Assembly (NCBI GenBank): GCA_900317125.1
Contig: ONFR01000005.1
Coordinates: 1 to 64,000 of the forward strand
DNA from: an uncultured Bacteroidales bacterium
GTDB lineage: Bacteria > Bacteroidota > Bacteroidia > Bacteroidales > P3
Direction: 5' to 3'
DNA length: 64,000 nt
Shown here piece by piece: positions 1-64,000 of this stretch. A model generated the notes under the pieces. It had not been told where the DNA came from. It did not search any database and worked only from the letters and a program-made list of their open reading frames with translations. Both the position numbers and the translations under genes were made by a program. The stretch's first letter is position 1. Each line of letters starts with the position of its first letter.

Positions 1-69
1 TTACTGACGTCTATCAATTTTGCGATTGCCGACAGCGACATTTTTTTTCTCAGACACACAGAAATTGTG

Positions 70-77
70 TATCTTTG
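70..77 (+). promoter_or_regulatory. Bacteroidetes-type -7 promoter element
   Basis: TATCTTTG matches the TAnnTTTG -7 consensus of the Bacteroidetes primary sigma factor. No convincing -33 TTTG is visible upstream. No plus-strand gene starts downstream, but a strong terminator follows about 60 bp later, so it may drive a small RNA. Confidence 0.45.
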
Positions 78-83
78 CTCTTT

Positions 84-166
84 GGTAAGGTGATTATATT
101 TTTTCATTTGTCAACACAAAAGTAGTCATTTTACCTGAGAGTACCAAATTTTGGTACTCTTTTTTT
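84..166 (+). ncRNA. Candidate small RNA of about 80 nt
   Basis: This stretch lies between a -7 promoter element (70-77) and an intrinsic terminator (138-166), and no open frame of note lies in it. GGTAA near its start could pair with TTACC just before the terminator (131-135), closing a second helix. The start is inferred from the usual promoter-to-start distance. I recognise no Rfam family. It could instead be the 3' end of a transcript entering from left of the window. Confidence 0.35.
138..166 (+). terminator. Rho-independent terminator
   Basis: GAGTACCAAA (138-147) pairs perfectly with TTTGGTACTC (150-159) and is followed by seven T residues. It reads on the plus strand and ends either the candidate small RNA or a transcript entering from the left. 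Confidence 0.75.
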
Positions 167-251
167 CTACTTAGTGTTGCACTTATAACTGGAATTTAGG
201 CCCAAACAAATAATAATGCGTTAACGTGTCAACCACACTACAGAGAGGGGC

Positions 252-352
252 CGTTCAATTCTGCATCGTGATAGTATCGTTATAGCATCGTTACTCGACA
301 TGATAACGGAAAACCAGCCTAAATGCAGGCAACATCGAGCCTGGATTGAACG
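252..352. repeat. 101-bp repeat with terminal inverted repeats, copy 1
   Basis: The element starts CGTTCAAT and ends ATTGAACG, an 8-bp terminal inverted repeat. A second element with the same termini and the same 101-bp length lies at 21732-21832. Both carry TATAGCATCGTTA at the same offset (+29) and a CGnCAT shortly after; most other internal positions differ. There is no coding capacity. It resembles a very small MITE or a mobile structured element. Confidence 0.55.
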
Positions 353-489
353 ACCCAAGTGGGTCGTGGCGTGCTGTCGGCTGCAACTTCCCGGCACTGC
401 GGTGGAGTCGGACCATGCCCGTATGGGTCGGAGAGTGTCCGTCGGATAAGTGTAAAAAGTGAATCGTGAGTGCGGTTATCCCGATTGCT

Positions 490-537
490 CCATGTATCAC
501 GCGTATTACACGTATAAATAATACTTGTAATACATGG
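490..537. repeat. Hairpin related to the 62-bp tandem repeat at 61365
   Basis: CCATGTATCACGCGTAT here matches the style of the repeat units at 61365-61640, which carry CCACGTATCACGCGTAT and CCATGTATCACATG. GTATTACA (503-510) pairs with TGTAATAC (526-533), so the stretch can fold. The rest of 1-589 outside the listed elements shows no gene I can support. Confidence 0.4.
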
Positions 538-556
538 AGAAATAATGTGTGAACCG

Positions 557-604
557 ATTAACACATTAACACATTAACACATTAACACATTAACACGTTA
601 ACAC
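557..604. repeat. Octamer tandem repeat (ATTAACAC)n
   Basis: Six 8-bp units follow each other, five ATTAACAC and one GTTAACAC, ending just after the stop codon of the leftward acetyltransferase gene. The same motif and its complement recur at 4009-4081 and 48776-49030. Confidence 0.75.
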
Positions 605-1249
605 ATTCATATCGAGTTGTCCTGGCAGACGGAGTTTCTCTTTCGGCGGGAAGGTGGCCTCATAGGCTTCGAAGGCTTCCGGGTTGTTGTCGGCTACAAA
701 GTAGCCTTTAGGCGGGGTATAGGTGGCCTCTTTGATGCCGTGGGTCTCCAACCAGGCAGGGAGGAGCTCTTGTGCCAGGAAGTAGGGCACTACGGCGTCG
801 CGGGGTTCGGCGTGGTAGTGGATGCCCAGTTGGCTGGCAAGGCCGAAGCCCGCATGCAGGTAGAACTCGATGTTCCCTTCCATGCAGAGGAATCCGACAC
901 CCAATGTGCGGGCTTTGTTAAGTGCGTGGTTGAGCAGCTGCAGGCCGTAGCCTTTGCGCTTGTAGTCGGGATGTATGCTGATGGGACCGAAAGTCCATGA
1001 GGGGATGCTGCTGCCGTCGTCCAGCACTAGCTTGGCTTTTGAGAACATGACATGGCCGATAATCTTTCCGCTTTCCTCCATCACTAGGTCCAGCTCGGGG
1101 ATGAAGTCGGGGTTGTTGCGGTATTGGTTGAGTACATAATGCTCCGTGCATCCGGGACGATAGACGTTCCAGAATGCCTCGCGGGTGAGGTTCTCCACCT
1201 CGCGGTAGTCGGCGGGTTGCTCCTGCCGTATGACAATTCCTTTTATCAT
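590..1249 (-). CDS. GNAT-family N-acetyltransferase
   Basis: This 219-aa protein has the GNAT acetyl-CoA fold: an N-terminal part beginning MIKGIVIRQEQ, a central strand ending in the FGPISIHPDYKRKGYGLQLL acceptor loop (the R/Q-x-x-G-x-G/A-like pyrophosphate-binding signature), and a C-terminal part with FYLHAGFGLA. It is cytoplasmic and its substrate cannot be told from sequence. An upstream in-frame ATG at 1396 would add 49 basic residues lying over the promoter, so I take 1249. It stands alone and is divergent from the next gene. Confidence 0.85.
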   Translation of the reverse strand: MIKGIVIRQEQPADYREVENLTREAFWNVYRPGCTEHYVLNQYRNNPDFIPELDLVMEESGKIIGHVMFSKAKLVLDDGSSIPSWTFGPISIHPDYKRKGYGLQLLNHALNKARTLGVGFLCMEGNIEFYLHAGFGLASQLGIHYHAEPRDAVVPYFLAQELLPAWLETHGIKEATYTPPKGYFVADNNPEAFEAYEATFPPKEKLRLPGQLDMNVLTC

Positions 1250-1305
1250 TGTATGTGTGTGTTTAAGCGGATGTGTGCGTCGGCGGTTCCGCTGTTTTCG
1301 GTTTG

Positions 1306-1313
1306 CAAAAATA
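1306..1313 (-). promoter_or_regulatory. -7 promoter element of the acetyltransferase gene
   Basis: On the minus strand this reads TATTTTTG, a match to TAnnTTTG, 57 bp upstream of the chosen start at 1249. It also argues against the longer start at 1396. Confidence 0.5.
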
Positions 1314-1426
1314 CTTCTTTTTCCCCATACAGGCAAGATTTTGGGGAGTTTTTTATAACTTTTTGTGCCCCATGGGGCAATAACAGCCAAAAACATTCGT
1401 TAATAGAATAATTGATATATAGCATC

Positions 1427-2215
1427 ATGTTTCTTCAACGTTTGTCCGACTATATCGAAGCCAACGCTCCGATGTCCAATCTGCCTGAGTTGCTAGGCAT
1501 TCATCATGGCAACCCGTTGGGGCTGCATCCCATCGCCATCCCCATCCTGCTGCTTGTGTTGGCAGTTGCCATGCATGTGACCGTCTATCGCATCAATTAC
1601 AAGGATAGCCGCAAGCTGTATCCACTGCTGTATACTTTGGTGGGGCTTGCCGTGGTGTGTACTTATTACTATTGTTTCTCGGGCGATTTGCCGCTGTTTG
1701 AGGACTGGGACCTGCACCGCAAGGAAATCAGTGTTGGGTGGTTCTGCCAGAAGAACATCGTGGGATTCGGCTGGGCGCTGCTTGGCGAATTGCTGCTTAC
1801 TTACGTGGTGTATATCTTCATGACGGCTTTGATGCAGCTGGTGGCAAGAATGAGCGACAGGATGGGCATGGCCGAGAGTCAATGGCTGGAGTGGCAGTAT
1901 GTTGTCTTCGTCATTCTGCTCGGTGCTTCCATTGCCGGTGTCGTCGACATGTTCGCCCCCATTACAGGGGTGTGGATTATGCTGGTGTACCAGACATTGG
2001 TGTTGCTGATGGTAGTGGCCAAGGCGATTGTCGACATGGTGAGGACCCACAACCTCGGCAGGTGCCTGGCGGTGGCCCTCTGTTTCTTTGTCGGCATCGA
2101 GGCTGTCACAATGCTTGCCATTGAATGCATCGAGGGCAATATCTATATCTTCATTCCTGTGGTCTTTATCTTTGCCACAGTGAGCGTGCACTACAAGAAG
2201 AAACAAGAGAGATAG
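1427..2215 (+). CDS. Polytopic membrane protein of unknown function
   Basis: This 262-aa protein shows about seven hydrophobic segments (for example IAIPILLLVLAVAMHV, YTLVGLAVVCTYYYCF, WQYVVFVILLGASIAGVV and IYIFIPVVFIFATVSV) and a basic tail, KKKQER. It is therefore an inner-membrane protein. I recognise no family or catalytic motif. The ATG at 1427 is preferred over one five codons upstream (1412) because MFLQRL is a more usual start. The PfkB kinase gene begins 11 bp after its stop, so the two may be co-transcribed. Confidence 0.75.
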   Translation: MFLQRLSDYIEANAPMSNLPELLGIHHGNPLGLHPIAIPILLLVLAVAMHVTVYRINYKDSRKLYPLLYTLVGLAVVCTYYYCFSGDLPLFEDWDLHRKEISVGWFCQKNIVGFGWALLGELLLTYVVYIFMTALMQLVARMSDRMGMAESQWLEWQYVVFVILLGASIAGVVDMFAPITGVWIMLVYQTLVLLMVVAKAIVDMVRTHNLGRCLAVALCFFVGIEAVTMLAIECIEGNIYIFIPVVFIFATVSVHYKKKQER

Positions 2216-2225
2216 TTTGTTTGTC

Positions 2226-3125
2226 ATGAACAGGAAACGGGTGATTGGAATAGGGGAGACGGTGCTGGACATTCTGTTTAAGAACGACCAGCCGCAGAAG
2301 GCTGTGCCGGGAGGCTCGACGTTCAACAGTATCGTGTCGCTTGGACGGGCAGGAGTGCCTTGTGCCATGGTGACAGAGGTGGGAGGCGACCATGTGGGCG
2401 ATATGATTTGCCGCTATCTGGACGAGAATGGCGTGTCGTCGGACTATGTCTGCCGCCACGAGCATGTCAAGTCGCATATCTCGCTGGCTTTTCTGGATGA
2501 GCACAACGATGCGCAATATGTGTTCTATAAGGACCATGCGTCGGTAAAGCTGGATGGTGCGATGCCACAAATATGCAAGGAGGATGTGGTGCTTTTCGGC
2601 TCGTTTTTCGCCGTCAATCCCGCGATACGTCCTGCCGTGGCAGGGCTGCTGCGGGAGGCACACCAGGCAGGTGCATGGCTCTATTATGACGTCAATTTCC
2701 GCAAGAACCATATCGCCGACTTGCCGGAGGTGATGCCCCATATCGAAGAGAACATGAGTCTGGCGGATGTGGTGCGCGGGTCGACGGATGATTTCGGCTA
2801 TCTGTACGGTCTGCACGACGGGGATGCCGTCTATGAGCGGGTGAGCCGTTTTTGCGACACATTCATCTTGACGGATGGCTCTCGCCCGGTGCGTGTCTAT
2901 ACGCCCAACGGTTGCGAGACCTACCCTGTGCAGAAGATAGCGACGGTCAGCACCGTCGGGGCAGGGGATAATTTCAATGCCGGATATATCTATGCGATGC
3001 TGCAAGGCCTGCACGACCAGGCTTCGCGTGTCGAGATGGCACAGCGATGGAGTCAGGACGTCTGCCGCCAGATGGGCAACAACATCAGCCAAGAATTGAG
3101 AAATGAATTGAGAATTGAGAGTTGA
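2226..3125 (+). CDS. PfkB-family carbohydrate kinase (fructokinase-like)
   Basis: This 299-aa cytoplasmic ribokinase-family enzyme probably phosphorylates a sugar with ATP. It shows the N-terminal GETVLDILF and PGGSTFNSIVSLGRAG sugar-binding motif and the C-terminal anion-hole signature STVGAGDNFNAGY, whose Asp is the catalytic base. Fructokinase is the usual label for this group, but the sugar is not proven. The start at MNRK (2226) is preferred to the ATG three codons earlier. The last residues, ELRNELRIES, are encoded by the beginning of a simple GAGAATT-type repeat, so the native C-terminus may have been overwritten. Confidence 0.88.
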   Translation: MNRKRVIGIGETVLDILFKNDQPQKAVPGGSTFNSIVSLGRAGVPCAMVTEVGGDHVGDMICRYLDENGVSSDYVCRHEHVKSHISLAFLDEHNDAQYVFYKDHASVKLDGAMPQICKEDVVLFGSFFAVNPAIRPAVAGLLREAHQAGAWLYYDVNFRKNHIADLPEVMPHIEENMSLADVVRGSTDDFGYLYGLHDGDAVYERVSRFCDTFILTDGSRPVRVYTPNGCETYPVQKIATVSTVGAGDNFNAGYIYAMLQGLHDQASRVEMAQRWSQDVCRQMGNNISQELRNELRIES

Positions 3126-3177
3126 GAATTGAGAGTTGAGAGTTGAGAGTTGAGAATTGAGAGTTGAGAATTGAGAT
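3096..3177. repeat. Tandem TTGAGAATTGAGAG-type repeat
   Basis: Imperfect units of TTGAGAATTGAGAG and TTGAGAG run from inside the 3' end of the kinase gene to just before the next gene. The reverse complement occurs at 49036-49065, and short copies at 3979-3993 and near 22590. Confidence 0.75.
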
Positions 3178-3192
3178 TTTACCTATAGGCTA

Positions 3193-3978
3193 ATGAAAAT
3201 AGTAAAAACATTGTTCCTCGTTACGGCCATGTTGGCCATTGTCGCCTGTGGGGGACGCGAAAAAGATGAAAACAAGATGCTAAACGAAGAATGTCTGATT
3301 TGCGGTGCACCGCTTGAATACCTCACGCAGGACACCTTGATGGAATGTGTTCTGTGCCACAAGCAGGAGCCGAGCAAGACGCGTTGTGTCAACGGGCATT
3401 ATGTCTGCAACGACTGCCATACGCTGGGGATGGATTCCATCATAGCTATGTGTATGGAGGAACGTTCGCGCAACCCGATAGAGATACTGGAGAAGATGAT
3501 GTCGAAGCCTTTCTGCCACATGCACGGCCCCGAGCACCATGTGCTGGTGGGTGCAGCACTGCTGACCGCATACAACAATAGCTTGCCCGACAGTGCCAAA
3601 CTGGATATGGCCAACGACCTTGTCGAGGTGATGGAACGCGGGCGGCAGGTGCCCGGAGGCGCCTGCGGATATATGGGTGCCTGCGGTGCCGCCATCAGCA
3701 CTGGCATCTTTATGTCGGTCGTCACACGCAACACGCCCCTGTCCACCGACACGTGGCGGCTGTGCAACCTGATGACATCCAAAGCCCTTGAGCAGGTGGC
3801 GGAGAACGGTGGTCCGCGTTGCTGCAAGCGCGACTCCTACCTGTCGGTGCTGACGGCCGTCGACTTCGTCAGGGAAACCCTTGGGGTGGAGATGGAGAAG
3901 GCCGATGTGAAATGCTCACGCAGCCAGATCAATAACCAGTGCATCGGAAAGAAGTGCCCTTTCTCCCCAAATAATTAA
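3193..3978 (+). CDS. DUF5714-like Cys-rich lipoprotein
   Basis: The 261-aa protein starts with a signal peptide ending in a lipobox (LAIVAC, Cys19), so it is probably a lipoprotein. The mature part is rich in Cys: CLICGAP, CVLCHKQ, CVNGHYVCNDC, then FCHMHGPEHH, GACGYMGACGAA, GPRCCKRD and a Cys-rich end. This pattern resembles the DUF5714 family, which is of unknown function and is often found with radical-SAM or methyltransferase genes. The CxxC pairs suggest metal or Fe-S binding. A lipoprotein version is unusual for such a redox-type domain. Confidence 0.75.
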   Translation: MKIVKTLFLVTAMLAIVACGGREKDENKMLNEECLICGAPLEYLTQDTLMECVLCHKQEPSKTRCVNGHYVCNDCHTLGMDSIIAMCMEERSRNPIEILEKMMSKPFCHMHGPEHHVLVGAALLTAYNNSLPDSAKLDMANDLVEVMERGRQVPGGACGYMGACGAAISTGIFMSVVTRNTPLSTDTWRLCNLMTSKALEQVAENGGPRCCKRDSYLSVLTAVDFVRETLGVEMEKADVKCSRSQINNQCIGKKCPFSPNN

Positions 3979-4008
3979 TTGAGAATTAAGAGGGAGATGA
4001 TGCTAATT

Positions 4009-4081
4009 CGTTAATGTGTTAATTCGTTAATTCGTGAGTCTTTTGATGCGCCAAGGACTAACACGTTAACACATTAACACG
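4009..4081. repeat. Inverted octamer repeats between genes
   Basis: GTTAATGTGTTAA (4010-4022) pairs perfectly over 13 bp with TTAACACATTAAC (4066-4078). The arms are built from the same ATTAACAC octamer as at 557-604 and 48776-49030. There is no T tract, so a terminator role is unclear. Confidence 0.6.
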
Positions 4082-4109
4082 TTCACACATTCAAAAAACA
4101 GCTCATGTT

Positions 4110-4598
4110 ATGGAACCAAAATTCAATATCCGTCCCGCTGAGCCTCATGAGGCGGGGCTTGTGCTTGACTTTATAAAGAGACTTGCCGAATACGAAAAAT
4201 GTGCCGACGAGGTGGTGGCCGACGAGGCCACGTTGTACCACTCGCTGTTTGTGGAGCGTTCGGCGGAGGTGGTTTTCGCCGAGGAAGAGGGAACGGTAGT
4301 GGGCTTCGCCCTTTTCTTCCACAACTTCTCCACTTTTGTGGGGAGAAAAGGACTGTACCTTGAAGACCTGTTCGTCCTGCCCGAGAAGCGTGGAAGAGGA
4401 TACGGAAAAGCTTTGCTGAAATATCTGGCCAGGGTGGCGGTGGAACGCAACTGCGGCCGTATGGAGTGGATATGTCTCGATTGGAACAAGCCGGCCATAG
4501 AAGTGTACCGCTCGATTGGTGCCATTCCGATGGATGAATGGACCGTCCAGCGTATGGACGAGTCGGTATTGACTCGCTTTGCGGAAGGGAAGAGTTGA
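4110..4598 (+). CDS. GNAT acetyltransferase, diamine acetyltransferase-like
   Basis: This 162-aa protein resembles the spermidine/spermine and thialysine acetyltransferase group: NIRPAEPHEAGLVLDFIKRLAEYEK at the N-terminus is written here only in outline, followed by LEDLFVLPEKRGRGYGKALL, where RGRGYGK is the acetyl-CoA pyrophosphate loop, and DWNKPAIEVYRSIGA near the end. It is likely to acetylate a small amine in the cytoplasm. It stands alone and shares a bidirectional terminator with the convergent C1 peptidase gene. Confidence 0.88.
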   Translation: MEPKFNIRPAEPHEAGLVLDFIKRLAEYEKCADEVVADEATLYHSLFVERSAEVVFAEEEGTVVGFALFFHNFSTFVGRKGLYLEDLFVLPEKRGRGYGKALLKYLARVAVERNCGRMEWICLDWNKPAIEVYRSIGAIPMDEWTVQRMDESVLTRFAEGKS

Positions 4599-4611
4599 CA
4601 GGCTTTCTGCT

Positions 4612-4656
4612 CAAAAAAAAAGAGGGTGTCCTTGACTTTGGGACACCCTCTTTTTG
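4612..4656. terminator. Bidirectional terminator between convergent genes
   Basis: AGAGGGTGTCC (4621-4631) pairs perfectly with GGACACCCTCT (4641-4651), flanked by an A run on the left and a T run on the right, so it can end transcripts from both the acetyltransferase (+) and the peptidase (-). Confidence 0.85.
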
Positions 4657-4669
4657 TCTGATACCGTTT

Positions 4670-5893
4670 TTATTTGATACCGAGTTTCTTCTTGATGTCC
4701 TTGGGGAGGGCGTCCTTGTGGACGATGATGTTCATGGTTTTGTAGCGGACGAAGGCTTTGCTGGCGTAGAACATGCCGTGGTAGTCGCCGTAGTCGCCCC
4801 AGCTGTTCTTAACCATGTAGTATTCGTTGCCCATCTGGTCTTTGGCGGTGCCGTAGATCAGCATGCCGTGGTCGTCGGTGGTCTCGCGGTTGTCGAAGGC
4901 GATCTGGCGTTCCACCTGGTTGACCCAACGCTGAGGAGTGGGGTGCTTGGCGGCCTCGTCCTGGATGTCCTTGGCCTTCATGCCGGTCCAGTGGGCCATG
5001 TCGCTGCCCATGGTGGCGGTGACTGTTGTGGCGGGGAGCACGCAGAAGCCTTTGCGGGTGCCCATGCGGAAGCCCTGCTCGCTGACGTCAGCGCCCCAGG
5101 CCACGGTGTAGCCGTTGGCAATGGCGTTGTCGAAAATCTGCATCATCTCGTCGATGGGCACATTGTAGCACTGTGCGTGACGCCAGTTGTCCTGAATCTC
5201 GAGGGGGAATTTCTCGTAGAAGGGATGGTGTGTGTAGGAAGTGATGCTCACATAGTCGTCGGGATTGAGGCCGAGACTCTCGTAGAAGCTTTTGGGGGTG
5301 TATTGCTTGCCATTGTAGGTGAATTTCTCGGGCAGCTGACCAAGATACACGGCGTGGGCGGCACGGATGGCTTTCATGCAGAGCAGCTGACCGTCCTTGT
5401 CGTGCTGGAGTTTCTTCAGCTTGTCGCTCTTGGCGATGGCGGCAACCATGGCGTCGGTGATGGCGCTGAGCTCGGTGTGGTCGGAGAGGGTGTCGCCGTA
5501 TTCAACGCCGGGACGCATCACCTCTTCGGGTACAAGGCCGAAGGTCTTCATGCCGTAGATGACATCGTAGAACGAGCCACCCTGGCTGAAGCTGACGTCG
5601 CCGCTGGTGCGGATGGCGGCCATGGCGCGGTCGTTGTAGGTGTTCTCAACGATGTACATCTCGCTGAAGTCGTAGGTGCCTTTGTTCATGCGGAGCAGTT
5701 CGGCTTCGATGAAGGCAAGGCCGCTGTAGCACCAGCAGGTGCCGGCACGGTGCTGGTTTTTGACCGAGGTGACGGGCAGCTCTTTCACAACAGTGAACTT
5801 GTAGCCTTCGTCCTCTTTCTCTTTTTGTTCGGTCTGTGCAAAAACGGTGGTGCACATGGCGATAACGCCGAGGAATAAGAATGCTTTCTTCAT
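4670..5893 (-). CDS. Secreted C1-family (papain-fold) cysteine peptidase
   Basis: This 407-aa protein has a signal peptide (MKKAFLFLGVIAMCTTVFAQ) and the C1 catalytic set: Gln47 and Cys53 in NQHRAGTCWCYSG, His in DDHGMLIYG and Asn in VKNSWGDYG. It belongs near the bleomycin hydrolase/aminopeptidase C branch but is shorter. It is exported to the periplasm or beyond and probably takes part in peptide use. A second, longer paralogue lies at 7969-9402. No T9SS sorting domain is visible; the tail is KDIKKKLGIK. Confidence 0.88.
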   Translation of the reverse strand: MKKAFLFLGVIAMCTTVFAQTEQKEKEDEGYKFTVVKELPVTSVKNQHRAGTCWCYSGLAFIEAELLRMNKGTYDFSEMYIVENTYNDRAMAAIRTSGDVSFSQGGSFYDVIYGMKTFGLVPEEVMRPGVEYGDTLSDHTELSAITDAMVAAIAKSDKLKKLQHDKDGQLLCMKAIRAAHAVYLGQLPEKFTYNGKQYTPKSFYESLGLNPDDYVSITSYTHHPFYEKFPLEIQDNWRHAQCYNVPIDEMMQIFDNAIANGYTVAWGADVSEQGFRMGTRKGFCVLPATTVTATMGSDMAHWTGMKAKDIQDEAAKHPTPQRWVNQVERQIAFDNRETTDDHGMLIYGTAKDQMGNEYYMVKNSWGDYGDYHGMFYASKAFVRYKTMNIIVHKDALPKDIKKKLGIK

Positions 5894-5936
5894 TTTTAGA
5901 TAATATTGTATTGATTTGTACTTTTTTTTCGCGCTG

Positions 5937-5944
5937 CAAAATTA
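5937..5944 (-). promoter_or_regulatory. -7 promoter element of the C1 peptidase gene
   Basis: The minus strand reads TAATTTTG, a TAnnTTTG match 44 bp upstream of the start codon at 5893. Confidence 0.5.
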
Positions 5945-6029
5945 CGATTTTTTTCCCACATATTGACTATAGGGGCTAAAAAATAGTGACTATTTAATAC
6001 TATTATTAGCAGGTGGACGTTATAATGCC

Positions 6030-6614
6030 ATGAGTAATAAACACAAGAAAACGGTTGAAACCATACCCGAAATGGAGGGGTATGTGACTGAATTGAGAAC
6101 AATTGGCATGCTCAAGGCCAATATTGTGGCACTTGTGGTGCTGGGCCTCTTCTGTTTGTTGGGAGTGGCGGGCATGTATGCCATCTGGGGCGGTTTCTCT
6201 TTGGGCAACCCATGGAACGGCATGCTGTTTATCGTGGGTTTCTGGGTAGGCATTGCCGTGCACGAACTGATACATGGCTTTACTTGGATGTGGGCGACCC
6301 ACAGCGGTTTCCGCCATCTGCGCTTCGGGTTGCTGCGCGGAGGAGTGTACTGCCACATCGATGTGCCGATGAGCAAGCGGAGATATGTGGTGGGGGCCTT
6401 GATGCCCCTGCTTCTGTTGGGCGTGGTGCCCTTCTTTCTGTCGTTTGCCATAAACAGCCTTTGGCTGATGCTGTTTGGTGCCATCTTCATCGGCTGCGCC
6501 ATGGGCGATGTGCTGATTGTGTGGGCAATCCGCAAGGAAAGCCCCGACACTTTGGTCTACGACCATCCTTCCGATCCCGGCTGTGTGGTCTACCACCCCG
6601 TTTCACAGCGTTAG
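6030..6614 (+). CDS. DUF3267-type membrane zincin (putative metalloprotease)
   Basis: This 194-aa protein has four hydrophobic segments. The second carries HELIH (His78, Glu79, His82), a zinc-protease motif inside the membrane, and the fourth has GCAMGDVLI with Asp160, a possible third ligand. This is the layout of DUF3267 putative zincin peptidases, which resemble site-2 proteases. The substrate is unknown. It is a single gene between two leftward genes. Confidence 0.8.
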   Translation: MSNKHKKTVETIPEMEGYVTELRTIGMLKANIVALVVLGLFCLLGVAGMYAIWGGFSLGNPWNGMLFIVGFWVGIAVHELIHGFTWMWATHSGFRHLRFGLLRGGVYCHIDVPMSKRRYVVGALMPLLLLGVVPFFLSFAINSLWLMLFGAIFIGCAMGDVLIVWAIRKESPDTLVYDHPSDPGCVVYHPVSQR

Positions 6615-6709
6615 GGCAGCAGGCCTTGCAGATAGGCGGCTCGCCCTATTTGCTGACAGAGTGCCGGAGGTGTTCCTTCAGGGATTATGTCGGGGTGACT
6701 ATTGCTCAG

Positions 6710-7852
6710 CTACTTGTTGTTGGAAGGGATGGGCAAATAGTCCATGTAGTTCTCTCGATGGATAGTGTGAATTTCTGTGTTTGGGTAGGCTGATAGAAAT
6801 GACTTGCTGACTTTCGCTTTTTTGGTGGGGTTCCACTTGAATTCGTATGCTGTAAGTTTGCCATCACAGTCTTCAACGTAATCGATTTCTTGCTGTTGAG
6901 TTGTGCGCCAAAAGTAAGGCATAGCATAGCTGAGGGCGTAAGCATTCTTTTTGCGCAATTCGCTGACCATGTAGTTCTCCCACAAGGCGCCCACGTCGGC
7001 GCGGCTGTCGATGTCGGTGAAATTGCCTATGAGGGCATTGCGTATACCGTTGTCGTTGAAATATATCTTGCGGCCTGATTTGATTTCGGTGCGTAGGTTG
7101 CGGCTATAGGTCCCAAGTCGGAAGATGACCTGAGCCTCTTCCAGTAGGTTAATATACTTGTCAACAGTGGAACGGTCGAGTTCAACCATTTGGCTCAATT
7201 CGTTGGTGGATACTTCGCTGCCCACTTGATATGCGAGGGCTTGCAGGAGCCGCACTATCTTGTCGGGGCGTTTGATGCGCTCCCAGATGAGGATATCTTT
7301 GTAGAGGTAGCTTTCGGTCAGGTTGTTCAGTATCTCTTTTTCGCTGCCGGGGTGGCATACAACGTCGGGATAACTGCCATATATCAGCCTTAAGGGAAGT
7401 TTTTTCCATTCTTGCAGAGCTCCGAAATGCGTGGCCAGTTCGGAATAGGACAAGGGGAACAGTCGGTACTCCCATTTGCGTCCAGTCAGGGGCTCGTTCA
7501 CCTTGTTTGCCAGGTCTAAAGAGGAGCTGCCTGTGACAATTAGTTGTATGTCGGGGAAGTTGTCGGTGACAAGTTTGCATTTTAGCCCTATGTCTGTAAT
7601 ACGTTGAGCCTCGTCAATAATTAAGATTCGGATGCCGCCCAACATGCTGCGATAGCGTTCTACGGTGATATTCTCCATCAAAGTGCGTGTCTCCAAATCA
7701 TCACCGTTCAGCCAAAGCACATTTTCTTTCCCGCTGAAAAGCTCTTTGAGCAAGGTGGTTTTCCCCACTTGGCGGGCACCAATTAGTATAATTGCCTTGC
7801 CTTGGAATAGCTTTTTTGTGACTATATCACTAATTATCCGATTGATAGCCAT
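6710..7852 (-). CDS. AAA ATPase with C-terminal DUF4143
   Basis: The 380-aa protein has Walker A GARQVGKT (25-32), Walker B RILIIDEAQ (about 75-83), a sensor-like IVTGSSSLDL, and a C-terminal DUF4143 region with a winged-helix stretch (ELSQMVELDRSTVDKYINLL) and a nuclease-like ending (YVEDCDGKLTAYEFKW, containing an E-x-K). Such stand-alone AAA_14/DUF4143 proteins are common in Bacteroidales in many copies and their role is unknown; defence or toxin-antitoxin links have been suggested for some. The first codon at 7852 lies 24 bp from a promoter element. Confidence 0.88.
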   Translation of the reverse strand: MAINRIISDIVTKKLFQGKAIILIGARQVGKTTLLKELFSGKENVLWLNGDDLETRTLMENITVERYRSMLGGIRILIIDEAQRITDIGLKCKLVTDNFPDIQLIVTGSSSLDLANKVNEPLTGRKWEYRLFPLSYSELATHFGALQEWKKLPLRLIYGSYPDVVCHPGSEKEILNNLTESYLYKDILIWERIKRPDKIVRLLQALAYQVGSEVSTNELSQMVELDRSTVDKYINLLEEAQVIFRLGTYSRNLRTEIKSGRKIYFNDNGIRNALIGNFTDIDSRADVGALWENYMVSELRKKNAYALSYAMPYFWRTTQQQEIDYVEDCDGKLTAYEFKWNPTKKAKVSKSFLSAYPNTEIHTIHRENYMDYLPIPSNNK

Positions 7853-7875
7853 ATTCTGTGTTTATTTGTTCTGTG

Positions 7876-7883
7876 CAAAAATA
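7876..7883 (-). promoter_or_regulatory. -7 promoter element of the AAA/DUF4143 gene
   Basis: The minus strand reads TATTTTTG, 24 bp before the start codon at 7852, which implies a short leader. Confidence 0.5.
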
Positions 7884-7968
7884 CGAAATTCTGCGGATAT
7901 AATCAGCAAAATATTATAATATTTTGTGGGTTACACCCGCAGAATTCGGTGTTTTTATGCCTGAGAGG

Positions 7969-9402
7969 TTATTCCTCGGGGGCGAACATGGGGTCCCAGG
8001 CGGGGAGCATGATGGGTTTCTGGTCGAGCATGGCGCGGATGTTGGCGGGGATGTATTTCTCCTCCAGCACAACGCGGAACATGTATTCGTTGAACCAGTT
8101 GTTGGTCATGATGAGGAAGCCTTGGTAGCCGTAGCTGCTGCCCCAGCTGTTCTCGACCATCCATTTGAGGGGCTTGCCGTCCTTGTCGAGGTCGACGGCG
8201 CAGAGGGTCATGGCGTGGCTGGAGCCGCTGGCGAAGGTGCTGACACGCTGCTTCTTGTTCATGCCGAAGGTGGTGCCGAAGAGTGAGGCGTAGTCGTAGT
8301 TCTTTTCATCCATGAAGCCTTTGTCGCGGTTGAGGAACTTGCCCACGTCGCAGCTGAAGTACATCATGGTGCTGTCCTTGATGGAGGCGATGCACATGGG
8401 TGCGATGTCTTCCATGGGGAGGTTGAGGTAGCGCCAGTTCTGGCCGTCGTAGACGTGGCGGTCGTACTGGATTTCATACACCTTGTAGTACTCGCGGGTG
8501 GGGTCGTTCATGACCATGTAGTATTTGGAGAAGTCGGTCTTGGCGAATTTCTCGTAGAAGGACATGGGGGTGTAGGTGTCGGTGGAAACTATCTCGCCTT
8601 TGGCGTTTTTCTGCTGCCAGGTGAACTGGGCAGGGGGTTCGCCCATGGTGAGGGCAAGCATGCGGTAGATAGTGGCGAGCATCTCGGTCTTCTTGGCTTT
8701 GAGACGGTCGGGGGTCATGCCTTTCTGTGCGGCCATGTCGCGCAGCTGCAGTCCGTCCTCGCGCAGTTTGAGTGCGATGAGGCTGCTGATGGAGGAGGTG
8801 TTGTTGGTGTTGTAGGTCTCGGGCATGGCTTCGGCGGGCATGAGGCCGTATTTGTCGATGAGGTTGGCCACGCCGGTGAACTGGCCACCGTCGCCGATGG
8901 GGTTCTTGAAGAGCCATTCCACCTCTTTGCTGTCCATGGGCTGCTTGTAGGTGTCGATAACGGCTTGGAGGAAGAGGTTGGCTTTCTCGAGCTGGTCGTA
9001 GAAGAAGAGGTAGGCTTGCGAGAACTGGAAGTCGGCGGGGAGGTTGTGCTGGCGAATGGCTTTGTTGCGCAGCACGTTCATGCCGGTGAACATCCAGCAG
9101 CGGCCGGAAGATTTCTGGTCGGTGACGGCCTTGCTCTCGACGCGGTTGGAGAAGTGGGAGTCGAAGGCGGTGGCGTTCTCGTAGTTGAGGGCCAGTTTGG
9201 CTGGGCTGTTGGTGACGAGGATGTTGCGCAGGGCTTTGTCGGTGGGGTTGCCGCCGTAGCTTTGTTTCATCTGTTGCATCATCTCGGTGGTGATGCCGCC
9301 GTTGTAGGGCTGGGCAGCGGCTTTGCCGCCTTTTTTCTGGGCCATGGCACTGCCTACGGAGAGGAGTGCGGTGAGGGCGATAACGATTATCCGGTTTGTC
9401 AT
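7969..9402 (-). CDS. Secreted aminopeptidase C / bleomycin hydrolase-like peptidase
   Basis: The 477-aa protein has a signal peptide (MTNRIIVIALTALLSVGSAMA) and a full C1B peptidase: Gln96 and Cys102 in DQKSSGRCWMF, His in GSSHAMTLC and Asn in VENSWGSSYG. It is about as long as the intracellular PepC enzymes, but the signal peptide sends it out of the cytoplasm. In PepC/bleomycin hydrolase the C-terminal residues enter the active site and limit cleavage to aminopeptidase action; here the tail ends MFAPEE. It is a paralogue of the peptidase at 4670-5893 and ends 34 bp upstream of the thioredoxin-like gene in the same direction of reading. Confidence 0.9.
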   Translation of the reverse strand: MTNRIIVIALTALLSVGSAMAQKKGGKAAAQPYNGGITTEMMQQMKQSYGGNPTDKALRNILVTNSPAKLALNYENATAFDSHFSNRVESKAVTDQKSSGRCWMFTGMNVLRNKAIRQHNLPADFQFSQAYLFFYDQLEKANLFLQAVIDTYKQPMDSKEVEWLFKNPIGDGGQFTGVANLIDKYGLMPAEAMPETYNTNNTSSISSLIALKLREDGLQLRDMAAQKGMTPDRLKAKKTEMLATIYRMLALTMGEPPAQFTWQQKNAKGEIVSTDTYTPMSFYEKFAKTDFSKYYMVMNDPTREYYKVYEIQYDRHVYDGQNWRYLNLPMEDIAPMCIASIKDSTMMYFSCDVGKFLNRDKGFMDEKNYDYASLFGTTFGMNKKQRVSTFASGSSHAMTLCAVDLDKDGKPLKWMVENSWGSSYGYQGFLIMTNNWFNEYMFRVVLEEKYIPANIRAMLDQKPIMLPAWDPMFAPEE

Positions 9403-9435
9403 GTCGTGATGTTTTGAGGTGAATAGGGGATTGTG

Positions 9436-10557
9436 TTATTTCTTGAGGCCGAGGGCTTCGACGATGGCGGTTTCGATGGCTTCGCCACGGATGTTGCGCT
9501 TGATGATTTTGCCATCTTTGTCGAGCAGGAGGATGGCGGGGATGCTGTTGATGCCGTAGTTGTCGGTGGCCGTTTTAGTAGTGTCAATGAGCTGGGGGTA
9601 TGTGATGCCGAGGTCTTCGACGGCTTTCTTGTGGTCGGGGATTTTGTCCCAGACATCGATGCCGATGATGTTGAGGCCTTTGCTGTTGTATTTGGTGTAG
9701 AGGCGTACCAGGTTGTCGGTTATCTCCTTGCGGCAGGGACCGCACCACGATGCCCAGAAGTCGAGGAGGGTGACTTGCTCCTTGTTGAGCATGGAGGAGA
9801 GTTTGGCGGGTTCGCCGGTGGCGAAGTCGATGCCGTCGATGTCGACGTAGTTCTTGCCTTCGCTGGTGTTGTCGATATTGAAGAGCCATTTGCGGGCCAT
9901 GCGCAGGGGCTCGAAGTCGTTGATGGCTTTGCCGGAGTGGCTCATGATGCTGTCAAGTTTGTGGTAGGTCATGCTTTCGTCCTGCAGGTTGACAAGCTCG
10001 GAGAGGGCGTAGGCACCGATGATATTGTCCTTGTTTTTTTGGAATACCTGGCGGTTCTGTTCCAGCTTGTAGGCTTCGTAGGCGCTCATGGCCACGCTGT
10101 ATTCGGCGGCTACTGCCACTTGCTCGTCGGGGGTGGTGCAGGTGTAGTATTTGGCGGAGAGATCCCGTAGCACTCCTTCGAGTCGGGCGGATGCCGTGTC
10201 GGCGGTGAACGAGTTATAGTAAAGGTCGTTCAAGGGGGTGCCATAGAGCGAGTCGTTGATGACGTTGATGTGGATTTTGCCTTTCTCCAGCACGATGTTG
10301 CTCATGTAGCGTGTAGTGGCAGAGGCGGCGAACACGGAGACCATGCAGGGCTGTTCGGTTTTGCCGGTGAACTCGAATTTACCGTCCTGGATGGTGGTGG
10401 AATCGAGCATACTGCCGTCGGCGATATTGCGGAGATAGACCATGGAGCCGTTCATCTCCTCGACGGGTAATTCTCCATAAACGGTGTAGCCACGGTGGCA
10501 GGCAGTGAGGCTTGTCAGCAGTGTGGCGACAATTAACAGGTTGAAAATCTTTTGCAT
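9436..10557 (-). CDS. TlpA/AhpC-type thioredoxin lipoprotein with DUF4369-like N-terminus
   Basis: The 373-aa protein has a lipobox (TSLTAC, Cys20), a DUF4369-like beta-rich N-terminal domain (GSMVYLRNIADGSMLDSTTI), a helical linker, and a C-terminal thioredoxin domain with the redox pair WCGPC in FWASWCGPCRKEI and the cis-Pro in SIPAIL. Such proteins sit in the outer or inner membrane facing the periplasm and reduce or oxidise protein thiols. It is followed in the same direction by the secreted cysteine peptidase, whose catalytic Cys would need a reducing partner. Confidence 0.88.
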   Translation of the reverse strand: MQKIFNLLIVATLLTSLTACHRGYTVYGELPVEEMNGSMVYLRNIADGSMLDSTTIQDGKFEFTGKTEQPCMVSVFAASATTRYMSNIVLEKGKIHINVINDSLYGTPLNDLYYNSFTADTASARLEGVLRDLSAKYYTCTTPDEQVAVAAEYSVAMSAYEAYKLEQNRQVFQKNKDNIIGAYALSELVNLQDESMTYHKLDSIMSHSGKAINDFEPLRMARKWLFNIDNTSEGKNYVDIDGIDFATGEPAKLSSMLNKEQVTLLDFWASWCGPCRKEITDNLVRLYTKYNSKGLNIIGIDVWDKIPDHKKAVEDLGITYPQLIDTTKTATDNYGINSIPAILLLDKDGKIIKRNIRGEAIETAIVEALGLKK

Positions 10558-10587
10558 ATTTGTGTTGTTTTAAATGTTTCAAACATG

Positions 10588-10595
10588 CAAAGATA
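10588..10595 (-). promoter_or_regulatory. -7 promoter element of the thioredoxin lipoprotein gene
   Basis: The minus strand reads TATCTTTG, 31 bp before the start codon at 10557. Confidence 0.55.
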
Positions 10596-10727
10596 CAACT
10601 TTTCTCCAATTTAGAGGGAATAATTTAATTGAAAATAGAAAAAAGAAAAGGGAGGCGGAGCTATTTCAATTTTCACATTTCTAAAGTTTGACAAGTAAAA
10701 TCGGGTATTATTAGATTACTCTCCAAA

Positions 10728-10907
10728 ACGGCCTGAAAGGCCAAAATCCCTGTAGCCCAAGGCAACGCCTTGTGTATATGGTGTATACATCCAACGCCCT
10801 GAAAGGGCAAAAGAATTACGCTTTTGCCCTTTCAGGGCGTTAGGGATGATTGCCATGTTACCCAGGACGGTGCCCTGGGCTATTTTACTATTGGCCTTTC
10901 AGGCCGT
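10728..10907. repeat. Nested palindromic element of 180 bp
   Basis: The outer arms ACGGCCTGAAAGGCCAA (10728-10744) and TTGGCCTTTCAGGCCGT (10891-10907) are a perfect 17-bp inverted repeat. The inner arms (10793-10813 and 10821-10841) pair perfectly over 21 bp around a 7-nt loop, and a middle pair (TAGCCCA and TGGGCTA) lies between. Each outer arm contains the small palindrome GGCCTGAAAGGCC, and the inner arms contain GCCCTGAAAGGGC. It fills most of the 424-bp gap 10558-10981, which has no gene. It resembles dispersed intergenic repeats of Bacteroidales. Confidence 0.8.
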
Positions 10908-10981
10908 CAATATCAGATATTCTGTCCTGTTATGACCTTGTATTATTGATAACTGGAGGATAAATAATCGTTCGTCAAACT

Positions 10982-12490
10982 TTAGTCACTTTTCATTTTT
11001 ATGGCCTGCTTGGTTGCTATCCCAATGGAAGTGTGGACTTTTATCATGTACACACCGTCGGAGTAGGGTGAGAGGTCGACCTGTGCGGTATTGGCACCCG
11101 GGCCAGGATAGGTGTTGAAGACGAGGGTGCCTCGGGTGTCGAACACCTCGATTAGCTGGATGGGTTTTTGGGAGGCCACCTCAATCACAGAGAAAGTGGG
11201 GTTGGGGTGGAGGCTGATCGAGGAGTCGGAGGTGTTAATGGCATTGGGCTGGCAGTTGTAGCAAAAGGGCTCTCCTGTGCCCCAGTCACCATAGCGGTTG
11301 GCGACACATCGTGGTCGCACGTAGGCACGGTATAGTATGCCGGGTTCCACAGTGGCTGAGGCATAGGCCTCGCTGCAATCAACAACGGCGCCGCCGTCGG
11401 GCGAGGAGCCGTCGGGTACGTAGGTGAACTCCCATCCCAAATGCGATCGGGTGGAGTCGCTCCACTCAAAGTAGAAGGTGGCATCATCCTGTTTGATGAC
11501 GTGAAGCCCTTCTACTGGGGTGCAGTTGGCATAAACCGACCCATACTTGACGATGGGGAAAATCATAACGCAACTCTTTACTGCGGTGTCGTGCCATCCG
11601 AGGGAAGTGTATGTGTCACGATAGGGGCCTTCGGGGGTAGTTTCATTCGCGGAAATAAATCTGCATCGGTATCTGAGTGCGGGGAAATTGCGTGATATGT
11701 TAGGGCAAGGAAAATCGCGGGACCAGGGGGCGGTTTGGCTATATGCGGCAAGTTCTGGAGAAATTATTGCATAATGATGACGATCTACGCCAACAGGACG
11801 TATACTGTCCGGGAATAGAGTGATTGCGATATAGAAAGAGTCCTCAACTGTGATCGGTTGGTCAAAGTAGTATTCGCGAAAGGGTTCTCTATCATCTTCT
11901 ACGATAGCATTACATTCTGTATTACCAGATCCTAAATATCTTAAAGTAGTATACATCCAACTCTTGTAAGGGAACAGGTTGTCGTACCCAAGGTGTTTTC
12001 TTCCCAATAGGAGCATGCTGTCTTCTACTCTTTTATACAAGGATACAAATGAATTGGAGAGAACCATGGTGTCTAACGAATAATCCCAAAACTCAAAAAA
12101 GTCACCTGTATAACCAACTCCAGGGTCTAGGTAATTACCATATCGCAAAGGACATACCCGTATGCCCAAAATAGACAAAGCCGTGTCGGTATGAAAATAT
12201 TTTGCCAGTTCGCCGCAGTAAAAAGTCCCCCCCCCAATAACGGCTTGATAATGCCAAAACCCTCTACGTACAAACCCTACATCATGTCCGGAGGCATCGT
12301 AATTTGAATCGCCTGTATAGGCACCATCTGCAATATTAAAATAAATATATTGTGCTGTATCGGACATCAGGTCATCGTACCACCACCAATCGTAATACAG
12401 GTTTGTATCGAGCGGCAGGATTGGCGCTTGTGCCGAAAGTCTCATGTCTCCCAGAAGCATCAATGCAACAAGAATAATAGTCTTTTTCAT
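10982..12490 (-). CDS. Secreted protein with T9SS type A sorting domain
   Basis: The 502-aa protein has a signal peptide (MKKTIILVALMLLGDMRLSAQ) and a C-terminal T9SS sorting domain of about 75 residues with the usual signatures: SLHPNPTFSVIEV, IEVFDTRGTLV and YSDGVYMIKV. It should cross the outer membrane through the T9SS and be cut by PorU. The middle part has a fibronectin-like stretch (TFYFEWSDSTRSHLGWEFTY) and many Trp/Tyr residues, and I recognise no enzyme. The next gene downstream in the same direction is not within reach (10557 is 424 bp away). Confidence 0.85.
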   Translation of the reverse strand: MKKTIILVALMLLGDMRLSAQAPILPLDTNLYYDWWWYDDLMSDTAQYIYFNIADGAYTGDSNYDASGHDVGFVRRGFWHYQAVIGGGTFYCGELAKYFHTDTALSILGIRVCPLRYGNYLDPGVGYTGDFFEFWDYSLDTMVLSNSFVSLYKRVEDSMLLLGRKHLGYDNLFPYKSWMYTTLRYLGSGNTECNAIVEDDREPFREYYFDQPITVEDSFYIAITLFPDSIRPVGVDRHHYAIISPELAAYSQTAPWSRDFPCPNISRNFPALRYRCRFISANETTPEGPYRDTYTSLGWHDTAVKSCVMIFPIVKYGSVYANCTPVEGLHVIKQDDATFYFEWSDSTRSHLGWEFTYVPDGSSPDGGAVVDCSEAYASATVEPGILYRAYVRPRCVANRYGDWGTGEPFCYNCQPNAINTSDSSISLHPNPTFSVIEVASQKPIQLIEVFDTRGTLVFNTYPGPGANTAQVDLSPYSDGVYMIKVHTSIGIATKQAIKMKSD

Positions 12491-12509
12491 GGTGTTATAT
12501 TATTGAGTG

Positions 12510-13007
12510 TTATTTACTGCAATTTACAATAAATTGATTTGTCTCTATATTAGGATTGTGATATGTAGGATTGGTCATAGTACCTTCGATTACAGTGATA
12601 GAGGCATCGCTGTTTAATAATGGATAGGTTATACTCATGGACACATTGTTAGTAGTAGCGCAAGAGCCGCCAAAGGGTAGTTGCTGCAGTAGAATGCCGA
12701 GAGACGATGCTGCCGAGTTGCCGCATGCTGCACAATAAATAGTAGAGAAAGTACAAAGGGAGTTGAATTTTATATTAGGGTGAGACAGACGGCTGTCGCC
12801 AATACCAGTGGAGGAAAATACATCCACAAGGTAATCGCCAGAGGAATTGGCATTGCTGAGGTCGCACAATAGTCCTGAGTGAGCATTATAAACCATGTCC
12901 TTAAAAGTGTAATAGGTGCTGTTGCCTCCAAATATACTGGTCTGACAACATAGATTTACCGATGATGCCAACAGACATAGGCACAATATGATATAAGTTT
13001 TTTTCAT
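12510..13007 (-). CDS. Small secreted protein of unknown function
   Basis: The 165-aa protein has a signal peptide (MKKTYIILCLCLLASSVNLC). The mature part holds several Cys residues (LLCDLSN, CTFSTIYCAACGN, GGSCATTNN, FIVNCSK) that could form disulfides. No family is recognised. It lies 19 bp upstream of the T9SS cargo gene in the same direction, so the two are probably one transcript and may act together at the cell surface. It lacks a T9SS sorting domain itself. Confidence 0.65.
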   Translation of the reverse strand: MKKTYIILCLCLLASSVNLCCQTSIFGGNSTYYTFKDMVYNAHSGLLCDLSNANSSGDYLVDVFSSTGIGDSRLSHPNIKFNSLCTFSTIYCAACGNSAASSLGILLQQLPFGGSCATTNNVSMSITYPLLNSDASITVIEGTMTNPTYHNPNIETNQFIVNCSK

Positions 13008-13034
13008 AGTTTAGGAGACTAGTGTTTATTGATG

Positions 13035-13042
13035 CAAATATA
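13035..13042 (-). promoter_or_regulatory. -7 promoter element of the two-gene surface operon
   Basis: The minus strand reads TATATTTG, 28 bp before the start at 13007; it would serve the small secreted protein and the T9SS cargo gene behind it. Confidence 0.5.
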
Positions 13043-13231
13043 CGAAATCTTTTTGGTTGCAGGGATTTGTATTACATTTTTTTTCATTGTTTTTTTTATT
13101 TTATTCCTTACAGGTTGACATAGGTTTGTTTTTGCTTGATTGTCAGAGTATACTAATGGAGAAGGCGGGGATGGCGAAGTGTTTTTTCTCCATTGTGTGA
13201 CGTTTTTTTTATTTATGTCGGAAAAAATGGG

Positions 13232-13239
13232 TATCTTTG
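13232..13239 (+). promoter_or_regulatory. -7 promoter element of guaB
   Basis: TATCTTTG lies 37 bp before the guaB start codon at 13276. Confidence 0.55.
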
Positions 13240-13275
13240 CACAATTTTTCAGATGCATAAAATATAATAAACAAT

Positions 13276-14748
13276 ATGTACACAGATACCACAAAATTCA
13301 TTGGCGAAGGCCTTACCTACGACGACGTGCTGCTTGTTCCGTCGTATTCTGAGATTCTACCCCGTGAGGTGACCGTGGCTACACGTTTCTCAAAGAACAT
13401 CAAGTTGAACATGCCGCTGGTGTCGGCGGCCATGGACACCGTGACCGAGGCCGCCATGGCCATCGGTATGGCACAGGAGGGCGGTATAGGTGTGCTGCAT
13501 AAGAACATGTCCATCGAGCAGCAGGCTAACGAGGTGCGTAAGGTGAAACGTGCCGAGAACGGTATGATTGTCGATCCCGTCACCCTCACCAAGGATGCCA
13601 AGGTGAAAGATGCCCTGCACCTGATGAGCGAATACGGCATAGGCGGTATCCCTATTGTCGACGAGAATCGCAAGCTGATAGGCATGGTTACCAACCGCGA
13701 CCTCCGCTTCGAGAAGCGCATGGAGCGTCCGTTGTCCGAGATTATGATTACCGACCTTATCACCACCCATGTGGGCACCACTTTTGCCGAGGCTACAGAG
13801 ATCCTGCAGCGCCACAAGATTGAGAAGCTCCCCGTGGTGAACAACGAGGGCGTCTTCATGGGGTTGATTACCTACCGCGACATTATGAAGACCAAGGAGC
13901 GCCCGCTGGCCTGCAAGGACAGCAAAGGCCGCCTCTGTGTGGCTGCCGGCGTGGGCATTACCCCCGACATGATGGACCGCGTGGATGCTTTGGTGAAGGC
14001 TGGCGCCGACGCCATCGTCATCGACACCGCCCATGGCCACAGCATCCGTGTGGTCGAGGCCCTGAAACAGGTGAAGAGCACCTATTCCGATATCGATGTG
14101 GTGGTGGGCAATATTGCTACCGGCGAGGCCGCCATCATGTTGGCCGAAGCCGGTGCCGACGCCATTAAGGTGGGTATCGGACCTGGAAGCATCTGCTCCA
14201 CCCGTATCGTGGCGGGTATCGGCGTGCCACAGCTGACGGCTGTGTGCGAGTGCGTGGGTGCCTTGAAGCAGAAGGGATACGATGTGCCTGTGATTGCCGA
14301 CGGCGGCATCCGCTACAGCGGCGACATCGTGAAGGCCATCGCCGCCGGAGCCAGCACCGTGATGGTGGGCTCGCTGGTGGCAGGCGTGGATGAGGCTCCG
14401 GGCGAGACCATCATCTTCGAAGGCCGCAAGTTCAAGTCCTACCGCGGCATGGGTTCGCTGGAAGCCATGCAGAGCGGCTCCAAGGACCGTTATTTCCAGG
14501 ACAAAGAGGTGGACGCCAAGAAGCTGGTGCCCGAAGGCGTTGTGGGACGTGTCCCCTACAAGGGTACGTTGAGCGAGGTGCTCTACCAGATGGTGGGCGG
14601 CCTGAAGGCCGGTATGGGTTACACCGGTTCAAAAGATATTGCCGCCTTGCAGCAGGCCAAGTTTATCCGTATCACCGCCGCCGGTCGCACCGAGAGCCAT
14701 CCGCACGACATCGCCATTACCCGCGAGGCCCCCAACTACTCAAGATAA
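13276..14748 (+). CDS. guaB: IMP dehydrogenase
   Basis: This 490-aa enzyme oxidises IMP to XMP with NAD+, the first committed step of GMP synthesis. Two CBS domains (about 95-205) interrupt the barrel and sense nucleotides. The catalytic loop GPGSICSTR carries Cys307, and the flap has the MGSLEAMQ region. Its length is the usual bacterial one. A promoter element lies 37 bp upstream. The next gene is 135 bp downstream in the same direction, so the chaperone genes may share its transcript. Confidence 0.97.
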
Positions 14749-14883
14749 TCGGAGCCCCCTCGGCTGAAGTACAGACAGGAAGAATGATAGTTACGAACAT
14801 GTGTCCCTGTGGGCATGCCCTTGTAGGGTAATGCACTCCCAGCGCCACATATATTACAATGCCACAAACGAAAGATTGCTTAT

Positions 14884-16983
14884 ATGAAGAAATTGTTGTC
14901 AACATTGCTATTGACCGTGCTGATGTTCGGTGCAGCCGCCCAAACAAACACCGACCCCGTTATCTTTGAGATAGGGGGGAAGCCCATCTACAAATCGCAG
15001 TTCATGAAAGAGTTCCTGCGTTCCATAGGCAAAGACCCCTCTGCTGCCCCCACAGCATGCACCTATGAGAAACGCAAGGCACTGGAAGACTATGTCCAGC
15101 TGTATGTCAATTTCCAGGCCAAACTGGCCGATGCCTATGCCCTCGGTATTGACACACTGCAGTTCCTGAACGACGAGTTGAACGTTTATCGCAAGGACTT
15201 GGCTGCTCCATACCTGATTGATTCTGTCACCATGCAGTCGTTGCTGCGTGAGGCTTATGAGCGCAACCACTATGCGCTGCATGCCGCCCATATCCTTGTC
15301 CCCTGCCAGGAGTCGGCAGGCCCCGAGGATACCCTCAAGGCCTATCAGCATGCCGTCGAGCTGTACAACGAGGCATTGCGCAACCCCAATTTCTATGCCA
15401 TTGCCCAGAAGGAGATGCACGACCAGCTTATCAACAATATCGACCCCGAGGTCAGAGAGCGTGCCAAACAGGTGAACCCCTACGAGGGTGACCTTGGATG
15501 CTTCACGGTGTTCGACATGATTTATGCTTTCGAGTCGGCTGCCTATGCAATGAATCCCGGCGAAATCCGTGGGCCTGTCCGTTCCCGTTATGGCTATCAC
15601 ATCATCAAACTGTTCGACCGCTACAATTACTACGGCAAGGTGCAGTTGTCCCATATCTGGGTTTCCGACAAGAGCCCCAATGCCGAAGGCCGTATCAGAG
15701 CTGCCTACCAGCAGTTGCAGGACGGCATGGATTTCGAGATGGTCTCGAAGAACAACAGCGACGACCACGAAACCAGAGCGCAAGGCGGCAGAATGCCCGA
15801 ACTGGCTTGCAACCAGCTCCCCTTCGAGTATGTCGCCGAGATTGCCAAAGGCCTTAAGGTGGGAGAATACTCCGCCCCCTTCAAAAGCCGTTTCGGCTGG
15901 CATATCATCAAGTTGATTAAACAAGAGACCATGCCCGACTTCGAAACGCTCATCCCTTACTACAAATCGCGCATGACACGCGGCGAGCGCAGCACCAAGC
16001 CCCAGCACATCTTTGTGGAGCAGTGCAAGCAGAAATACAACTTCGTCGACTATACGAAGGTGAAGACCTCCAAGAAGAAAAACGCCCCCTATGCTGCCGA
16101 CCTCAAAGCCGTGCAAGCGCTGGTGACGGACTCTATCTTCTCCGCCATCTTCCACTACGACTCCAATCAAATCACCGACATGCGTCCCCTGTTCAAGGTG
16201 GGCGACCGCCAGTACAACTCCCGCAACTTTGCCCGTTATATTTTGAAAAACAAGAAGGTCCGTCCCATTTGCCCGCTTGATATTTTCGTCAAGGAGAGAT
16301 ATGACGAATTTGTCGAGGCCATGGTGCTGAAATATGCCGACGACCGTCTGGAGTATGACAATGCTGAGTTCGGCGACTTGATCAGGGAATATCGTCATGG
16401 TTTGATGATTTTCACCTACAACGACCGCACCGTCTGGTCGCGTGCCATCAAGGACAGTGCAGGCTTCCAGGAGTTCTATAACCGTATGGCTCCCACACAC
16501 AGCTATGACGACACCAACGATGCCGTCTACTTCTGGAACCACCGCGCAAGGGTGCAGGTGGTGACGGTGGCCGATAGCGCCTGCCTCAAACCCGACAAGG
16601 CCCTGAAGATTGTCAACAAGGCTGTTGCCAAGGGCTGGAGCATGAACGACCTGCAGGCAAAACTGACCGACAAGGTGAACCACAAGAAATGCTCTGCCGA
16701 GCAACCCGTCACTATCGAACTCCAGATGCTCGAGGCCGGCAATCAGAAGGTTCTTGCTAATAACGAGTGGGGCAAGGGTGTCTATCCCCGTGCCACCGAA
16801 AAGGGCTATCAGTTCCTCATTGTCGAACAGATTCTCCAACCCGAGTTGAAGAGCTGTTCCGAAGCCCGCGGCTATTATCTGAACGATTATCAGAATTACC
16901 TCGAAGAGCAGAACAATCTCGAACTGCGCAAAAAGTACAATGTGAAAATCCATCAGGACGTTATTGACGCGATAACCTATTAA
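14884..16983 (+). CDS. Periplasmic parvulin-type peptidylprolyl isomerase (two PPIase domains)
   Basis: The 699-aa protein has a signal peptide (MKKLLSTLLLTVLMFGAAAQ), an N-terminal helical chaperone region (about 25-120), and two parvulin domains. The first ends PVRSRYGYHIIKLFDR and the second AAHILV-like HIWVSDK to FKSRFGWHIIKLI. The long C-terminal half is not recognised. It probably folds outer-membrane and secreted proteins in the periplasm. It lies directly before a SurA-like gene (55 bp gap), a pairing known in Bacteroidales near guaB. Confidence 0.88.
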   Translation: MKKLLSTLLLTVLMFGAAAQTNTDPVIFEIGGKPIYKSQFMKEFLRSIGKDPSAAPTACTYEKRKALEDYVQLYVNFQAKLADAYALGIDTLQFLNDELNVYRKDLAAPYLIDSVTMQSLLREAYERNHYALHAAHILVPCQESAGPEDTLKAYQHAVELYNEALRNPNFYAIAQKEMHDQLINNIDPEVRERAKQVNPYEGDLGCFTVFDMIYAFESAAYAMNPGEIRGPVRSRYGYHIIKLFDRYNYYGKVQLSHIWVSDKSPNAEGRIRAAYQQLQDGMDFEMVSKNNSDDHETRAQGGRMPELACNQLPFEYVAEIAKGLKVGEYSAPFKSRFGWHIIKLIKQETMPDFETLIPYYKSRMTRGERSTKPQHIFVEQCKQKYNFVDYTKVKTSKKKNAPYAADLKAVQALVTDSIFSAIFHYDSNQITDMRPLFKVGDRQYNSRNFARYILKNKKVRPICPLDIFVKERYDEFVEAMVLKYADDRLEYDNAEFGDLIREYRHGLMIFTYNDRTVWSRAIKDSAGFQEFYNRMAPTHSYDDTNDAVYFWNHRARVQVVTVADSACLKPDKALKIVNKAVAKGWSMNDLQAKLTDKVNHKKCSAEQPVTIELQMLEAGNQKVLANNEWGKGVYPRATEKGYQFLIVEQILQPELKSCSEARGYYLNDYQNYLEEQNNLELRKKYNVKIHQDVIDAITY

Positions 16984-17038
16984 TCCCGTCAATACATAGT
17001 CCCACAAATAAAATCATTATTCAGGACAAAGAAAAGAT

Positions 17039-18403
17039 ATGAAGAGACATACAGTAGCCTTTATCATGGCAGCCATGATCTTCGGCATGACAGTGCAGGC
17101 GCAGCAGCCTCAGCTTGTCGACGGGATTGCCGCGGTGGTGGGTAAAACAATCATCCGCTATTCCGACATCGAACAGGCCTATGCCCAAGTCCGTCTTCAC
17201 CAGGGTATTCAGAACGCACAAGTAGAACGGTGTGCGCTGCTAGAAAACATGCTCGTCAACAAGATGCTTGTGCATAAAGGCATGGTGGACAGCGTGAAGG
17301 TGTCCGACGAGCAGGTGGAGAGCGAAGTGGAGCACTATCTTCAGGCCGCCACGCTTCAGGCCGGTGGCAAGGATAAGCTGCGCGAGGTTTTCAACTATTC
17401 CTACGACGAACTCCACGACCAGTATTTCGACATCCTTCACGACCGTTACCTCAGCCAGCAGGTGGAGTATGAACTGACCGAAGGGGTCAATGTGACGCCT
17501 GCCGAGGTGACTGCGTTCTTTGCCCAGTATCAGGCCGACAGCCTGCCCGACATCCCTGCCCAGTACGAGGTGAGCGAGATTGTCATCGAACCCATCATCA
17601 GCGAGGCTGAACGTGACCGTGTGCGCGACGAACTCAACCTGTTGCGCGAGCGTGTCCTCAAAGGCGAGAATTTCTCCATGCTGGCCAAGCTCTATTCCCA
17701 AGACCCCGGTTCTGCCTCGAAAGGTGGTGAGCTGGGCTTCTTTGGCAGGGGCAGAATGGTGTCCGAATTCGAGGCCGCTGCCTTTGCCCTCAAACCCGGC
17801 GAGGTGTCGCCTATCGTCGAGACGCAATACGGCTTCCATATCATCCAGCTTATCGAGCGCCGTGGCAACAACATCAATGTGCGCCATATCCTCATGCAGC
17901 CTAAAACCTCTTCCGACGATCTCCTGCGTGCCCGCATCACCCTCGACAGCCTTGCACAGGAAATCCGCAAAGGCTCCATCACTTTCGAGGATGCCGCCAA
18001 ACGTTATTCCGACGGGGTCAGCAAGAACCAGGGCGGTTCCGTTGCCAATCCTAACGATGGCAGCGCACGTTTCGACAAAGAGACCTTCAACCAGCTCTAT
18101 CCCGGTATTGGCATTGTGGCCATGGAAGAGGGCGAGATTTCCAACGCCACCGCCATCACCACCAGCGAGAACAAGCAGGCCTACTGCCTCATCAAGCTCG
18201 CCCGCAAAATACCCGCCCACAAGGTCAACCTCACCGACGACTACGACCGCATCTACAATGCCGCCCTGCAGGCCGCCAAGGCCAAGAAGGTCTACGAGTG
18301 GTGCAACCGTATGGTGAAGACCACCTATGTAAGGCTGGCCGACGAATTCAAGGACTGCCCCGGTTTCCATGTGAATTGGACCAAAGGCTCCCCGAGTAAT
18401 TAA
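17039..18403 (+). CDS. SurA-like peptidylprolyl isomerase chaperone
   Basis: The 454-aa periplasmic protein starts with a signal peptide (MKRHTVAFIMAAMIFGMTVQAQ) and has a SurA N-domain (GIAAVVGKTIIRYSDIEQAY) and two parvulin domains (about 165-265, with FSMLAKLYSQDPGSASKGGE and TQYGFHIIQL; and about 275-385, with NVRHILMQ). This is the architecture of E. coli SurA, which delivers outer-membrane proteins to the Bam complex. The symbol is left blank because Bacteroidales have several such paralogues. Confidence 0.88.
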   Translation: MKRHTVAFIMAAMIFGMTVQAQQPQLVDGIAAVVGKTIIRYSDIEQAYAQVRLHQGIQNAQVERCALLENMLVNKMLVHKGMVDSVKVSDEQVESEVEHYLQAATLQAGGKDKLREVFNYSYDELHDQYFDILHDRYLSQQVEYELTEGVNVTPAEVTAFFAQYQADSLPDIPAQYEVSEIVIEPIISEAERDRVRDELNLLRERVLKGENFSMLAKLYSQDPGSASKGGELGFFGRGRMVSEFEAAAFALKPGEVSPIVETQYGFHIIQLIERRGNNINVRHILMQPKTSSDDLLRARITLDSLAQEIRKGSITFEDAAKRYSDGVSKNQGGSVANPNDGSARFDKETFNQLYPGIGIVAMEEGEISNATAITTSENKQAYCLIKLARKIPAHKVNLTDDYDRIYNAALQAAKAKKVYEWCNRMVKTTYVRLADEFKDCPGFHVNWTKGSPSN

Positions 18404-18482
18404 CCGTCCTGATGTCCGCACTCCGACATAACCAACGTCTCTACCTTTGCTAACGGCCAACAGGATTCAATGCTCAACAAAC

Positions 18483-19466
18483 ATGTCAGATAAAGAACTT
18501 CTCGATAGTTTCGTAAATCGATACCAATCCCTCAAAAACGAGATAGGGAAAGTGATTGTGGGCCAGGACAAGGCCGTCGACAGTCTGTTGCTCTCCATCT
18601 TCACTGGCGGACACTGTCTGCTGGTGGGTGTGCCAGGCTTGGCCAAGACCCTGATGGTGAACACCCTCTCGCGTGCCCTTGGCCTGTCGTTCAGCCGCAT
18701 ACAGTTCACCCCCGACCTCATGCCCTCCGACATCACGGGCTCTGAGATTCTGGACGAGAACCGCCGATTCCAGTTTGTCAAAGGCCCCGTCTTTGCCAAC
18801 ATCGTTCTCGCCGACGAGATCAACCGTACCCCTCCCAAGACCCAGGCCGCTCTGCTCGAAGCCATGCAGGAGAAGTCCGTCACCGTGTCGGGCAAGACAT
18901 ATCCCCTCTCTGCGCCTTTCTTTGTGCTTGCCACCCAAAACCCCATCGAGCAGGAAGGCACCTACCCCTTGCCCGAGGCTCAGCTGGACCGTTTCATGCT
19001 CAACATTCGCATGGACTACCCCTCTTTTCAGGAAGAGGTCGATATCGTGAAGGGGACTACCGCCAACTACACCCCGCAAGTGGAGGTCATCCTCTCCGCC
19101 GACGATATACTCCGCTATCAGGAAGTCATCCGGCGCATTCCTGTGCCCGACAATGTGTGCCAGTATGCCGTCCGCCTCTCCGCCTCCACCCGTCCTCACC
19201 CCGCCGATGCCGACAGCAAGAGCCCTGTCGCGCTCCTCGCCACCAAGTACCTCTCTTGGGGTGCCGGCCCGCGCGCCTCGCAGTATCTCGTCATGGGTGC
19301 CAAGACCCATGCCGCCATGCAGGGCAAATACTCGCCCGACATTGAGGATGTCCAAGCCGTAGCCGAAGAAGTGCTGCGCCATCGTATCGTCCGCAACTAC
19401 TATGCCGAGGCCGAAGGGGTCGCCACCGAGGACATCATCCGTCAACTCCTTTCCATGAACGAATAA
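18483..19466 (+). CDS. MoxR-family AAA+ ATPase
   Basis: The 327-aa protein has Walker A VGVPGLAKT (about 48-56), Walker B IVLADEINR (about 107-115), the MoxR motif EGTYPLPEAQLDRF and a lid domain. MoxR ATPases act as chaperones for metal insertion or complex assembly. They usually sit beside DUF58 and VWA-domain (BatA/BatB) genes; none follows here, where a secreted unknown and panB come next. The ATG at 18483 is preferred over one 12 codons upstream because SDKELLDSF is the normal family start. Confidence 0.9.
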   Translation: MSDKELLDSFVNRYQSLKNEIGKVIVGQDKAVDSLLLSIFTGGHCLLVGVPGLAKTLMVNTLSRALGLSFSRIQFTPDLMPSDITGSEILDENRRFQFVKGPVFANIVLADEINRTPPKTQAALLEAMQEKSVTVSGKTYPLSAPFFVLATQNPIEQEGTYPLPEAQLDRFMLNIRMDYPSFQEEVDIVKGTTANYTPQVEVILSADDILRYQEVIRRIPVPDNVCQYAVRLSASTRPHPADADSKSPVALLATKYLSWGAGPRASQYLVMGAKTHAAMQGKYSPDIEDVQAVAEEVLRHRIVRNYYAEAEGVATEDIIRQLLSMNE

Positions 19467-19486
19467 CCTCCTCATACATTATCGCC

Positions 19487-20758
19487 ATGAAACGCATCGC
19501 CTTCCTCGTCCTTTTGTTTGCCGCCCTTGCCGCGGCGGGACAAAGCTCGGGTTTGCATATCCCTTCCGAAAAGCCCATCAAGCCCCGCGACCTACCCAAG
19601 GCTTGGACCAATCCCGAAGTGTTCTGTCTGCTGTTGCGTTTCGATGACTCCGACAGCGCCTACCGCGAGGAAGACCTCGACCTGCTCGATTCGGCCTATA
19701 GCGTGGCTTTCAGCAAAGACAACCCGAGGATGTACACCATGTCCATCGAGGCCTATGGCAATTCGCGCAATGCCGACATCATGCGCGCCCGTGTCGAGTC
19801 CGTCTACCGCTACTTCACCATGCGTGGCCATGAAATAGTGCCCGTCCGCTATGCCTACAACCCCATCCATTGCAGCTGTCACGGCGACACCGTCGAGCTC
19901 ATCCGCTATGAGGTGCCCACCGACAGGCAGGTCTACAACTGCGCCGACCTTCCCTCCAGCCGCAAGCAGCTTAATGGCGACATCCCTCTCGAAGGTGCTG
20001 TGCTGGTCACTTTCCGCCACAATCCCATCGAGTGCATAGGGGGTGGGGGAGGCTGTTTCCTGCCCGCGCAGGATAGCAACATCCGTGCCTACTACACCCA
20101 ACTCATCCTCAAAAAAGGCTCCATCTACTCCGTCGAGAACACCCGCGACTCCTGTCCTCCACCTGTTCAGCTGTCCATCGAGGAGCATCTCGACTACCAG
20201 CAACTGCTTGAAAAGTATTTCCTTGTGCCTCATCCGCGCAACATCATCCTTCCCGTCGGCTACGTGGTGCTTCGCTCCAGCTTCAACCGTGCGCCCGACG
20301 AGTGTACCGCACTCACCGACTCCATCTTCATCCGTTTCCCCGTCACCGAGGAGCAGCTGGAGTCGCGCCTGCGTGTCTATGCCAAGAAATATACTGCCAA
20401 AGGCGTTGAATTCAAACCTCTTGTCACCAAGAAAATCAAAGGCGGCCCCGTGTTGATGATTCAGGGTGCCCTCAACCCCACCCAATTCGATACCATCTTT
20501 ATCGCCAAGCGCATCACCGAGGACGAGGTGAATCAGTACCTCTTCCCCGCCGATTCGCCCACCGAGCAGGGCGCCATAGCCATCACCGTCAAAGGCAAAG
20601 AACGATACTTCAAACCTTTCCGTATGGACCGCAACGGTCAGTACGAGTTCCGCAAACTGTTCCGAAATATGCTCCGCATCATCGACGAGGAGGAGGAAAC
20701 CCTCGACCCCTCAAGCGGCGACCTGTTCCGCAATGACGGAGACGAAGAAATCGAATAA
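19487..20758 (+). CDS. Secreted protein of unknown function
   Basis: The 423-aa protein has a signal peptide ([19 protein letters not shown]). Visible features are Cys clusters ([23 protein letters not shown]), an acidic C-terminus ([21 protein letters not shown]) and no recognised catalytic motif. It starts 20 bp after the MoxR gene and ends 11 bp before panB, so it is in one operon with them. It may be a client or partner of the MoxR ATPase, but this is only inferred from position. Confidence 0.7.
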
Positions 20759-20769
20759 ACACTTTTATT

Positions 20770-21588
20770 ATGGCTTATTTACAGACCGATGTGACGAAAG
20801 TCACCACTCACGTTCTCCAGCGCATGAAAATGTCGGGAGAAAAAATTGCCATGCTCACCGCATACGACTATTCCATGGCCAAGCTGCTTGATGCCACCAA
20901 GATTGATGTAGTTTTGGTCGGTGATTCGGCTGCCAACGTCATGGAGGGCTACGACACCACACTACCCATCACCCTCGACGAGATGATTGTCTATGCCTCG
21001 TCGGTCAAGCGTGCCATCAAGCGCGCCCTCGTTGTGGTCGACATGCCTTTTGGCACCTATCAGGGCAACTCCAAGCAGGCTTTGGCCTCCGCCATCCGCA
21101 TCATGAAAGAGACCGGTGCCGACGCCGTCAAACTGGAAGGAGGCGAAGAGGTGCTCGAATCCATCTGCCGCATCCTTACGGCGGGCATCCCTGTGATGGG
21201 ACACCTTGGACTCACCCCTCAAAGCATCAATAAATTCGGCACCTATGCCGTCCGAGCCACCCAGGAGGAGGAAGCAAACCGCCTCATCCACGACGCCCAT
21301 GTGCTCGAGGATGCTGGTTGCTTCAGCGTGGTGCTCGAAAAGATTCCCGCCAAGCTGGCCGCACAGGTCACCTCCGAGCTGAAAATCCCTACCATCGGCA
21401 TCGGCGCCGGCAGCAGCACCGACGGACAGGTGCTCGTCCTGCAGGACATGCTCGGCATCACCCAGCAGTTCACCCCGCGCTATTTGCGTGTTTACGGCAG
21501 CTTTGGCGCCGAGATCAGCAACGCCATCCGCCAGTACATCTCCGATGTCAAAAGTCTCGATTTCCCCAACGAGAAAGAGCAATACTGA
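20770..21588 (+). CDS. panB: 3-methyl-2-oxobutanoate hydroxymethyltransferase
   Basis: This 272-aa class II aldolase-like enzyme transfers a hydroxymethyl group from 5,10-methylene-THF to ketoisovalerate, giving ketopantoate for pantothenate and CoA synthesis. Metal-binding residues are Asp52 (VLVGDS) and Asp91 (VVDMPFG); Lys122-Leu-Glu-Gly and HLGLTPQ shape the site, and Glu190 (VVLEKIPA) matches the catalytic acid. It has the usual family length. No panC lies next to it. Confidence 0.96.
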
Positions 21589-21609
21589 CACTCCTACGCT
21601 TCACCATCA

Positions 21610-21641
21610 ACACCCCGTCGGACAACCAGTCGGCGGGGTGT
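21610..21641 (+). terminator. Hairpin after panB, possible terminator
   Basis: ACACCCCG (21610-21617) pairs with CGGGGTGT (21634-21641), 21 bp after the panB stop. No T tract follows, so intrinsic termination is uncertain. Confidence 0.4.
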
Positions 21642-21731
21642 CGCTATATCCGCCCGTTCGTGTCGCCGACCCGCCGCTCATTCCTCCCCCTCCCTTTCCC
21701 CGCACAGCTGCCTCTGCGTCACCACTAACTT

Positions 21732-21832
21732 CGTTCAATATAGGCTCGTTCCAGCTTTCTTATAGCATCGTTATCCGTCATAGTAAAAGAGAACGATGCG
21801 GGAAGGAAAAGATAAAGATCCGATATTGAACG
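21732..21832. repeat. 101-bp repeat with terminal inverted repeats, copy 2
   Basis: This copy has the same length, the same 8-bp termini (CGTTCAAT/ATTGAACG) and the same internal TATAGCATCGTTA at +29 as the copy at 252-352. Inside it, GCATCGTT can pair with AACGATGC, so it may form a hairpin. It lies in the 497-bp gap 21589-22085, which otherwise holds only a hairpin after panB and the NfeD promoter. Confidence 0.55.
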
Positions 21833-22011
21833 ACCCTAGGGGGTACAAAGTCTTGCGGTGACAGGGTTTTTGCGGTCGGCATACGGTGGGCGGCATGGCG
21901 GCACGGGGCTTGACACTATGTCGGGCGTGCTTTTCAGGTGGTTGTAATACATGAGTTTACAAAAACGACTCAACGTGCAGCCGTCGGGCAGAAAAAAAAT
22001 ATTGTGCAACC

Positions 22012-22043
22012 TTGAGCCGTATCAATTCTTTTTCGTATCTTTG
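22012..22043 (+). promoter_or_regulatory. Promoter of the nfeD-floA operon
   Basis: TTG at 22012-22014 and TATCTTTG at 22036-22043 are 21 bp apart, which fits the Bacteroidetes -33/-7 layout. The NfeD start codon is 43 bp downstream. Confidence 0.6.
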
Positions 22044-22085
22044 CATTCTGAAACGACAGGAATAATTAATATAAACCTTTGATAC

Positions 22086-22565
22086 ATGACACCTACATTA
22101 ATCATCATTGTGCTCGTGGTGGGGCTCTTGCTCCTGACCCTTGAAATTGTTGCCATCCCCGGCGGTTTCTGCGGTGTGATAGGTTTCCTGCTCACGGCTT
22201 TCGGCGTGTGGCAGAGCTATCGGTGGCTGGGCATCACCGGCGGCACCATTGTACTGCTGTGCTGTGTGGCCATCTGTGTTATCTTGTTGGCCATATTCAT
22301 GAAAACCAAGACCTGGAAGCGGTTCAGCCTGAACGAGGAGTCGGACAGTGCGGTGAACCAGATTGAGGACCCACAGATTAAGGTCGGCACCCGCGGCACC
22401 ACCGTGGCACGTCTGGCCCCGACAGGCAAGGCGTTGATTGACGGAAAGTTGATGGAGGTACATGCCATCAACAAGTTTATCGACCCCGACCGTCCTATCG
22501 AGGTGGTGGCCATCGAGGGATACCGCATCGACGTGTGCGAAACCGAGGACAACCGCTTCGATTGA
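22086..22565 (+). CDS. NfeD-family membrane protein
   Basis: The 159-aa protein has two or three membrane segments at the N-terminus (IIIVLVVGLLLLTLEIV, GVIGFLLTAFGVW, GTIVLLCCVAICVILLAIF) and a C-terminal OB-fold-like domain (GTRGTTVARLAPTGKALIDG), the short NfeD layout without the serine protease domain. NfeD proteins work with flotillins in membrane microdomains; the flotillin gene starts 56 bp downstream, as expected. Confidence 0.88.
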   Translation: MTPTLIIIVLVVGLLLLTLEIVAIPGGFCGVIGFLLTAFGVWQSYRWLGITGGTIVLLCCVAICVILLAIFMKTKTWKRFSLNEESDSAVNQIEDPQIKVGTRGTTVARLAPTGKALIDGKLMEVHAINKFIDPDRPIEVVAIEGYRIDVCETEDNRFD

Positions 22566-22621
22566 TTCGTCCGATGAATGTGCAACGTATTGAGAATTAT
22601 TAATTTTAAACAGTAAATATT

Positions 22622-23620
22622 ATGAATGTAGCAGGAATTGTTGTTTTATGCGTAGTGATTTTTATCCTACTCATCATCTTCCTTTATTTGGTACCCGTAG
22701 GTTTGTGGTTCCAGGCGTTGGTGTCGGGTGTACACACCTCGTTGATTCAACTTATGTTTATGCGTTTCCGCAAAGTACCGCCCAGCGTGATAGTCAATAA
22801 CATGATTAACGCCACCAAGGCAGGGTTGAAGCTGTCGCAGAACGAATTGGAAGCCCACTACCTGGCTGGCGGCAATGTCACCAACGTGGTGCAGGCCCTC
22901 ATCTCGTCCAGCAAAGCCAATATGAACCTTGATTTCCGCACCGCCACCGCCATCGACCTGGCTGGCCGCGACGTGCTGAAAGCTGTGCAGACATCGGTCA
23001 ACCCCAAGGTTATCGACACGCCCCCGGTGGCCGCTGTGGCCAAGGACGGTATCCAGCTGATAGCCAAGGCCCGCGTCACCGTGCGTACCAACATTAAGCA
23101 GCTCGTCGGCGGTGCCAGCGAGGAGACCATTCTGGCCCGTGTGGGTGAAGGCATCGTCTCCTCTATCGGCTCGGCTATGAGCCACAAGCAGGTGCTCGAA
23201 AACCCAGACAGCATCTCCAAGCTGGTGCTGACCAAGGGTCTGGACAGCGGCACGGCATTTGAAATCCTCTCTATCGATATTGCCGACATCGACGTGGGTA
23301 AGAACATCGGAGCCCAGTTGCAGATGGACCAGGCCAACGCTGACAAGAACATTGCACAGGCCAAGGCCGAGGAACGCCGCGCCATGGCTGTGGCTTCGGA
23401 GCAGGAGATGAAGGCCAAGGCACAGGAGGCCCGCGCCAAGGTTATCGAGGCCGAGGCAGAAGTGCCCAAAGCAATGGCCGACGCTTTCCGCAGCGGCAAC
23501 ATGGGTATTATGGACTACTATCGTATGAAGAACATACAGGCCGACACCGACATGCGCGAGAGTATCGCCAAGCCGGCAGGTGCCAAACCAAATCCCACCA
23601 AGCCCACCATCGAGAAGTGA
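22622..23620 (+). CDS. floA: Flotillin-like protein FloA
   Basis: The 332-aa protein has an N-terminal hydrophobic hairpin ([21 protein letters not shown]), a SPFH/band-7 domain (about 45-230, with [19 protein letters not shown]) and an Ala/Glu-rich coiled-coil tail ([20 protein letters not shown]). It matches FloA (YqfA) of Bacillus, a scaffold of membrane microdomains. The pair with NfeD supports the call. The phosphoesterase gene follows at once. Confidence 0.92.
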
Positions 23621-23634
23621 CTAAATCAGAATCT

Positions 23635-24654
23635 ATGAAACACGTGGTATATATACTGTTTGTGTTTCTAACGGCAACCGTCTGCGGTCAGTCGCAACGG
23701 TTGCCGTTGCGTTTCCGTGCCGACGGCACATTTAAAATCGTCCAATTCAGCGATCTGCACTATATCCACAACAACCCCCACGCCCAGCGCGCGTTGATAC
23801 GTATGCGCGAAGTGGTGAAAGCAGAGCAGCCTGACCTTGTCGTCGTGACGGGTGACATGATTTTCGGGGAGCCTGCCGACCAGTGCATGCGCGATGTGGC
23901 GCAGTGTCTGGACAGCCTTGGGGTGCCATTCTGCACCACCTTCGGCAACCACGACGAGGAGTTTGGGCTCGGCCACGACGAGCTGTATGCCATCCTGCAT
24001 ACCCCCAACAACGTGGAGCCGGAACATGTGGCAGGCACCGAATACGACTATATGCTGCCGATATTGGGCAGCAGAGACGACAGCACCCGGGCGGCATTGT
24101 ACTGCCTCGATTCGCACAACAAGCGTCATTACGGCCCCTTTGTGGGCTATGCGTGGCTGACGAAGAGCCAGATACGCTGGTACCGCACGCTGAGCCGCAG
24201 CCTTACACGACAAAATGGTGGCCGTCCGGTGCCTTCCATGGCCTTTTTCCATATCCCGCTGCCCGAGTTCGAGACCGCCTTCTGCAAGCGCGATACGTGG
24301 GCCATAGGTGCGCGGATGGAGTCGGTGTGCTGCCCGCGATACAACAGCGGTATGTTCGACGCCATGCGGCAGGAGGGCGATGTGGTGGGGATATTCTGCG
24401 GGCACGACCATAACAACGACTATGCCGTGATGTGGAAAGGCATATTGCTGGCATATTGCCGCTATTCGGGCGGTAACACGGTATACAACGACCTGGTGGG
24501 CGGCAACGGCGCCCGTGTGATAGTGATGCACGAGGGCGAGCGCGCTTTCGAGACATGGATAAGACTGAAGAATGGAACAATCCGCAACCCGTTGAGGGTG
24601 CCCGACAACTTTGCGTGGAGCGACCCCCAGAAACGCCCAATCGAAAAAGACTAA
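23635..24654 (+). CDS. Secreted metallophosphoesterase
   Basis: The 339-aa protein has a signal peptide (MKHVVYILFVFLTATVCG) and calcineurin-like phosphoesterase motifs: QFSDLHYIHNN, TGDMIFG, FGNHDEE and CGHDHNND, which together bind two metal ions. It resembles the purple acid phosphatase/DCR2-type group that acts on phosphate esters outside the cytoplasm. A GTG at 23617 overlaps the floA stop, but the ATG at 23635 begins the signal peptide properly. It is probably in the floA transcript. Confidence 0.88.
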   Translation: MKHVVYILFVFLTATVCGQSQRLPLRFRADGTFKIVQFSDLHYIHNNPHAQRALIRMREVVKAEQPDLVVVTGDMIFGEPADQCMRDVAQCLDSLGVPFCTTFGNHDEEFGLGHDELYAILHTPNNVEPEHVAGTEYDYMLPILGSRDDSTRAALYCLDSHNKRHYGPFVGYAWLTKSQIRWYRTLSRSLTRQNGGRPVPSMAFFHIPLPEFETAFCKRDTWAIGARMESVCCPRYNSGMFDAMRQEGDVVGIFCGHDHNNDYAVMWKGILLAYCRYSGGNTVYNDLVGGNGARVIVMHEGERAFETWIRLKNGTIRNPLRVPDNFAWSDPQKRPIEKD

Positions 24655-24695
24655 TTATGATCATCCAACTTTGAATTACTTAATATCCAACTAAT

Positions 24696-27017
24696 ATGAA
24701 GAGCAGATGTTTTCTCCTAATGGCCATCGCGGTGCTATGGGCCGTCGGTGCCAAAGCTCAGGACCATTTTACCGAACGCGACACGATCGATGTGCTGAAT
24801 TATTTCATTAAACTTGATGTCGGACATCACCAGCCGCGCCACATCCAGGGGTCGTGCCAAGTGCAACTGGACATGCTGAAACCCTCCAATGTGGTGAGTC
24901 TGGGTTTGATGAATGCCACGGTCGATTCGGTGCAAGTGGGCGACCACATGCTTTACAGGGGCGAGTTCTACTACGACTCAGCCCAGTTGCGTATCCCTGT
25001 AGGCAACGCCGATTCGGGAGACAGGTTGTTGTTGACAGTGTTCTATGGCAGCTACGGCTGGGTAGGGGTCGACGGAGGCTTCTGGTGCGAGGACAGTTTG
25101 TTCTACAATCTTGGCGAGGACCGCCAGGTACGTCCTTTCAGCATGGGCAGAAGCTGGTTCCCATGCAGCGACAGCGTGTATGATCGTGCAACGTATTTAT
25201 TCGAAATCGTTGTGCCGAAGGGGTGGACAGCCGTGTGCAGCGGCATCCTGCTACGCGACTCTATCAACGCCGACAGCAGCAGAACCTTTGTCTATGCGGA
25301 GAGAGACCCTATATCCACCTATCAGGTGGGACTCAATGCTGCCCCTTATAAGGTGCATCGTTTCAGGCTTGATAATGGCCGTCCCTTTCAAGTGGCCAGT
25401 TTACACTTGGATAGCTCTGCAGTGAGATGGATGTTCAGTAGTTTCAATCAGACGTATGACTTATACAATCGTCTGTTTGGTTTTTATCCATGGTCTAACA
25501 TCAGGTTCTCGGAAGGTGGACCGGGTTCCGGGATGGAGCATGTAGAAAATATCTGCATCTCTCTCGACTATTACGACATGGATTACCTCATCGACCATGA
25601 GTTTGCCCATCAGTGGTTCGGCAATAGTATTACATGCGCTAGTATCAGGGATATGTGGTTCAATGAAGGCGGCGCCACCTTCGCCGACCAGTTGGCCAAC
25701 ATCAACCGAACAGGCAATTTATGGAGTCTTATATACTACAAACGCGCGGCCATCATGAAAATCCCGATAAACGAACATGGCTATTACCCCCTTTATGGCA
25801 TGCCTTCCCAGTATTCTTTCATGCACACTACCTACTTTAAAGGTGCTCAGGTATTTCATGACTTGCGTAATTTGCTGGGCGATTCCACTTTCTTTGAAAT
25901 GATAAAGAACCTGTTTATCTATAATAGGTTTGTGAATATGGACAGCTATCAGTTGCGCGACCAAATGAGCACTTACAGCGGTGTGAACCTGACCGATTTC
26001 TACGACTTCCACATCTTTCATGGTGGCTTCTCGAGCTATGTTGTCGACTCGATTCGTACCACCGACGGCACTACCGGCGTGTGGCTCAGCCAGCACCTCT
26101 GGCATGCCGACGACTACTGCCGTCAGGCACGAGTGCCTGTCACTTTCTTCTCTCTGGCGGGTGACAGTCTGACTTGTTATGTGCCCAGCACCGGACAGTA
26201 TGCCCATAGCGATTTCCAGCTGCCATTCACTCCCGATTTTGCCATTGTGGATTATTACTACAAAACCGCTGCCGCCAATTTCAACGATAAGTTCGACATT
26301 TCCTCCGTCTACAGACAGTCGTCCTACAACACCCACACGGTTGTTGAACCCACGCAACCTGAAGAGGGTTCAACTCTGTATGTGGGCATGGCCGTGGGCA
26401 ATGCCGACCAGGAACCAATGCCGGGCATCAAGCGTTGGGACCACCGCCGCTGGTACGTCAACGGAACCTACAGCAGTAATTTCAAAACCAAGTTGGGCTT
26501 CATGTATGGCAGAACGGATCCCGTCAACGACCAAGAGTTCTACTTGGGCTCGGCCACCAAGGATTCGCTGCGCCTTTTCTACCGTAAAGATGCTTCCGAA
26601 CCTTGGAGAATGCGTAAAGTCTTCTCGTTACAGAACCATTCCACTATGACGGGCAGGTATGATTATATCCAGATAACCGGCACACCTCCCAGGGGCGAAT
26701 ATATGATGGCTGTGGTAGACACCGCCCTGCTGGACATTGACGACGATGCCGAAGCCGAGTTCTCCCGGAAGACCCTTCGTTTGTCTGTTTCGCCCAATCC
26801 CGCCTCCGAATACGCCGAAGTGGCCTTCTGTGCCAACGGGACAAATCCCAGCGACTGCCACATTGCGGTGACCAGCTCCACTGGGAAAAAGGTTTTTGAC
26901 ATCCGACCCGTGGACACATCCCTCCGTCTTTCAACCCAAACATGGCCTGCAGGCATCTACTTCGTCACCCTCACCACCCCGTCGGGTTCGGTTACGAAGA
27001 AGTTGATAGTGCAGTAA
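24696..27017 (+). CDS. Secreted M1-family metallopeptidase with T9SS sorting domain
   Basis: The 773-aa protein has a signal peptide (MKSRCFLLMAIAVLWAVGAKA), an M1 aminopeptidase domain with the zinc site HEFAH (His301, His305) plus Glu324 in WFNEGGATF, and a C-terminal T9SS type A sorting domain (SVSPNPASEYAEV, SSTGKKVFD, WPAGIYFVTL). The exopeptidase motif GAMEN is altered to GSGMEHVEN (278-285), so substrate end-recognition may differ. It should be exported by the T9SS and anchored at or released from the cell surface. Confidence 0.92.
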   Translation: MKSRCFLLMAIAVLWAVGAKAQDHFTERDTIDVLNYFIKLDVGHHQPRHIQGSCQVQLDMLKPSNVVSLGLMNATVDSVQVGDHMLYRGEFYYDSAQLRIPVGNADSGDRLLLTVFYGSYGWVGVDGGFWCEDSLFYNLGEDRQVRPFSMGRSWFPCSDSVYDRATYLFEIVVPKGWTAVCSGILLRDSINADSSRTFVYAERDPISTYQVGLNAAPYKVHRFRLDNGRPFQVASLHLDSSAVRWMFSSFNQTYDLYNRLFGFYPWSNIRFSEGGPGSGMEHVENICISLDYYDMDYLIDHEFAHQWFGNSITCASIRDMWFNEGGATFADQLANINRTGNLWSLIYYKRAAIMKIPINEHGYYPLYGMPSQYSFMHTTYFKGAQVFHDLRNLLGDSTFFEMIKNLFIYNRFVNMDSYQLRDQMSTYSGVNLTDFYDFHIFHGGFSSYVVDSIRTTDGTTGVWLSQHLWHADDYCRQARVPVTFFSLAGDSLTCYVPSTGQYAHSDFQLPFTPDFAIVDYYYKTAAANFNDKFDISSVYRQSSYNTHTVVEPTQPEEGSTLYVGMAVGNADQEPMPGIKRWDHRRWYVNGTYSSNFKTKLGFMYGRTDPVNDQEFYLGSATKDSLRLFYRKDASEPWRMRKVFSLQNHSTMTGRYDYIQITGTPPRGEYMMAVVDTALLDIDDDAEAEFSRKTLRLSVSPNPASEYAEVAFCANGTNPSDCHIAVTSSTGKKVFDIRPVDTSLRLSTQTWPAGIYFVTLTTPSGSVTKKLIVQ

Positions 27018-27096
27018 ACCAGTGTGTTGAGATTTGTTTTCGGTAGTTGTTGATAACTATTTAGATAAAAAAAACCGATATTTCGGGAATTCTTTG

Positions 27097-27104
27097 TAAT
27101 TTTG
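27097..27104 (+). promoter_or_regulatory. -7 promoter element of the DUF1846 gene
   Basis: TAATTTTG lies 36 bp before the start codon at 27140. Confidence 0.5.
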
Positions 27105-27139
27105 CAATCCGTATTTTTGTCATTCAAAAACACGGAATA

Positions 27140-28627
27140 ATGAAACACGGTTTTGACAACGAGAAGTATCTCAAAATTCAGTCCGAACACATTAAGGAAC
27201 GCATTTCCAAGTTCGGAAACAAACTTTACCTAGAATTTGGCGGTAAGCTTTTTGACGACTACCACGCCAGTCGTGTCCTCCCCGGATTTGAGCCCGACAG
27301 CAAGCTGAAGATGCTCATGCAGTTGCGCGACGATGCCGAGATAGTGATTGTCATCAGTGCCCGCGACATTGAGAAGAACAAGGTGCGCGGCGACTTGGGC
27401 ATCACCTACGATGTGGATGTGCTGCGGTTGCGGGACGAGTTCCTGAACCGAGGACTCATGGTAAGCGGAGTGGTGATAACCCAGTACAATGGTCAAGGGA
27501 GCGCCAAGGCTTTCCGCGAGCGGCTGGAACGTCTGGGCATCAGCGTCTACTATCATTATGTGATTGAGGGTTACCCCACCAATGTGGACTTGATTTGCTC
27601 GCCCGACGGCTTTGGGCGCAACGAGTATGTCGAGACCACACGCCCCCTGGTGGTGGTCACCGCCCCCGGCCCCGGCAGCGGTAAAATGGCTGTGTGCCTC
27701 AGCCAGCTCTATCAGGAGAACCAGCGCGGTGTGAAGGCGGGCTACGCCAAGTTCGAGACCTTCCCCATCTGGAGCATTCCCCTGAAGCATCCCGTCAATG
27801 TGGCTTACGAGGCCGCCACCGCCGACCTCAACGACGTGAACATGATCGACCCCTTCCACCTCGAGGCTTACGGCAAGACGACGGTGAACTATAACCGCGA
27901 CATCGAGATATTCCCTGTTTTGAATGCCATTTTCGAGGGCATCTACGGTTACAACCCTTACAAATCGCCTACCGACATGGGGGTGAACATGGCCGGCTTC
28001 TGCATCAGCGACGACGAGGTGTGTTGCCAAGCTTCGAAGGACGAAATCATCCGCCGCTATTATAACGCCCTCTGCGAGTTTGCCATGGGCAAGGCTTCCG
28101 AGACAGAAGTGAACAAGATCGCCTTGCTGATGAAGCAGCTAAAGCTTACTACCGCCGACCGCCGTACCACCGTTGCTGCCCACGAGCGCAAGCTGAAAGA
28201 GAATGCCGACGCCTCGGCCATCGAACTGCAGGACGGCACCATCATCACCGCCCACAGCAGTGCCCTTCTCGGTCCCAGTGCTGCATTGCTGCTCAACGCC
28301 ACCAAATACCTGGCAGGCATCGACCACAGTGTGAAACTCATCGCACAGGAGATTATCGAGCCTATCCAATACACTAAAGTCAAGCTGCTGCACGGCCACA
28401 ATCCCCGTCTCCATACCGACGAGGTGCTGGTGGCACTCTCCATGCTCAGTCTCACCGACGAGAAGTGCCGTCGTGCCCTTGCCACCTTGCCCCAGCTGAA
28501 CGGTTGTCAAGTGCATGCTACGGTGATGTTGAGCGAGGTGGACCACAAAATCTTTAAGAAACTGGGCATCGGTCTCACCTCCGACCCACTGCAGAAATCG
28601 GCAACCCGCCGACCCGCCGGTAGTTAA
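27140..28627 (+). CDS. DUF1846 domain-containing protein
   Basis: The 495-aa protein matches DUF1846, a family of conserved cytoplasmic proteins with unknown biochemistry. Visible features are GFDNEKYLKIQSEHIKERIS near the start, a glycine-rich nucleotide-type loop TAPGPGSGKMAVCLSQLY (about 174-191), and a conserved LGPSAALLLNA region. It is a single gene with its own promoter and is the normal family length. An ATP-binding role is suggested by the loop but not established. Confidence 0.88.
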   Translation: MKHGFDNEKYLKIQSEHIKERISKFGNKLYLEFGGKLFDDYHASRVLPGFEPDSKLKMLMQLRDDAEIVIVISARDIEKNKVRGDLGITYDVDVLRLRDEFLNRGLMVSGVVITQYNGQGSAKAFRERLERLGISVYYHYVIEGYPTNVDLICSPDGFGRNEYVETTRPLVVVTAPGPGSGKMAVCLSQLYQENQRGVKAGYAKFETFPIWSIPLKHPVNVAYEAATADLNDVNMIDPFHLEAYGKTTVNYNRDIEIFPVLNAIFEGIYGYNPYKSPTDMGVNMAGFCISDDEVCCQASKDEIIRRYYNALCEFAMGKASETEVNKIALLMKQLKLTTADRRTTVAAHERKLKENADASAIELQDGTIITAHSSALLGPSAALLLNATKYLAGIDHSVKLIAQEIIEPIQYTKVKLLHGHNPRLHTDEVLVALSMLSLTDEKCRRALATLPQLNGCQVHATVMLSEVDHKIFKKLGIGLTSDPLQKSATRRPAGS

Positions 28628-28797
28628 CCACAATCGGTCATTGGATTGTACCTGCTCGAAATCTTCTACGGAGAAATAACCTATCTATCAACATGGTATG
28701 CTATTAAGCGAAAGTCCCTATTGTGACTGATCTGACACCCCGATGCGACCGCCATCTGCAAGCGGGTGGTTGAAGGCTGGTAGCTGGGGGCAGCTAT

Positions 28798-28836
28798 GAA
28801 AAAAAACAGGGCTGACATCTTGTGGTGTCGGCCCTT
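28798..28836 (-). terminator. Terminator of the leftward clpS operon
   Basis: AGGGCTGACA (28808-28817) pairs with TGTCGGCCCT (28826-28835) with one G-T wobble; on the minus strand a run of T residues follows (A run at 28799-28806). It lies 66 bp beyond the clpS stop. The rest of 28628-28901 shows no gene. Confidence 0.8.
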
Positions 28837-28901
28837 ATTGATTGTTGCGATGATGCACTGTTACATGTTGCGGATTTGGGTGGGTGGGGTGAGAATCGGG
28901 A

Positions 28902-29183
28902 TTATTGAACGATTTCGGAGGTGAGCTGTTTGTCGAGGAGGGCGGTGTGCATGGGGAGGAGGGTTTCGTAGCTGCCGTGCTTGACGGTGCATTTGCCGTG
29001 GCAGTGGACGAGGATGGTGCATTGCTCGGCTTGGGCGTAAGAGATGCGGCAGATGTCGACGAGTGACTTGATGACGTAGTCGAAGGTGTGGACGTCGTCG
29101 TTGTGCAGAACAAGGTTGCAGCCGGAGTCTTCGAGGACATCGGCATTGTCTTGCGACTGGGGGGATATTTTGGGTGATTCCAT
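28902..29183 (-). CDS. clpS: ClpS, adaptor of the Clp protease
   Basis: The 93-aa cytoplasmic protein has the ClpS core (LVLHNDDVHTFDYVI, then CTILVHCHGKCTVKHG), which recognises N-degron substrates and hands them to ClpA/ClpC-ClpP. An open frame extends 55 codons upstream into ispF, but the start MESPKIS at 29183 fits the family. It is the last gene of a leftward group with ispF and porV. Confidence 0.9.
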   Translation of the reverse strand: MESPKISPQSQDNADVLEDSGCNLVLHNDDVHTFDYVIKSLVDICRISYAQAEQCTILVHCHGKCTVKHGSYETLLPMHTALLDKQLTSEIVQ

Positions 29184-29211
29184 TTTATTGATTATGTGTT
29201 TAGGTGTGGTT

Positions 29212-29685
29212 CTATGCAGGAAGAAGGAGTGCGATAGCGTGGGCGCTGATGCCTTCTTCGCGGCCCTCGAAACCAAGGTGCTCGGTGGTTGTTGCTTTGA
29301 CAGACACTTGTCCGGGTTCGATGCCGAGGATGGAGGAGATGCATTCACGCATCTGCGGGATATAAGGGCCTACCTTGGGCTTTTGTGCGACGATGATGCT
29401 GTCGATGTTGCCTACACGGTAGCCGTTTTCGAGGAGCAGTTCGTTGCAATGGCGCAGCAGGAGTTTGCTGTCGATGTTCTTGTATTTCGGGTCGTTGTCG
29501 GGGAAGTGTTTGCCGATGTCGCCTAATGCTGCAGCTCCTAGCAGTGCATCGCAGATGGCATGGAGGAGCACGTCGGCGTCGGAATGGCCGAGCAACCCCA
29601 GGGTATGGGGTATCTCTATGCCCCCGAGCCAGAGTTTGCGGTCGGGGACCAGTTGGTGGACGTCGTAGCCAAGACCGATGCGCAT
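29212..29685 (-). CDS. ispF: 2-C-methyl-D-erythritol 2,4-cyclodiphosphate synthase
   Basis: This 157-aa enzyme makes MEcPP in the non-mevalonate isoprenoid pathway. Zinc ligands are Asp8 and His10 (GYDVHQL) and His in [10 protein letters not shown]; the end has [16 protein letters not shown]. The start [12 protein letters not shown] at 29685 is the classical one; the frame runs upstream only because it overlaps porV. Just 4 bp separate it from the porV stop, so they are one operon. Confidence 0.95.
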
Positions 29686-29689
29686 GGTG

Positions 29690-30889
29690 TTAAATGGTGG
29701 GATTGTTTTGTTTGGACTTGAAGTTGAAGATGAGAGAGATGCGGATGGTGTTGGAGAGGGGGTTGCTGCTGAAACTGGTGGTGGGCACGAGGTAGGCAAC
29801 ATCGAACTGGACGATGTTGTATTTCAACCCGAATCCGAAGGTGAGGTATTGGCGGCCGCCTTTGGTGGCGTGTTCGAAGAAGTAGCCCGCACGTGCGGCG
29901 AGGGTTTGTTTGTACCAGTATTCGCCACCGACAGAAAATTGAAGCTCGCGGAGCTCTTCGCTGAATCCGCCGGGAGCGTCGTAGAAGGATTGGATGGCTC
30001 CACGCACGACACCGGTGTTGTAGTATTCGGTCATGTTGCGGTAGTACTTGCTGTAGGTGCTGTCGCCCACGGTGACAGGGGGTGTGGGGACAAGGAGTTT
30101 GTTGATGTCGAACAGGAGCGAGATGTCATTGGATTCGTTGATGTGGTTGGTGTAGCGGCCGCCGATGCGTAGGTTGGCGGGCAGAAACTCTTTCTTGGTG
30201 TCGTCGTCGGAATAGGAGAGTTTGGCACCAAGGTTGCTGAAGAAGGCACCAAAGGCGATTTCCTGCGATTTGTCGATGGGCGACTGCCAATAGAGGCCCA
30301 GATCGGCGGCGATGCTGGTGGCGGGTTTGGTGGTGACGTATCCGCTTCCGTCGGAAATCTGTTGTCCGTTGGTGAGGTCGGAGTTGACAAAACGTCCGGT
30401 GGCGCCAAGCGAAAGCTGGTTGTTGAGTTTCATGGCATAGGTGACATCGACGGCAAACTCGTTGGGGTTCATAGTGCCGCGGGTATTGCCGTCGGCATCG
30501 GTACCCTGAATCTCGCCAAGTGAGAAATAGGTGAGTGAGGCACCGACGGCGCTACGGCTGTTGATGCGATTGAAGCCTCCAAGGTAAAGGAGGTTCATGT
30601 CTGATACCTTCAGGTTGCGCAGCCAAGGGGTGTAGGTGGTTCCGACCCCGATGTCGCCGTCGATAAAGGCGTATTTGGCATTGTTCCAGTGGGCTGAATA
30701 GATGTCGGGCGTGGAGGCGGCACCTGCATCACCCATGCCTGCCGAGATGGCGTCGGGGGCGATGAGCAGGATGGGCATGCCTGTAGAGATATAGTTTTTT
30801 GTCTGTCCTGTAAGACCAGGCAATTGAGCCATTGCTATGCCCGGAAGGGCAAGCAGGGTTGCGATGATAATCGGTTTGATACTCTTCAT
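29690..30889 (-). CDS. porV: T9SS outer-membrane protein PorV (LptO)
   Basis: The 399-aa protein has a signal peptide and the PorV opening ([20 protein letters not shown], then SAGMGDAG), and a FadL-like outer-membrane beta barrel ending in [11 protein letters not shown]. PorV binds T9SS cargo at the translocon and carries it to the PorU sortase for attachment to lipopolysaccharide. Here porU lies 63 bp upstream in the same direction, as a functional pair; the pair also occurs in Porphyromonas gingivalis. Confidence 0.93.
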
Positions 30890-30952
30890 TAGAATTGTCT
30901 TTATACCCTCAAAAACGGAGTAAGTTGTCTTTTATTGTATCGGAGGGATGAT

Positions 30953-33900
30953 TTAATTGTGCACAATCTTGGATGTGGAGGTGAGCAGTTGCCCGTCGGA
31001 GGTGGACAAACTGATGCGTGCGATGTATATGCCTCGTGGCACACGGAAGCCGTTGGAGGCGGTGAAGTCCCATTGGTAATTAAGCACGCAGGACCCTGTT
31101 GAGGGGGTGACGGAGCGTATCAGCGTACCACGGATGTCGAAGATGTCGATGGTGGCTGACGTGATGTCGTAGGGTAGGTTGTGCTCGACCCTGAGGGTGG
31201 TACGGTCGCTGGCCGGATTGGGTGTGGCGTCGAATCGGCCGATTTGTGGTGTGCGGTCGTTGACAACATAGAAGTGGATGGTAGCAGAAGAGGAGTAGTT
31301 GAAGATGTTCCAGCATTTGAGGGTGAGCGTATGGCGGCCTTCGTCCAGTTTGCCGAGGGTGTAGCGAATCTCTCCTCTGCGGCTGTCGGTGATGTTGGGT
31401 TCGAAGAAATCGTTCAGCGTCACGGTGCTGTAGGGGTTGCCGTCGATGACGGCGGTGATGTCGTGTCCCAACCCGCTGCCAGCGGCATTGATGCCTACCG
31501 AGTCGAAGAGTTGAGCATAGAGTGTGGGGGTTTCGTTGGTCAAGCCACCGTTGCGGAAGGTGGTGTCGCCTATGAAGAGCCGGATGTCGGGATGTATTTC
31601 GTTGATGACAAGGTCGTCATTGAATCCGCCAAACATGATGTTGGTGTATGCCCCGGTGGCATCGGTGGCTTGGTTGCGGGCGTAGTGGGAGAGTTTGGCG
31701 TAGTCGAAACGGTAAGAAACGTCGCGAGGCACAATGAACGAATAGGAGAAGGTGCCGGAGGTGACGGTTTCGCGTCCTTTGTAGAGGATGCTCTTCTGCT
31801 GCACAAAGTCCACTTCGGTGCTGTCGTTGTCGTTGGCAAGGGTGCGGCATTTTATTTCACGGTCGAACACCACAGGGTAGATAGTGCCGTCGAAGTCGGT
31901 GAGTACATTCCCTTGAGGGTCGCGTATCTCGCCGTCCACAGTGACGCGCGACAGCACGAGGGCGGAATCGGTCACAGCAGGATTGACAGGCATTTGGTTG
32001 ATATGGGTGACAACCACCTCGTTGCGTGGATGGGAGAGATGCAGTGCGGGGTCGCCAATCAATGCAATGCAGTGCGACACACTGGTTCTGTTTTTGGCCA
32101 ACCGCAGCGCGTCGCCGATGGTGTTGGCTGGATCCAGGGCGAAGAGGCATACGTCGGCATTGAAGCGCTGCACATGATGTATGGGACGTGAAGCGGACAC
32201 GATGCCCACCCCTGCCGCTTCGGCCAGTAGGAAGGCTTCGGCGCCGCAGATGTCGTTGACTTGGTCGAATTTGCCGAAGGTGCAAGTGCTGGTGACAAAG
32301 AACGCCAGGCGGTCGGTGTTGGTGTATTTGTCAATATCGGAGAATTCCATGAAACGCTCAGTGCCGATATAGTTGCTAGAGCCATGGCCGATATAGTTCA
32401 GCAGCAGGCAGCCGTAGTTCATGCGCTGACGCAAGGCGTTGTTTACATCGGGATAGTATGAGCCATCCGCCCCTGATTGTTGGGGATAGGCGTCGGCATA
32501 GATGCGGTCAATGTTGAAATGGGGATATAGCTGCTTGATGTTGCGGGCCATAATCTCCGAGTCGCTGGCAAAGTTGGTGTCGTATGGCGAAGAGGGGTCA
32601 GCGTCGTCGGCCAGCAGCGCCACATAGTTGCGCCAGTCGCCACGTATCTCGTCGCGGGTAAGGTCTTTGCGGGTCATGTATCCCTCAATCTTGTCGACAA
32701 TATGTGTTGCTTCGGCAACTGTTTTGGCGGGGATGCGGCCGATGCTGACGGTCATCTCGTTGTCGAAAGGACCGGAGGTGTGGTCGGACAGGTAACCGTA
32801 GACGTCGTCGCTGGGATAGGCCGACCCCTCGGAGTCGAACGACGAGGGTGTCTGATAGGTCACAGCGGTGGTTTGGTGGGCACCGAGATAGTCTCTGTTG
32901 TCGTAAGTCCCTTTGCCGAACAGCAGGAGATGGCTGGGTTTCAGTGTCCCTTCGGGGGCTTTGTTGCGCATGCAGCGGAGCATCTGGCGGATGGCCATGG
33001 GGTCCTGTTTCCCCGACGAAAATTCGTTGAACACCTGTTCTTGCGTCACTACCATGACGGACATGCCGTCGAGTTGGCGGTGAAGCATGGCCAGCCGTTC
33101 GGCTTGTTCGATATAGTCGTGGTGGCATACAATTACATAGTCGGGGGTTGTGGCTCCATGGATGTCTTGGTTGGGAAGGGCTGCGATGCCTTCAGGGATA
33201 AATGCATCGGAATCGGTGAACAGGATGAAACTGCGTGCTTTGTTGGAGGAGGAGAGGAAGGAGAAACGGTTCGTGGCTTTAGTGACCGGGTTGCTTACAG
33301 GTTGCAAGGGATTGGTGATGTCCCATACGCGCACACCCTCACCACTGCCAGATACGACAAACTGTAGTTGTTGCGATTGGCTCAAATGGCTTTTGTTGCG
33401 GATGGTTTGCTGTCCACCTGAATAGGAGAGGGGGACGGTGGCGTTGAGTTCGATAAAGTCGAGATACCCGGCGGCGTTGCTTTCGCGGGGTTCGTAGGTG
33501 TATTTAAGAGAAATGGTGTTCGACGAGACACCGTTAGCCTTCTTATGGTAGATGTTGTAGGTGGTACTGTTGGGGAAGTCGTGTTGGAAGGAGGAGTTGG
33601 CTGCCGTCACGTTCAGTTGGGCATAACTGGTAGAGATGCTTGCAAAGGCATACCTGATGTCGACAGTGCCGTCGGTAGGGGAGGAGGGAAGGGTAAGCGA
33701 ATAGGAACGGCTGGATAAGGAAGGTGTGTATTTGTCGGCCACCCATATCTGCCCTCCGCCGTGCGTGTTGATGCGGTTTTCGTGATAGAGTGCGGTGGCA
33801 GTGTGGGAGACTACCTCCAACGGATTGTCTGCTTGGGCAGAGCTTTGCTGTACCCGTTGATTGTCGGTTGTGTTCTCGCCGGTGGTAAGATAGTAGAAAT

Positions 33901-34318
33901 TATAGTTCGCGTAAGCGTGTACATTATATTCAAAAAGGTCGTCGTCAGCCACGTAGCGCCATGTGTCAGGGGCTTCGCCATAGAACAGCAGGTAGTCCTC
34001 GCTGTCGAAGATGCCGTCGTGGTCGATGTCAATAATCTCTATGGCAACGCTCTCAAGGTCGTCGGGTTGTGCGGTGGAGTTGCTCATGGCAAGCATTTTG
34101 CCTTCCGAGCCGTACAGTTGGATGCTCGTGCATGGCACTTGGGCGAGGGTCTCGACTTGAAGTGTGGTAATCTTGTAAACACCTGTTGCCGAGACGGGAA
34201 TCTTATACCACAATCCCGATGCCAGCCGCGACTGAGCTGCATATTCTTGAGCCGGTAGCTCGGCATACAGCGACATCATGGCACAAAAGGCAAGCAGGGC
34301 TATTCTTTTTGAAAACAT
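30953..34318 (-). CDS. porU: T9SS sortase PorU (gingipain-fold)
   Basis: The 1121-aa protein has a signal peptide (MFSKRIALLAFCAMMSLYAE) and a C25 gingipain-like domain with His645 (NYIGHGSSN) and Cys679 (FVTSTCTFGKFD), close to the catalytic His657/Cys690 of P. gingivalis PorU. It ends in its own T9SS-type C-terminal domain (ATPNPASDRTTLRV, FDIRGTLIRS, VPRGIYIARI). It removes sorting domains from cargo at the cell surface and links the cargo to A-LPS. An ATG 27 codons upstream (34399) lacks a signal peptide and is rejected as the start. Confidence 0.93.
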   Translation of the reverse strand: MFSKRIALLAFCAMMSLYAELPAQEYAAQSRLASGLWYKIPVSATGVYKITTLQVETLAQVPCTSIQLYGSEGKMLAMSNSTAQPDDLESVAIEIIDIDHDGIFDSEDYLLFYGEAPDTWRYVADDDLFEYNVHAYANYNFYYLTTGENTTDNQRVQQSSAQADNPLEVVSHTATALYHENRINTHGGGQIWVADKYTPSLSSRSYSLTLPSSPTDGTVDIRYAFASISTSYAQLNVTAANSSFQHDFPNSTTYNIYHKKANGVSSNTISLKYTYEPRESNAAGYLDFIELNATVPLSYSGGQQTIRNKSHLSQSQQLQFVVSGSGEGVRVWDITNPLQPVSNPVTKATNRFSFLSSSNKARSFILFTDSDAFIPEGIAALPNQDIHGATTPDYVIVCHHDYIEQAERLAMLHRQLDGMSVMVVTQEQVFNEFSSGKQDPMAIRQMLRCMRNKAPEGTLKPSHLLLFGKGTYDNRDYLGAHQTTAVTYQTPSSFDSEGSAYPSDDVYGYLSDHTSGPFDNEMTVSIGRIPAKTVAEATHIVDKIEGYMTRKDLTRDEIRGDWRNYVALLADDADPSSPYDTNFASDSEIMARNIKQLYPHFNIDRIYADAYPQQSGADGSYYPDVNNALRQRMNYGCLLLNYIGHGSSNYIGTERFMEFSDIDKYTNTDRLAFFVTSTCTFGKFDQVNDICGAEAFLLAEAAGVGIVSASRPIHHVQRFNADVCLFALDPANTIGDALRLAKNRTSVSHCIALIGDPALHLSHPRNEVVVTHINQMPVNPAVTDSALVLSRVTVDGEIRDPQGNVLTDFDGTIYPVVFDREIKCRTLANDNDSTEVDFVQQKSILYKGRETVTSGTFSYSFIVPRDVSYRFDYAKLSHYARNQATDATGAYTNIMFGGFNDDLVINEIHPDIRLFIGDTTFRNGGLTNETPTLYAQLFDSVGINAAGSGLGHDITAVIDGNPYSTVTLNDFFEPNITDSRRGEIRYTLGKLDEGRHTLTLKCWNIFNYSSSATIHFYVVNDRTPQIGRFDATPNPASDRTTLRVEHNLPYDITSATIDIFDIRGTLIRSVTPSTGSCVLNYQWDFTASNGFRVPRGIYIARISLSTSDGQLLTSTSKIVHN

Positions 34319-34542
34319 GCTCCAATAACTGACTTCCTTCTTTTTTATTGTGTTCCCTGTTAAAAAAAGGCTGTGCATTTCGCACGAGCCATCGCCCATC
34401 TTCTTCGAGTGGTTGGAAGGGCGGGTAAGGCCGGTGGGTGGAGCGCTGTCCGAGGGCAGTCGCCTGCACGATAAAATAGCGTGTCTTCGGATGAAGCAAT
34501 AACCGCCTTTGCAGATTTATGGAACGTGGTTTTCGAGTGCAA

Positions 34543-34569
34543 AAAATGAGGTAAAAAGAGCCTCATTTT
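34543..34569. promoter_or_regulatory. Terminator-like hairpin between divergent T9SS genes
   Basis: AAAATGAGG (34543-34551) pairs perfectly with CCTCATTTT (34561-34569). It lies in the 426-bp gap (34319-34744) between divergent porU and porP and ends no visible gene. It could be an attenuator in the porU or porP leader or end a small RNA. The rest of the gap shows no gene. Confidence 0.4.
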
Positions 34570-34744
34570 CTGAAAAAACGGGTCTGAAATGCAAGAAAAA
34601 ACAGTCCGCAAAGGGCAGTTGTTGAAAAATAAATGTGGTGATATTCATGGTGTTGTATTTTTTTTTTGAGAGAAACATAATTATTTGACAAAAAAATCGT
34701 AATATTGCCAATCAATTTTAGGCTCATTTTATACTAAAATTCGC

Positions 34745-35752
34745 ATGATGAAAAAGTACAATAAAATTACGCTGATACTGCTGTTTGCCGCTCTTGGCAT
34801 GCAGGGGGTAAAAGCTCAGGATGTGGGATATTCGCAGTTCTTTGCCAATCCCCTGTACCTCAATCCCGCCTTTGCAGGATCTAAGGTTGCTCCACGTATT
34901 TCGTTGGCCTACCGTGCACAGTGGCCGGGTTTGGTTAGTGCATTCTCTTCGGTCAGTGCCTCTTATGACCAGTATATACCCGATTTGCATGGTGGTATTG
35001 GCGCCATTGTGCTCTCCGATCGCCAAGGCGACCATGGTATGCTGAATACGAATATGTTAGGTGCCATGTATTCATTCCGTTTCCGCTTGCACGAGGATAT
35101 CTACATCAACCTCGCCCTGCAGGCTTCGGTGGTGAATATCAATCTGAACTGGGACCCCAACATTATGCGTTTCCCCGACCAGATCGATGCCCATTGTGGT
35201 TGGATTAACATCACCTCGGCTACTCCTCCCGACCGCACCAGCGTCTTCTATCCCGATTTTGCTGCCGGTGCTATGGTTTATGGCCCTGCGTGGTATGCAG
35301 GTTTTGCTGCCCACCATCTCAGCCAGCCTAGCCAGGGTTTCTATAGCGAAGACCGTGTGCCCATCAAGTTCACTGCCAATGCCGGTGGTTTGATTAACAT
35401 CTCCGAGGAGCGCCGCCGTCAGTCTTCTCTGGGTCTTGGCACCCCGGTCATCTCCCCCAACCTCATCTATCAGTATCAAGGTGGTTTCCACTATTTCAAC
35501 TATGGTCTCTACCTCGACTGGATGCCCTTCCTCGTGGGTTGCTGGTATCGCCACGGGCTTGAAAACCCCGATGCTTTCATCTTCATGGTCGGTGCCCAGC
35601 ATGACCACTTCAAAGTCGGCTATAGCTACGACGTGTCTGTCTCGGAGCTGAGCAACAGTGTCCTTGGTGCCCACGAAATCACCGTCGGTATCCTTTTGCC
35701 CGTGCCCGAACAGAAGCACAAGGTCAAGGCAATCCGCTGCCCGTCCTTCTAA
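34745..35752 (+). CDS. porP: T9SS PorP/SprF-family outer-membrane protein
   Basis: The 335-aa protein has a signal peptide (MKKYNKITLILLFAALGMQG) and the PorP/SprF opening QDVGYSQFFANPLYLNPAFAG, followed by an outer-membrane beta barrel. Members of this family anchor the GldK/PorK-GldN ring or act with particular cargo. Immediately downstream comes gldK, which supports a core T9SS role rather than a cargo-specific one. Confidence 0.9.
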   Translation: MMKKYNKITLILLFAALGMQGVKAQDVGYSQFFANPLYLNPAFAGSKVAPRISLAYRAQWPGLVSAFSSVSASYDQYIPDLHGGIGAIVLSDRQGDHGMLNTNMLGAMYSFRFRLHEDIYINLALQASVVNINLNWDPNIMRFPDQIDAHCGWINITSATPPDRTSVFYPDFAAGAMVYGPAWYAGFAAHHLSQPSQGFYSEDRVPIKFTANAGGLINISEERRRQSSLGLGTPVISPNLIYQYQGGFHYFNYGLYLDWMPFLVGCWYRHGLENPDAFIFMVGAQHDHFKVGYSYDVSVSELSNSVLGAHEITVGILLPVPEQKHKVKAIRCPSF

Positions 35753-35820
35753 TTTAAAAAATCAAAAAAACGAAACAAAATATCCGTCTTTACGTATACA
35801 GAGAAAAAAATTAACTCACT

Positions 35821-37377
35821 ATGAAGATTTTTAAATTGTCATTCCTTATGTTCGCCTCTGCACTGCTGATGGTAGCATGTGGCAGCAAAGAGCAGTCAGC
35901 CACTACGGGCTGGAATCTGAATGATACCGAATGGGGCGGTTTCGACCGTTCTTCATTCCAGGAGCAGATTACGGGTCCTGGCTTGGTGTTCATCGAGGGC
36001 GGTTCCTTCCAGATGGGCCGTGTAGCCGATGAGTCGCGCTTCTCATGGAACAATCTCGTCCACACCGTCACCGTCTCTTCGTTCTACATCGACGAGACCG
36101 AGGTGTCCAATCTCTCCTACCGCGAGTTTGTATATTGGATGAACCGCGCCTATGGCGAGGAGTATCCCGAACTGGTCAAGCAGATTTATCCCGACACCAA
36201 CGTGTGGCGTCAGCGCCTCTCCTGGGTCGAGAACTTCGTCGAGAACTATTTCCAGTGCGCTATGTTCAACGACTATCCTGTTGTTGGTGTGACTTGGGAG
36301 CAGGCCTCTCAGTTCTGCAAATGGCGTACCGACCGTGTCAACGAGAAGATCCTTGTTGACGCCGGCATCATCGACCTTGCACAGTCTGAGCTCACCGGTT
36401 CCGAAGCCTTCCAGACCGATGTCTATCTGGCCGGTCTTTACAAGGGTGAAGGTAAAGGTGTGCCCGACCTTGACCCCGCCAGCGGTGGTGAGAATCGTAA
36501 CGTCCGTCGTTCCGATGGTATTCTCCTGCCCAACTACCGTCTCCCGACCGAAGCTGAATGGGAGTTCGCCGCTCTTGGCATGATTGGCAACACCTTCGAT
36601 GAGCGTATCGTTGAGCACAAGACCTATCCTTGGGCTGGTCAGAGTGTCCGTTCCGCCAACAAGAAATACTACGGTCAGTTCCTTGCCAACTTCAAACGTT
36701 CGCGTGGCGACGCTATGGGTGTAGCCGGCAACCTCAACGACGGCTGGGAGTACACCGCCCCCGTCAAATGGTATTTCCCCAACGACTACGGCCTGTATCA
36801 CATGGCTGGCAATGTGGCTGAATGGTGTGGTGACGTCTATCGTAAGGATGTCAACCCCATTGGAGCCGACGACCAGAACCCCTTCCGTGGTAACGTCTAT
36901 AAATATGTTTCCATGAGCGAGGACGGCGAGGAAGCCGCTATCGACGAAGCTACTGGTAACCTGATTTATCAGAATGTCCCCGATGACATGAACCGCCGCA
37001 ACTATCGTCAGGCTGACAACATCAACTACCTCGATGGTGACTGGAACTCCAGCATCTACGACTTCGAAAGCAAAGAGTCCACCTCTGCTTCGGGCTGGCT
37101 GAGAGAGACCGATGAGGAAGATGAATCCGATGAGACCATAACCCGTTCCGACGAGGAGCAGACCAACCAGATGTACCACCGTGTCGACAGCACCGACAAG
37201 CACAACGTCACCTCTATGATCAACAACCGTGTGCGTGTTGTCAAGGGTGGTTCCTGGAAAGACCGCGCCTACTGGATGCAGTGCGGCACCCGTCGCTACT
37301 ACGACCAAGACCGCAGCACCTCCTGGATTGGTTTCCGCTGCGCAATGGACCGCATGGGCTCGCGTACTATCAAATAG
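35821..37377 (+). CDS. gldK: T9SS ring lipoprotein GldK/PorK
   Basis: The 518-aa protein has a lipobox (LLMVAC, Cys20) and an FGE/SUMF1-like fold with GPGLVFIEGGSFQMG, YRLPTEAEWEFAA, MAGNVAEWCGDVY and VKGGSWKDRAYW. This is GldK (PorK), which with GldN forms the ring under the outer membrane in the T9SS. In most Bacteroidetes gldL, gldM and gldN follow; here a strong terminator and a different lipoprotein gene come next, so those genes must lie elsewhere. Confidence 0.92.
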   Translation: MKIFKLSFLMFASALLMVACGSKEQSATTGWNLNDTEWGGFDRSSFQEQITGPGLVFIEGGSFQMGRVADESRFSWNNLVHTVTVSSFYIDETEVSNLSYREFVYWMNRAYGEEYPELVKQIYPDTNVWRQRLSWVENFVENYFQCAMFNDYPVVGVTWEQASQFCKWRTDRVNEKILVDAGIIDLAQSELTGSEAFQTDVYLAGLYKGEGKGVPDLDPASGGENRNVRRSDGILLPNYRLPTEAEWEFAALGMIGNTFDERIVEHKTYPWAGQSVRSANKKYYGQFLANFKRSRGDAMGVAGNLNDGWEYTAPVKWYFPNDYGLYHMAGNVAEWCGDVYRKDVNPIGADDQNPFRGNVYKYVSMSEDGEEAAIDEATGNLIYQNVPDDMNRRNYRQADNINYLDGDWNSSIYDFESKESTSASGWLRETDEEDESDETITRSDEEQTNQMYHRVDSTDKHNVTSMINNRVRVVKGGSWKDRAYWMQCGTRRYYDQDRSTSWIGFRCAMDRMGSRTIK

Positions 37378-37397
37378 CATTTAATATGCAACGAGAT

Positions 37398-37431
37398 AAA
37401 GTGGGGAGGAGCTATCTTCCCCACTTTTTAT
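37398..37431 (+). terminator. Terminator after gldK
   Basis: AAAGTGGGGA (37398-37407) pairs with TCCCCACTTT (37418-37427), followed by T residues, 20 bp after the gldK stop. Confidence 0.85.
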
Positions 37432-37504
37432 GCATGAATAAAAAGTTAAATAGTAATAATTGTTGTAAGAAAACACCACTATTTGCGTCTTATAAATAAA
37501 AAGC

Positions 37505-38353
37505 ATGAAAACACGTAGCCTTTTATTTGTTGTCCTGTTGGTATCTTTGTTTTTTGGATGTAGCAAGCGTGAACATATTATCCCTGTCGGGGATAACAAT
37601 TTTTTTGCAGGGATGTATAATCCCTACAATCGTGTTCAAAGCCTTAGAATGAAAAGTCATATTGTAGGAGTGGAATGTGGTGACGAACAGGTTCCCGACC
37701 ATCTCGTGGCCCGTTTCTTTTGGTCGACAGAGCATCTTGACTCCATCATCCACTACGACGATTATGCCTCGCCCGAGACTATACGATACCATTATGACAA
37801 ACTTGGACGTCTTATACGTGTTGAGAGTAGTGCTGTATCTAATCGTGATTACGTACTCGGATACGAAGGCAGTCGTTTGGTATCAATCACGCGTAATGTG
37901 GGAGAATGGCTTTATGAATACACTTTCACATATACCGATGATAGCGATCACCCCGTCGCTTATGCCCATCATTATAAAAGCTTATCTGTTGAAGGTACGG
38001 ATACTTATACCCTCCGATGGAAAGATGGTAATTTGGTCTCCGCTGTCTGTGGAGCCAATAACGACTATTACACCATCGATTCCATTACCTATACCTACGA
38101 CACCCGCACCAACCCATTCTGTGGCTTCTTTTCCCCCAATGGGTTGCGTGAATTCGGTATAGTTCATGCTCCCACTTTTATCTCTCGCAACAACATAGTT
38201 GCCATCACTTATCACACAGATAACGGCCCTGTTCAGAATGTTTTTTATTCCCTTAATTACAAGTTCAATAACGACATTCCTACACAAATCATTCGCGACT
38301 ATGAAAACATGTTTTGGTGCCATATTACCGACACGGCCACCCTTCTCTATTAA
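37505..38353 (+). CDS. Lipoprotein of unknown function
   Basis: The 282-aa protein has a lipobox (SLFFGC, Cys19). The mature part contains strands resembling YD/RHS-like repeats (IRYHYDKLGRLIRVESS, YVLGYEGSRLVSITRN, YTFTYTDDSDHPVA), as in surface lipoproteins of Bacteroidetes. The GC content is clearly lower than in its neighbours and codon use differs, which suggests later acquisition. No enzymatic motif is seen. Confidence 0.7.
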   Translation: MKTRSLLFVVLLVSLFFGCSKREHIIPVGDNNFFAGMYNPYNRVQSLRMKSHIVGVECGDEQVPDHLVARFFWSTEHLDSIIHYDDYASPETIRYHYDKLGRLIRVESSAVSNRDYVLGYEGSRLVSITRNVGEWLYEYTFTYTDDSDHPVAYAHHYKSLSVEGTDTYTLRWKDGNLVSAVCGANNDYYTIDSITYTYDTRTNPFCGFFSPNGLREFGIVHAPTFISRNNIVAITYHTDNGPVQNVFYSLNYKFNNDIPTQIIRDYENMFWCHITDTATLLY

Positions 38354-38416
38354 CCCATTTGTCGTTATTGTGTTGGGCTCTACTGAATAAATACTACTCA
38401 AATCAATATTTTTTTG

Positions 38417-38424
38417 TATCTTTG
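38417..38424 (+). promoter_or_regulatory. -7 promoter element of the OstA-like gene
   Basis: TATCTTTG lies 23 bp before the start codon at 38447, which also supports that start over the ATG at 38414. Confidence 0.5.
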
Positions 38425-38446
38425 CACTTTTGATAAAGTGCGAGAT

Positions 38447-39985
38447 ATGAAATTAAATGTCTTGAAACCTGTTATTTTGCTGCTCCTTGCGGTGTTATCG
38501 CTGCCGTCGTGGGCCCAAAAGCTCATTACCTACGAGGCCGGCATGGGTACCCGCGACCCCTCCGATGCCGATGTGTGGATACTCTACCAGCGTGTCCGCG
38601 CCGAGCACGACGGTATGGTGCTTCATGCCGATTCTGCGCTCCTCAACACCGTACTCAACGACTTCACGGCCTTCGGCCATATCAAGATTGAAATCTCCGA
38701 TACCACCACCATCTATGGCGACCAGCTCTACTACGACGGCATGAGCCGTGTGCTTGACATTTGGGACGACACCGTCCGCCTCATCGACGGCAAGACCCTC
38801 CTCAAGTCCGACCATCTCTCCTACGACCGCAATTCCACCATCGCCTTCTACGACACTTGGGGCATCACCACCAACGAGGACAAGCGCCTTGTCAGCCAAA
38901 AAGGCTATTACAACTCCGATTTCAAGACCATCGACATCTACGACTCAGTCGAACTCATCGACTCCAACATGCGTCTTATCACCGACACCCTCACCTACAA
39001 CACCGACACCAAGATAGCCCACTTTTGGAGCCCCACACATATCTACACCGACTCCACCACCATGTACAGCGAGCACGGCACCTACAACACCGACATCCGT
39101 TATGCCCACTCCATGAAAAGCTCCGAAGTGCACAATTCCGAAAAACACATCACCTGCGATACGCTCCACTACTACGAAGACATTGAATACGGCCGTGCTA
39201 TCGGCAATGTGGTCCTCCGCGACACCATCAACGACATCATCAGCACCAGCCGCTATGCCGAAACACGCAAGTCGGACCATACCTCCTTCGTCACCGACAG
39301 CGCGCTCGTCCGCTTCGTAAACCACGACGAGGACGACCCCGATGCGCCTGTCGACACCCTCTACCTGCATGCCGACAGCATCCTTGTCGTCAGCGACTCT
39401 GCGCGTCATCTCCAGTCGGTCAGCGCCTACCGTCATGTGAAAGTCTTCCGCGGTGAAGCTCAGGCCATGAGCGACTCGCTCTTCTACTCCGCCCCCGACT
39501 CCACCATGCACCTCTTCTACCAACCCGTCGTCTGGTACGACCACTACCAAGCCCTCGCCGACACCATCGTTGTCCGGCACGACACCTCCGGCGCTCGTCA
39601 GGCGTGGCTCTACAACAACATCTTCTGCATCGAGCAAGTCGATCCCGACAAATTCAACCAGGTGAAAGGTCGTAACGCCATCGTCTATTTCACCGAAGGC
39701 GAACCCCACTATGCCGACGTGCTCGGTAATGCCGAAATGGTATACTACCTGACCGAAGAGGGCACAATGGGGCAAAAATACCTTATCGGTGTCAACGTAG
39801 GCATGGGTTCCGATATGCGCATCTACTTCGTCGACCGCGCTCCCGACCGCGTCGTCACCCAGGGCAACCCCGACATGAACACCTATCCCCTCGAACAGCT
39901 TCCCGCCGACAAACGGCAGCTTCAGAACTTCCGCTGGATAGACGACCGTCGGCCACACAAGCCACTCGACGTCTTCGTCTGGTGA
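38447..39985 (+). CDS. OstA-like (LptA/LptD N-domain) protein
   Basis: The 512-aa protein has a signal peptide (MKLNVLKPVILLLLAVLSLP, ending SWAQ) and repeated beta-strand motifs typical of OstA/LptA periplasmic domains (LHADSALLN, GDQLYYDGMSRVLDIWDDT, YNSDFKTIDIYDSVEL). Such domains form the bridge that carries lipopolysaccharide across the periplasm. In Bacteroidales this long OstA-like protein is conserved and may work with LptD. The start at 38447 agrees with the promoter at 38417-38424. Confidence 0.85.
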   Translation: MKLNVLKPVILLLLAVLSLPSWAQKLITYEAGMGTRDPSDADVWILYQRVRAEHDGMVLHADSALLNTVLNDFTAFGHIKIEISDTTTIYGDQLYYDGMSRVLDIWDDTVRLIDGKTLLKSDHLSYDRNSTIAFYDTWGITTNEDKRLVSQKGYYNSDFKTIDIYDSVELIDSNMRLITDTLTYNTDTKIAHFWSPTHIYTDSTTMYSEHGTYNTDIRYAHSMKSSEVHNSEKHITCDTLHYYEDIEYGRAIGNVVLRDTINDIISTSRYAETRKSDHTSFVTDSALVRFVNHDEDDPDAPVDTLYLHADSILVVSDSARHLQSVSAYRHVKVFRGEAQAMSDSLFYSAPDSTMHLFYQPVVWYDHYQALADTIVVRHDTSGARQAWLYNNIFCIEQVDPDKFNQVKGRNAIVYFTEGEPHYADVLGNAEMVYYLTEEGTMGQKYLIGVNVGMGSDMRIYFVDRAPDRVVTQGNPDMNTYPLEQLPADKRQLQNFRWIDDRRPHKPLDVFVW

Positions 39986-40110
39986 CAAAATGGCAGAACG
40001 CGTCACGTTGGCACTCCTTTTGCTAACCTGCAAAATTGTTCGGTGTCCGAAATACCGAAAACAAAACAAACACATTTAAAGTATCAACATTAAAAACAAC
40101 ACATCATAAT

Positions 40111-40665
40111 ATGTCCCAGGAAGAGAAAGAAACAAATACCCAGCAAGAGGCAGCCACCACAACGTCTGGCGCCGAGCCCAAAAAAGAGCGTCGTCATCGT
40201 CGCGACCGTCACGGCGACAGCGAGCGTAAAGTGCAGGAGATGGGCGAGAAACTGGCCGAAATCAACGACAAATACCTCCGCCTCTACTCCGAATACGAAA
40301 ACTACCGCAAACGCACCAATACCGAAAAAGCCGACCTTATCATCAATGGCAGCAAGGAGATGATTAAAGCCATCCTTCCCGTTGTCGACGATATGGAACG
40401 TGCCCTCACCGCCTTGTCCGACGACGATACGTCCAAGGAAGGCGTTCAGCTCATCTACAACAAACTCATGAACATCCTCTCGCAGAAAGGTCTCAAACCC
40501 ATCGAAGCCAAGGGCGCCAAATTCGACGAGAACTTCCACGAAGCCGTTACCCAGTTCCCCGCCGCCGACGAGAAGCAGAAAGGCCTTGTGATAGATGTGG
40601 TGGAGAAAGGCTACTTCCTCAACGATAAAGTGTTGCGCTACGCCAAAGTGGTCGTAGCCATTTGA
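40111..40665 (+). CDS. grpE: GrpE, nucleotide exchange factor of DnaK
   Basis: The 184-aa cytoplasmic protein releases ADP from DnaK. It has a charged N-terminal tail (EEKETNTQQEA, KKERRHRRDRHG), a long coiled coil (about 40-95, with YLRLYSEYENYRKRT) and the C-terminal beta domain (GLVIDVVEKGYFLNDKVLRY). The start MSQEEKE is at 40111; upstream codons in the frame are not conserved. dnaJ follows after 107 bp. Confidence 0.94.
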   Translation: MSQEEKETNTQQEAATTTSGAEPKKERRHRRDRHGDSERKVQEMGEKLAEINDKYLRLYSEYENYRKRTNTEKADLIINGSKEMIKAILPVVDDMERALTALSDDDTSKEGVQLIYNKLMNILSQKGLKPIEAKGAKFDENFHEAVTQFPAADEKQKGLVIDVVEKGYFLNDKVLRYAKVVVAI

Positions 40666-40690
40666 TAAATAAACAACAAAGAAAGGAGAG

Positions 40691-40762
40691 CAAGGCCTTA
40701 TGGCAAGCCCCATCCTGCGGCAGCATCCATGCAGCGGGGCGGGGCAAAGCCTGCAAGCCTTG
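40691..40762 (+). promoter_or_regulatory. Stem-loop between grpE and dnaJ
   Basis: CAAGGC (40691-40696) pairs with GCCTTG (40757-40762), GCCCC (40707-40711) with GGGGC (40741-40745), and CTGC (40715-40718) with GCAG (40731-40734), giving a long nested hairpin that ends 10 bp before the dnaJ start codon. It could control dnaJ translation or be a small repeat. Confidence 0.4.
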
Positions 40763-40772
40763 AAATATAATT

Positions 40773-41933
40773 ATGGCAAAGAGAGATTATTACGAAGTAC
40801 TTGGGGTCGACAAGAACGCCACCCCTGAAGAATTGAAGAAAGCCTACCGCAAACTGGCTTTGCAGTACCATCCCGACCGCAATCCCGGCGACAAGGAAGC
40901 CGAGGAAAAGTTCAAGGAAGCCGCTGAGGCTTACGATGTGCTCAGCAACCCCGACAAGAAAGCCCGTTACGACCAATTCGGTCCTGCCGCTTTCGACGGT
41001 TCTGCTGGTGCCGGCATGAACATGAACGACATCTTCTCGCAGTTCGGCGACATCTTCAGCGACTTCTTCGGCGGCGGTGGTTTCGGCGGTGGATTCAGCG
41101 GCTTCGGTGGCTTTGGTGGCCAGCAAGGCCGCAGGCGTGCCACCCAGCGCGGCACCAACCTCCGCATCAAAGTCAAACTCACCCTCGAAGAGATTGAGAA
41201 GGGCTGCGAAAAGAAAATCAAAGTGGCCAAATACGTTGCCTGCAAGACCTGTGGCGGTACTGGTTCGCGCAACAACAGCTTCGACACTTGCCCCCACTGT
41301 CACGGAACAGGTGTCGTCACCGAAGTGCGCCGCACCATCCTCGGCCAGATGCAGACACAGTCCGTCTGCCCCCATTGCGGCGGCGAAGGACGCGTCATCA
41401 AGGATAAGTGCCACGACTGCAACGGCGAGGGTATCGTCCGCTCCGAGGAAGTCATCACCATCAACATCCCCGCAGGTGTCTACGACGGCATGCAGCTCTC
41501 CATGTCCGGCAAAGGCAACGCTGCGCCCCACGGCGGTGTACCCGGCGACCTCATCATCCTCGTCGAGGAAATCCCCCACGAGCTCTTCGAGCGGCAGGAA
41601 TCCAACCTCTACTACAACGCCTTCATCACCTTCGCACAGGCGGCTCTCGGCGCCACCGTCGAGATTCCCACCCTCTCCGGTCGTGTAAAGGTGAAAATCG
41701 AACCCGGCACCCCTTCGGGCAAAGTCCTCCGCCTCAAAGGCAAAGGGCTCCCGTCGGTCAACAGCTACGGTCGTGGCGACCTCCTGGTCTCCGTCAACGT
41801 GTGGATACCCAAGAACCTCTCACGCGAAGAGAAGGAAACGCTCACGCGTCTCGACAAGTCGCCCAACTTCCAGCCGGCGCCCTCCAAATCCGAGCGCGGA
41901 TTCTTCGACAAAATGAAAGACCTCTTCAACTAA
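40773..41933 (+). CDS. dnaJ: Chaperone DnaJ
   Basis: The 386-aa Hsp40 protein has a J domain (1-70) with the HPD motif in YHPDRNPGD, a Gly/Phe-rich linker ([14 protein letters not shown]), four zinc-binding CxxCxGxG repeats ([32 protein letters not shown]) and two C-terminal substrate domains. It feeds unfolded proteins to DnaK and works with GrpE encoded just upstream. It is a complete type I DnaJ. Confidence 0.97.
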
Positions 41934-42011
41934 TACACCCTTCGCTGCGCCCTCGTTGCCGGGCGCAGCATTGATTTACACCTTATCATTCACCCTGCAA
42001 GCCTGTCCGCA

Positions 42012-43295
42012 ATGACGCGCATGAACGAATCCTTCCTCCAGTACGTATGGCAGCATCGGCTGCTGGAAGGCGACCTCTGCACCGTCGACGGGCAGCCTGT
42101 CATCATTGAGAGTCCCGGACTTCTCAACCGCGATGCAGGTCCCGACTTCACCAACGCCCGCGTGTGGATTGGCGGCACCCTGTGGGCGGGCAATATCGAG
42201 GTGCATGTCCTCACCTCCGATTGGAACCGCCACCACCACAGTCTCGACCGCGCCTACGACAATGTCATCCTTCATGTCGTCTATCAGCACGACACCCCGC
42301 TCACCCTTCACGACGGCCATCCGCTGCCCACCCTCGCGCTCCACGACCACATCCCGCAACCCCTGTGGGACAACTACGAAGCCCTCGTCCATCCCCCGAA
42401 GCCCATTCCTGTGCCCTGTGCGTCCAAGCTCAAAGAGCTCTCGCCCCACTATGTCGCCGCCTGTCTCGACCGTCTCCTTCTCGACCGTCTCGAGCACAAG
42501 TGTGCCGACATGCAGCGTCTGCTCGAACGCAGTCGCGGCGACTGGGAGCAGTGCCTCCTCCTCGCCCTTGCCCATTATTTTGGCGGCACAGCCAATGCGC
42601 TCCCCTTCGAGCTGCTGACCCTCTCCACACCCTATACCATTCTTGCCCGCTGGCGCGACCAGCCGCAGCGCGAAGAGGCACTCCTTATGGGGCAGGCGGG
42701 CCTGCTTGAAGGCTACTTCGACGACGACTATCCCCGCCAGCTGCAAGCCGACTATCAGGCCATCCGCAATGCCGCACGCCTGAGTCCGGTGTCGTCCCAT
42801 CTGTGGCGTTTCGCCCGCATGCGTCCCAACGGCTTCCCCACCATCCGCATCAGCCAGTTTTCGCAACTCGTCTGCCGTTCGGCAAGCCTTTTCAGCCGTC
42901 TCCTCGAGACCACCTCCGCCGACAGCCTTCGTCAGCTCTTCACCCTCACGGCCTCCCCTTACTGGGACAACCACTACCGTTTCGACAGCCCTTCGCCCGG
43001 CAAACCCAAGCGCACCGGTGCCCAATTCACTCAAAGTCTCATCATCAACGCCTGGGTGCCGCTGCTCTTCCTCTACGGCAGCCAGCATGCCCAGCAGTCG
43101 CTCAAGGACCGCGCCGTCGACCTCCTCCAGCAGCTCCCGCCCGAGGACAACCGCATCGTCAGGCTCTATCGCTCCGCAGGCATCGACCCCTCGCATGCCG
43201 CCCACACACAGGCATTGCTGCAGCTCCATCACGGCTACTGCAGCCCCCGTAATTGTCTCAACTGCCATATTGGCTACAAAATAATTCAACATTGA
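42012..43295 (+). CDS. DUF2851 family protein
   Basis: The 427-aa protein matches DUF2851, a conserved Bacteroidetes family of unknown function: it opens with MNESFLQYVWQHRLLE and has VIESPGLLNRDAGPDF and SDWNRHHHSLDRAYDNVILHV, and ends in a Cys-containing tail (CSPRNCLNC). It lacks a signal peptide. Its stop codon overlaps the likely TTG start of murF-alr, so the two genes are translationally linked. Confidence 0.88.
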   Translation: MTRMNESFLQYVWQHRLLEGDLCTVDGQPVIIESPGLLNRDAGPDFTNARVWIGGTLWAGNIEVHVLTSDWNRHHHSLDRAYDNVILHVVYQHDTPLTLHDGHPLPTLALHDHIPQPLWDNYEALVHPPKPIPVPCASKLKELSPHYVAACLDRLLLDRLEHKCADMQRLLERSRGDWEQCLLLALAHYFGGTANALPFELLTLSTPYTILARWRDQPQREEALLMGQAGLLEGYFDDDYPRQLQADYQAIRNAARLSPVSSHLWRFARMRPNGFPTIRISQFSQLVCRSASLFSRLLETTSADSLRQLFTLTASPYWDNHYRFDSPSPGKPKRTGAQFTQSLIINAWVPLLFLYGSQHAQQSLKDRAVDLLQQLPPEDNRIVRLYRSAGIDPSHAAHTQALLQLHHGYCSPRNCLNCHIGYKIIQH

Positions 43296-45787
43296 AACCG
43301 TCAGAAATCACATCCGTACTCAAAGGCTCCACAGCCGTCGTTGCCGACGACAGCTGCGACGTCACGCGCCTTCTCACCGACAGCCGTCGCTCTGCCGACC
43401 TTCCGCGCAGCCTTTTCTTTGCCATACCCACCAAGCGCAACACCGGCTGCCGCTATGTGCAAGACCTCTACAAGCGCGGTGTGCGCAACTTTGTCGTCCC
43501 CGCCGACGCTCCCGAGCCTTATCCGGCGCAGTTCGCCCAGTGTAGCGGAGCCAACTTTTGGTACGTCAAGAATGTCGTCACCGCCCTCCAGCTGCTTGCC
43601 GCCCACCGCCGCAGCCTTTTCCACATCCCCGTGGTGGGCATCACCGGTTCCAACGGCAAGACCGTTGTCAAAGACTGGATACTCCAGCTGGTGGCCGACG
43701 ACTGCAAAACCGTCGCCTCGCCCCGCAGCTACAACTCGCAGATCGGTGTCCCCCTCTCCGTATGGCAGATGGACGAAACCGACGAGCTCGCTGTCTTCGA
43801 AGCCGGCATCTCCGAGGCTGGCGAGATGGAGAACCTCCGCCGAGTCATCAACCCCACCATCGGCATCTTCACCAACATCGGACAGGCACACGACGAGAAC
43901 TTCCTCACCCGCCAGCAGAAGATTGCAGAGAAGCTGCAGCTCTTCACCCACTGCGACGCCCTCATCTATTCCTCCGACCACAAGGAAATCCATTCCGCCA
44001 TCTCGCAGCTCGAAAGCTTTCGCACCATCCGTCGCTTCACCTGGGGCCACTCCGACAGCGACACCATCCAAATCCTCAACATCGACGTCCGCGACACCGA
44101 CACCCGCCTTGCGCTCCTCCGTTCGGGTCAGCCGCTCAACCTCGCCATCCCCTTCACCGACCGCGCCTCCGTCGAGAACGCGCTCCACTGCATCGCCCTC
44201 CTCTGCTATCTCGGCTACGACTCCCAGACCATCGCGCAGCGGTGCCTGCGCCTTACGCCCGTCGCCATGCGTCTCGAGATGGACGAAGCCCTCAACTCCT
44301 CGCTCCTCGTCAACGACTCCTACAGCCTCGACCTCGACTCCCTGGCCATCGCCCTCGACTATGTCGCCCACGACCGCCAGCATGCCAGCAAGGCCCTTAT
44401 CATGAGCGATATTCTCCAGGCGGGCATCCCCGAGACCGACCTCTACGCGCAGGTGTCGCAACTTGTCACCCATCACGGCATCACCCGCTTCATCGGTGTC
44501 GGCGAAGCCCTCTGCCGCCATCAAGCCCTGTTTGCGGGGCTCGACGCCCATTTCTTCCAAACCACCGAACAGTGCATACAACAGTTCAATTTTAACCTCT
44601 TCGACCGCGAAACCATCCTCCTCAAGGGGGCCCGATGCTTCCATTTCGAGGACATCGCCCGCATGCTCCGCCGCCGCTCGCACCAGACGGTGATGGAGGT
44701 CAACCTCGACAACCTCATCTCCAACCTCAACTACTACCGCTCGCTTATCCGACCCTCCACGCGCCTCATGGCGATGGTCAAAGCCGCCAGCTACGGCGCC
44801 GGAAAGGTCGAAGTGGCCGCCGCCCTCCAATACAGTCGCGCCGACTACCTCACTGTCGCCTATGCCGACGAGGGCGTCGACCTCCGTCGCAACGGCATCA
44901 CCCTCCCCATCATGGTCATGAATCCCGAGGAGGAAAGCTTCGACGACATCATACGCCACCGTCTCGAACCCGACATCTACTCCTTCCGCATCCTCAACCT
45001 CTTCTCCGAAGCCGCCAACCTCATGGGCTGTACCGAACCTCTTGCCGTGCATGTCGAACTGGACACCGGGATGCACCGTCTCGGCTTCGCCGAAAGCGAC
45101 CTCGACGAGCTTGCACGCCTGTTCAACGCTCCCGGATGTCCCTTGCGTGTCCAGTCCATCTTCTCCCACCTCGCCTGTGCCGACGACCCCTCGCAGGACG
45201 CCTACACCCGCGCACAAATCGACCGCTTCACCCGCTGGAGCACCACCCTCCGCAACGCCATCCACACCCCCGGCATCCTTTGCCATATACTCAACTCGTC
45301 GGGCATCGAGCGTTTCCCCGAGGCGCAGATGGATATGGTGCGTCTCGGTATCGGCCTCTACGGCATCTCGCCGCAACCCGCCGTCCAGCGCCACCTCAAG
45401 CCCGTCAGCACCCTCAAGACGCGCATTTCGCAAATCAAGGACATCCCGCAGGGCGACAGCGTGGGCTACAACCGCCGCTTTGTTGCCGAGCGTCCCACGC
45501 GCATCGCAATCATCGCCATAGGGTATGCCGACGGCCTCAACCGCCATCTCGGCTATGGCAACGGCCGCGTTATTGTCAACGGCCGTCAGGTGCCCATCAT
45601 CGGCTCTGTGTGCATGGATATGTGTTTCCTCGACGTCACCGACGTCCCCTGCCGCGAAGGCGACGAGGTCATCCTCTTCGGTCCTGCCGACCATCTGCAG
45701 CAGCAGGCCGCCAGTGCCGGCACCATCCCCTACGAGCTCCTCACCTCCGTCTCACCCCGCGTCAAGCGCACCTACTATCAGGAATAA
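43292..45787 (+). CDS. Fused MurF ligase and alanine racemase
   Basis: The 831-aa bifunctional enzyme carries MurF (about 1-450), with the ATP loop GITGSNGKTVVKDW and the last step in making UDP-MurNAc-pentapeptide, followed by alanine racemase (about 465-831), with the PLP lysine in MVKAASYGAG, YNRRF and SVCMDMCFLDVTD. The fusion supplies D-Ala and its ligation in one polypeptide and is typical of Bacteroidales. I place the start at the TTG 43292, overlapping the DUF2851 stop (TTGA), because the MurF domain begins there (KPSEITSVL); an ATG at 43253 would add 13 residues and overlap by 43 bp. Confidence 0.92.
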   Translation: MKPSEITSVLKGSTAVVADDSCDVTRLLTDSRRSADLPRSLFFAIPTKRNTGCRYVQDLYKRGVRNFVVPADAPEPYPAQFAQCSGANFWYVKNVVTALQLLAAHRRSLFHIPVVGITGSNGKTVVKDWILQLVADDCKTVASPRSYNSQIGVPLSVWQMDETDELAVFEAGISEAGEMENLRRVINPTIGIFTNIGQAHDENFLTRQQKIAEKLQLFTHCDALIYSSDHKEIHSAISQLESFRTIRRFTWGHSDSDTIQILNIDVRDTDTRLALLRSGQPLNLAIPFTDRASVENALHCIALLCYLGYDSQTIAQRCLRLTPVAMRLEMDEALNSSLLVNDSYSLDLDSLAIALDYVAHDRQHASKALIMSDILQAGIPETDLYAQVSQLVTHHGITRFIGVGEALCRHQALFAGLDAHFFQTTEQCIQQFNFNLFDRETILLKGARCFHFEDIARMLRRRSHQTVMEVNLDNLISNLNYYRSLIRPSTRLMAMVKAASYGAGKVEVAAALQYSRADYLTVAYADEGVDLRRNGITLPIMVMNPEEESFDDIIRHRLEPDIYSFRILNLFSEAANLMGCTEPLAVHVELDTGMHRLGFAESDLDELARLFNAPGCPLRVQSIFSHLACADDPSQDAYTRAQIDRFTRWSTTLRNAIHTPGILCHILNSSGIERFPEAQMDMVRLGIGLYGISPQPAVQRHLKPVSTLKTRISQIKDIPQGDSVGYNRRFVAERPTRIAIIAIGYADGLNRHLGYGNGRVIVNGRQVPIIGSVCMDMCFLDVTDVPCREGDEVILFGPADHLQQQAASAGTIPYELLTSVSPRVKRTYYQE

Positions 45788-45814
45788 CCCCCGCGCAATC
45801 GGGACAACAAAAAG

Positions 45815-45852
45815 AGAAAGGCGACACAACCCTGTGCCGCCTTTCTTTTTGT
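45815..45852. terminator. Bidirectional terminator between murF-alr and the C10 peptidase gene
   Basis: AGAAAGGCGACACA (45815-45828) pairs with TGTGCCGCCTTTCT (45833-45846) with one mismatch, with A and T runs on either side, so it serves both convergent genes. Confidence 0.8.
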
Positions 45853-45865
45853 CAGCTGCCGAAAC

Positions 45866-48673
45866 CTAACGGACGGCCAGCCGCGAGACCGTGGTGCCGC
45901 GCTGCGAGGTGAACTGCACCATATAGATGCCTGTGGGCAGCGAGCTCACGTCCAGCGTGGTGTGCTGGGTGTGGATGCTGCGCTGCATCAGCTGGCGGCC
46001 TGTTGCGTCGAACAGGGTCAGTGTCCCCTCGGACTCGGGCAGCGACACCGTCACCGTGCCGTGCGAAGGATTGGGATACACCGCCATCTGCGCATCCGTG
46101 CGGTCCGCTATGCCCAGCGGTTCGTTCCGCATGACAATGCGTTCTATCGCGAAATCATTGTATAGATCATCCTCCACACCGGTGATACGGAAAGCCACAC
46201 GTATGGGGTTGCCTTGGTAGTAGTCGTTCAGTCTGAAGGGAGGGGTTGTGCCATCCACTTTATTTGGGTTGTATTCCAGCGTGAAGACAGGGGTGAAGTC
46301 TGCCGTGTCGTTGCCGCCTTGCGAAACCTGCATGGTGACGTCTGCGGGTCCCCCAAACAGGTACGTCCACTCGATAAGCACATTCTCGTTCTCCGAGAGG
46401 TCGATTTCGGGCGAGATGAGCCAGTAGTCCACCCCCGGCATCAGCATCAACCTCATGCCCGTACCGAAGCGGTAGCCCGACTCGCCGAGCGAGCGGAAAT
46501 CCCAGCAGGCCGTAGCCGACTCGTATTCCTCGGTGAACTCAAGTGTATAGGGGAATTCGTCGATAGCCCTGCAGTCGGACACCAGCACCGACATGCTCGC
46601 CGTCGAGGAGTTGCCGAAGGGGGTGGTCACTATTGCCGTCACTGTCTGCCAGCCTTCTTCGCCCCATACGATACGGGCCGAGTCGTTGTTGCTCTCCGCC
46701 CAGGCGGTGTTGTCGAATTGCCACTGCGTCGTGCTCGAAGTCGAATGTATCAGCTCTGCCGTTATCGTGTCGCCCACCGAGCATTTCTCGGGGCCGAGGA
46801 TGAACGCCGTGGGTTCCACCGTGCTGTCCACCACATGGTTCAGCGAGGTGATGCAGCGGATGGGCCAGGTGATGGTGTTGTTGTGGTAAGTCGGGTCGGT
46901 CGGCACCTCGGTCAGGTGCATCCATGTCTCGCCCTCGTCGTTCGAGTACCAGTTCCCTTCGTTGATGGCGAGTCCCGGCACACCGTTAATGGATTTCTGG
47001 TCGAGGCAGCGGATGGAGATCCACAGGTTCTGCGTGGTGTCGACAGGCACCGGCTCCTCCATCTTGGCGCGGTACCACTGGCTGGCGCCATAGGGGATTT
47101 CGAAAGGCTGCTCATACACCACCTCGCCTGGGGCATTCTCGCCTCCGCGGTGGATGGATGCCACAAAACGGCCGCTGTAATTGTTGAACTCCACAGCGGT
47201 CACATAGTTGTGTCCCCTCAGTGCCGAAGCGGGGAACTTGATGGCCATGCGGTCTGTGGGATTGATTTCGAAAGCGCCTCCATGCGACAGGTTCGAGGGC
47301 GAATAAGTCATCGTCGTCCCGTTGTCAATCAGGGCATCGGCGAATGTGGCGGTTTTTTCCACGTTGTGGGCAAGAAGGGGGTAGGGGTTCACCTTCGAGC
47401 CGTTGTCCCAACTCACAAAGCGGCACATGGGGGCGGGCGATGCCTGCAGGTACACCGTGTCGCGGTAGTTATACACGCCGCCGCCGAGCACGGCACCCTT
47501 GGTCGTGTCGTTGCTCAACCCCCTCACCGTGCAGGTGGCGCCGGTGCTGTAAAGGGTGTCGGGCTCCAATCCCACAATGGCCGCCTGATCGCTGGTGAAA
47601 TTGTAGCCGGGAGGGGTGAGCAGCGTGAGCGTGAAATAGCCGTCGCCCAAGCCGTCGAAACCCCAGTTGAAATGGAAGAAGCCGTTCGTGTCGTACCCGT
47701 CGCATATAAACTCGTGCCCCATAGAGCCGTCTGCGCCCTCATAAAGCACAGGCCTGTGGCAGTCGAGCTCGTGCCTGATGAGGCTCTTCCACTCGTTGTC
47801 CTGAAAGGACTGGCGTTCCACCCCTTGCAAGCCGGGGGCGTATTTGAAATAGGTGCGCATGGCGTTTTCGGCGCAGGCGTAGTTCAGCCCATTGGTGCCT
47901 TGGCGTGATTGTGCCCCGCTGCCACCGTAGGTGGGGGCGTTGAACAGCGTTCTCACCGCCACCGCACAGTGGTACATCAGTGTCGACACGGCGGCAATCT
48001 CGGTCTCGCTGCTCGATGCCGTCAGCGTGGCAGGCATATTCGCCCAGTCGTAAGCCGTCGCGCCGAAGTTGGCGCTCTGCTCCCCATAGTAGTACGTATA
48101 GTATGAATACTGCCCAACACCCGTGTCGGGCCAGTTCCAGTATTTCATCAGCCCGGCCATGGCCGTGGCCACGCAGCCCACCAGCGTTGTCTCCTCCGCA
48201 TCTTCATCGTAAGGGCAGAGGTTGTTGTAAGGCGCCTCTTGGCCCCAGGCGGTGGACAGCAGCGGTCCCACAATCGAGTCGAACCCCTCGGCCGACTTGC
48301 GTGCTGTCTCCTCGCTCCAGCCCTCGGCCACGGGGGTCTGGACCGTCATCGCGGCGCGAATCTGCTTGTCGTAGCTGTCAAGCCACGCTTTGAGGTTCTT
48401 CGGCATCCGCTGGGGATTGATGTCCGACAGGCGCGAGTAAGCCAGAATCGGCTGCACACGGTTGTCGGCGCTCACCACTACAAACCCGCCGTCCTGAATG
48501 GCAAACAGATACATCGTCTCGTATCCACAGTCCAGCAGCTGGAGCTGCGACTCGCTTTTCAAGTTCAAAAAAGCCGTCGCCTTGCGTGCGGCCTCTTGCT
48601 TAGTGACGTTTCCAGCCTGCGCCGCAATGCCGGCAGCAAGCACAAACATGATGATAAATAATAATTTACGCAT
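45866..48673 (-). CDS. Secreted C10-family (streptopain-like) peptidase with T9SS sorting domain
   Basis: The 935-aa protein has a signal peptide (MRKLLFIIMFVLAAGIAAQA), a Spi-like inhibitory propeptide, and a C10 catalytic domain with Cys167 (TTLVGCVATAMAGLMKYW), His320 (GSMGHEFICDGYD) and Trp337 (FNWGFDGLGDGYF), the set known from SpeB and prevotellan interpain. After that come beta domains, and a T9SS type A sorting domain at the end (VYPNPSHGTVTVSL, FDATGRQLMQ, LPTGIYMVQF). It should be secreted by the T9SS and cut proteins outside the cell. The start at MRKLLF is preferred over an ATG nine codons upstream. Confidence 0.93.
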   Translation of the reverse strand: MRKLLFIIMFVLAAGIAAQAGNVTKQEAARKATAFLNLKSESQLQLLDCGYETMYLFAIQDGGFVVVSADNRVQPILAYSRLSDINPQRMPKNLKAWLDSYDKQIRAAMTVQTPVAEGWSEETARKSAEGFDSIVGPLLSTAWGQEAPYNNLCPYDEDAEETTLVGCVATAMAGLMKYWNWPDTGVGQYSYYTYYYGEQSANFGATAYDWANMPATLTASSSETEIAAVSTLMYHCAVAVRTLFNAPTYGGSGAQSRQGTNGLNYACAENAMRTYFKYAPGLQGVERQSFQDNEWKSLIRHELDCHRPVLYEGADGSMGHEFICDGYDTNGFFHFNWGFDGLGDGYFTLTLLTPPGYNFTSDQAAIVGLEPDTLYSTGATCTVRGLSNDTTKGAVLGGGVYNYRDTVYLQASPAPMCRFVSWDNGSKVNPYPLLAHNVEKTATFADALIDNGTTMTYSPSNLSHGGAFEINPTDRMAIKFPASALRGHNYVTAVEFNNYSGRFVASIHRGGENAPGEVVYEQPFEIPYGASQWYRAKMEEPVPVDTTQNLWISIRCLDQKSINGVPGLAINEGNWYSNDEGETWMHLTEVPTDPTYHNNTITWPIRCITSLNHVVDSTVEPTAFILGPEKCSVGDTITAELIHSTSSTTQWQFDNTAWAESNNDSARIVWGEEGWQTVTAIVTTPFGNSSTASMSVLVSDCRAIDEFPYTLEFTEEYESATACWDFRSLGESGYRFGTGMRLMLMPGVDYWLISPEIDLSENENVLIEWTYLFGGPADVTMQVSQGGNDTADFTPVFTLEYNPNKVDGTTPPFRLNDYYQGNPIRVAFRITGVEDDLYNDFAIERIVMRNEPLGIADRTDAQMAVYPNPSHGTVTVSLPESEGTLTLFDATGRQLMQRSIHTQHTTLDVSSLPTGIYMVQFTSQRGTTVSRLAVR

Positions 48674-48697
48674 AGCTATAAAGTTTATTTTGAAATA

Positions 48698-48705
48698 CAA
48701 ATATA
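48698..48705 (-). promoter_or_regulatory. -7 promoter element of the C10 peptidase gene
   Basis: The minus strand reads TATATTTG, 25 bp before the start codon at 48673. It overlaps the longer ATG at 48700, which supports the shorter start. Confidence 0.55.
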
Positions 48706-48775
48706 TGAAAAAAAAACGTATTTACAATAAAAACGTCATTCAATCAACCACTTCGCCCTCGCCGTTTACCATATT

Positions 48776-49030
48776 GAATGTGTTATTGTGTTAATTCGTT
48801 AATTCTTTAGTCACTTTTTGAATGTGTTAATGTGTTAATTAGTTTGTCGCTTCTTGAATTCGTTATTGTGTTAACTCGTTAATTCGTTAGTCGCTTCTTG
48901 AATGTGTTATTGTGTTTACTCGTTAATTCGTTAGTCCTTTTTCCGTTAGTCGTTTTGAATTAGTGAATGCGTTAATGTGCCAATTCGTATTTCGACTAAC
49001 ACATTAACACATTCACGCATTCACACATTC
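48776..49030. repeat. Tandem and inverted GTTAATGTGTTAATTCG repeats
   Basis: Four degenerate units of about 45-55 bp run rightward, each with GTGTTAATGTGTTAATTCG-like steps and ending in TTAGTCGCTTCTTGAAT or a variant. They are followed by the inverted form (AACACATTAACACATTCAC). The same octamer family lies at 557-604 and 4009-4081. The gap 48674-49059 shows no gene. Confidence 0.75.
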
Positions 49031-49035
49031 ACACA

Positions 49036-49065
49036 TTCTCAACTCTCAATTCTCAATTCTCAATT
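49036..49065. repeat. Inverse copy of the TTGAGAATTGAGAG repeat
   Basis: CTCAACTCTCAATTCTCAAT and further AATTCTC steps are the reverse complement of the repeat at 3096-3177. The run reaches into the 3' end of the leftward gene at 49060, as the repeat at 3096 does for the kinase gene. Confidence 0.7.
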
Positions 49066-49914
49066 GTTGGGTGTGAGGAACTCATCCTCCTTCACGCCGC
49101 CGTAGCTGTCGACAGCGGCCTTGAGGGCGCTCTCGCTCTGGTACTGGGACAGGATAGGGTTGTTCACCACGAAGAACTGGGTGCTCACCTTCGTCCCGCT
49201 CTGGGTGCGGCGGCTGTGCACCACGGCGATGGCGCCGTTCACCGTGCCGCCCAGGGCCAGTTTGCCGTTCACGGTAGTCAGGTAGTTCGCCTCCACCAGG
49301 TCGCCCAGCAGGGTGCCGTCGTCGTTCTGGTCGAGGGTCAGCTCCTTAGCCTCCATTGTCACGCGGGGCACCGAAGTCAGGGCGTCCACGCTCTGGCGGG
49401 CGACGAAGAGGGTCAGCTGGTCGCCATCTTCCCAGTCGGGGTTGTTCTCGAGGAGAGCCTGGGAGAAGGTGCGGAGGGTAGTGCTGGCGCCGATAGTGAT
49501 GCCGCCCATAGCTATGTCCGTCACCGGCACCTGGTCGTCGCCGAAGACCACGTCCACGCTGGGCATCGAGCCGCGGGTCACCTGGTAGCCTGCCACCACC
49601 GAGCCGCCCATGCGGGCCTGTTGGGAAGTCAGGGCCACGCCGTTCGAGTCGATGTTGGCGCTCATAAACTCGTTGAAGTCGTTCTTGCGGCGGTCCTTGT
49701 TCTCGAAGCTGGGGTGCAGCGTGCCGTGGAACGAGCGGTAGAGGTTCACCAGATTCGCCCACATCACGCGGCGCACCATCTGAGCCCAAGTGCGGCTGGG
49801 TTTAGCTTTGGGAGCGATTTTCTGTTTGGCCACCGTCTGGCCGTTGAGTTGCTGGAAGGTGTACTGGCCCACCGAGCCCCTCAAGCAAGTGTTGATACCT
49901 GTAAGAATTGCCAT
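49060..49914 (-). CDS. Hypothetical protein, possibly DUF6266-like
   Basis: The 284-aa protein has no signal peptide or membrane segment. It opens MAILTGINTCLRGSVGQYTF and continues QQLNGQTVAKQK, a pattern that reminds me of the DUF6266 family found in Bacteroidales mobile regions, but I am not sure of it. The rest is beta-strand rich with VPVTDIAMGGITIGAS and TVNGAIAVVHSRRTQSG. It marks the left part of the accessory region and has a long structured leader. Confidence 0.65.
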   Translation of the reverse strand: MAILTGINTCLRGSVGQYTFQQLNGQTVAKQKIAPKAKPSRTWAQMVRRVMWANLVNLYRSFHGTLHPSFENKDRRKNDFNEFMSANIDSNGVALTSQQARMGGSVVAGYQVTRGSMPSVDVVFGDDQVPVTDIAMGGITIGASTTLRTFSQALLENNPDWEDGDQLTLFVARQSVDALTSVPRVTMEAKELTLDQNDDGTLLGDLVEANYLTTVNGKLALGGTVNGAIAVVHSRRTQSGTKVSTQFFVVNNPILSQYQSESALKAAVDSYGGVKEDEFLTPNN

Positions 49915-50021
49915 AATGTTTTTTTTTCATACGCCGACCGGAGTCCTTAGTTCCGTTTTTTGTGTCGTCGCCGTGCAAAGGCCGCGTCGAGCCGTATGCC
50001 TTACCACCCCACGGAGGTTAG

Positions 50022-50102
50022 CCCTATCTTATTACCAGCGGAGGCTCTCCGCAGGTTCGCCCAAATTTTATTACCTGCGGCGGTTCGCCGCTGGAGATAG
50101 GG
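50022..50102 (-). ncRNA. Structured leader of the hypothetical gene at 49060
   Basis: CCCTATCT (50022-50029) pairs with AGATAGGG (50095-50102), enclosing two GC-rich hairpins: GCGG...CCGC (50038-50052 region) and GGCGGTTCGCC (50079-50089 region). Two similar halves (TTATTACCAGCGGAGG and TTATTACCTGCGGCGG) occur inside. It lies between the promoter element at 50142-50149 and the start codon at 49914, so it would be transcribed as a leader. No known riboswitch is recognised. Confidence 0.45.
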
Positions 50103-50141
50103 TGGAGTTACAGCGAGGCTACCTGTGACCTTTTCACGCTG

Positions 50142-50149
50142 CAAAGATA
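50142..50149 (-). promoter_or_regulatory. -7 promoter element upstream of the structured leader
   Basis: The minus strand reads TATCTTTG. The nearest gene in that direction starts at 49914, so the leader would be about 220 nt long. Confidence 0.5.
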
Positions 50150-50502
50150 CGACCATTGCGTTGCGGTCTACGAATAGGCGTGAAAAAAAATGCAGGAAAA
50201 AATTCGCCACGCCTGTAATGGCGTGACCTGCTGTCGGTTGCCGATGACGCTGGAACGGCGGCAACGGCCTGCCAGCCCCTGAAAACATGCTGCGGAGGCG
50301 TGCAAAAGCCGTTTTGCGAGGGTGTCGAATGCAAAAATGAGCGACTGCGGCCGCACGCCAAAAGCCCTTGTCTGTGTGAAAGCGTGAAAGACAACGAGAT
50401 AGCCGAAACAAAGGAATTGGCGGTTGCCCGTGCTGCCTGTGGAAGCCATGCAGTTGTCAACCAAAATCAGGGAAAGACATGATGTCAGACCCGGACACCG
50501 AC

Positions 50503-50661
50503 CGTTACAGCGTTACAGCGTTACAGTACAAAACAGATGACCCAATAGGTCAAAGAAAATTTTATACTATATATTTATATAAATCTATATATATAAATAT
50601 ATAGTATAATTTATTTTTCGAGGGTGAGGGGTATTCCTCAAGGCACTGTAACGCTGTAACG
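50503..50661. repeat. Iteron-like octamers around an AT-rich palindrome
   Basis: Three exact tandem CGTTACAG octamers (50503-50526) face two inverted CTGTAACG octamers (50646-50661). Between them lies a perfect 19-bp inverted repeat, TATACTATATATTTATATA (50563-50581) with its complement (50590-50608), in almost pure A/T. This layout resembles a replication or partition origin. The same octamer occurs three times inside the primase-like gene at 62847-62870. Confidence 0.55.
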
Positions 50662-50772
50662 CACCATCGAGCCAGCCATAATTGTGCAATAACCTGTAAC
50701 AGAAGGCATCGGGCCGCCGCAAGGGTGCAGCCCCAAGTCCCCTTTTATCGTAGCGCCCAGTCCCGCCTGTCA

Positions 50773-50789
50773 GCGTCTCGGAGAGACGC
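50773..50789. repeat. Hairpin related to 52213-52229
   Basis: GCGTCTC and GAGACGC pair around a 3-nt loop. The hairpin at 52213-52229 (GCGTGTC/GACACGC) has the same loop and flanks. In the left copy about 145 bp separate the hairpin from the 41-bp repeat that follows; in the right copy they are adjacent. Apart from the listed elements, 49915-51004 shows no gene I can support. Confidence 0.5.
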
Positions 50790-50937
50790 CATCTCAATAA
50801 CGTTGCGGAAGTTGAGAGCAGAGCCGAACTCGTTCGAGCTACGCCGAGATGCAGCGACGTCAGCGAAGCTAACACCACACTAAGCGAAGCGCAATGAGGT
50901 GACAGTGCAGTGTGGTGACAGCCCGCTACAAACCCCT

Positions 50938-50978
50938 CTCGCGTGTAAGACAGGTGTCGCCCCACATCAGTAAAGGCG
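50938..50978. repeat. 41-bp direct repeat, left copy
   Basis: It runs from CTCGCG to CATCAGTAAAGGCG and matches 52233-52273 at all but a few positions. The two copies flank the remnants of a type I restriction locus. Confidence 0.65.
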
Positions 50979-51004
50979 CCTTTCAGTCGTTACTATCTAC
51001 ATGA

Positions 51005-51256
51005 GCTACACATCCATTTGGTGTAAAGTTCGGGAAAGAGTTCGGTGTAAAGTTCGGTGTAAAGTTCGGTGTAAACGAGAAGCGGGTACTGCTGCTGTTA
51101 GATGGCAACCCATCATTGACGGCTAGAGACCTGGACGAGCAAACGGGATTGAGCAAATGTGGAATAGAGAAACAGCTGAAGAAACTGCGCGAACTTGGAG
51201 TGATTGAAAGGAAGGGCAGCGACAAGAACGGGCAGTGGATTGTCAATAAGAAATAA
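51005..51256 (+). pseudogene. C-terminal remnant of an AlbA/RecG-like winged-helix protein
   Basis: An open frame of 83 codons without a start codon follows a stop at 51002. It reads four GVKFG-type steps encoded by 12-bp tandem repeats (GTGTAAAGTTCG, 51020-51075) and then a winged helix (KRVLLLLDGNPSLTARDLDE, TGLSKCGIEKQLKKLRELGV). This is the normal C-terminus of AlbA_2/RecG-like ATP-binding proteins that often accompany type I restriction genes. The N-terminal part is missing, so it is a broken gene. Confidence 0.7.
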
Positions 51257-51264
51257 GAAGACCT

Positions 51265-51606
51265 ATGAAATCATTCATCAGCGAAGACAGCATAGAACAG
51301 TCCCTTTGCACGCGCCTATCACTTCCTGAATTTGGGTGGAAGAGGATAGAGTGCGACCCCAGTGTCGCAGCACAAGACGATGTGAGCAAGACGGGACGAG
51401 CCAGTTCGTCGGAATGTATATTGCCGGAGGTGTTCCGAAACGCACTAAAGCGCCTTAATCCGTGGATGGGTGAGGAGATGATTGAGGGGATTGTGAGCGA
51501 CTACCGCAAGGACTATACTGGCACCGATATGGGGCACAAAGAATGTCAAGTTATTTACGTAAAAAACTTGACATTTTTTGTTTTTATACTCATCATCAGA
51601 TTATAA
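51265..51606 (+). pseudogene. N-terminal fragment of type I restriction subunit HsdR
   Basis: The first 90 codons match the start of HsdR (MKSFISEDSIEQSL, FGWKRIECDPSVAAQD, ILPEVFRNALKRLNP, DYRKDYTGTDM). After about 51533 the frame leaves the family and soon stops, whereas a full HsdR has about 1000 residues. The fragment lies 8 bp after the AlbA/RecG-like remnant, the usual gene order of a type I locus. The restriction gene is inactive. The frame was probably cut by a deletion or insertion. Confidence 0.75.
51542..51579 (+). terminator. Terminator at the HsdR breakpoint
   Basis: AATGTCAAGTT (51542-51552) pairs perfectly with AACTTGACATT (51565-51575), followed by a T run. It lies right where HsdR similarity ends, and may be the end of an inserted or deleted segment. 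Confidence 0.75.
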
Positions 51607-51938
51607 GATAATTCGTTTTGTCGGGCTTAACGCTAAAAATCATGGATGTGCCAGCAAAAACGTATTATCGCAATAAAAGATTCAACTGATAGGACAACTA
51701 TAGAAAACAGGTGCAGCCAATCGCTTGAGTTGACATAATGGTAGCGTGGAGGGCGCAGCAGTGTCTATCGTCATATCTCTTTTTCTGTCCAATAAGTATA
51801 GATATTTTGTTAAAATCGGTAGATTACTGGATTTTTTGTTAACCTCCACCCGCAAATATTATATCATAACTGAACTGGGGCGAAAAAGCCAGCCAGGGAA
51901 CTGTTACAGTTGTTGCAATGCTATAGTTGAGAATGTGT

Positions 51939-52094
51939 CTATTTGCGTAGACGCATAATAATCAGGTGCACAATAATATCAACAACAATTAATATGCACA
52001 TTACCCACATTGGTGGGTGGCAAATAAAGTGAATTGCGACGTGTAGCACAATGCTAATGATAATTTGTACAACTGTGTTTTGAAGTAGTTTCAT
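51939..52094 (-). CDS. 51-aa hydrophobic small protein
   Basis: The minus strand encodes MKLLQNTVVQIIISIVLHVA followed by IHFICHPPMW, a second hydrophobic stretch (VMCILIVVDIIVHLIIM) and a basic end (RLRK). Two membrane segments around a short HPP turn are likely. The start follows an A-rich stretch (AAAAAAGAAAT) that could help initiation. No family is recognised; a toxin-like or regulatory membrane peptide is possible. Stretches 51607-51938 and 52095-52212 show nothing else of note. Confidence 0.45.
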   Translation of the reverse strand: MKLLQNTVVQIIISIVLHVAIHFICHPPMWVMCILIVVDIIVHLIIMRLRK

Positions 52095-52212
52095 ATTTCT
52101 TTTTTATTTGGATATTATATCCTAAAAATAACAAAGTTTAAACAGGTTTTTCCTTTTTTTTCAGAAAACTGACTTTTTTCTGCGTCGATGGACATTGGCA
52201 CCTTCACTTACC

Positions 52213-52229
52213 GCGTGTCGGAGACACGC
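52213..52229. repeat. Hairpin related to 50773-50789
   Basis: GCGTGTC and GACACGC pair around a 3-nt loop. It is followed directly by the right copy of the 41-bp repeat. Confidence 0.5.
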
Positions 52230-52232
52230 CAC

Positions 52233-52273
52233 CTCGCGCGAAAGACTGGTGTCGTCCCACATCAGTAAAGGCG
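52233..52273. repeat. 41-bp direct repeat, right copy
   Basis: It matches 50938-50978; the last 18 bases, CCCACATCAGTAAAGGCG, are identical. Between 52274 and 52459 I see no gene. Confidence 0.65.
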
Positions 52274-52459
52274 ATGCGAAGTGGCTGTTGCAGGGCAGTT
52301 ACATCCCAGCCAAACCATATCGGAACGCATATAAGATGGCTGCCAATCGTTCGTTTATTTGCGAACGCATACAATCTCGAACCAACGAAAACCCAATCAG
52401 CCCTTACGCCTCACCCCATCTGTTGATAAAAAAATCCTTTCCGAATGGTAAAAAAAGTG

Positions 52460-52467
52460 TATCTTTG
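52460..52467 (+). promoter_or_regulatory. -7 promoter element of the defence island
   Basis: TATCTTTG lies 190 bp before the DUF3883 gene and 108 bp before a short open frame. It is the only clear promoter element seen before the defence genes. Confidence 0.55.
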
Positions 52468-52567
52468 CAAAATTGTTAAGCTATGGTAGGAGGATTGCTC
52501 AAATGGTACTTCGACTGAAAATGACTTAGGAAGAGGGTATGTGGAATAATTCGTTGGATAACATTAT

Positions 52568-52666
52568 ATGCAAGCAGGAAAACAACAAATATTAGAGTTA
52601 GACTTATCACTTTACCAAGATTTATTTAATACTGCGCAGATAGAAAGCTATGGAAATCACGGATGA
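52568..52666 (+). CDS. 32-aa open frame overlapping the DUF3883 gene start
   Basis: It encodes MQAGKQQILELDLSLYQDLF and ends QIESYGNHG, with the stop at 52664 inside the next gene, which begins at 52650 in another frame. The overlap would allow translational coupling. The acidic, helical sequence is protein-like, but it may be chance. Confidence 0.3.
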   Translation: MQAGKQQILELDLSLYQDLFNTAQIESYGNHG

Positions 52667-53411
52667 AAAGAAATCGGAAATAATGAACCTTATCGGGTAT
52701 GGGTTGGCTAAGTTCGATATTGCTTTTGTGCGTGAGTTTGGACAGCCGACAAAAGCTGCATTTGGTCGTTATGTGGTTGCTCTTGGTTTGGCTGACACAA
52801 CGAAAGCCGTTTCAAACAGGATGGATAGTTTCGACCCATACTTTGACAATGGTCGCAGAGGATGGTTTCAACGAAACCAACGTGAACATATTAAACTTTT
52901 TATCGACAGTCTTTTTGGTCAAGAAGATGCACATGGATTTGCCAATATTGTAAAACTATATATCAAAGAGCTGGATTCCAGTGTCATATTACCGACAGAA
53001 CGAATAACACCTACGCAGAAATCTCGATTCAAACAGCTTCAGGAGACAGGAAAAGAAGCCGAATTCTATTTCATGAGTAACTATCAAAACATACCGTTGT
53101 TCTCTTGTGGAATCTTAGAGGATGCTCGTTTATGGGGAGATGGGTATGATTTTCAAATACAATGTAGTAGCTCCTATTATTTAGCAGAAATAAAAGGGTT
53201 GCGAACGAATAAAGGATCAATTCGACTTACTCAAAACGAGTACTGTAAAGCGAAAGAGTATTTGGATGATTATATTTTGGTTGTTGTCAGTAACTTAGCC
53301 AATACTCCGAAATTGAGTATTTGGGAGAACCCTATTAAACATTTACCGTTGACTCCTCGAGAACAACAATCGACACAAGTTAATTATTATTCAGATAATA
53401 TAATGTGGTGA
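52650..53411 (+). CDS. DUF3883 nuclease-like protein
   Basis: The 253-aa cytoplasmic protein has a helical N-terminal half and a C-terminal DUF3883 (NO VEIN C-terminal-like) domain with the PD-(D/E)xK pattern: Glu136/Glu138 in GKEAEFYF, Asp167 in GDGYDFQI, and Glu180-x-Lys182 in LAEIKG. DUF3883 domains are common in defence genes and are predicted to cut DNA. The region is AT-rich compared with the core genome. It stands before an 89-aa protein and the Septu-like operon. Confidence 0.8.
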   Translation: MEITDEKKSEIMNLIGYGLAKFDIAFVREFGQPTKAAFGRYVVALGLADTTKAVSNRMDSFDPYFDNGRRGWFQRNQREHIKLFIDSLFGQEDAHGFANIVKLYIKELDSSVILPTERITPTQKSRFKQLQETGKEAEFYFMSNYQNIPLFSCGILEDARLWGDGYDFQIQCSSSYYLAEIKGLRTNKGSIRLTQNEYCKAKEYLDDYILVVVSNLANTPKLSIWENPIKHLPLTPREQQSTQVNYYSDNIMW

Positions 53412-53429
53412 TTTCTAATTTTATGTACT

Positions 53430-53699
53430 ATGGAAATTCAAGCAAATTTTGTATATAAGGGAAAGTCGTATAAGTATTCACGTCCCAAGTGCAGCCTTGA
53501 CAGAAACTACGCAGACGAGGGCTATGCGTACTTTGTAGAGCCAATGGAAAATTCAGAGAATGGCTTTTTCGAGATAAATATACTCAAAACAAAAGAGGTT
53601 GGAGGGGAATTAGTAGAGGACGGATATACTGCGGTTTACTCAAGTACAAATCAAATATGTCCGGATATATTAGTAGATGCTATTATCCATTTTTATTAA
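53430..53699 (+). CDS. 89-aa hypothetical protein
   Basis: It starts 18 bp after the DUF3883 gene and encodes a soluble acidic protein (MEIQANFVYKGKSYKYSRPK, then SLDRNYADEGYAYFVEPMEN) with no recognised domain. Its position suggests it is a partner or immunity-type protein of the nuclease, but nothing in the sequence proves this. Between its stop and the next operon lie 182 bp with no gene. Confidence 0.6.
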   Translation: MEIQANFVYKGKSYKYSRPKCSLDRNYADEGYAYFVEPMENSENGFFEINILKTKEVGGELVEDGYTAVYSSTNQICPDILVDAIIHFY

Positions 53700-53881
53700 T
53701 CCGGATTGTTGAATGTGTTTGTTTTAAGATGCATTATTATATTAATCAATAGTATCCCCTAAATCTCAGTTATAAGGGCAACACAAAAAATGCCCAATAT
53801 AGTGCTTTTAAGGGAAATATCAGATGGCAATACAATATATTGAGCAGACTGACGTTATACAAAGTATAAAAAAAAATAGAA

Positions 53882-55195
53882 ATGCGATTAATCTCTATCA
53901 CTTTAGATAATTACAGGAATTTTACTCATTACAATCTTCAGTTTGGTAAGAAGACCTCCATTCTCATAGGAAGAAATGGCATGGGTAAATCGAATTTATT
54001 GTCAGGCATGGTCCAGGCAATGAGTTTTATTTTCTCAAAACAAAGAGATACGCCACAATATGATTTCATCAGAAGCTCTGACCAAGGGGTGAAGCAATTT
54101 TCGATAACGGATTCTAGATATGCCGATGGGGATTATTGTTTCCCCTTATCATTGACAATGAAAGGATCTCTTGAAGATGGGGACGATAATAAAATACTAA
54201 ATTGGTCGTTTGAGCAGGAAAGTATGAAATCTGGACTTAAAGATTCAAGATTCCGAGAGGCATATCGAGAGTTCTGGGAATATTATAATTGGAAAAGAGA
54301 GAAGCCAGTATTGGCCTTTTTCTCAGACGGCTTTCCTCATAAGGATACCAGACTGACTAAAAAAATGAAGGATAAATTGGAATCCGGTAAACCTCTTCCT
54401 GCTAACACTGGATACTATCAGTGGGATAAAGAACAAAGTTGCGTTAATATATGGAAACAATATTATATGCAACAGTGGATAAATAACAAATTGAACCCTG
54501 ATAGCGAAAAACAAGCTTTTGTGGGTGCGGTAAACAAAAAAATGGTAGATTTTTCTATGCCATTGCCAGATGGCCCAGAGATAACAAAAGACCTAATGTT
54601 GGAAGGGCTTTTCGCGGAGAGTCGAGGTGAAAGAAACAACTTGGTGATTGAGTTTGTCGATGGCCGTAGGGTTCCATTTGACAATTTGCCAGCTGGTTAT
54701 AACAGAATTTTTTCAATTGTATTGGATTTGTCCTGCCGTAGTTACTTGTTGAATGGAAATTGCAATCCTGAAGGGGTAGTCTTTATCGATGAGATAGAGT
54801 TGCACCTCCATCCATCCATTGCTGCAGAAATACTTCAACGCTTGAGACGTTCGTTCCCAAAGATGCAATTTATTGTATCAACACATTCTCCACTCGTTAT
54901 CACTCATTTTAACCAATCATCCGATGATGATGACGACTATCGATTGTATCAATTGAATAGAGAAGACGATATTTATGTCAATCGTCGTATAATGGACCTA
55001 TATGGCTTAGACTATAATTCTGGGCTATTTGATTATATGGATATGCCCGATAATGTTGCTCTTGTGGCAAAATATAAGGAATCATACCGTTATTGGATAA
55101 GGCATGACCAAGATAGGGCAAAAAAAATAGCAGAGCTAATAAAGCGGTCTTTCCCTAAGAATACGGGTTTGCTAAATGAGTTGAACATTCACTAA
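53882..55195 (+). CDS. PtuA-like AAA ATPase (Septu-type)
   Basis: The 437-aa OLD/RecF-type ABC ATPase has Walker A GRNGMGKS (30-37), a signature-like LPAGYNRIFS (269-278), Walker B VVFIDEIELHLHP (299-311) and the H-loop STHSPLV (333-339). An insert of about 200 residues lies between Walker A and B. PtuA ATPases pair with an HNH nuclease, PtuB, in Septu antiphage systems; an HNH gene starts 2 bp downstream. It is the first gene of a tight five-gene operon. The call rests on architecture and context, not on a sequence search. Confidence 0.85.
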   Translation: MRLISITLDNYRNFTHYNLQFGKKTSILIGRNGMGKSNLLSGMVQAMSFIFSKQRDTPQYDFIRSSDQGVKQFSITDSRYADGDYCFPLSLTMKGSLEDGDDNKILNWSFEQESMKSGLKDSRFREAYREFWEYYNWKREKPVLAFFSDGFPHKDTRLTKKMKDKLESGKPLPANTGYYQWDKEQSCVNIWKQYYMQQWINNKLNPDSEKQAFVGAVNKKMVDFSMPLPDGPEITKDLMLEGLFAESRGERNNLVIEFVDGRRVPFDNLPAGYNRIFSIVLDLSCRSYLLNGNCNPEGVVFIDEIELHLHPSIAAEILQRLRRSFPKMQFIVSTHSPLVITHFNQSSDDDDDYRLYQLNREDDIYVNRRIMDLYGLDYNSGLFDYMDMPDNVALVAKYKESYRYWIRHDQDRAKKIAELIKRSFPKNTGLLNELNIH

Positions 55196-55197
55196 CT

Positions 55198-56064
55198 ATG
55201 AAATTCGTTGATAAAAATCATGAGGCAGAAGCAAATGCCATTATCACTCCATATCTCCATTATGCCTTGAATCAACCATGGTATGGTAATGATTTAAAAT
55301 TTGGAAGGGAATCCCTTTATGAGAGAATGCGAGGTTATCCACCAAATAGTCCAAATGAGGCGAAATGTCGGTCGGTATTGCTTGATAGGGTGCTGCTTCC
55401 GGAACAAAACAATAGGTGTTGCTATTGTATGCGACGCATTGATGACCATAGTGATGATGCTTCCATCGAACACATCATACCCAAAAGCGTTGACACTTAT
55501 AGGGGTATGATGCATTATTTTAATCAGCATCTGCCTAATTTAAATAGCCGAAAAATCTGCTTAACTGATACATTTGTTGCAAGTAGGGTTGCTATCGATG
55601 CAAATTCCCCTTTTCCTCACTTAGTGGCATATCATAACTTCGCTGCAGCATGTCGAAAATGCAATAGTTCACGTGGCCATGAGGAAATAGAAGTGTTATT
55701 TCTCCACCCAAATATCCATAATGAGATTGAATATAATAACCATACAGGTGAGGCATTTTGGGCTTTAGATCCAGTGTATAGCCCAACCGCAAGGCCCGAA
55801 GATATACCGACATTGGAGACATTGAAACTCAACAGGCCATTATATAAGGCTATTCGTGCAACTTGGTTCCAGGCAAAAAGGGAGGGAATTAATCCTACAA
55901 CCCTGACGACAGAACAAGATAAATCTGATTTAATCTATAAATCAGCGGGTGCTGCAATAGATAATGATCCTAAATTTGACGATAAGGATTTTAGAGGTTT
56001 TATGGATTTGACAAAAGCAGCAAATTGGAGTATCTTCTTAAAGTTTGACTATTTCGGAAGATGA
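55198..56064 (+). CDS. PtuB-like HNH endonuclease
   Basis: The 288-aa protein has an HNH nuclease domain with zinc-binding Cys74/Cys77 (RCCYCMRR), the catalytic His92 in SIEHIIPKS, and a second Cys pair with Asn156 (NFAAACRKCNSSRG). The neighbouring ATPase makes it PtuB-like: in Septu systems the ATPase regulates a nuclease that damages phage or host DNA. Here the protein has a longer C-terminal half than a minimal HNH. It starts 2 bp after the ATPase gene. Confidence 0.85.
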   Translation: MKFVDKNHEAEANAIITPYLHYALNQPWYGNDLKFGRESLYERMRGYPPNSPNEAKCRSVLLDRVLLPEQNNRCCYCMRRIDDHSDDASIEHIIPKSVDTYRGMMHYFNQHLPNLNSRKICLTDTFVASRVAIDANSPFPHLVAYHNFAAACRKCNSSRGHEEIEVLFLHPNIHNEIEYNNHTGEAFWALDPVYSPTARPEDIPTLETLKLNRPLYKAIRATWFQAKREGINPTTLTTEQDKSDLIYKSAGAAIDNDPKFDDKDFRGFMDLTKAANWSIFLKFDYFGR

Positions 56065-56093
56065 TTGGGGATTTAGAAAAAAAAGTATGTTAA

Positions 56094-57251
56094 ATGTCTG
56101 ACAATAAAGATTTCTTCAAGAAACAAACTGACTCATCGAGAGTCAAGGCAGCTATTATCTCCGAATATTTCCCACAATATTGTAGGATTATATCCCGTCG
56201 GCATTGCCCGGAGCATTTTGGCTATTTCGATATGTTTGCAGGACCGGGAATGTACGAAGATGGCAGTTTGTCAACACCATTACTTGTAGCTAGGAGTTGT
56301 TACGAAGACCCGTTTCTGCGTGATCGTGTTTGGATGGTGTTCAATGATATGGCATACGGTGACAAATTAAGAGAGAACTTTGAAAAATATTACCAGAGTG
56401 GAACATTCCCTAATGAGCCTTACTTTGCAAGTCGTACATTTGGCGAGTGGCCAAAGTTAGACAGTTTCCTAACTCGAAATACAATGCAAGGATTCTACAA
56501 TGAATGTCCGACAGTATTGTTTATTGACCCTTGGGGCTATAAACATATCAACACACGTGTATTGACTCAATTTCTGACTAGGTGGGGCAATGAAGTGTTT
56601 ATTTTTATTAACACTAAACGCTTAAACGCAGCATTTGAAAACGACAAGTTTCAAGAGGATTTAAGAATTGTCTTTCCGTTGACCTATAACGAGGTAAAAG
56701 AAAATAAAAAGCTGAAAGGCTCGGTAGAAGAACGTCATAACTACATAATCAACCAACTTGCTAACGAGTTTCGCAGAATATTGAAAGGAATGGTATTTTA
56801 CACAGCATTCGAATTTCGCGAAGAAGACCAAAAAACACCAAGTCATTACCTGCTACATATTACCAAAGGAGCCAGAGGGTTCGACCTTGTGAAGCAGGTA
56901 TATAGCAGATATGCTAACGTTGAAAGGGAGTTGGGAAGTATGGGTGATGTTGATACTTATACATTCGACCCCAAAACCTTTAATACAGAATCATTGTTTG
57001 ATGAAGACTTCAAGCAAGACAATATAGATAAGTTGAAGCGGGAGTTGTGTAGTAAGTATTCTGGTAAGACGATTAACACAGAATCGCTTTTTAATGAAGA
57101 TCATCGCAATCGGCTACATTCTCGCACACATTATCTTGTGGCATTTCGCCAATTATGTGATGAGAAGAAAATAGAAGCAAAATTTACCGATGATAAGAAA
57201 CACAAGGCATCGGTACTGATTTCTCCAATGTGCCTTATAACCTTTAAGTAA
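56094..57251 (+). CDS. Three-Cys-motif partner protein TcmP
   Basis: The 385-aa protein matches the TcmP family: DSSRVKAAIISEYFPQY at the N-terminus, then YFDMFAGPGMYEDG, which resembles a methyltransferase glycine motif, VLFIDPWGY, and FINTKRLNAAF. TcmP genes lie beside three-Cys-motif proteins; such a gene starts 6 bp downstream here. The biochemical role is unknown; the DxFAGPG and DPWG motifs hint at a Rossmann-type methyltransferase-like or nucleotide-binding fold. It starts 29 bp after the HNH gene. Confidence 0.85.
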   Translation: MSDNKDFFKKQTDSSRVKAAIISEYFPQYCRIISRRHCPEHFGYFDMFAGPGMYEDGSLSTPLLVARSCYEDPFLRDRVWMVFNDMAYGDKLRENFEKYYQSGTFPNEPYFASRTFGEWPKLDSFLTRNTMQGFYNECPTVLFIDPWGYKHINTRVLTQFLTRWGNEVFIFINTKRLNAAFENDKFQEDLRIVFPLTYNEVKENKKLKGSVEERHNYIINQLANEFRRILKGMVFYTAFEFREEDQKTPSHYLLHITKGARGFDLVKQVYSRYANVERELGSMGDVDTYTFDPKTFNTESLFDEDFKQDNIDKLKRELCSKYSGKTINTESLFNEDHRNRLHSRTHYLVAFRQLCDEKKIEAKFTDDKKHKASVLISPMCLITFK

Positions 57252-57257
57252 CAGTAT

Positions 57258-57995
57258 ATGGCAGATACGAAAATAGAATGGACTGATAAGTCATGGAATC
57301 CTGTTACGGGATGTACGAAAATATCAGAGGGCTGCCAACACTGCTATGCAGAGGTGATGGCAAGAAGGCTTAAGGGAATGGGTCAAGAGAAATACAGAAA
57401 TGCTTTCCAATTGACACTACACCCTGAAGATTTAGATGAACCAAGGAAATGGCATAAACAACATAATGTCTTTGTCTGTTCAATGGGCGATTTGTTTCAT
57501 GATGAAGTGCCTTTTGAATTCATTGATAGAGTGATGAAAACCATACGTGAGACACCGCAACACCGATACCAATTATTAACAAAAAGAGCGGAGCGGATGG
57601 AAGAGTATTTTGCGACTCACAGAGTACCTGAAAATGTATGGTTGGGTGTAACTGTTGAGGTACAGCGTACACGTTTTCGAATTGATCTCCTGCGCAAAAT
57701 ACCAGCATCTGTGCACTTTCTTTCATGTGAACCACTCTTAGAAGATTTGGGTGAGATGGATCTGGAGGGCATTGATTGGATTATCGTTGGAGGAGAAAGT
57801 GGACTAAAGGCACGACCCATGAGAGAGGAGTGGGCTTTGAATGTGAAAAGACAAGCTGCAGACAAGGATATTGCTTTCTTCTTTAAGCAATGGGGGACGT
57901 GGAGCTGTGAGGGTGTAAAACGCAACAAACACGTTAACGGTAAACTCTTGGAAGGAAAAATTGTTCAGCAGATGCCTAAAGAGAGGAAAATATAG
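57258..57995 (+). CDS. Three-Cys-motif protein, DUF5131/phage Gp37-Gp68 family
   Basis: The 245-aa protein has the motif NPVTGCTKISEGCQHCYAE with Cys19, Cys26 and Cys29 (C-x6-C-x2-C), and the conserved FVCSMGDLFHDEVP, YQLLTKRAERM and IIVGGESG blocks of the phage Gp37/Gp68 (DUF5131) family. Three Cys residues could hold an Fe-S cluster, as in radical SAM enzymes, which the barrel-like sequence resembles. TcmP, encoded just upstream, is its known family partner. The 548-aa gene follows after 2 bp. Confidence 0.88.
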   Translation: MADTKIEWTDKSWNPVTGCTKISEGCQHCYAEVMARRLKGMGQEKYRNAFQLTLHPEDLDEPRKWHKQHNVFVCSMGDLFHDEVPFEFIDRVMKTIRETPQHRYQLLTKRAERMEEYFATHRVPENVWLGVTVEVQRTRFRIDLLRKIPASVHFLSCEPLLEDLGEMDLEGIDWIIVGGESGLKARPMREEWALNVKRQAADKDIAFFFKQWGTWSCEGVKRNKHVNGKLLEGKIVQQMPKERKI

Positions 57996-57997
57996 CT

Positions 57998-59644
57998 ATG
58001 ACACAGTATTTATATGACGATGATACATTCGGTGCTCAAACCATCTCAATTTTGGATAGGTTGCATAGCTATTTTAGTGATGTTCACATGTGGAGTAGTC
58101 AGGGGGGAGAAGAGCCTATGCCTCAATTCAAGTTCAGGGCTCTATTGCTGATTGCAGAAATCTATGAGCATGTTCGTCTGTATGTCAACAATCATGAAGA
58201 AAGTCTATCTAACTATTTTGGAAAGTGGACGTTGAGAAAATGTTTGGAGCAAGTGGTTGCCATAGAGGGTTTGCAGAAACAATTGAATGAAATGCATCCG
58301 GATTTCGAATTTTGCGATGCCCAGTATGAATTACGAGAGTGTATTATGGGAGTTAATCATCTTCCCTTAGGAGGAGATGATATTGCCAAACTTTATGAAA
58401 AGGGAATTGATGGTTTTCGCGAAGAATGTGACATCAACAATCATCCTCCTATAGCTAGTTCTCAGTTATGGAATGCCGTTTCCAGCAATGACCGCAATTA
58501 TAAATTCGGTCGATTGTTTAGGAAAGCCAAGGAGTCGTTTGTGGAGTTTGACAAGGAGGGCAAGTCGCCAGACCCGGATGACCGTGCTTATAACCAAGCA
58601 AGGGATGAAAACCAATTAAGCAACCAAATTGCATATAAAGCGAAAAAAATCGATTATTCCGCAAACTATGCTAGTCAAGATTTTTTTGATTGTTTGCAAT
58701 ATATTCTTCACATACAGTTAGAAGCTGAGAATGCAAGTGCAGATATAATTTGTCGCGAACTGGGAAAGGCTCTAGAGACATTACGCAATGTGTATATGGC
58801 TGAAGCCGAAGACATCTATTATATTCGAACTGGTGACTTTGCAAGTTTGGAGATGTTTTATGATGAGAAATCCATTAACCACTTGTACACAGAAATTCCT
58901 TTCAGAAAATATTATGAGGCAAAAAATGATTATATTGAATATTTTTCTGAAGAAATTGAAGCAGAGCTTGCAAAATGGCGCATGGATAAAGGTTATGTCG
59001 AGCGTAAGCTCAGTTGCGAAGAATACGAGGAATTTTTGTGTGAACATATAACTGATGTAGAAAATAATATGAAGGGTTATGATGAACTGTGGGAACTCCG
59101 GACACATAGTGGTGGATTGGATACTAAGGTGACTCCCGAGAACTTTGCAAGAATGTTCTATCGGAGGGAAGGGGTTGATAGTTATTTCATCGAATTGGAA
59201 TGGGAACTGGAAGAACTGATAAGGATAAGAGAAAAGAACAAAGAGAAAACACTGTCTGTCATTCAAGAACAGGCGACCACTCCCGAACAAAAGGCCGTAG
59301 ATGATTTTATCGAGAAAATCCTTATGCTCGTTAATATGGCATATGATGAATGGAACGACAGGTATTTAGTGCCGGCTGTTCATAAGCCGGAAGTTCACAT
59401 TATTATTAAGAAAGATGAATTGGTTCAATATATACAAGATTTGAGGAAGAGTAGATTCGAAGTTTTGTCGGAAATGTGCTACCCCAAAACATCAAAGTCA
59501 AAACAAGTGTTCTGTCAGTATGTGGTAAGCCTCCAAGAAAAAGGCTATTTCGGTGAACTATCTAATAAATTGTTAGCACAAATAATAGCACCAATTGTCG
59601 GACTTGCTATAGGTACTGTTACAAACTACCTCAGCCGTTCATAG
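57998..59644 (+). CDS. 548-aa unknown protein with C-terminal hydrophobic segment
   Basis: The last gene of the defence operon encodes an acidic, helix-rich protein of no family I recognise. Its only clear feature is the C-terminus: LLAQIIAPIVGLAIGTVTNY (about 525-544) is a probable membrane helix or membrane-active segment, so it could be tail-anchored or a pore former. A middle stretch (YEEFLCEHITDVENNMKGYD) looks coiled. As membrane proteins are frequent effectors in antiphage systems, an effector role is possible, but this is inference. Confidence 0.75.
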   Translation: MTQYLYDDDTFGAQTISILDRLHSYFSDVHMWSSQGGEEPMPQFKFRALLLIAEIYEHVRLYVNNHEESLSNYFGKWTLRKCLEQVVAIEGLQKQLNEMHPDFEFCDAQYELRECIMGVNHLPLGGDDIAKLYEKGIDGFREECDINNHPPIASSQLWNAVSSNDRNYKFGRLFRKAKESFVEFDKEGKSPDPDDRAYNQARDENQLSNQIAYKAKKIDYSANYASQDFFDCLQYILHIQLEAENASADIICRELGKALETLRNVYMAEAEDIYYIRTGDFASLEMFYDEKSINHLYTEIPFRKYYEAKNDYIEYFSEEIEAELAKWRMDKGYVERKLSCEEYEEFLCEHITDVENNMKGYDELWELRTHSGGLDTKVTPENFARMFYRREGVDSYFIELEWELEELIRIREKNKEKTLSVIQEQATTPEQKAVDDFIEKILMLVNMAYDEWNDRYLVPAVHKPEVHIIIKKDELVQYIQDLRKSRFEVLSEMCYPKTSKSKQVFCQYVVSLQEKGYFGELSNKLLAQIIAPIVGLAIGTVTNYLSRS

Positions 59645-59668
59645 TTTCGTTTTCCCGGATTGATTAAT

Positions 59669-59703
59669 CGCCTATTTCGACTATTGAAGTAGGCGTTTTT
59701 TTT
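59669..59703 (+). terminator. Terminator of the defence operon
   Basis: CGCCTATTTC (59669-59678) pairs with GAAGTAGGCG (59686-59695), with one wobble pair, followed by eight T residues, 25 bp after the last stop codon. Confidence 0.9.
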
Positions 59704-59873
59704 GTTTGGATATGAATCATAGGAATTAAATTATATGATTCACTATGTTATTTATTAATTGTTTGAATTTGTGTGTTGTATGCCTAATGAATTAATTTGA
59801 ATAATTTTTGGTCAAATGTAATATTACTTTGTATTTTGCAATTGCAAACCCATAATAACGGGTCATTAATAAA

Positions 59874-60215
59874 ATGAGGAAAATTACAGATTCAAAGACA
59901 ATTAAAGGTAAAATCCTAAAAGTTGGATGTTCTCGACAGTATTGCACAAGTTGGGGTGAAATGCTTTTCAAAGGACGAGAAATAATTGTTTGTGTAAATA
60001 ATATTAAGCACAAACGTCAAACTATCCCAATGTATATACGCGACGATTCTGATGTGGGTATTCTACATCTTTCTCAAAATGTTCTTTTAGGAAAAGAATG
60101 GGAATTAAGTATACATGGAGAACTGAATACATCTAGTCACGGATGTATTTTTATCGACAGCATCAATCTCTATGCACAAGTTGCTAAGCAAATTTCTATC
60201 AACAATTATTTCTAA
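59874..60215 (+). CDS. 113-aa hypothetical protein, OB-fold-like
   Basis: The protein reads MRKITDSKTIKGKILKVGCS and continues with alternating beta strands (GREIIVCVNNIKHK, WELSIHGELNTSSHGCIFID). The strand pattern looks like a small OB fold, but this is a guess. It lies between the defence operon terminator and the BRO/KilAC gene (22 bp away) and is AT-rich. No signal peptide or membrane segment is seen. Confidence 0.55.
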   Translation: MRKITDSKTIKGKILKVGCSRQYCTSWGEMLFKGREIIVCVNNIKHKRQTIPMYIRDDSDVGILHLSQNVLLGKEWELSIHGELNTSSHGCIFIDSINLYAQVAKQISINNYF

Positions 60216-60237
60216 TATTAATGAATAAAAAAACAAT

Positions 60238-61062
60238 ATGAAAATTTTAAAAGTACAAATTTTCAGAAGCAAGGAGTTCGGGAGTATTCGGACTCTGACG
60301 GACAAAGACGGCGAACCTTGGTTTGTCGGTAAAGATGTGGCTGGTATCCTTGGGTACAGTAATCCAACAAAAGCCATTAGAGACCGAGTCTTTGAGGAAG
60401 ATAAGATGCTGGTGCAACTTGCTGAGACTCAAAGGGGGTCTAAATTGGACCCCCCTTGTGCAGGCAAGACTAACATCATGGTTATCAACGAAAGCGGGCT
60501 TTACAGCTTGATTCTTTCCTCTAAGCTTGAGTCGGCGAAGCGGTTTAAACGGTGGGTGACTTCGGAGGTGCTGCCGCAGATCCGTCGGACGGGCGGGTAT
60601 GTCCCGACTCACGACAACCAAGGGGGTCAGCTGAGCGACGAGGAGATTATGGCGAAGGCACTGCAAATCTCCCAGCGCACTATCGAACAGCAGCAGTCGC
60701 TTATCGACCGCCAGCAGCAGACTATCGAACAGCAGCAGCCGAAGGCTCTTTTCTATGACTGCGTGGCTGTGAGCGACGACACTTGCAGCGTGGCCGAGAT
60801 GGCCAAGGTGATTGAGGCCAACGGCTACCCGATGGGTCAGAAACGACTGTTTGAGTGGCTGCGCAACAACGGCTACCTGTGCACACGCAGAGGGCAGTTC
60901 TTCAATACGCCTTATCAGATTTGGGTGGAAAGGGGACTGTTCCGCATCGAGACAAACGTGGGCTACGGAAGTGACGGCATAGAGTATGTGAACCACACGA
61001 CCCGCATCACGGGCAGAGGACAGGCTTATCTGCTCTCACAGTTTTTTGCACCTATTGTTTAA
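60238..61062 (+). CDS. BRO-N/KilAC phage antirepressor-like protein
   Basis: The 274-aa DNA-binding protein has an N-terminal BRO domain (IRTLTDKDGEPWFVGKDVAG and ESAKRFKRWVTSEVLPQIRR), a Gln-rich linker (TIEQQQSLIDRQQQTIEQQQ) and a C-terminal KilAC domain (VAEMAKVIEANGYPMGQKRL, LFEWLRNNGYL). Such proteins are phage or mobile-element antirepressors that control the lytic switch. GC content rises from the linker onward, so the composition boundary of the AT-rich island falls inside or just before this gene. Confidence 0.9.
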   Translation: MKILKVQIFRSKEFGSIRTLTDKDGEPWFVGKDVAGILGYSNPTKAIRDRVFEEDKMLVQLAETQRGSKLDPPCAGKTNIMVINESGLYSLILSSKLESAKRFKRWVTSEVLPQIRRTGGYVPTHDNQGGQLSDEEIMAKALQISQRTIEQQQSLIDRQQQTIEQQQPKALFYDCVAVSDDTCSVAEMAKVIEANGYPMGQKRLFEWLRNNGYLCTRRGQFFNTPYQIWVERGLFRIETNVGYGSDGIEYVNHTTRITGRGQAYLLSQFFAPIV

Positions 61063-61080
61063 CTTTAAAATTATATTGTT

Positions 61081-61359
61081 ATGAACACAAAAATTGTAAA
61101 AATCATTGCACAGTCCGAAACGACTTATGTGCAGTCGAGAAAGAATGAGAACGGCCAGGTGGCTAAGTGTTACATCCGTCTGCGGGAACTGGGCGGGGAA
61201 CATGAGGATGAGTATCTGTGCGCGTTGTATGGCGGACTTGCTGAACGTAGGTTCGAGCCGGGCAAACTGGTGGCGGCAAGTCTCCGATTCTCTACCCACG
61301 AGACTAACGGTACCAGGTATCAGGACATCGTGGCTTATGAAGTCGTGCCTGTGAACTAA
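61081..61359 (+). CDS. 92-aa hypothetical protein, OB-fold-like
   Basis: It starts 18 bp after the antirepressor gene and reads MNTKIVKIIAQSETTYVQSR, then VAKCYIRLRELGG and a conserved-looking RYQDIVAYEVVPVN end. The strand spacing resembles small single-strand-binding or DUF3127-type OB folds, but the family is not established. It is followed by the 62-bp tandem repeat. Confidence 0.6.
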   Translation: MNTKIVKIIAQSETTYVQSRKNENGQVAKCYIRLRELGGEHEDEYLCALYGGLAERRFEPGKLVAASLRFSTHETNGTRYQDIVAYEVVPVN

Positions 61360-61364
61360 TTCGT

Positions 61365-61640
61365 CCACGTATCACGCGTATCGCACGGATTATCTTTCAT
61401 CCATGTATCACATGAATTATATATATCCACGTATCACGCGTATCGCACGGATTATCTTTCATCCATGTATCACATGAATTATATATATCCACGTATCACG
61501 CGAATCACACGGATTATCTTTCATCCATGTATCACATGAATTATATATATCCACGTATCACGCGTATCGCACGGATTATCTTTCATCCATGTATCACATG
61601 AATATATATCCACGTATTACGCGAATCACACGGATAATTC
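61365..61640. repeat. 62-bp tandem repeat, about 4.5 units
   Basis: Units start CCACGTATCACGCG at 61365, 61427, 61489, 61551 and 61610 (periods 62, 62, 62 and 59). Each unit has two related halves, CCACGTATCACGCGTATC and CCATGTATCACATGAAT. There are no unique spacers. The array lies in the 406-bp gap 61360-61765; the last 125 bp show no gene. A related sequence is at 490-515. Confidence 0.85.
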
Positions 61641-61765
61641 ATTATGCAGGCATAATAACAAGCGTTAGAGAAATTAAATAGTTTATTCACTTGAGTTGAG
61701 GTGAGGAGGATGTTCTCGAGTAAATGGCCAAAGAATCTAAACTTCTTCTCGCAAAACTCGTAATT

Positions 61766-62188
61766 ATGAAAAAAAATAGATATAATAGAAATGATAGAGA
61801 TGATAGAAATAATAATAGTAGATTTGAGAAAACTGTCACTTTGGATGGTATGATGACTTTCGGAAAGTTGGACGATGGGCTTCGTGTCCTTGATTTTGCG
61901 GCTACGGAGGCTGCGGTGGTGGAGCCTTTCACTGCTACTTGTCTGGTGCAGGCGATGAGGGACGGCAATGTGTATATCACCGAGAAGCCTAAACGGCTGC
62001 GTAACAAGCCCCTTTTCCGCGAGGATAACTGCTCGCTGACGCTGGGCAGGGACGGTAGGTATTACTTCGCGTTCTCGCTGCCTGCGGAGCTGGTGAAGGA
62101 ACTGCCCGACAGACTGGTGCATCAGTCGCTGGCTATCGCCCAGAAGGTGGAACGTCACATCCTTGGAGGAAAGGAGGAGAAGAGATGA
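61766..62188 (+). CDS. 140-aa hypothetical protein of the primase module
   Basis: The protein starts with a charged low-complexity stretch (MKKNRYNRNDRDDRNNNSRF) and then has a soluble domain (TVTLDGMMTFGKLDDGLRVL, FREDNCSLTLGRDGRYYFAF). No family is recognised. Its stop overlaps the start of the VirE-type gene (ATGA at 62185), so the two are co-translated. An ATG at 61724 would add 14 residues. The AT-rich opening is encoded by GATAGAAAT-type repeats. Confidence 0.65.
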   Translation: MKKNRYNRNDRDDRNNNSRFEKTVTLDGMMTFGKLDDGLRVLDFAATEAAVVEPFTATCLVQAMRDGNVYITEKPKRLRNKPLFREDNCSLTLGRDGRYYFAFSLPAELVKELPDRLVHQSLAIAQKVERHILGGKEEKR

Positions 62189-64000
62189 TTTACCGTATCC
62201 TATGCAAAGGGAGGAGCAAGTACGCCTGCCGCGTGAAGGACCGCGAGGAGCTGCTGGCGCTGCGTAATGCGCCGGAGAACCTCGCACACCTCGAGAAGGC
62301 CCGTCAGGGCGACTCGTCGGAGAAGATGAAGCTCGTCCAGTTTGCCTATAACCTGGGCATTGCGGAGGGCCCTCTGAAGGGGTGCAAGAGCGTGGGAAGC
62401 CAGTTCTTCCACGACGTGGACTGCTACGACGCGGAGGAGTCGGAGGCCACGAAGGTGCAGATTCTCGCCAAGAAGGAGGAGATAGGCTTGCTGATGCTGG
62501 AACGCTCGGTGAGCGGGGGCTGGCACTTGGTGTGCCGACGGCTGCCAGGAACGACCATCCTGGAGAACCAGGTGAGGGTGGCGACGGCGCTGCATCTGGA
62601 GATGGACACCCAAAACAAGGACCTGACCAGGGTGGTGTTCTCGACCAGCGGGAGCGAGGAGGACTTGCCCTATCTGGACGACGCCCTCTTCGACGAGCCT
62701 ATGTCGGCAGCGGAGTGCGAAGCCGAATACGAGCGGCTGCAGCAGCGCCAATGTCGCGGCGAGGAGGCTGTCCCGGCAGGGGCGAAGCGGCAGAACAAGC
62801 ATTACCGCCCTTGGGAGGAGACGGCGAGTGCCGGACAGACAAAGGGCGTTACAACGTTACAGCGTTACAGCTCGGAAAAGGAAAGCACCCACGAGGTACC
62901 GACGGGTGAGGCAGAGACCTTCCCGACGGAGTATAAGGGGTTTGCCTATACGGAGATAATGCAGAAGTACTGGGAGCTGTTCAACGACGGCAAGGAGCCC
63001 CAGGAGGGTGACCGTGACACGCTGACCTACCAGCTGGCGTGCGACTTGCGCCATATCTGCGGACGCAACGCCGAATGGCTGGACCAGGTGATACCCTGCT
63101 ACGACGGGTTCCCCGTAGAGGAGAAGCGGAAGAAGATAGAGAACGCCCTGAATGCCAAGAGCGAGGGGATGCCCTACCGCCTGCGGCATGTGCTGACGGC
63201 TTTGAAGAGCGACAAGGTGGTGATGGCCTGCGGGGGTACGCTGACCACTCCGCCACCCATGCCCAAACGGCTGCCGGCATTGGTGAGGCTGCTGACCAAG
63301 AATGTGCCGTGGTTCTACAAGCCTGCAGTGGCGTCGGCGGTGTTCCCGGCCTTGGGGGCACATCTGCACGGCGTCCGCTTCCGCTATTGGGACAACGTGG
63401 AGCACGAGGCGACATTCATGAATGTGCTTGTCGGACGGCAAAGCATCGGCAAGGGCTCCATCAAGAAGCCTGTAGAGTATATCATGGACGACATCCGCCA
63501 GCGCGACATCCCTAACCGCCAACGCGAGGCGGAATGGAAACAACGCAATCCCGGGGCCAAGCAGAAGAAGGAGCCCAGACCGACGGATATCTGTATCCAG
63601 ATGCTGATAGACAACCTGACGGATGCGGTGTTCAACCAACGCATCGTGGACGCCAACAACAACGGTGGCCGCTTTATCTACACCATCGTGGACGAGATTG
63701 ACGCCCTGAAGAAGGTGACGTCGAAGGGGACGGCTGACGAGGTGGGGCTGCTGATACGCAAGGCCTTCGACAACTCGATGGCAGGACAGGAACGCGTGGG
63801 GGCCGACTCGGTGAGCGGCATCGCCCCGCTGCGGTGGAACTTCAACGCCTCGACCACTCCGCCCAACGCCCGCAAGTTCTTCAACAAGATGGTGAACGAC
63901 GGGACCGTGAGCCGTCTGGATGTGTCGACCATCATCCGCGACGACGATGAGGACGAGGCCCCTGTGCTGGGCATCTACGACCACTCGTTTGCCGTGGAGC
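62185..64000 (+). CDS. VirE N-terminal/DUF3987-like primase-helicase, 3' end outside window
   Basis: The frame stays open to the window end (605 codons). The N-terminal part (MIYRILCKGRSKYACRVKDR, later GLLMLERSVSGGWHLVCRR) fits the VirE_N/BT4734-like domain, related to primases. A helical middle follows (TLTYQLACDLRHICGRNAEW), then an ATPase-like domain with a loop VGRQSIGKGSI and TIVDEIDALKK, as in DUF3987-type helicases. It is a typical Bacteroidales mobile-element replication protein. Three CGTTACA octamers lie in its linker (62847-62870, reading GVTTLQRYS). Confidence 0.8.
   Translation, partial: MIYRILCKGRSKYACRVKDREELLALRNAPENLAHLEKARQGDSSEKMKLVQFAYNLGIAEGPLKGCKSVGSQFFHDVDCYDAEESEATKVQILAKKEEIGLLMLERSVSGGWHLVCRRLPGTTILENQVRVATALHLEMDTQNKDLTRVVFSTSGSEEDLPYLDDALFDEPMSAAECEAEYERLQQRQCRGEEAVPAGAKRQNKHYRPWEETASAGQTKGVTTLQRYSSEKESTHEVPTGEAETFPTEYKGFAYTEIMQKYWELFNDGKEPQEGDRDTLTYQLACDLRHICGRNAEWLDQVIPCYDGFPVEEKRKKIENALNAKSEGMPYRLRHVLTALKSDKVVMACGGTLTTPPPMPKRLPALVRLLTKNVPWFYKPAVASAVFPALGAHLHGVRFRYWDNVEHEATFMNVLVGRQSIGKGSIKKPVEYIMDDIRQRDIPNRQREAEWKQRNPGAKQKKEPRPTDICIQMLIDNLTDAVFNQRIVDANNNGGRFIYTIVDEIDALKKVTSKGTADEVGLLIRKAFDNSMAGQERVGADSVSGIAPLRWNFNASTTPPNARKFFNKMVNDGTVSRLDVSTIIRDDDEDEAPVLGIYDHSFAVE
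62847..62870 (+). repeat. CGTTACAG octamers inside the primase-like gene
   Basis: Three consecutive octamers, CGTTACAA, CGTTACAG and CGTTACAG, match the three at 50503-50526. They encode part of a linker between the primase-like and helicase-like domains. Confidence 0.7.

Follow-up and report, generated by a model that had tools for sequence, protein, structure and literature searches.

A Septu-like PtuA–PtuB pair and a TcmP–DUF5131–gene 5 cassette: probably two stacked systems at one Bacteroidales locus

Introduction

A row of five genes in an uncultured Bacteroidales bacterium (contig ONFR01000005.1) raises the question of whether a Septu-like ATPase–nuclease pair and the three genes directly behind it form one antiphage system or two. 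A preliminary description of the 64,000-nucleotide stretch analysed here (the window) had proposed a single composite system, with two systems on one transcript as its alternative. The latter is now supported: the locus is likely to hold two cassettes, a Septu PtuA–PtuB pair and an independent TcmP–DUF5131–gene 5 trio, which probably share a transcript on a probable mobile element. The distinction matters beyond this locus, as adjoining cassettes can be mistaken for one composite where adjacency is the basis for calling systems, and TcmP–DUF5131 pairs are recurrent in defence neighbourhoods. The cassette is also tractable for function-finding, being compact and clearly bounded and combining a new third protein with a predicted RlmJ-like methyltransferase and its radical-SAM-like partner.

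Organization of the locus

The five genes lie on the forward strand and encode a PtuA-like protein of 437 aa (53882..55195), a PtuB-like HNH nuclease of 288 aa (55198..56064), TcmP of 385 aa (56094..57251), which starts the three-gene cassette, a DUF5131 protein of 245 aa (57258..57995), and gene 5 of 548 aa (57998..59644). The gaps between them are 2, 29, 6, and 2 bp, and the operon ends at an intrinsic terminator on the same strand (59669..59703), a strong stem plus T-run with a z of −3.5 against shuffles, which is kept 3′ of gene 5 in another genome (locus L002) with one compensated pair (C-G → U-A). The short gaps and single terminator make one five-gene transcript likely, and the 29 bp between ptuB and tcmP leave little space for a terminator or promoter, so that joint expression and selection of the five genes are possible. 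The G+C content of the locus is ∼0.35–0.42 (1-kb windows), with intermediate values in the adjoining DNA and ∼0.60 further away, at 45–48 kb and 62–64 kb. ORF coordinates, stem scan, and base composition thus agree with the preliminary description on the same-strand row, its gaps, its strong terminator, and its AT-rich setting in a GC-rich genome, and profile searches (PADLOC, Pfam, and NCBIfam) uphold the names PtuA, PtuB, TcmP, and DUF5131; the restriction remnants reported next to the locus are weak, amounting to a 113-aa ORF at 51265 with an HSDR_N match (E 0.007) below the curated cut-off. The same 112–113-aa gene and a Bro-N gene lie 3′ of the trio in both the window and L002, which suggests that the trio occupies equivalent positions of an element in the two.

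The PtuA–PtuB pair

PtuA matches PADLOC PtuA1 (6.3e-46) over residues 1–413 and Pfam AAA_15 (3.9e-21), carries the Walker A motif GRNGMGKS and the Walker B motif VFIDE in its sequence, and aligns with solved retron and Septu PtuA chains in the PDB at 2e-20 to 9e-16. PtuB matches PADLOC PtuB1 (1e-13), the best stretch covering residues 62–109 only; its CCYC..EH..CxxCN residues are intact, and the HNH and zinc residues are invariant in the 15 aligned sequences (A2). The search for PtuB found 43 homologues; among genomes of the order it was present in 6/393, the window's own included and the other five distant, and searches of plasmids and viral contigs found none. PtuA would hold PtuB in check until infection, when PtuB would be released to cut tRNA or DNA; this is the behaviour reported for the Septu and retron I-A pairs that have been characterised.

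The TcmP–DUF5131–gene 5 cassette

TcmP (TIGR04474, 2e-30) is predicted from fold and motif to be a SAM-dependent methyltransferase whose closest counterpart is RlmJ, an adenine methyltransferase of rRNA; the model has a class I methyltransferase fold with SAM motif I, nearest to RlmJ, and a C-terminal winged HTH. No TcmP was found in phage records, and plasmids gave three distant matches. The DUF5131 protein (PF07505, 4e-106) scores 3.9e-30 against TIGR04471, at 105 bits versus a cut-off of 355, and matches PADLOC M41B (8.5e-114) about as well as M30B (1e-114). Its cysteines Cys19, Cys26, and Cys29 form CX6CX2C, a spacing shared by the 18 DUF5131 proteins of alignment A4. In two other loci (L079 and L083), the partner of TcmP matches Radical_SAM (PF04055) above and PF07505 below the cut-off, and the L079 partner also has an SPL match below its cut-off. 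DUF5131 is predicted from fold and motif to be a radical-SAM-like partner of TcmP, the suffix being used because CX6CX2C replaces the canonical CX3CX2C. Searching the PDB with profiles built from the alignments of TcmP and DUF5131 gave nothing below E 0.3.

Gene 5, which profile searches assigned to no family, has 119 homologues in a family unnamed in Pfam, PADLOC, and NCBIfam, and is the new element here. Its model is all-helical, with a variable stretch (residues ∼100–250) and a conserved core; the C-terminus is HTH-like. In Foldseek, no solved structure matched the model at E ≤ 0.001. The usual threshold for a membrane segment is 1.6 on a 19-residue Kyte-Doolittle scale, and the tail of gene 5 reaches 1.71 in the window and in a 95% identical protein (P0001). 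Across the remaining 25 sequences of alignment A1, the tail maximum is 0.65–1.36 and the tails carry K, E, or D, and the modelled tail consists only of short helices (12 and 9 residues) of HTH-like shape. The membrane tail attributed to gene 5 earlier was consequently rejected.

The trio, apparently a movable set, is best read as a three-gene variant of PDC-M30, an uncharacterised candidate system, and as a predicted nucleic-acid modifier; modification of nucleic acid by TcmP and DUF5131 is compatible with the modelled RlmJ-like fold and a radical-SAM-like partner. The two proteins would jointly install or remove an RNA base modification, most likely on tRNA or rRNA, which would stop phage growth, and gene 5 may bind DNA or RNA as a sensor or adaptor, with specificity set by its variable stretch. 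Protection from the two cassettes would be layered, not joint.

Occurrence of the two halves

Each half occurs without the other. The three closest PtuA–PtuB pairs in 190 genomes of the family (PtuA 55–58% identical) lack the trio in 3/3 loci read, and the trio in two other genomes (L002 and L003) lacks PtuA–PtuB in 2/2, each copy lying behind an R-M system. DNA homology with the window begins at 56093 in L002 and 56091 in L003, ≤3 bases from the TcmP start codon, which places the left edge of the cassette at 56091..56094 on the forward strand. The sample is small, the gene-5 loci read being three in all with the window: an alignment scan of genome contigs found two, a single-sequence scan of these contigs and a search of viral contigs found none, and a search of the 190 family genomes returned the window's own copy only. 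Within this small sample the two halves occur apart, the pattern named beforehand as contradicting one composite system, and that system was rejected as the main reading.

Neighbourhoods of TcmP–DUF5131 pairs in other genomes

Loci were chosen via TcmP, DUF5131, or gene 5. One search gave 13 loci that were used, after the window, the second piece of a G369 locus, and a G474 match (L075; weak, and lying within a different frame of 712 aa) had been dropped; another gave 29 places at E ≤ 2.5e-63, excluding the window and leaving out weaker ones. Nine of 44 loci lack the pair (L160, L164, L176, L179, L180, L181, L185, L186, and L187), and some of the 35 pair loci are closely related (L079 and L081 share a genus) or lie at contig ends (L170, L171, and L182).

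The pairs are modular. An HMM-confirmed R-M gene in the same orientation lies no more than three genes away in 14/35 pair loci; these are genes of types I, II, and IIG, and N6 methylases not assigned to a type, and in L087 a ResIII helicase and a methylase lie further off. Other neighbours include an AbiLi-like ATPase and an AAA_5 protein, and one TcmP-containing locus lies within some kilobases of BREX genes. In L173, a PtuA-like ATPase lies 89 bp upstream of the pair with a GIY-YIG protein behind it, so that the joining of an ATPase–nuclease to TcmP–DUF5131 is not unique to the window. A viral contig (L004) carries an N6_N4 methylase and a ResIII helicase followed by the pair. In 20 family genomes, 8/20 pair loci have an N6_Mtase match no more than 5 kb away, counted by hand from coordinates, versus ∼0.5 expected from 102 such matches in ∼48.4 Mb; the corresponding binomial value (1.6e-8) is not to be taken at face value, as it presumes independence and even density, while the genomes are related and several of the 102 matches are pieces of one gene.

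These neighbourhoods speak for a rival explanation in which TcmP–DUF5131, with or without gene 5, would be a general companion of any adjoining nuclease system, marking self nucleic acid, repairing nuclease damage, or serving as a backup if the nuclease is inhibited, much as PrrC sits inside type I R-M operons. This explanation, which overlaps partly with that of two cassettes, is nevertheless unlikely: 17/35 pairs have no confirmed R-M or nuclease gene among the neighbours scanned, integrases lie ∼2 kb from one pair (L078), a phage integrase directly adjoins two viral pairs (L008 and L009), and the N6_Mtase excess carries the limits given above. Nearness need not mean cooperation, because defence genes cluster anyway, and the R-M enrichment does not prove it, given the near relatives, the contig ends, and the way in which the 35 loci were chosen.

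A further proposal, which we consider distinctly unlikely, is that TcmP and DUF5131, together with gene 5 as an exchangeable determinant of specificity, are a portable second line for many nuclease defences and rewrite a base in RNA or DNA upon firing or failure of the nuclease. The defences concerned would be type I, II, IIG, and III restriction and Septu-like and AbiL-like ATPases, and one chemical module would then serve many unrelated immune systems.

It is very improbable that the trio is a passenger of a mobile element outside defence, for example an RNA-modification set serving the element or a phage. DUF5131 occurs with no TcmP within two genes in 41/56 viral loci (some cut by contig ends), and the shared Bro-N flank of the window and L002 points the same way, but the TcmP-containing form recurs near R-M, ATPase–nuclease and, once, BREX genes and is a PADLOC defence candidate. 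The contrast between forms with and without TcmP is not sharp, because in L160 and L164 a DUF5131 gene lacking TcmP, near a contig end, also has a C5 methylase nearby.

The composite originally proposed, with the trio controlling PtuA–PtuB or making its signal, has very little credibility left: one likely transcript and the PtuA-like ATPase upstream of the pair in L173 speak for it, but each half stands without the other in the close relatives read, the left border of the cassette coincides with the TcmP start codon, and obligate dependence is already contradicted.

The reading of two cassettes, one Septu and one independent trio, has points counting against it as well, namely the short gap between ptuB and tcmP, the PtuA-like ATPase and GIY-YIG protein of L173, the CX6CX2C spacing, the low NCBIfam scores of PtuA and PtuB, the C5 methylase of L160 and L164, the substrate of TcmP as a guess from fold, and the few gene-5 loci (three), in one of which (L003) gene 5 is shortened.

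Comparison with known systems

As in Septu, a PtuA-type ATPase is followed by a PtuB-type HNH nuclease, here 2 bp apart and with key residues intact, although the PtuB of the window is longer (288 aa versus the 218 positions of the NCBIfam PtuB profile). The PtuA chains of retron type I-A (Ec78/Eco7 PtuAB) are the best solved relatives of the ATPase, but both proteins fall far under the cut-offs of the NCBIfam retron Ec78 equivalogs (PtuA, 130 versus 500 bits; PtuB, 20.4 versus 150 bits), and the ten ORFs scanned (51265–61062) contain no reverse-transcriptase family. Retron Ec78/Eco7 PtuAB is reported to deplete tRNA-Tyr (PMC11555353).

TcmP is 12% identical to RlmJ, the 23S rRNA A2030 N6-methyltransferase, and has DPWGY where the acceptor motif of RlmJ is DPPY, in addition to the extra winged HTH. 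The nearest radical SAM enzymes appear to be those of the spore photoproduct lyase type; the cysteines of the L079 and L081 partners align with those of DUF5131, which departs from the canonical CX3CX2C. PDC-M30 is a PADLOC candidate composed of TcmP and DUF5131, which one paper reports as a prediction for 32 Pseudomonas strains, of which 68.8% were resistant to phage (PMC10855318); the papers searched gave no antiphage experiment on it, and the literature matches listed included no paper on TcmP–DUF5131 chemistry. Like PDC-M30, the window has TcmP (M30A, 4.2e-21) and DUF5131 (M30B) 6 bp apart, and it adds directly behind them a third gene for which PADLOC, Pfam, and NCBIfam have no model.

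Organization of the five-gene locus

Positions 53882–59644 of the window are occupied by five plus-strand genes with intergenic gaps of 2, 29, 6, and 2 bp, which lie in a G+C trough (∼0.35–0.42 vs. ∼0.60 further out) and end at a stem followed by a T-run (59669–59703), so that the ORF coordinates, G+C profile, and terminator agree with the AT-rich, same-strand operon of the preliminary description. Its PtuA-type ATPase (gene 1; PtuA1, PADLOC, 6.3e-46), PtuB-type HNH nuclease (gene 2; PtuB1, PADLOC, 1e-13), and TcmP (gene 3; NCBIfam, 2.2e-30) were likewise upheld by profile searches, and gene 4 encodes a DUF5131 protein (Pfam, 4e-106). Gene 5 had no match in the PADLOC, NCBIfam, or Pfam family searches. 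The C-terminal tail of its product is hydrophobic in the window (19-residue Kyte-Doolittle maximum 1.71), but the same stretch is charged across the family (e.g., LLAEVLAPIAKISVGTARNYLSQS), with maxima of 0.65–1.36 in 25 of 26 other aligned members, and the predicted structure folds it into three short helices; a membrane tail, as once proposed, is therefore not borne out.

Just upstream of the locus (52650–53411), a 253-aa protein carries a C-terminal NO VEIN domain (PF13020, 2e-12) and has a weak likeness to the end of TmtA. A 41-nt direct repeat (90%) at 50938–50978 and 52233–52273 brackets 1.3 kb containing a 113-aa ORF that weakly matches HSDR_N; a lost element may have left this stretch behind as a scar. 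Behind the Bro-N neighborhood, a tandem array (61302–61665) holds about five copies with a 62-bp period, the central copies being 98% alike.

Probable separation into two cassettes

The five-gene set splits into two parts, PtuA-PtuB and the trio TcmP, DUF5131, and gene 5. A search of 190 genomes of the family returned a PtuA-like match (E ≤ 1e-10) in 22, the window's own included, and relatives with 55–58% identity in three, which belong to the same genus. The gene after PtuA is PtuB-like (41–49%) at all three close-relative loci, and TcmP, DUF5131, and gene 5 are absent from the 9.5–18 kb fetched for each, one of which (L124) reaches a contig end ∼0.5 kb upstream of PtuA. Both cassettes are present in one family genome (G075), on separate contigs. 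Conversely, two further gene 5 loci (L002 and L003) were recovered by a pattern scan of 84,980 species genomes, both keeping the order TcmP, DUF5131, gene 5; the trio is preceded by Mrr, a HindVP endonuclease, and a C5 methyltransferase in L002 and by a DpnII endonuclease flanked by two methylase-like ORFs (named by eye) in L003. With PtuA-PtuB standing alone in the three relatives and the trio standing without it in L002 and L003, the single composite five-gene antiphage system initially preferred is not supported in this small sample.

Nucleotide homology to the window begins at 56093 (L002) and 56091 (L003), with the TcmP start at 56094, and this onset is read as the cassette edge. Identity to the window is 81 and 71% for TcmP and 83 and 78% for DUF5131 in L002 and L003, respectively, but only 46 and 34% for gene 5, whose frame in L003 is shortened to 348 aa. 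Homology to L002 returns in the latter half of gene 5, plus one 75-bp piece ahead of that half, and extends across the terminator, where one C-G pair is compensated to U-A and one G-U is changed to G-C, and across the next gene (112 aa). The same small gene and a Bro-N gene (40% identity) follow the trio in both the window and L002, placing the trio at an equivalent position of an element, with varying neighbors upstream of the trio. In front of the 113-aa gene, L002 shares with the window a short palindrome, ACCC-N8-GGGT (window 59848–59863), which is a possible operator for an HTH protein.

Generality of the TcmP pair

TcmP matches were found in 15 of 393 order genomes and DUF5131 matches in 70 of 190 family genomes, the window's own counted in each. 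Among 44 loci read (L002, L003, 13 from the order, and 29 from the family), TcmP and a radical-SAM-like partner are adjacent on one strand, −22 to +6 bp apart, in 35 (L002, L003, 13/13 of the order, and 20/29 of the family). In 14 of these (L002, L003, L086, L088, L089, L159, L162, L163, L165, L166, L168, L169, L183, and L184), an HMM-confirmed restriction-modification (R-M) gene is encoded no more than three genes away on the same strand; in L183 it is a fragment of a type IIG gene. Slightly further away, L087 carries a ResIII helicase and a methylase. For 17 of the 35, a scan of part of the neighbors confirmed neither an R-M gene nor a nuclease gene close by. Of 20 pairs from as many family genomes, one per genome, 8 lie ≤5 kb from an N6_Mtase match (hand count; 102 matches in ∼48.4 Mb) against ∼0.5 expected, an excess inflated by relatedness and defence-gene clustering. 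DUF5131 without TcmP, near contig ends in L160 and L164, is also close to a C5 methylase, and the contrast with the TcmP-containing form is thus not sharp.

Other neighbors also occur. L173 (2448–6935) holds in a row a PtuA-like ATPase (PADLOC, 1.7e-34), TcmP, DUF5131, and a GIY-YIG protein (PDC-S14, 1.2e-82), so that a PtuA-type ATPase is here joined to the pair a second time, in a different way; a GIY-YIG protein of the same kind is found in L167. An AbiLi-like ATPase, a DUF3226 protein, TcmP, and DUF5131 are consecutive in L178 (5648–9011), an AAA_5 protein is near the pair in L177, and BREX PglZ and BrxL lie some kilobases away in L083. In viral loci, a profile search placed TcmP within two genes of DUF5131 in 15 of 56; the pair is preceded by a methylase and ResIII helicase in L004 and adjoins a phage integrase in L008 and L009. 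TcmP is broken in both L005 and L006, a Mutator-family transposase separating the pieces in L006.

Proteins of 243–252 aa, alike by eye, follow DUF5131 in L159 (8715–9452), L165 (7179–7910), L168 (8704–9444), and L172 (2248–3006), standing before HsdM in the first three; that of L159, the sole one scanned, matched no Pfam family. A second DUF5131-like protein (∼29–38% identity) occurs in ∼48 of 190 family genomes by our own count (e.g., G000:C9:48726–49352), and no TcmP adjoins it in L158, the sole locus read for it. In L128 (1399–11940), what looks by eye like a type I R-M operon encloses a PtuA-like ATPase (28%) together with a 225-aa protein resembling an HNH nuclease.

Proposed mechanism and comparison with known systems

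The action of PtuA-PtuB would be that of the characterized Septu EcB88 and retron Eco7: published accounts describe variable-loop cleavage of tRNA-Tyr by Septu EcB88 upon infection (PMC13096335) and tRNA-Tyr depletion by the retron Eco7 pair, with nicked DNA reported as cut by the Septu of another strain (PMC11555353). The predicted methyltransferase and radical-SAM-like enzyme of the trio would modify RNA or DNA, with RNA the favored target because the top fold matches are rRNA and tRNA enzymes, and gene 5 may serve as a sensor or adaptor.

Among the literature matches listed for TcmP, DUF5131 or three-Cys-motif proteins, PDC-M30, and radical SAM enzymes in defence, no paper dealt with the chemistry. 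One source predicts PDC-M30 in 32 Pseudomonas strains, 68.8% of those phage-resistant (PMC10855318), and another tabulates a TcmP gene in the row adjoining that of the Hna phage-defence helicase (PMC12445080). The TcmP-DUF5131 pair is already in PADLOC as the candidate PDC-M30; to this the present analysis adds the third gene of the cassette (gene 5), the edge of the cassette, and evidence for several junctions, of which that with Septu is one.
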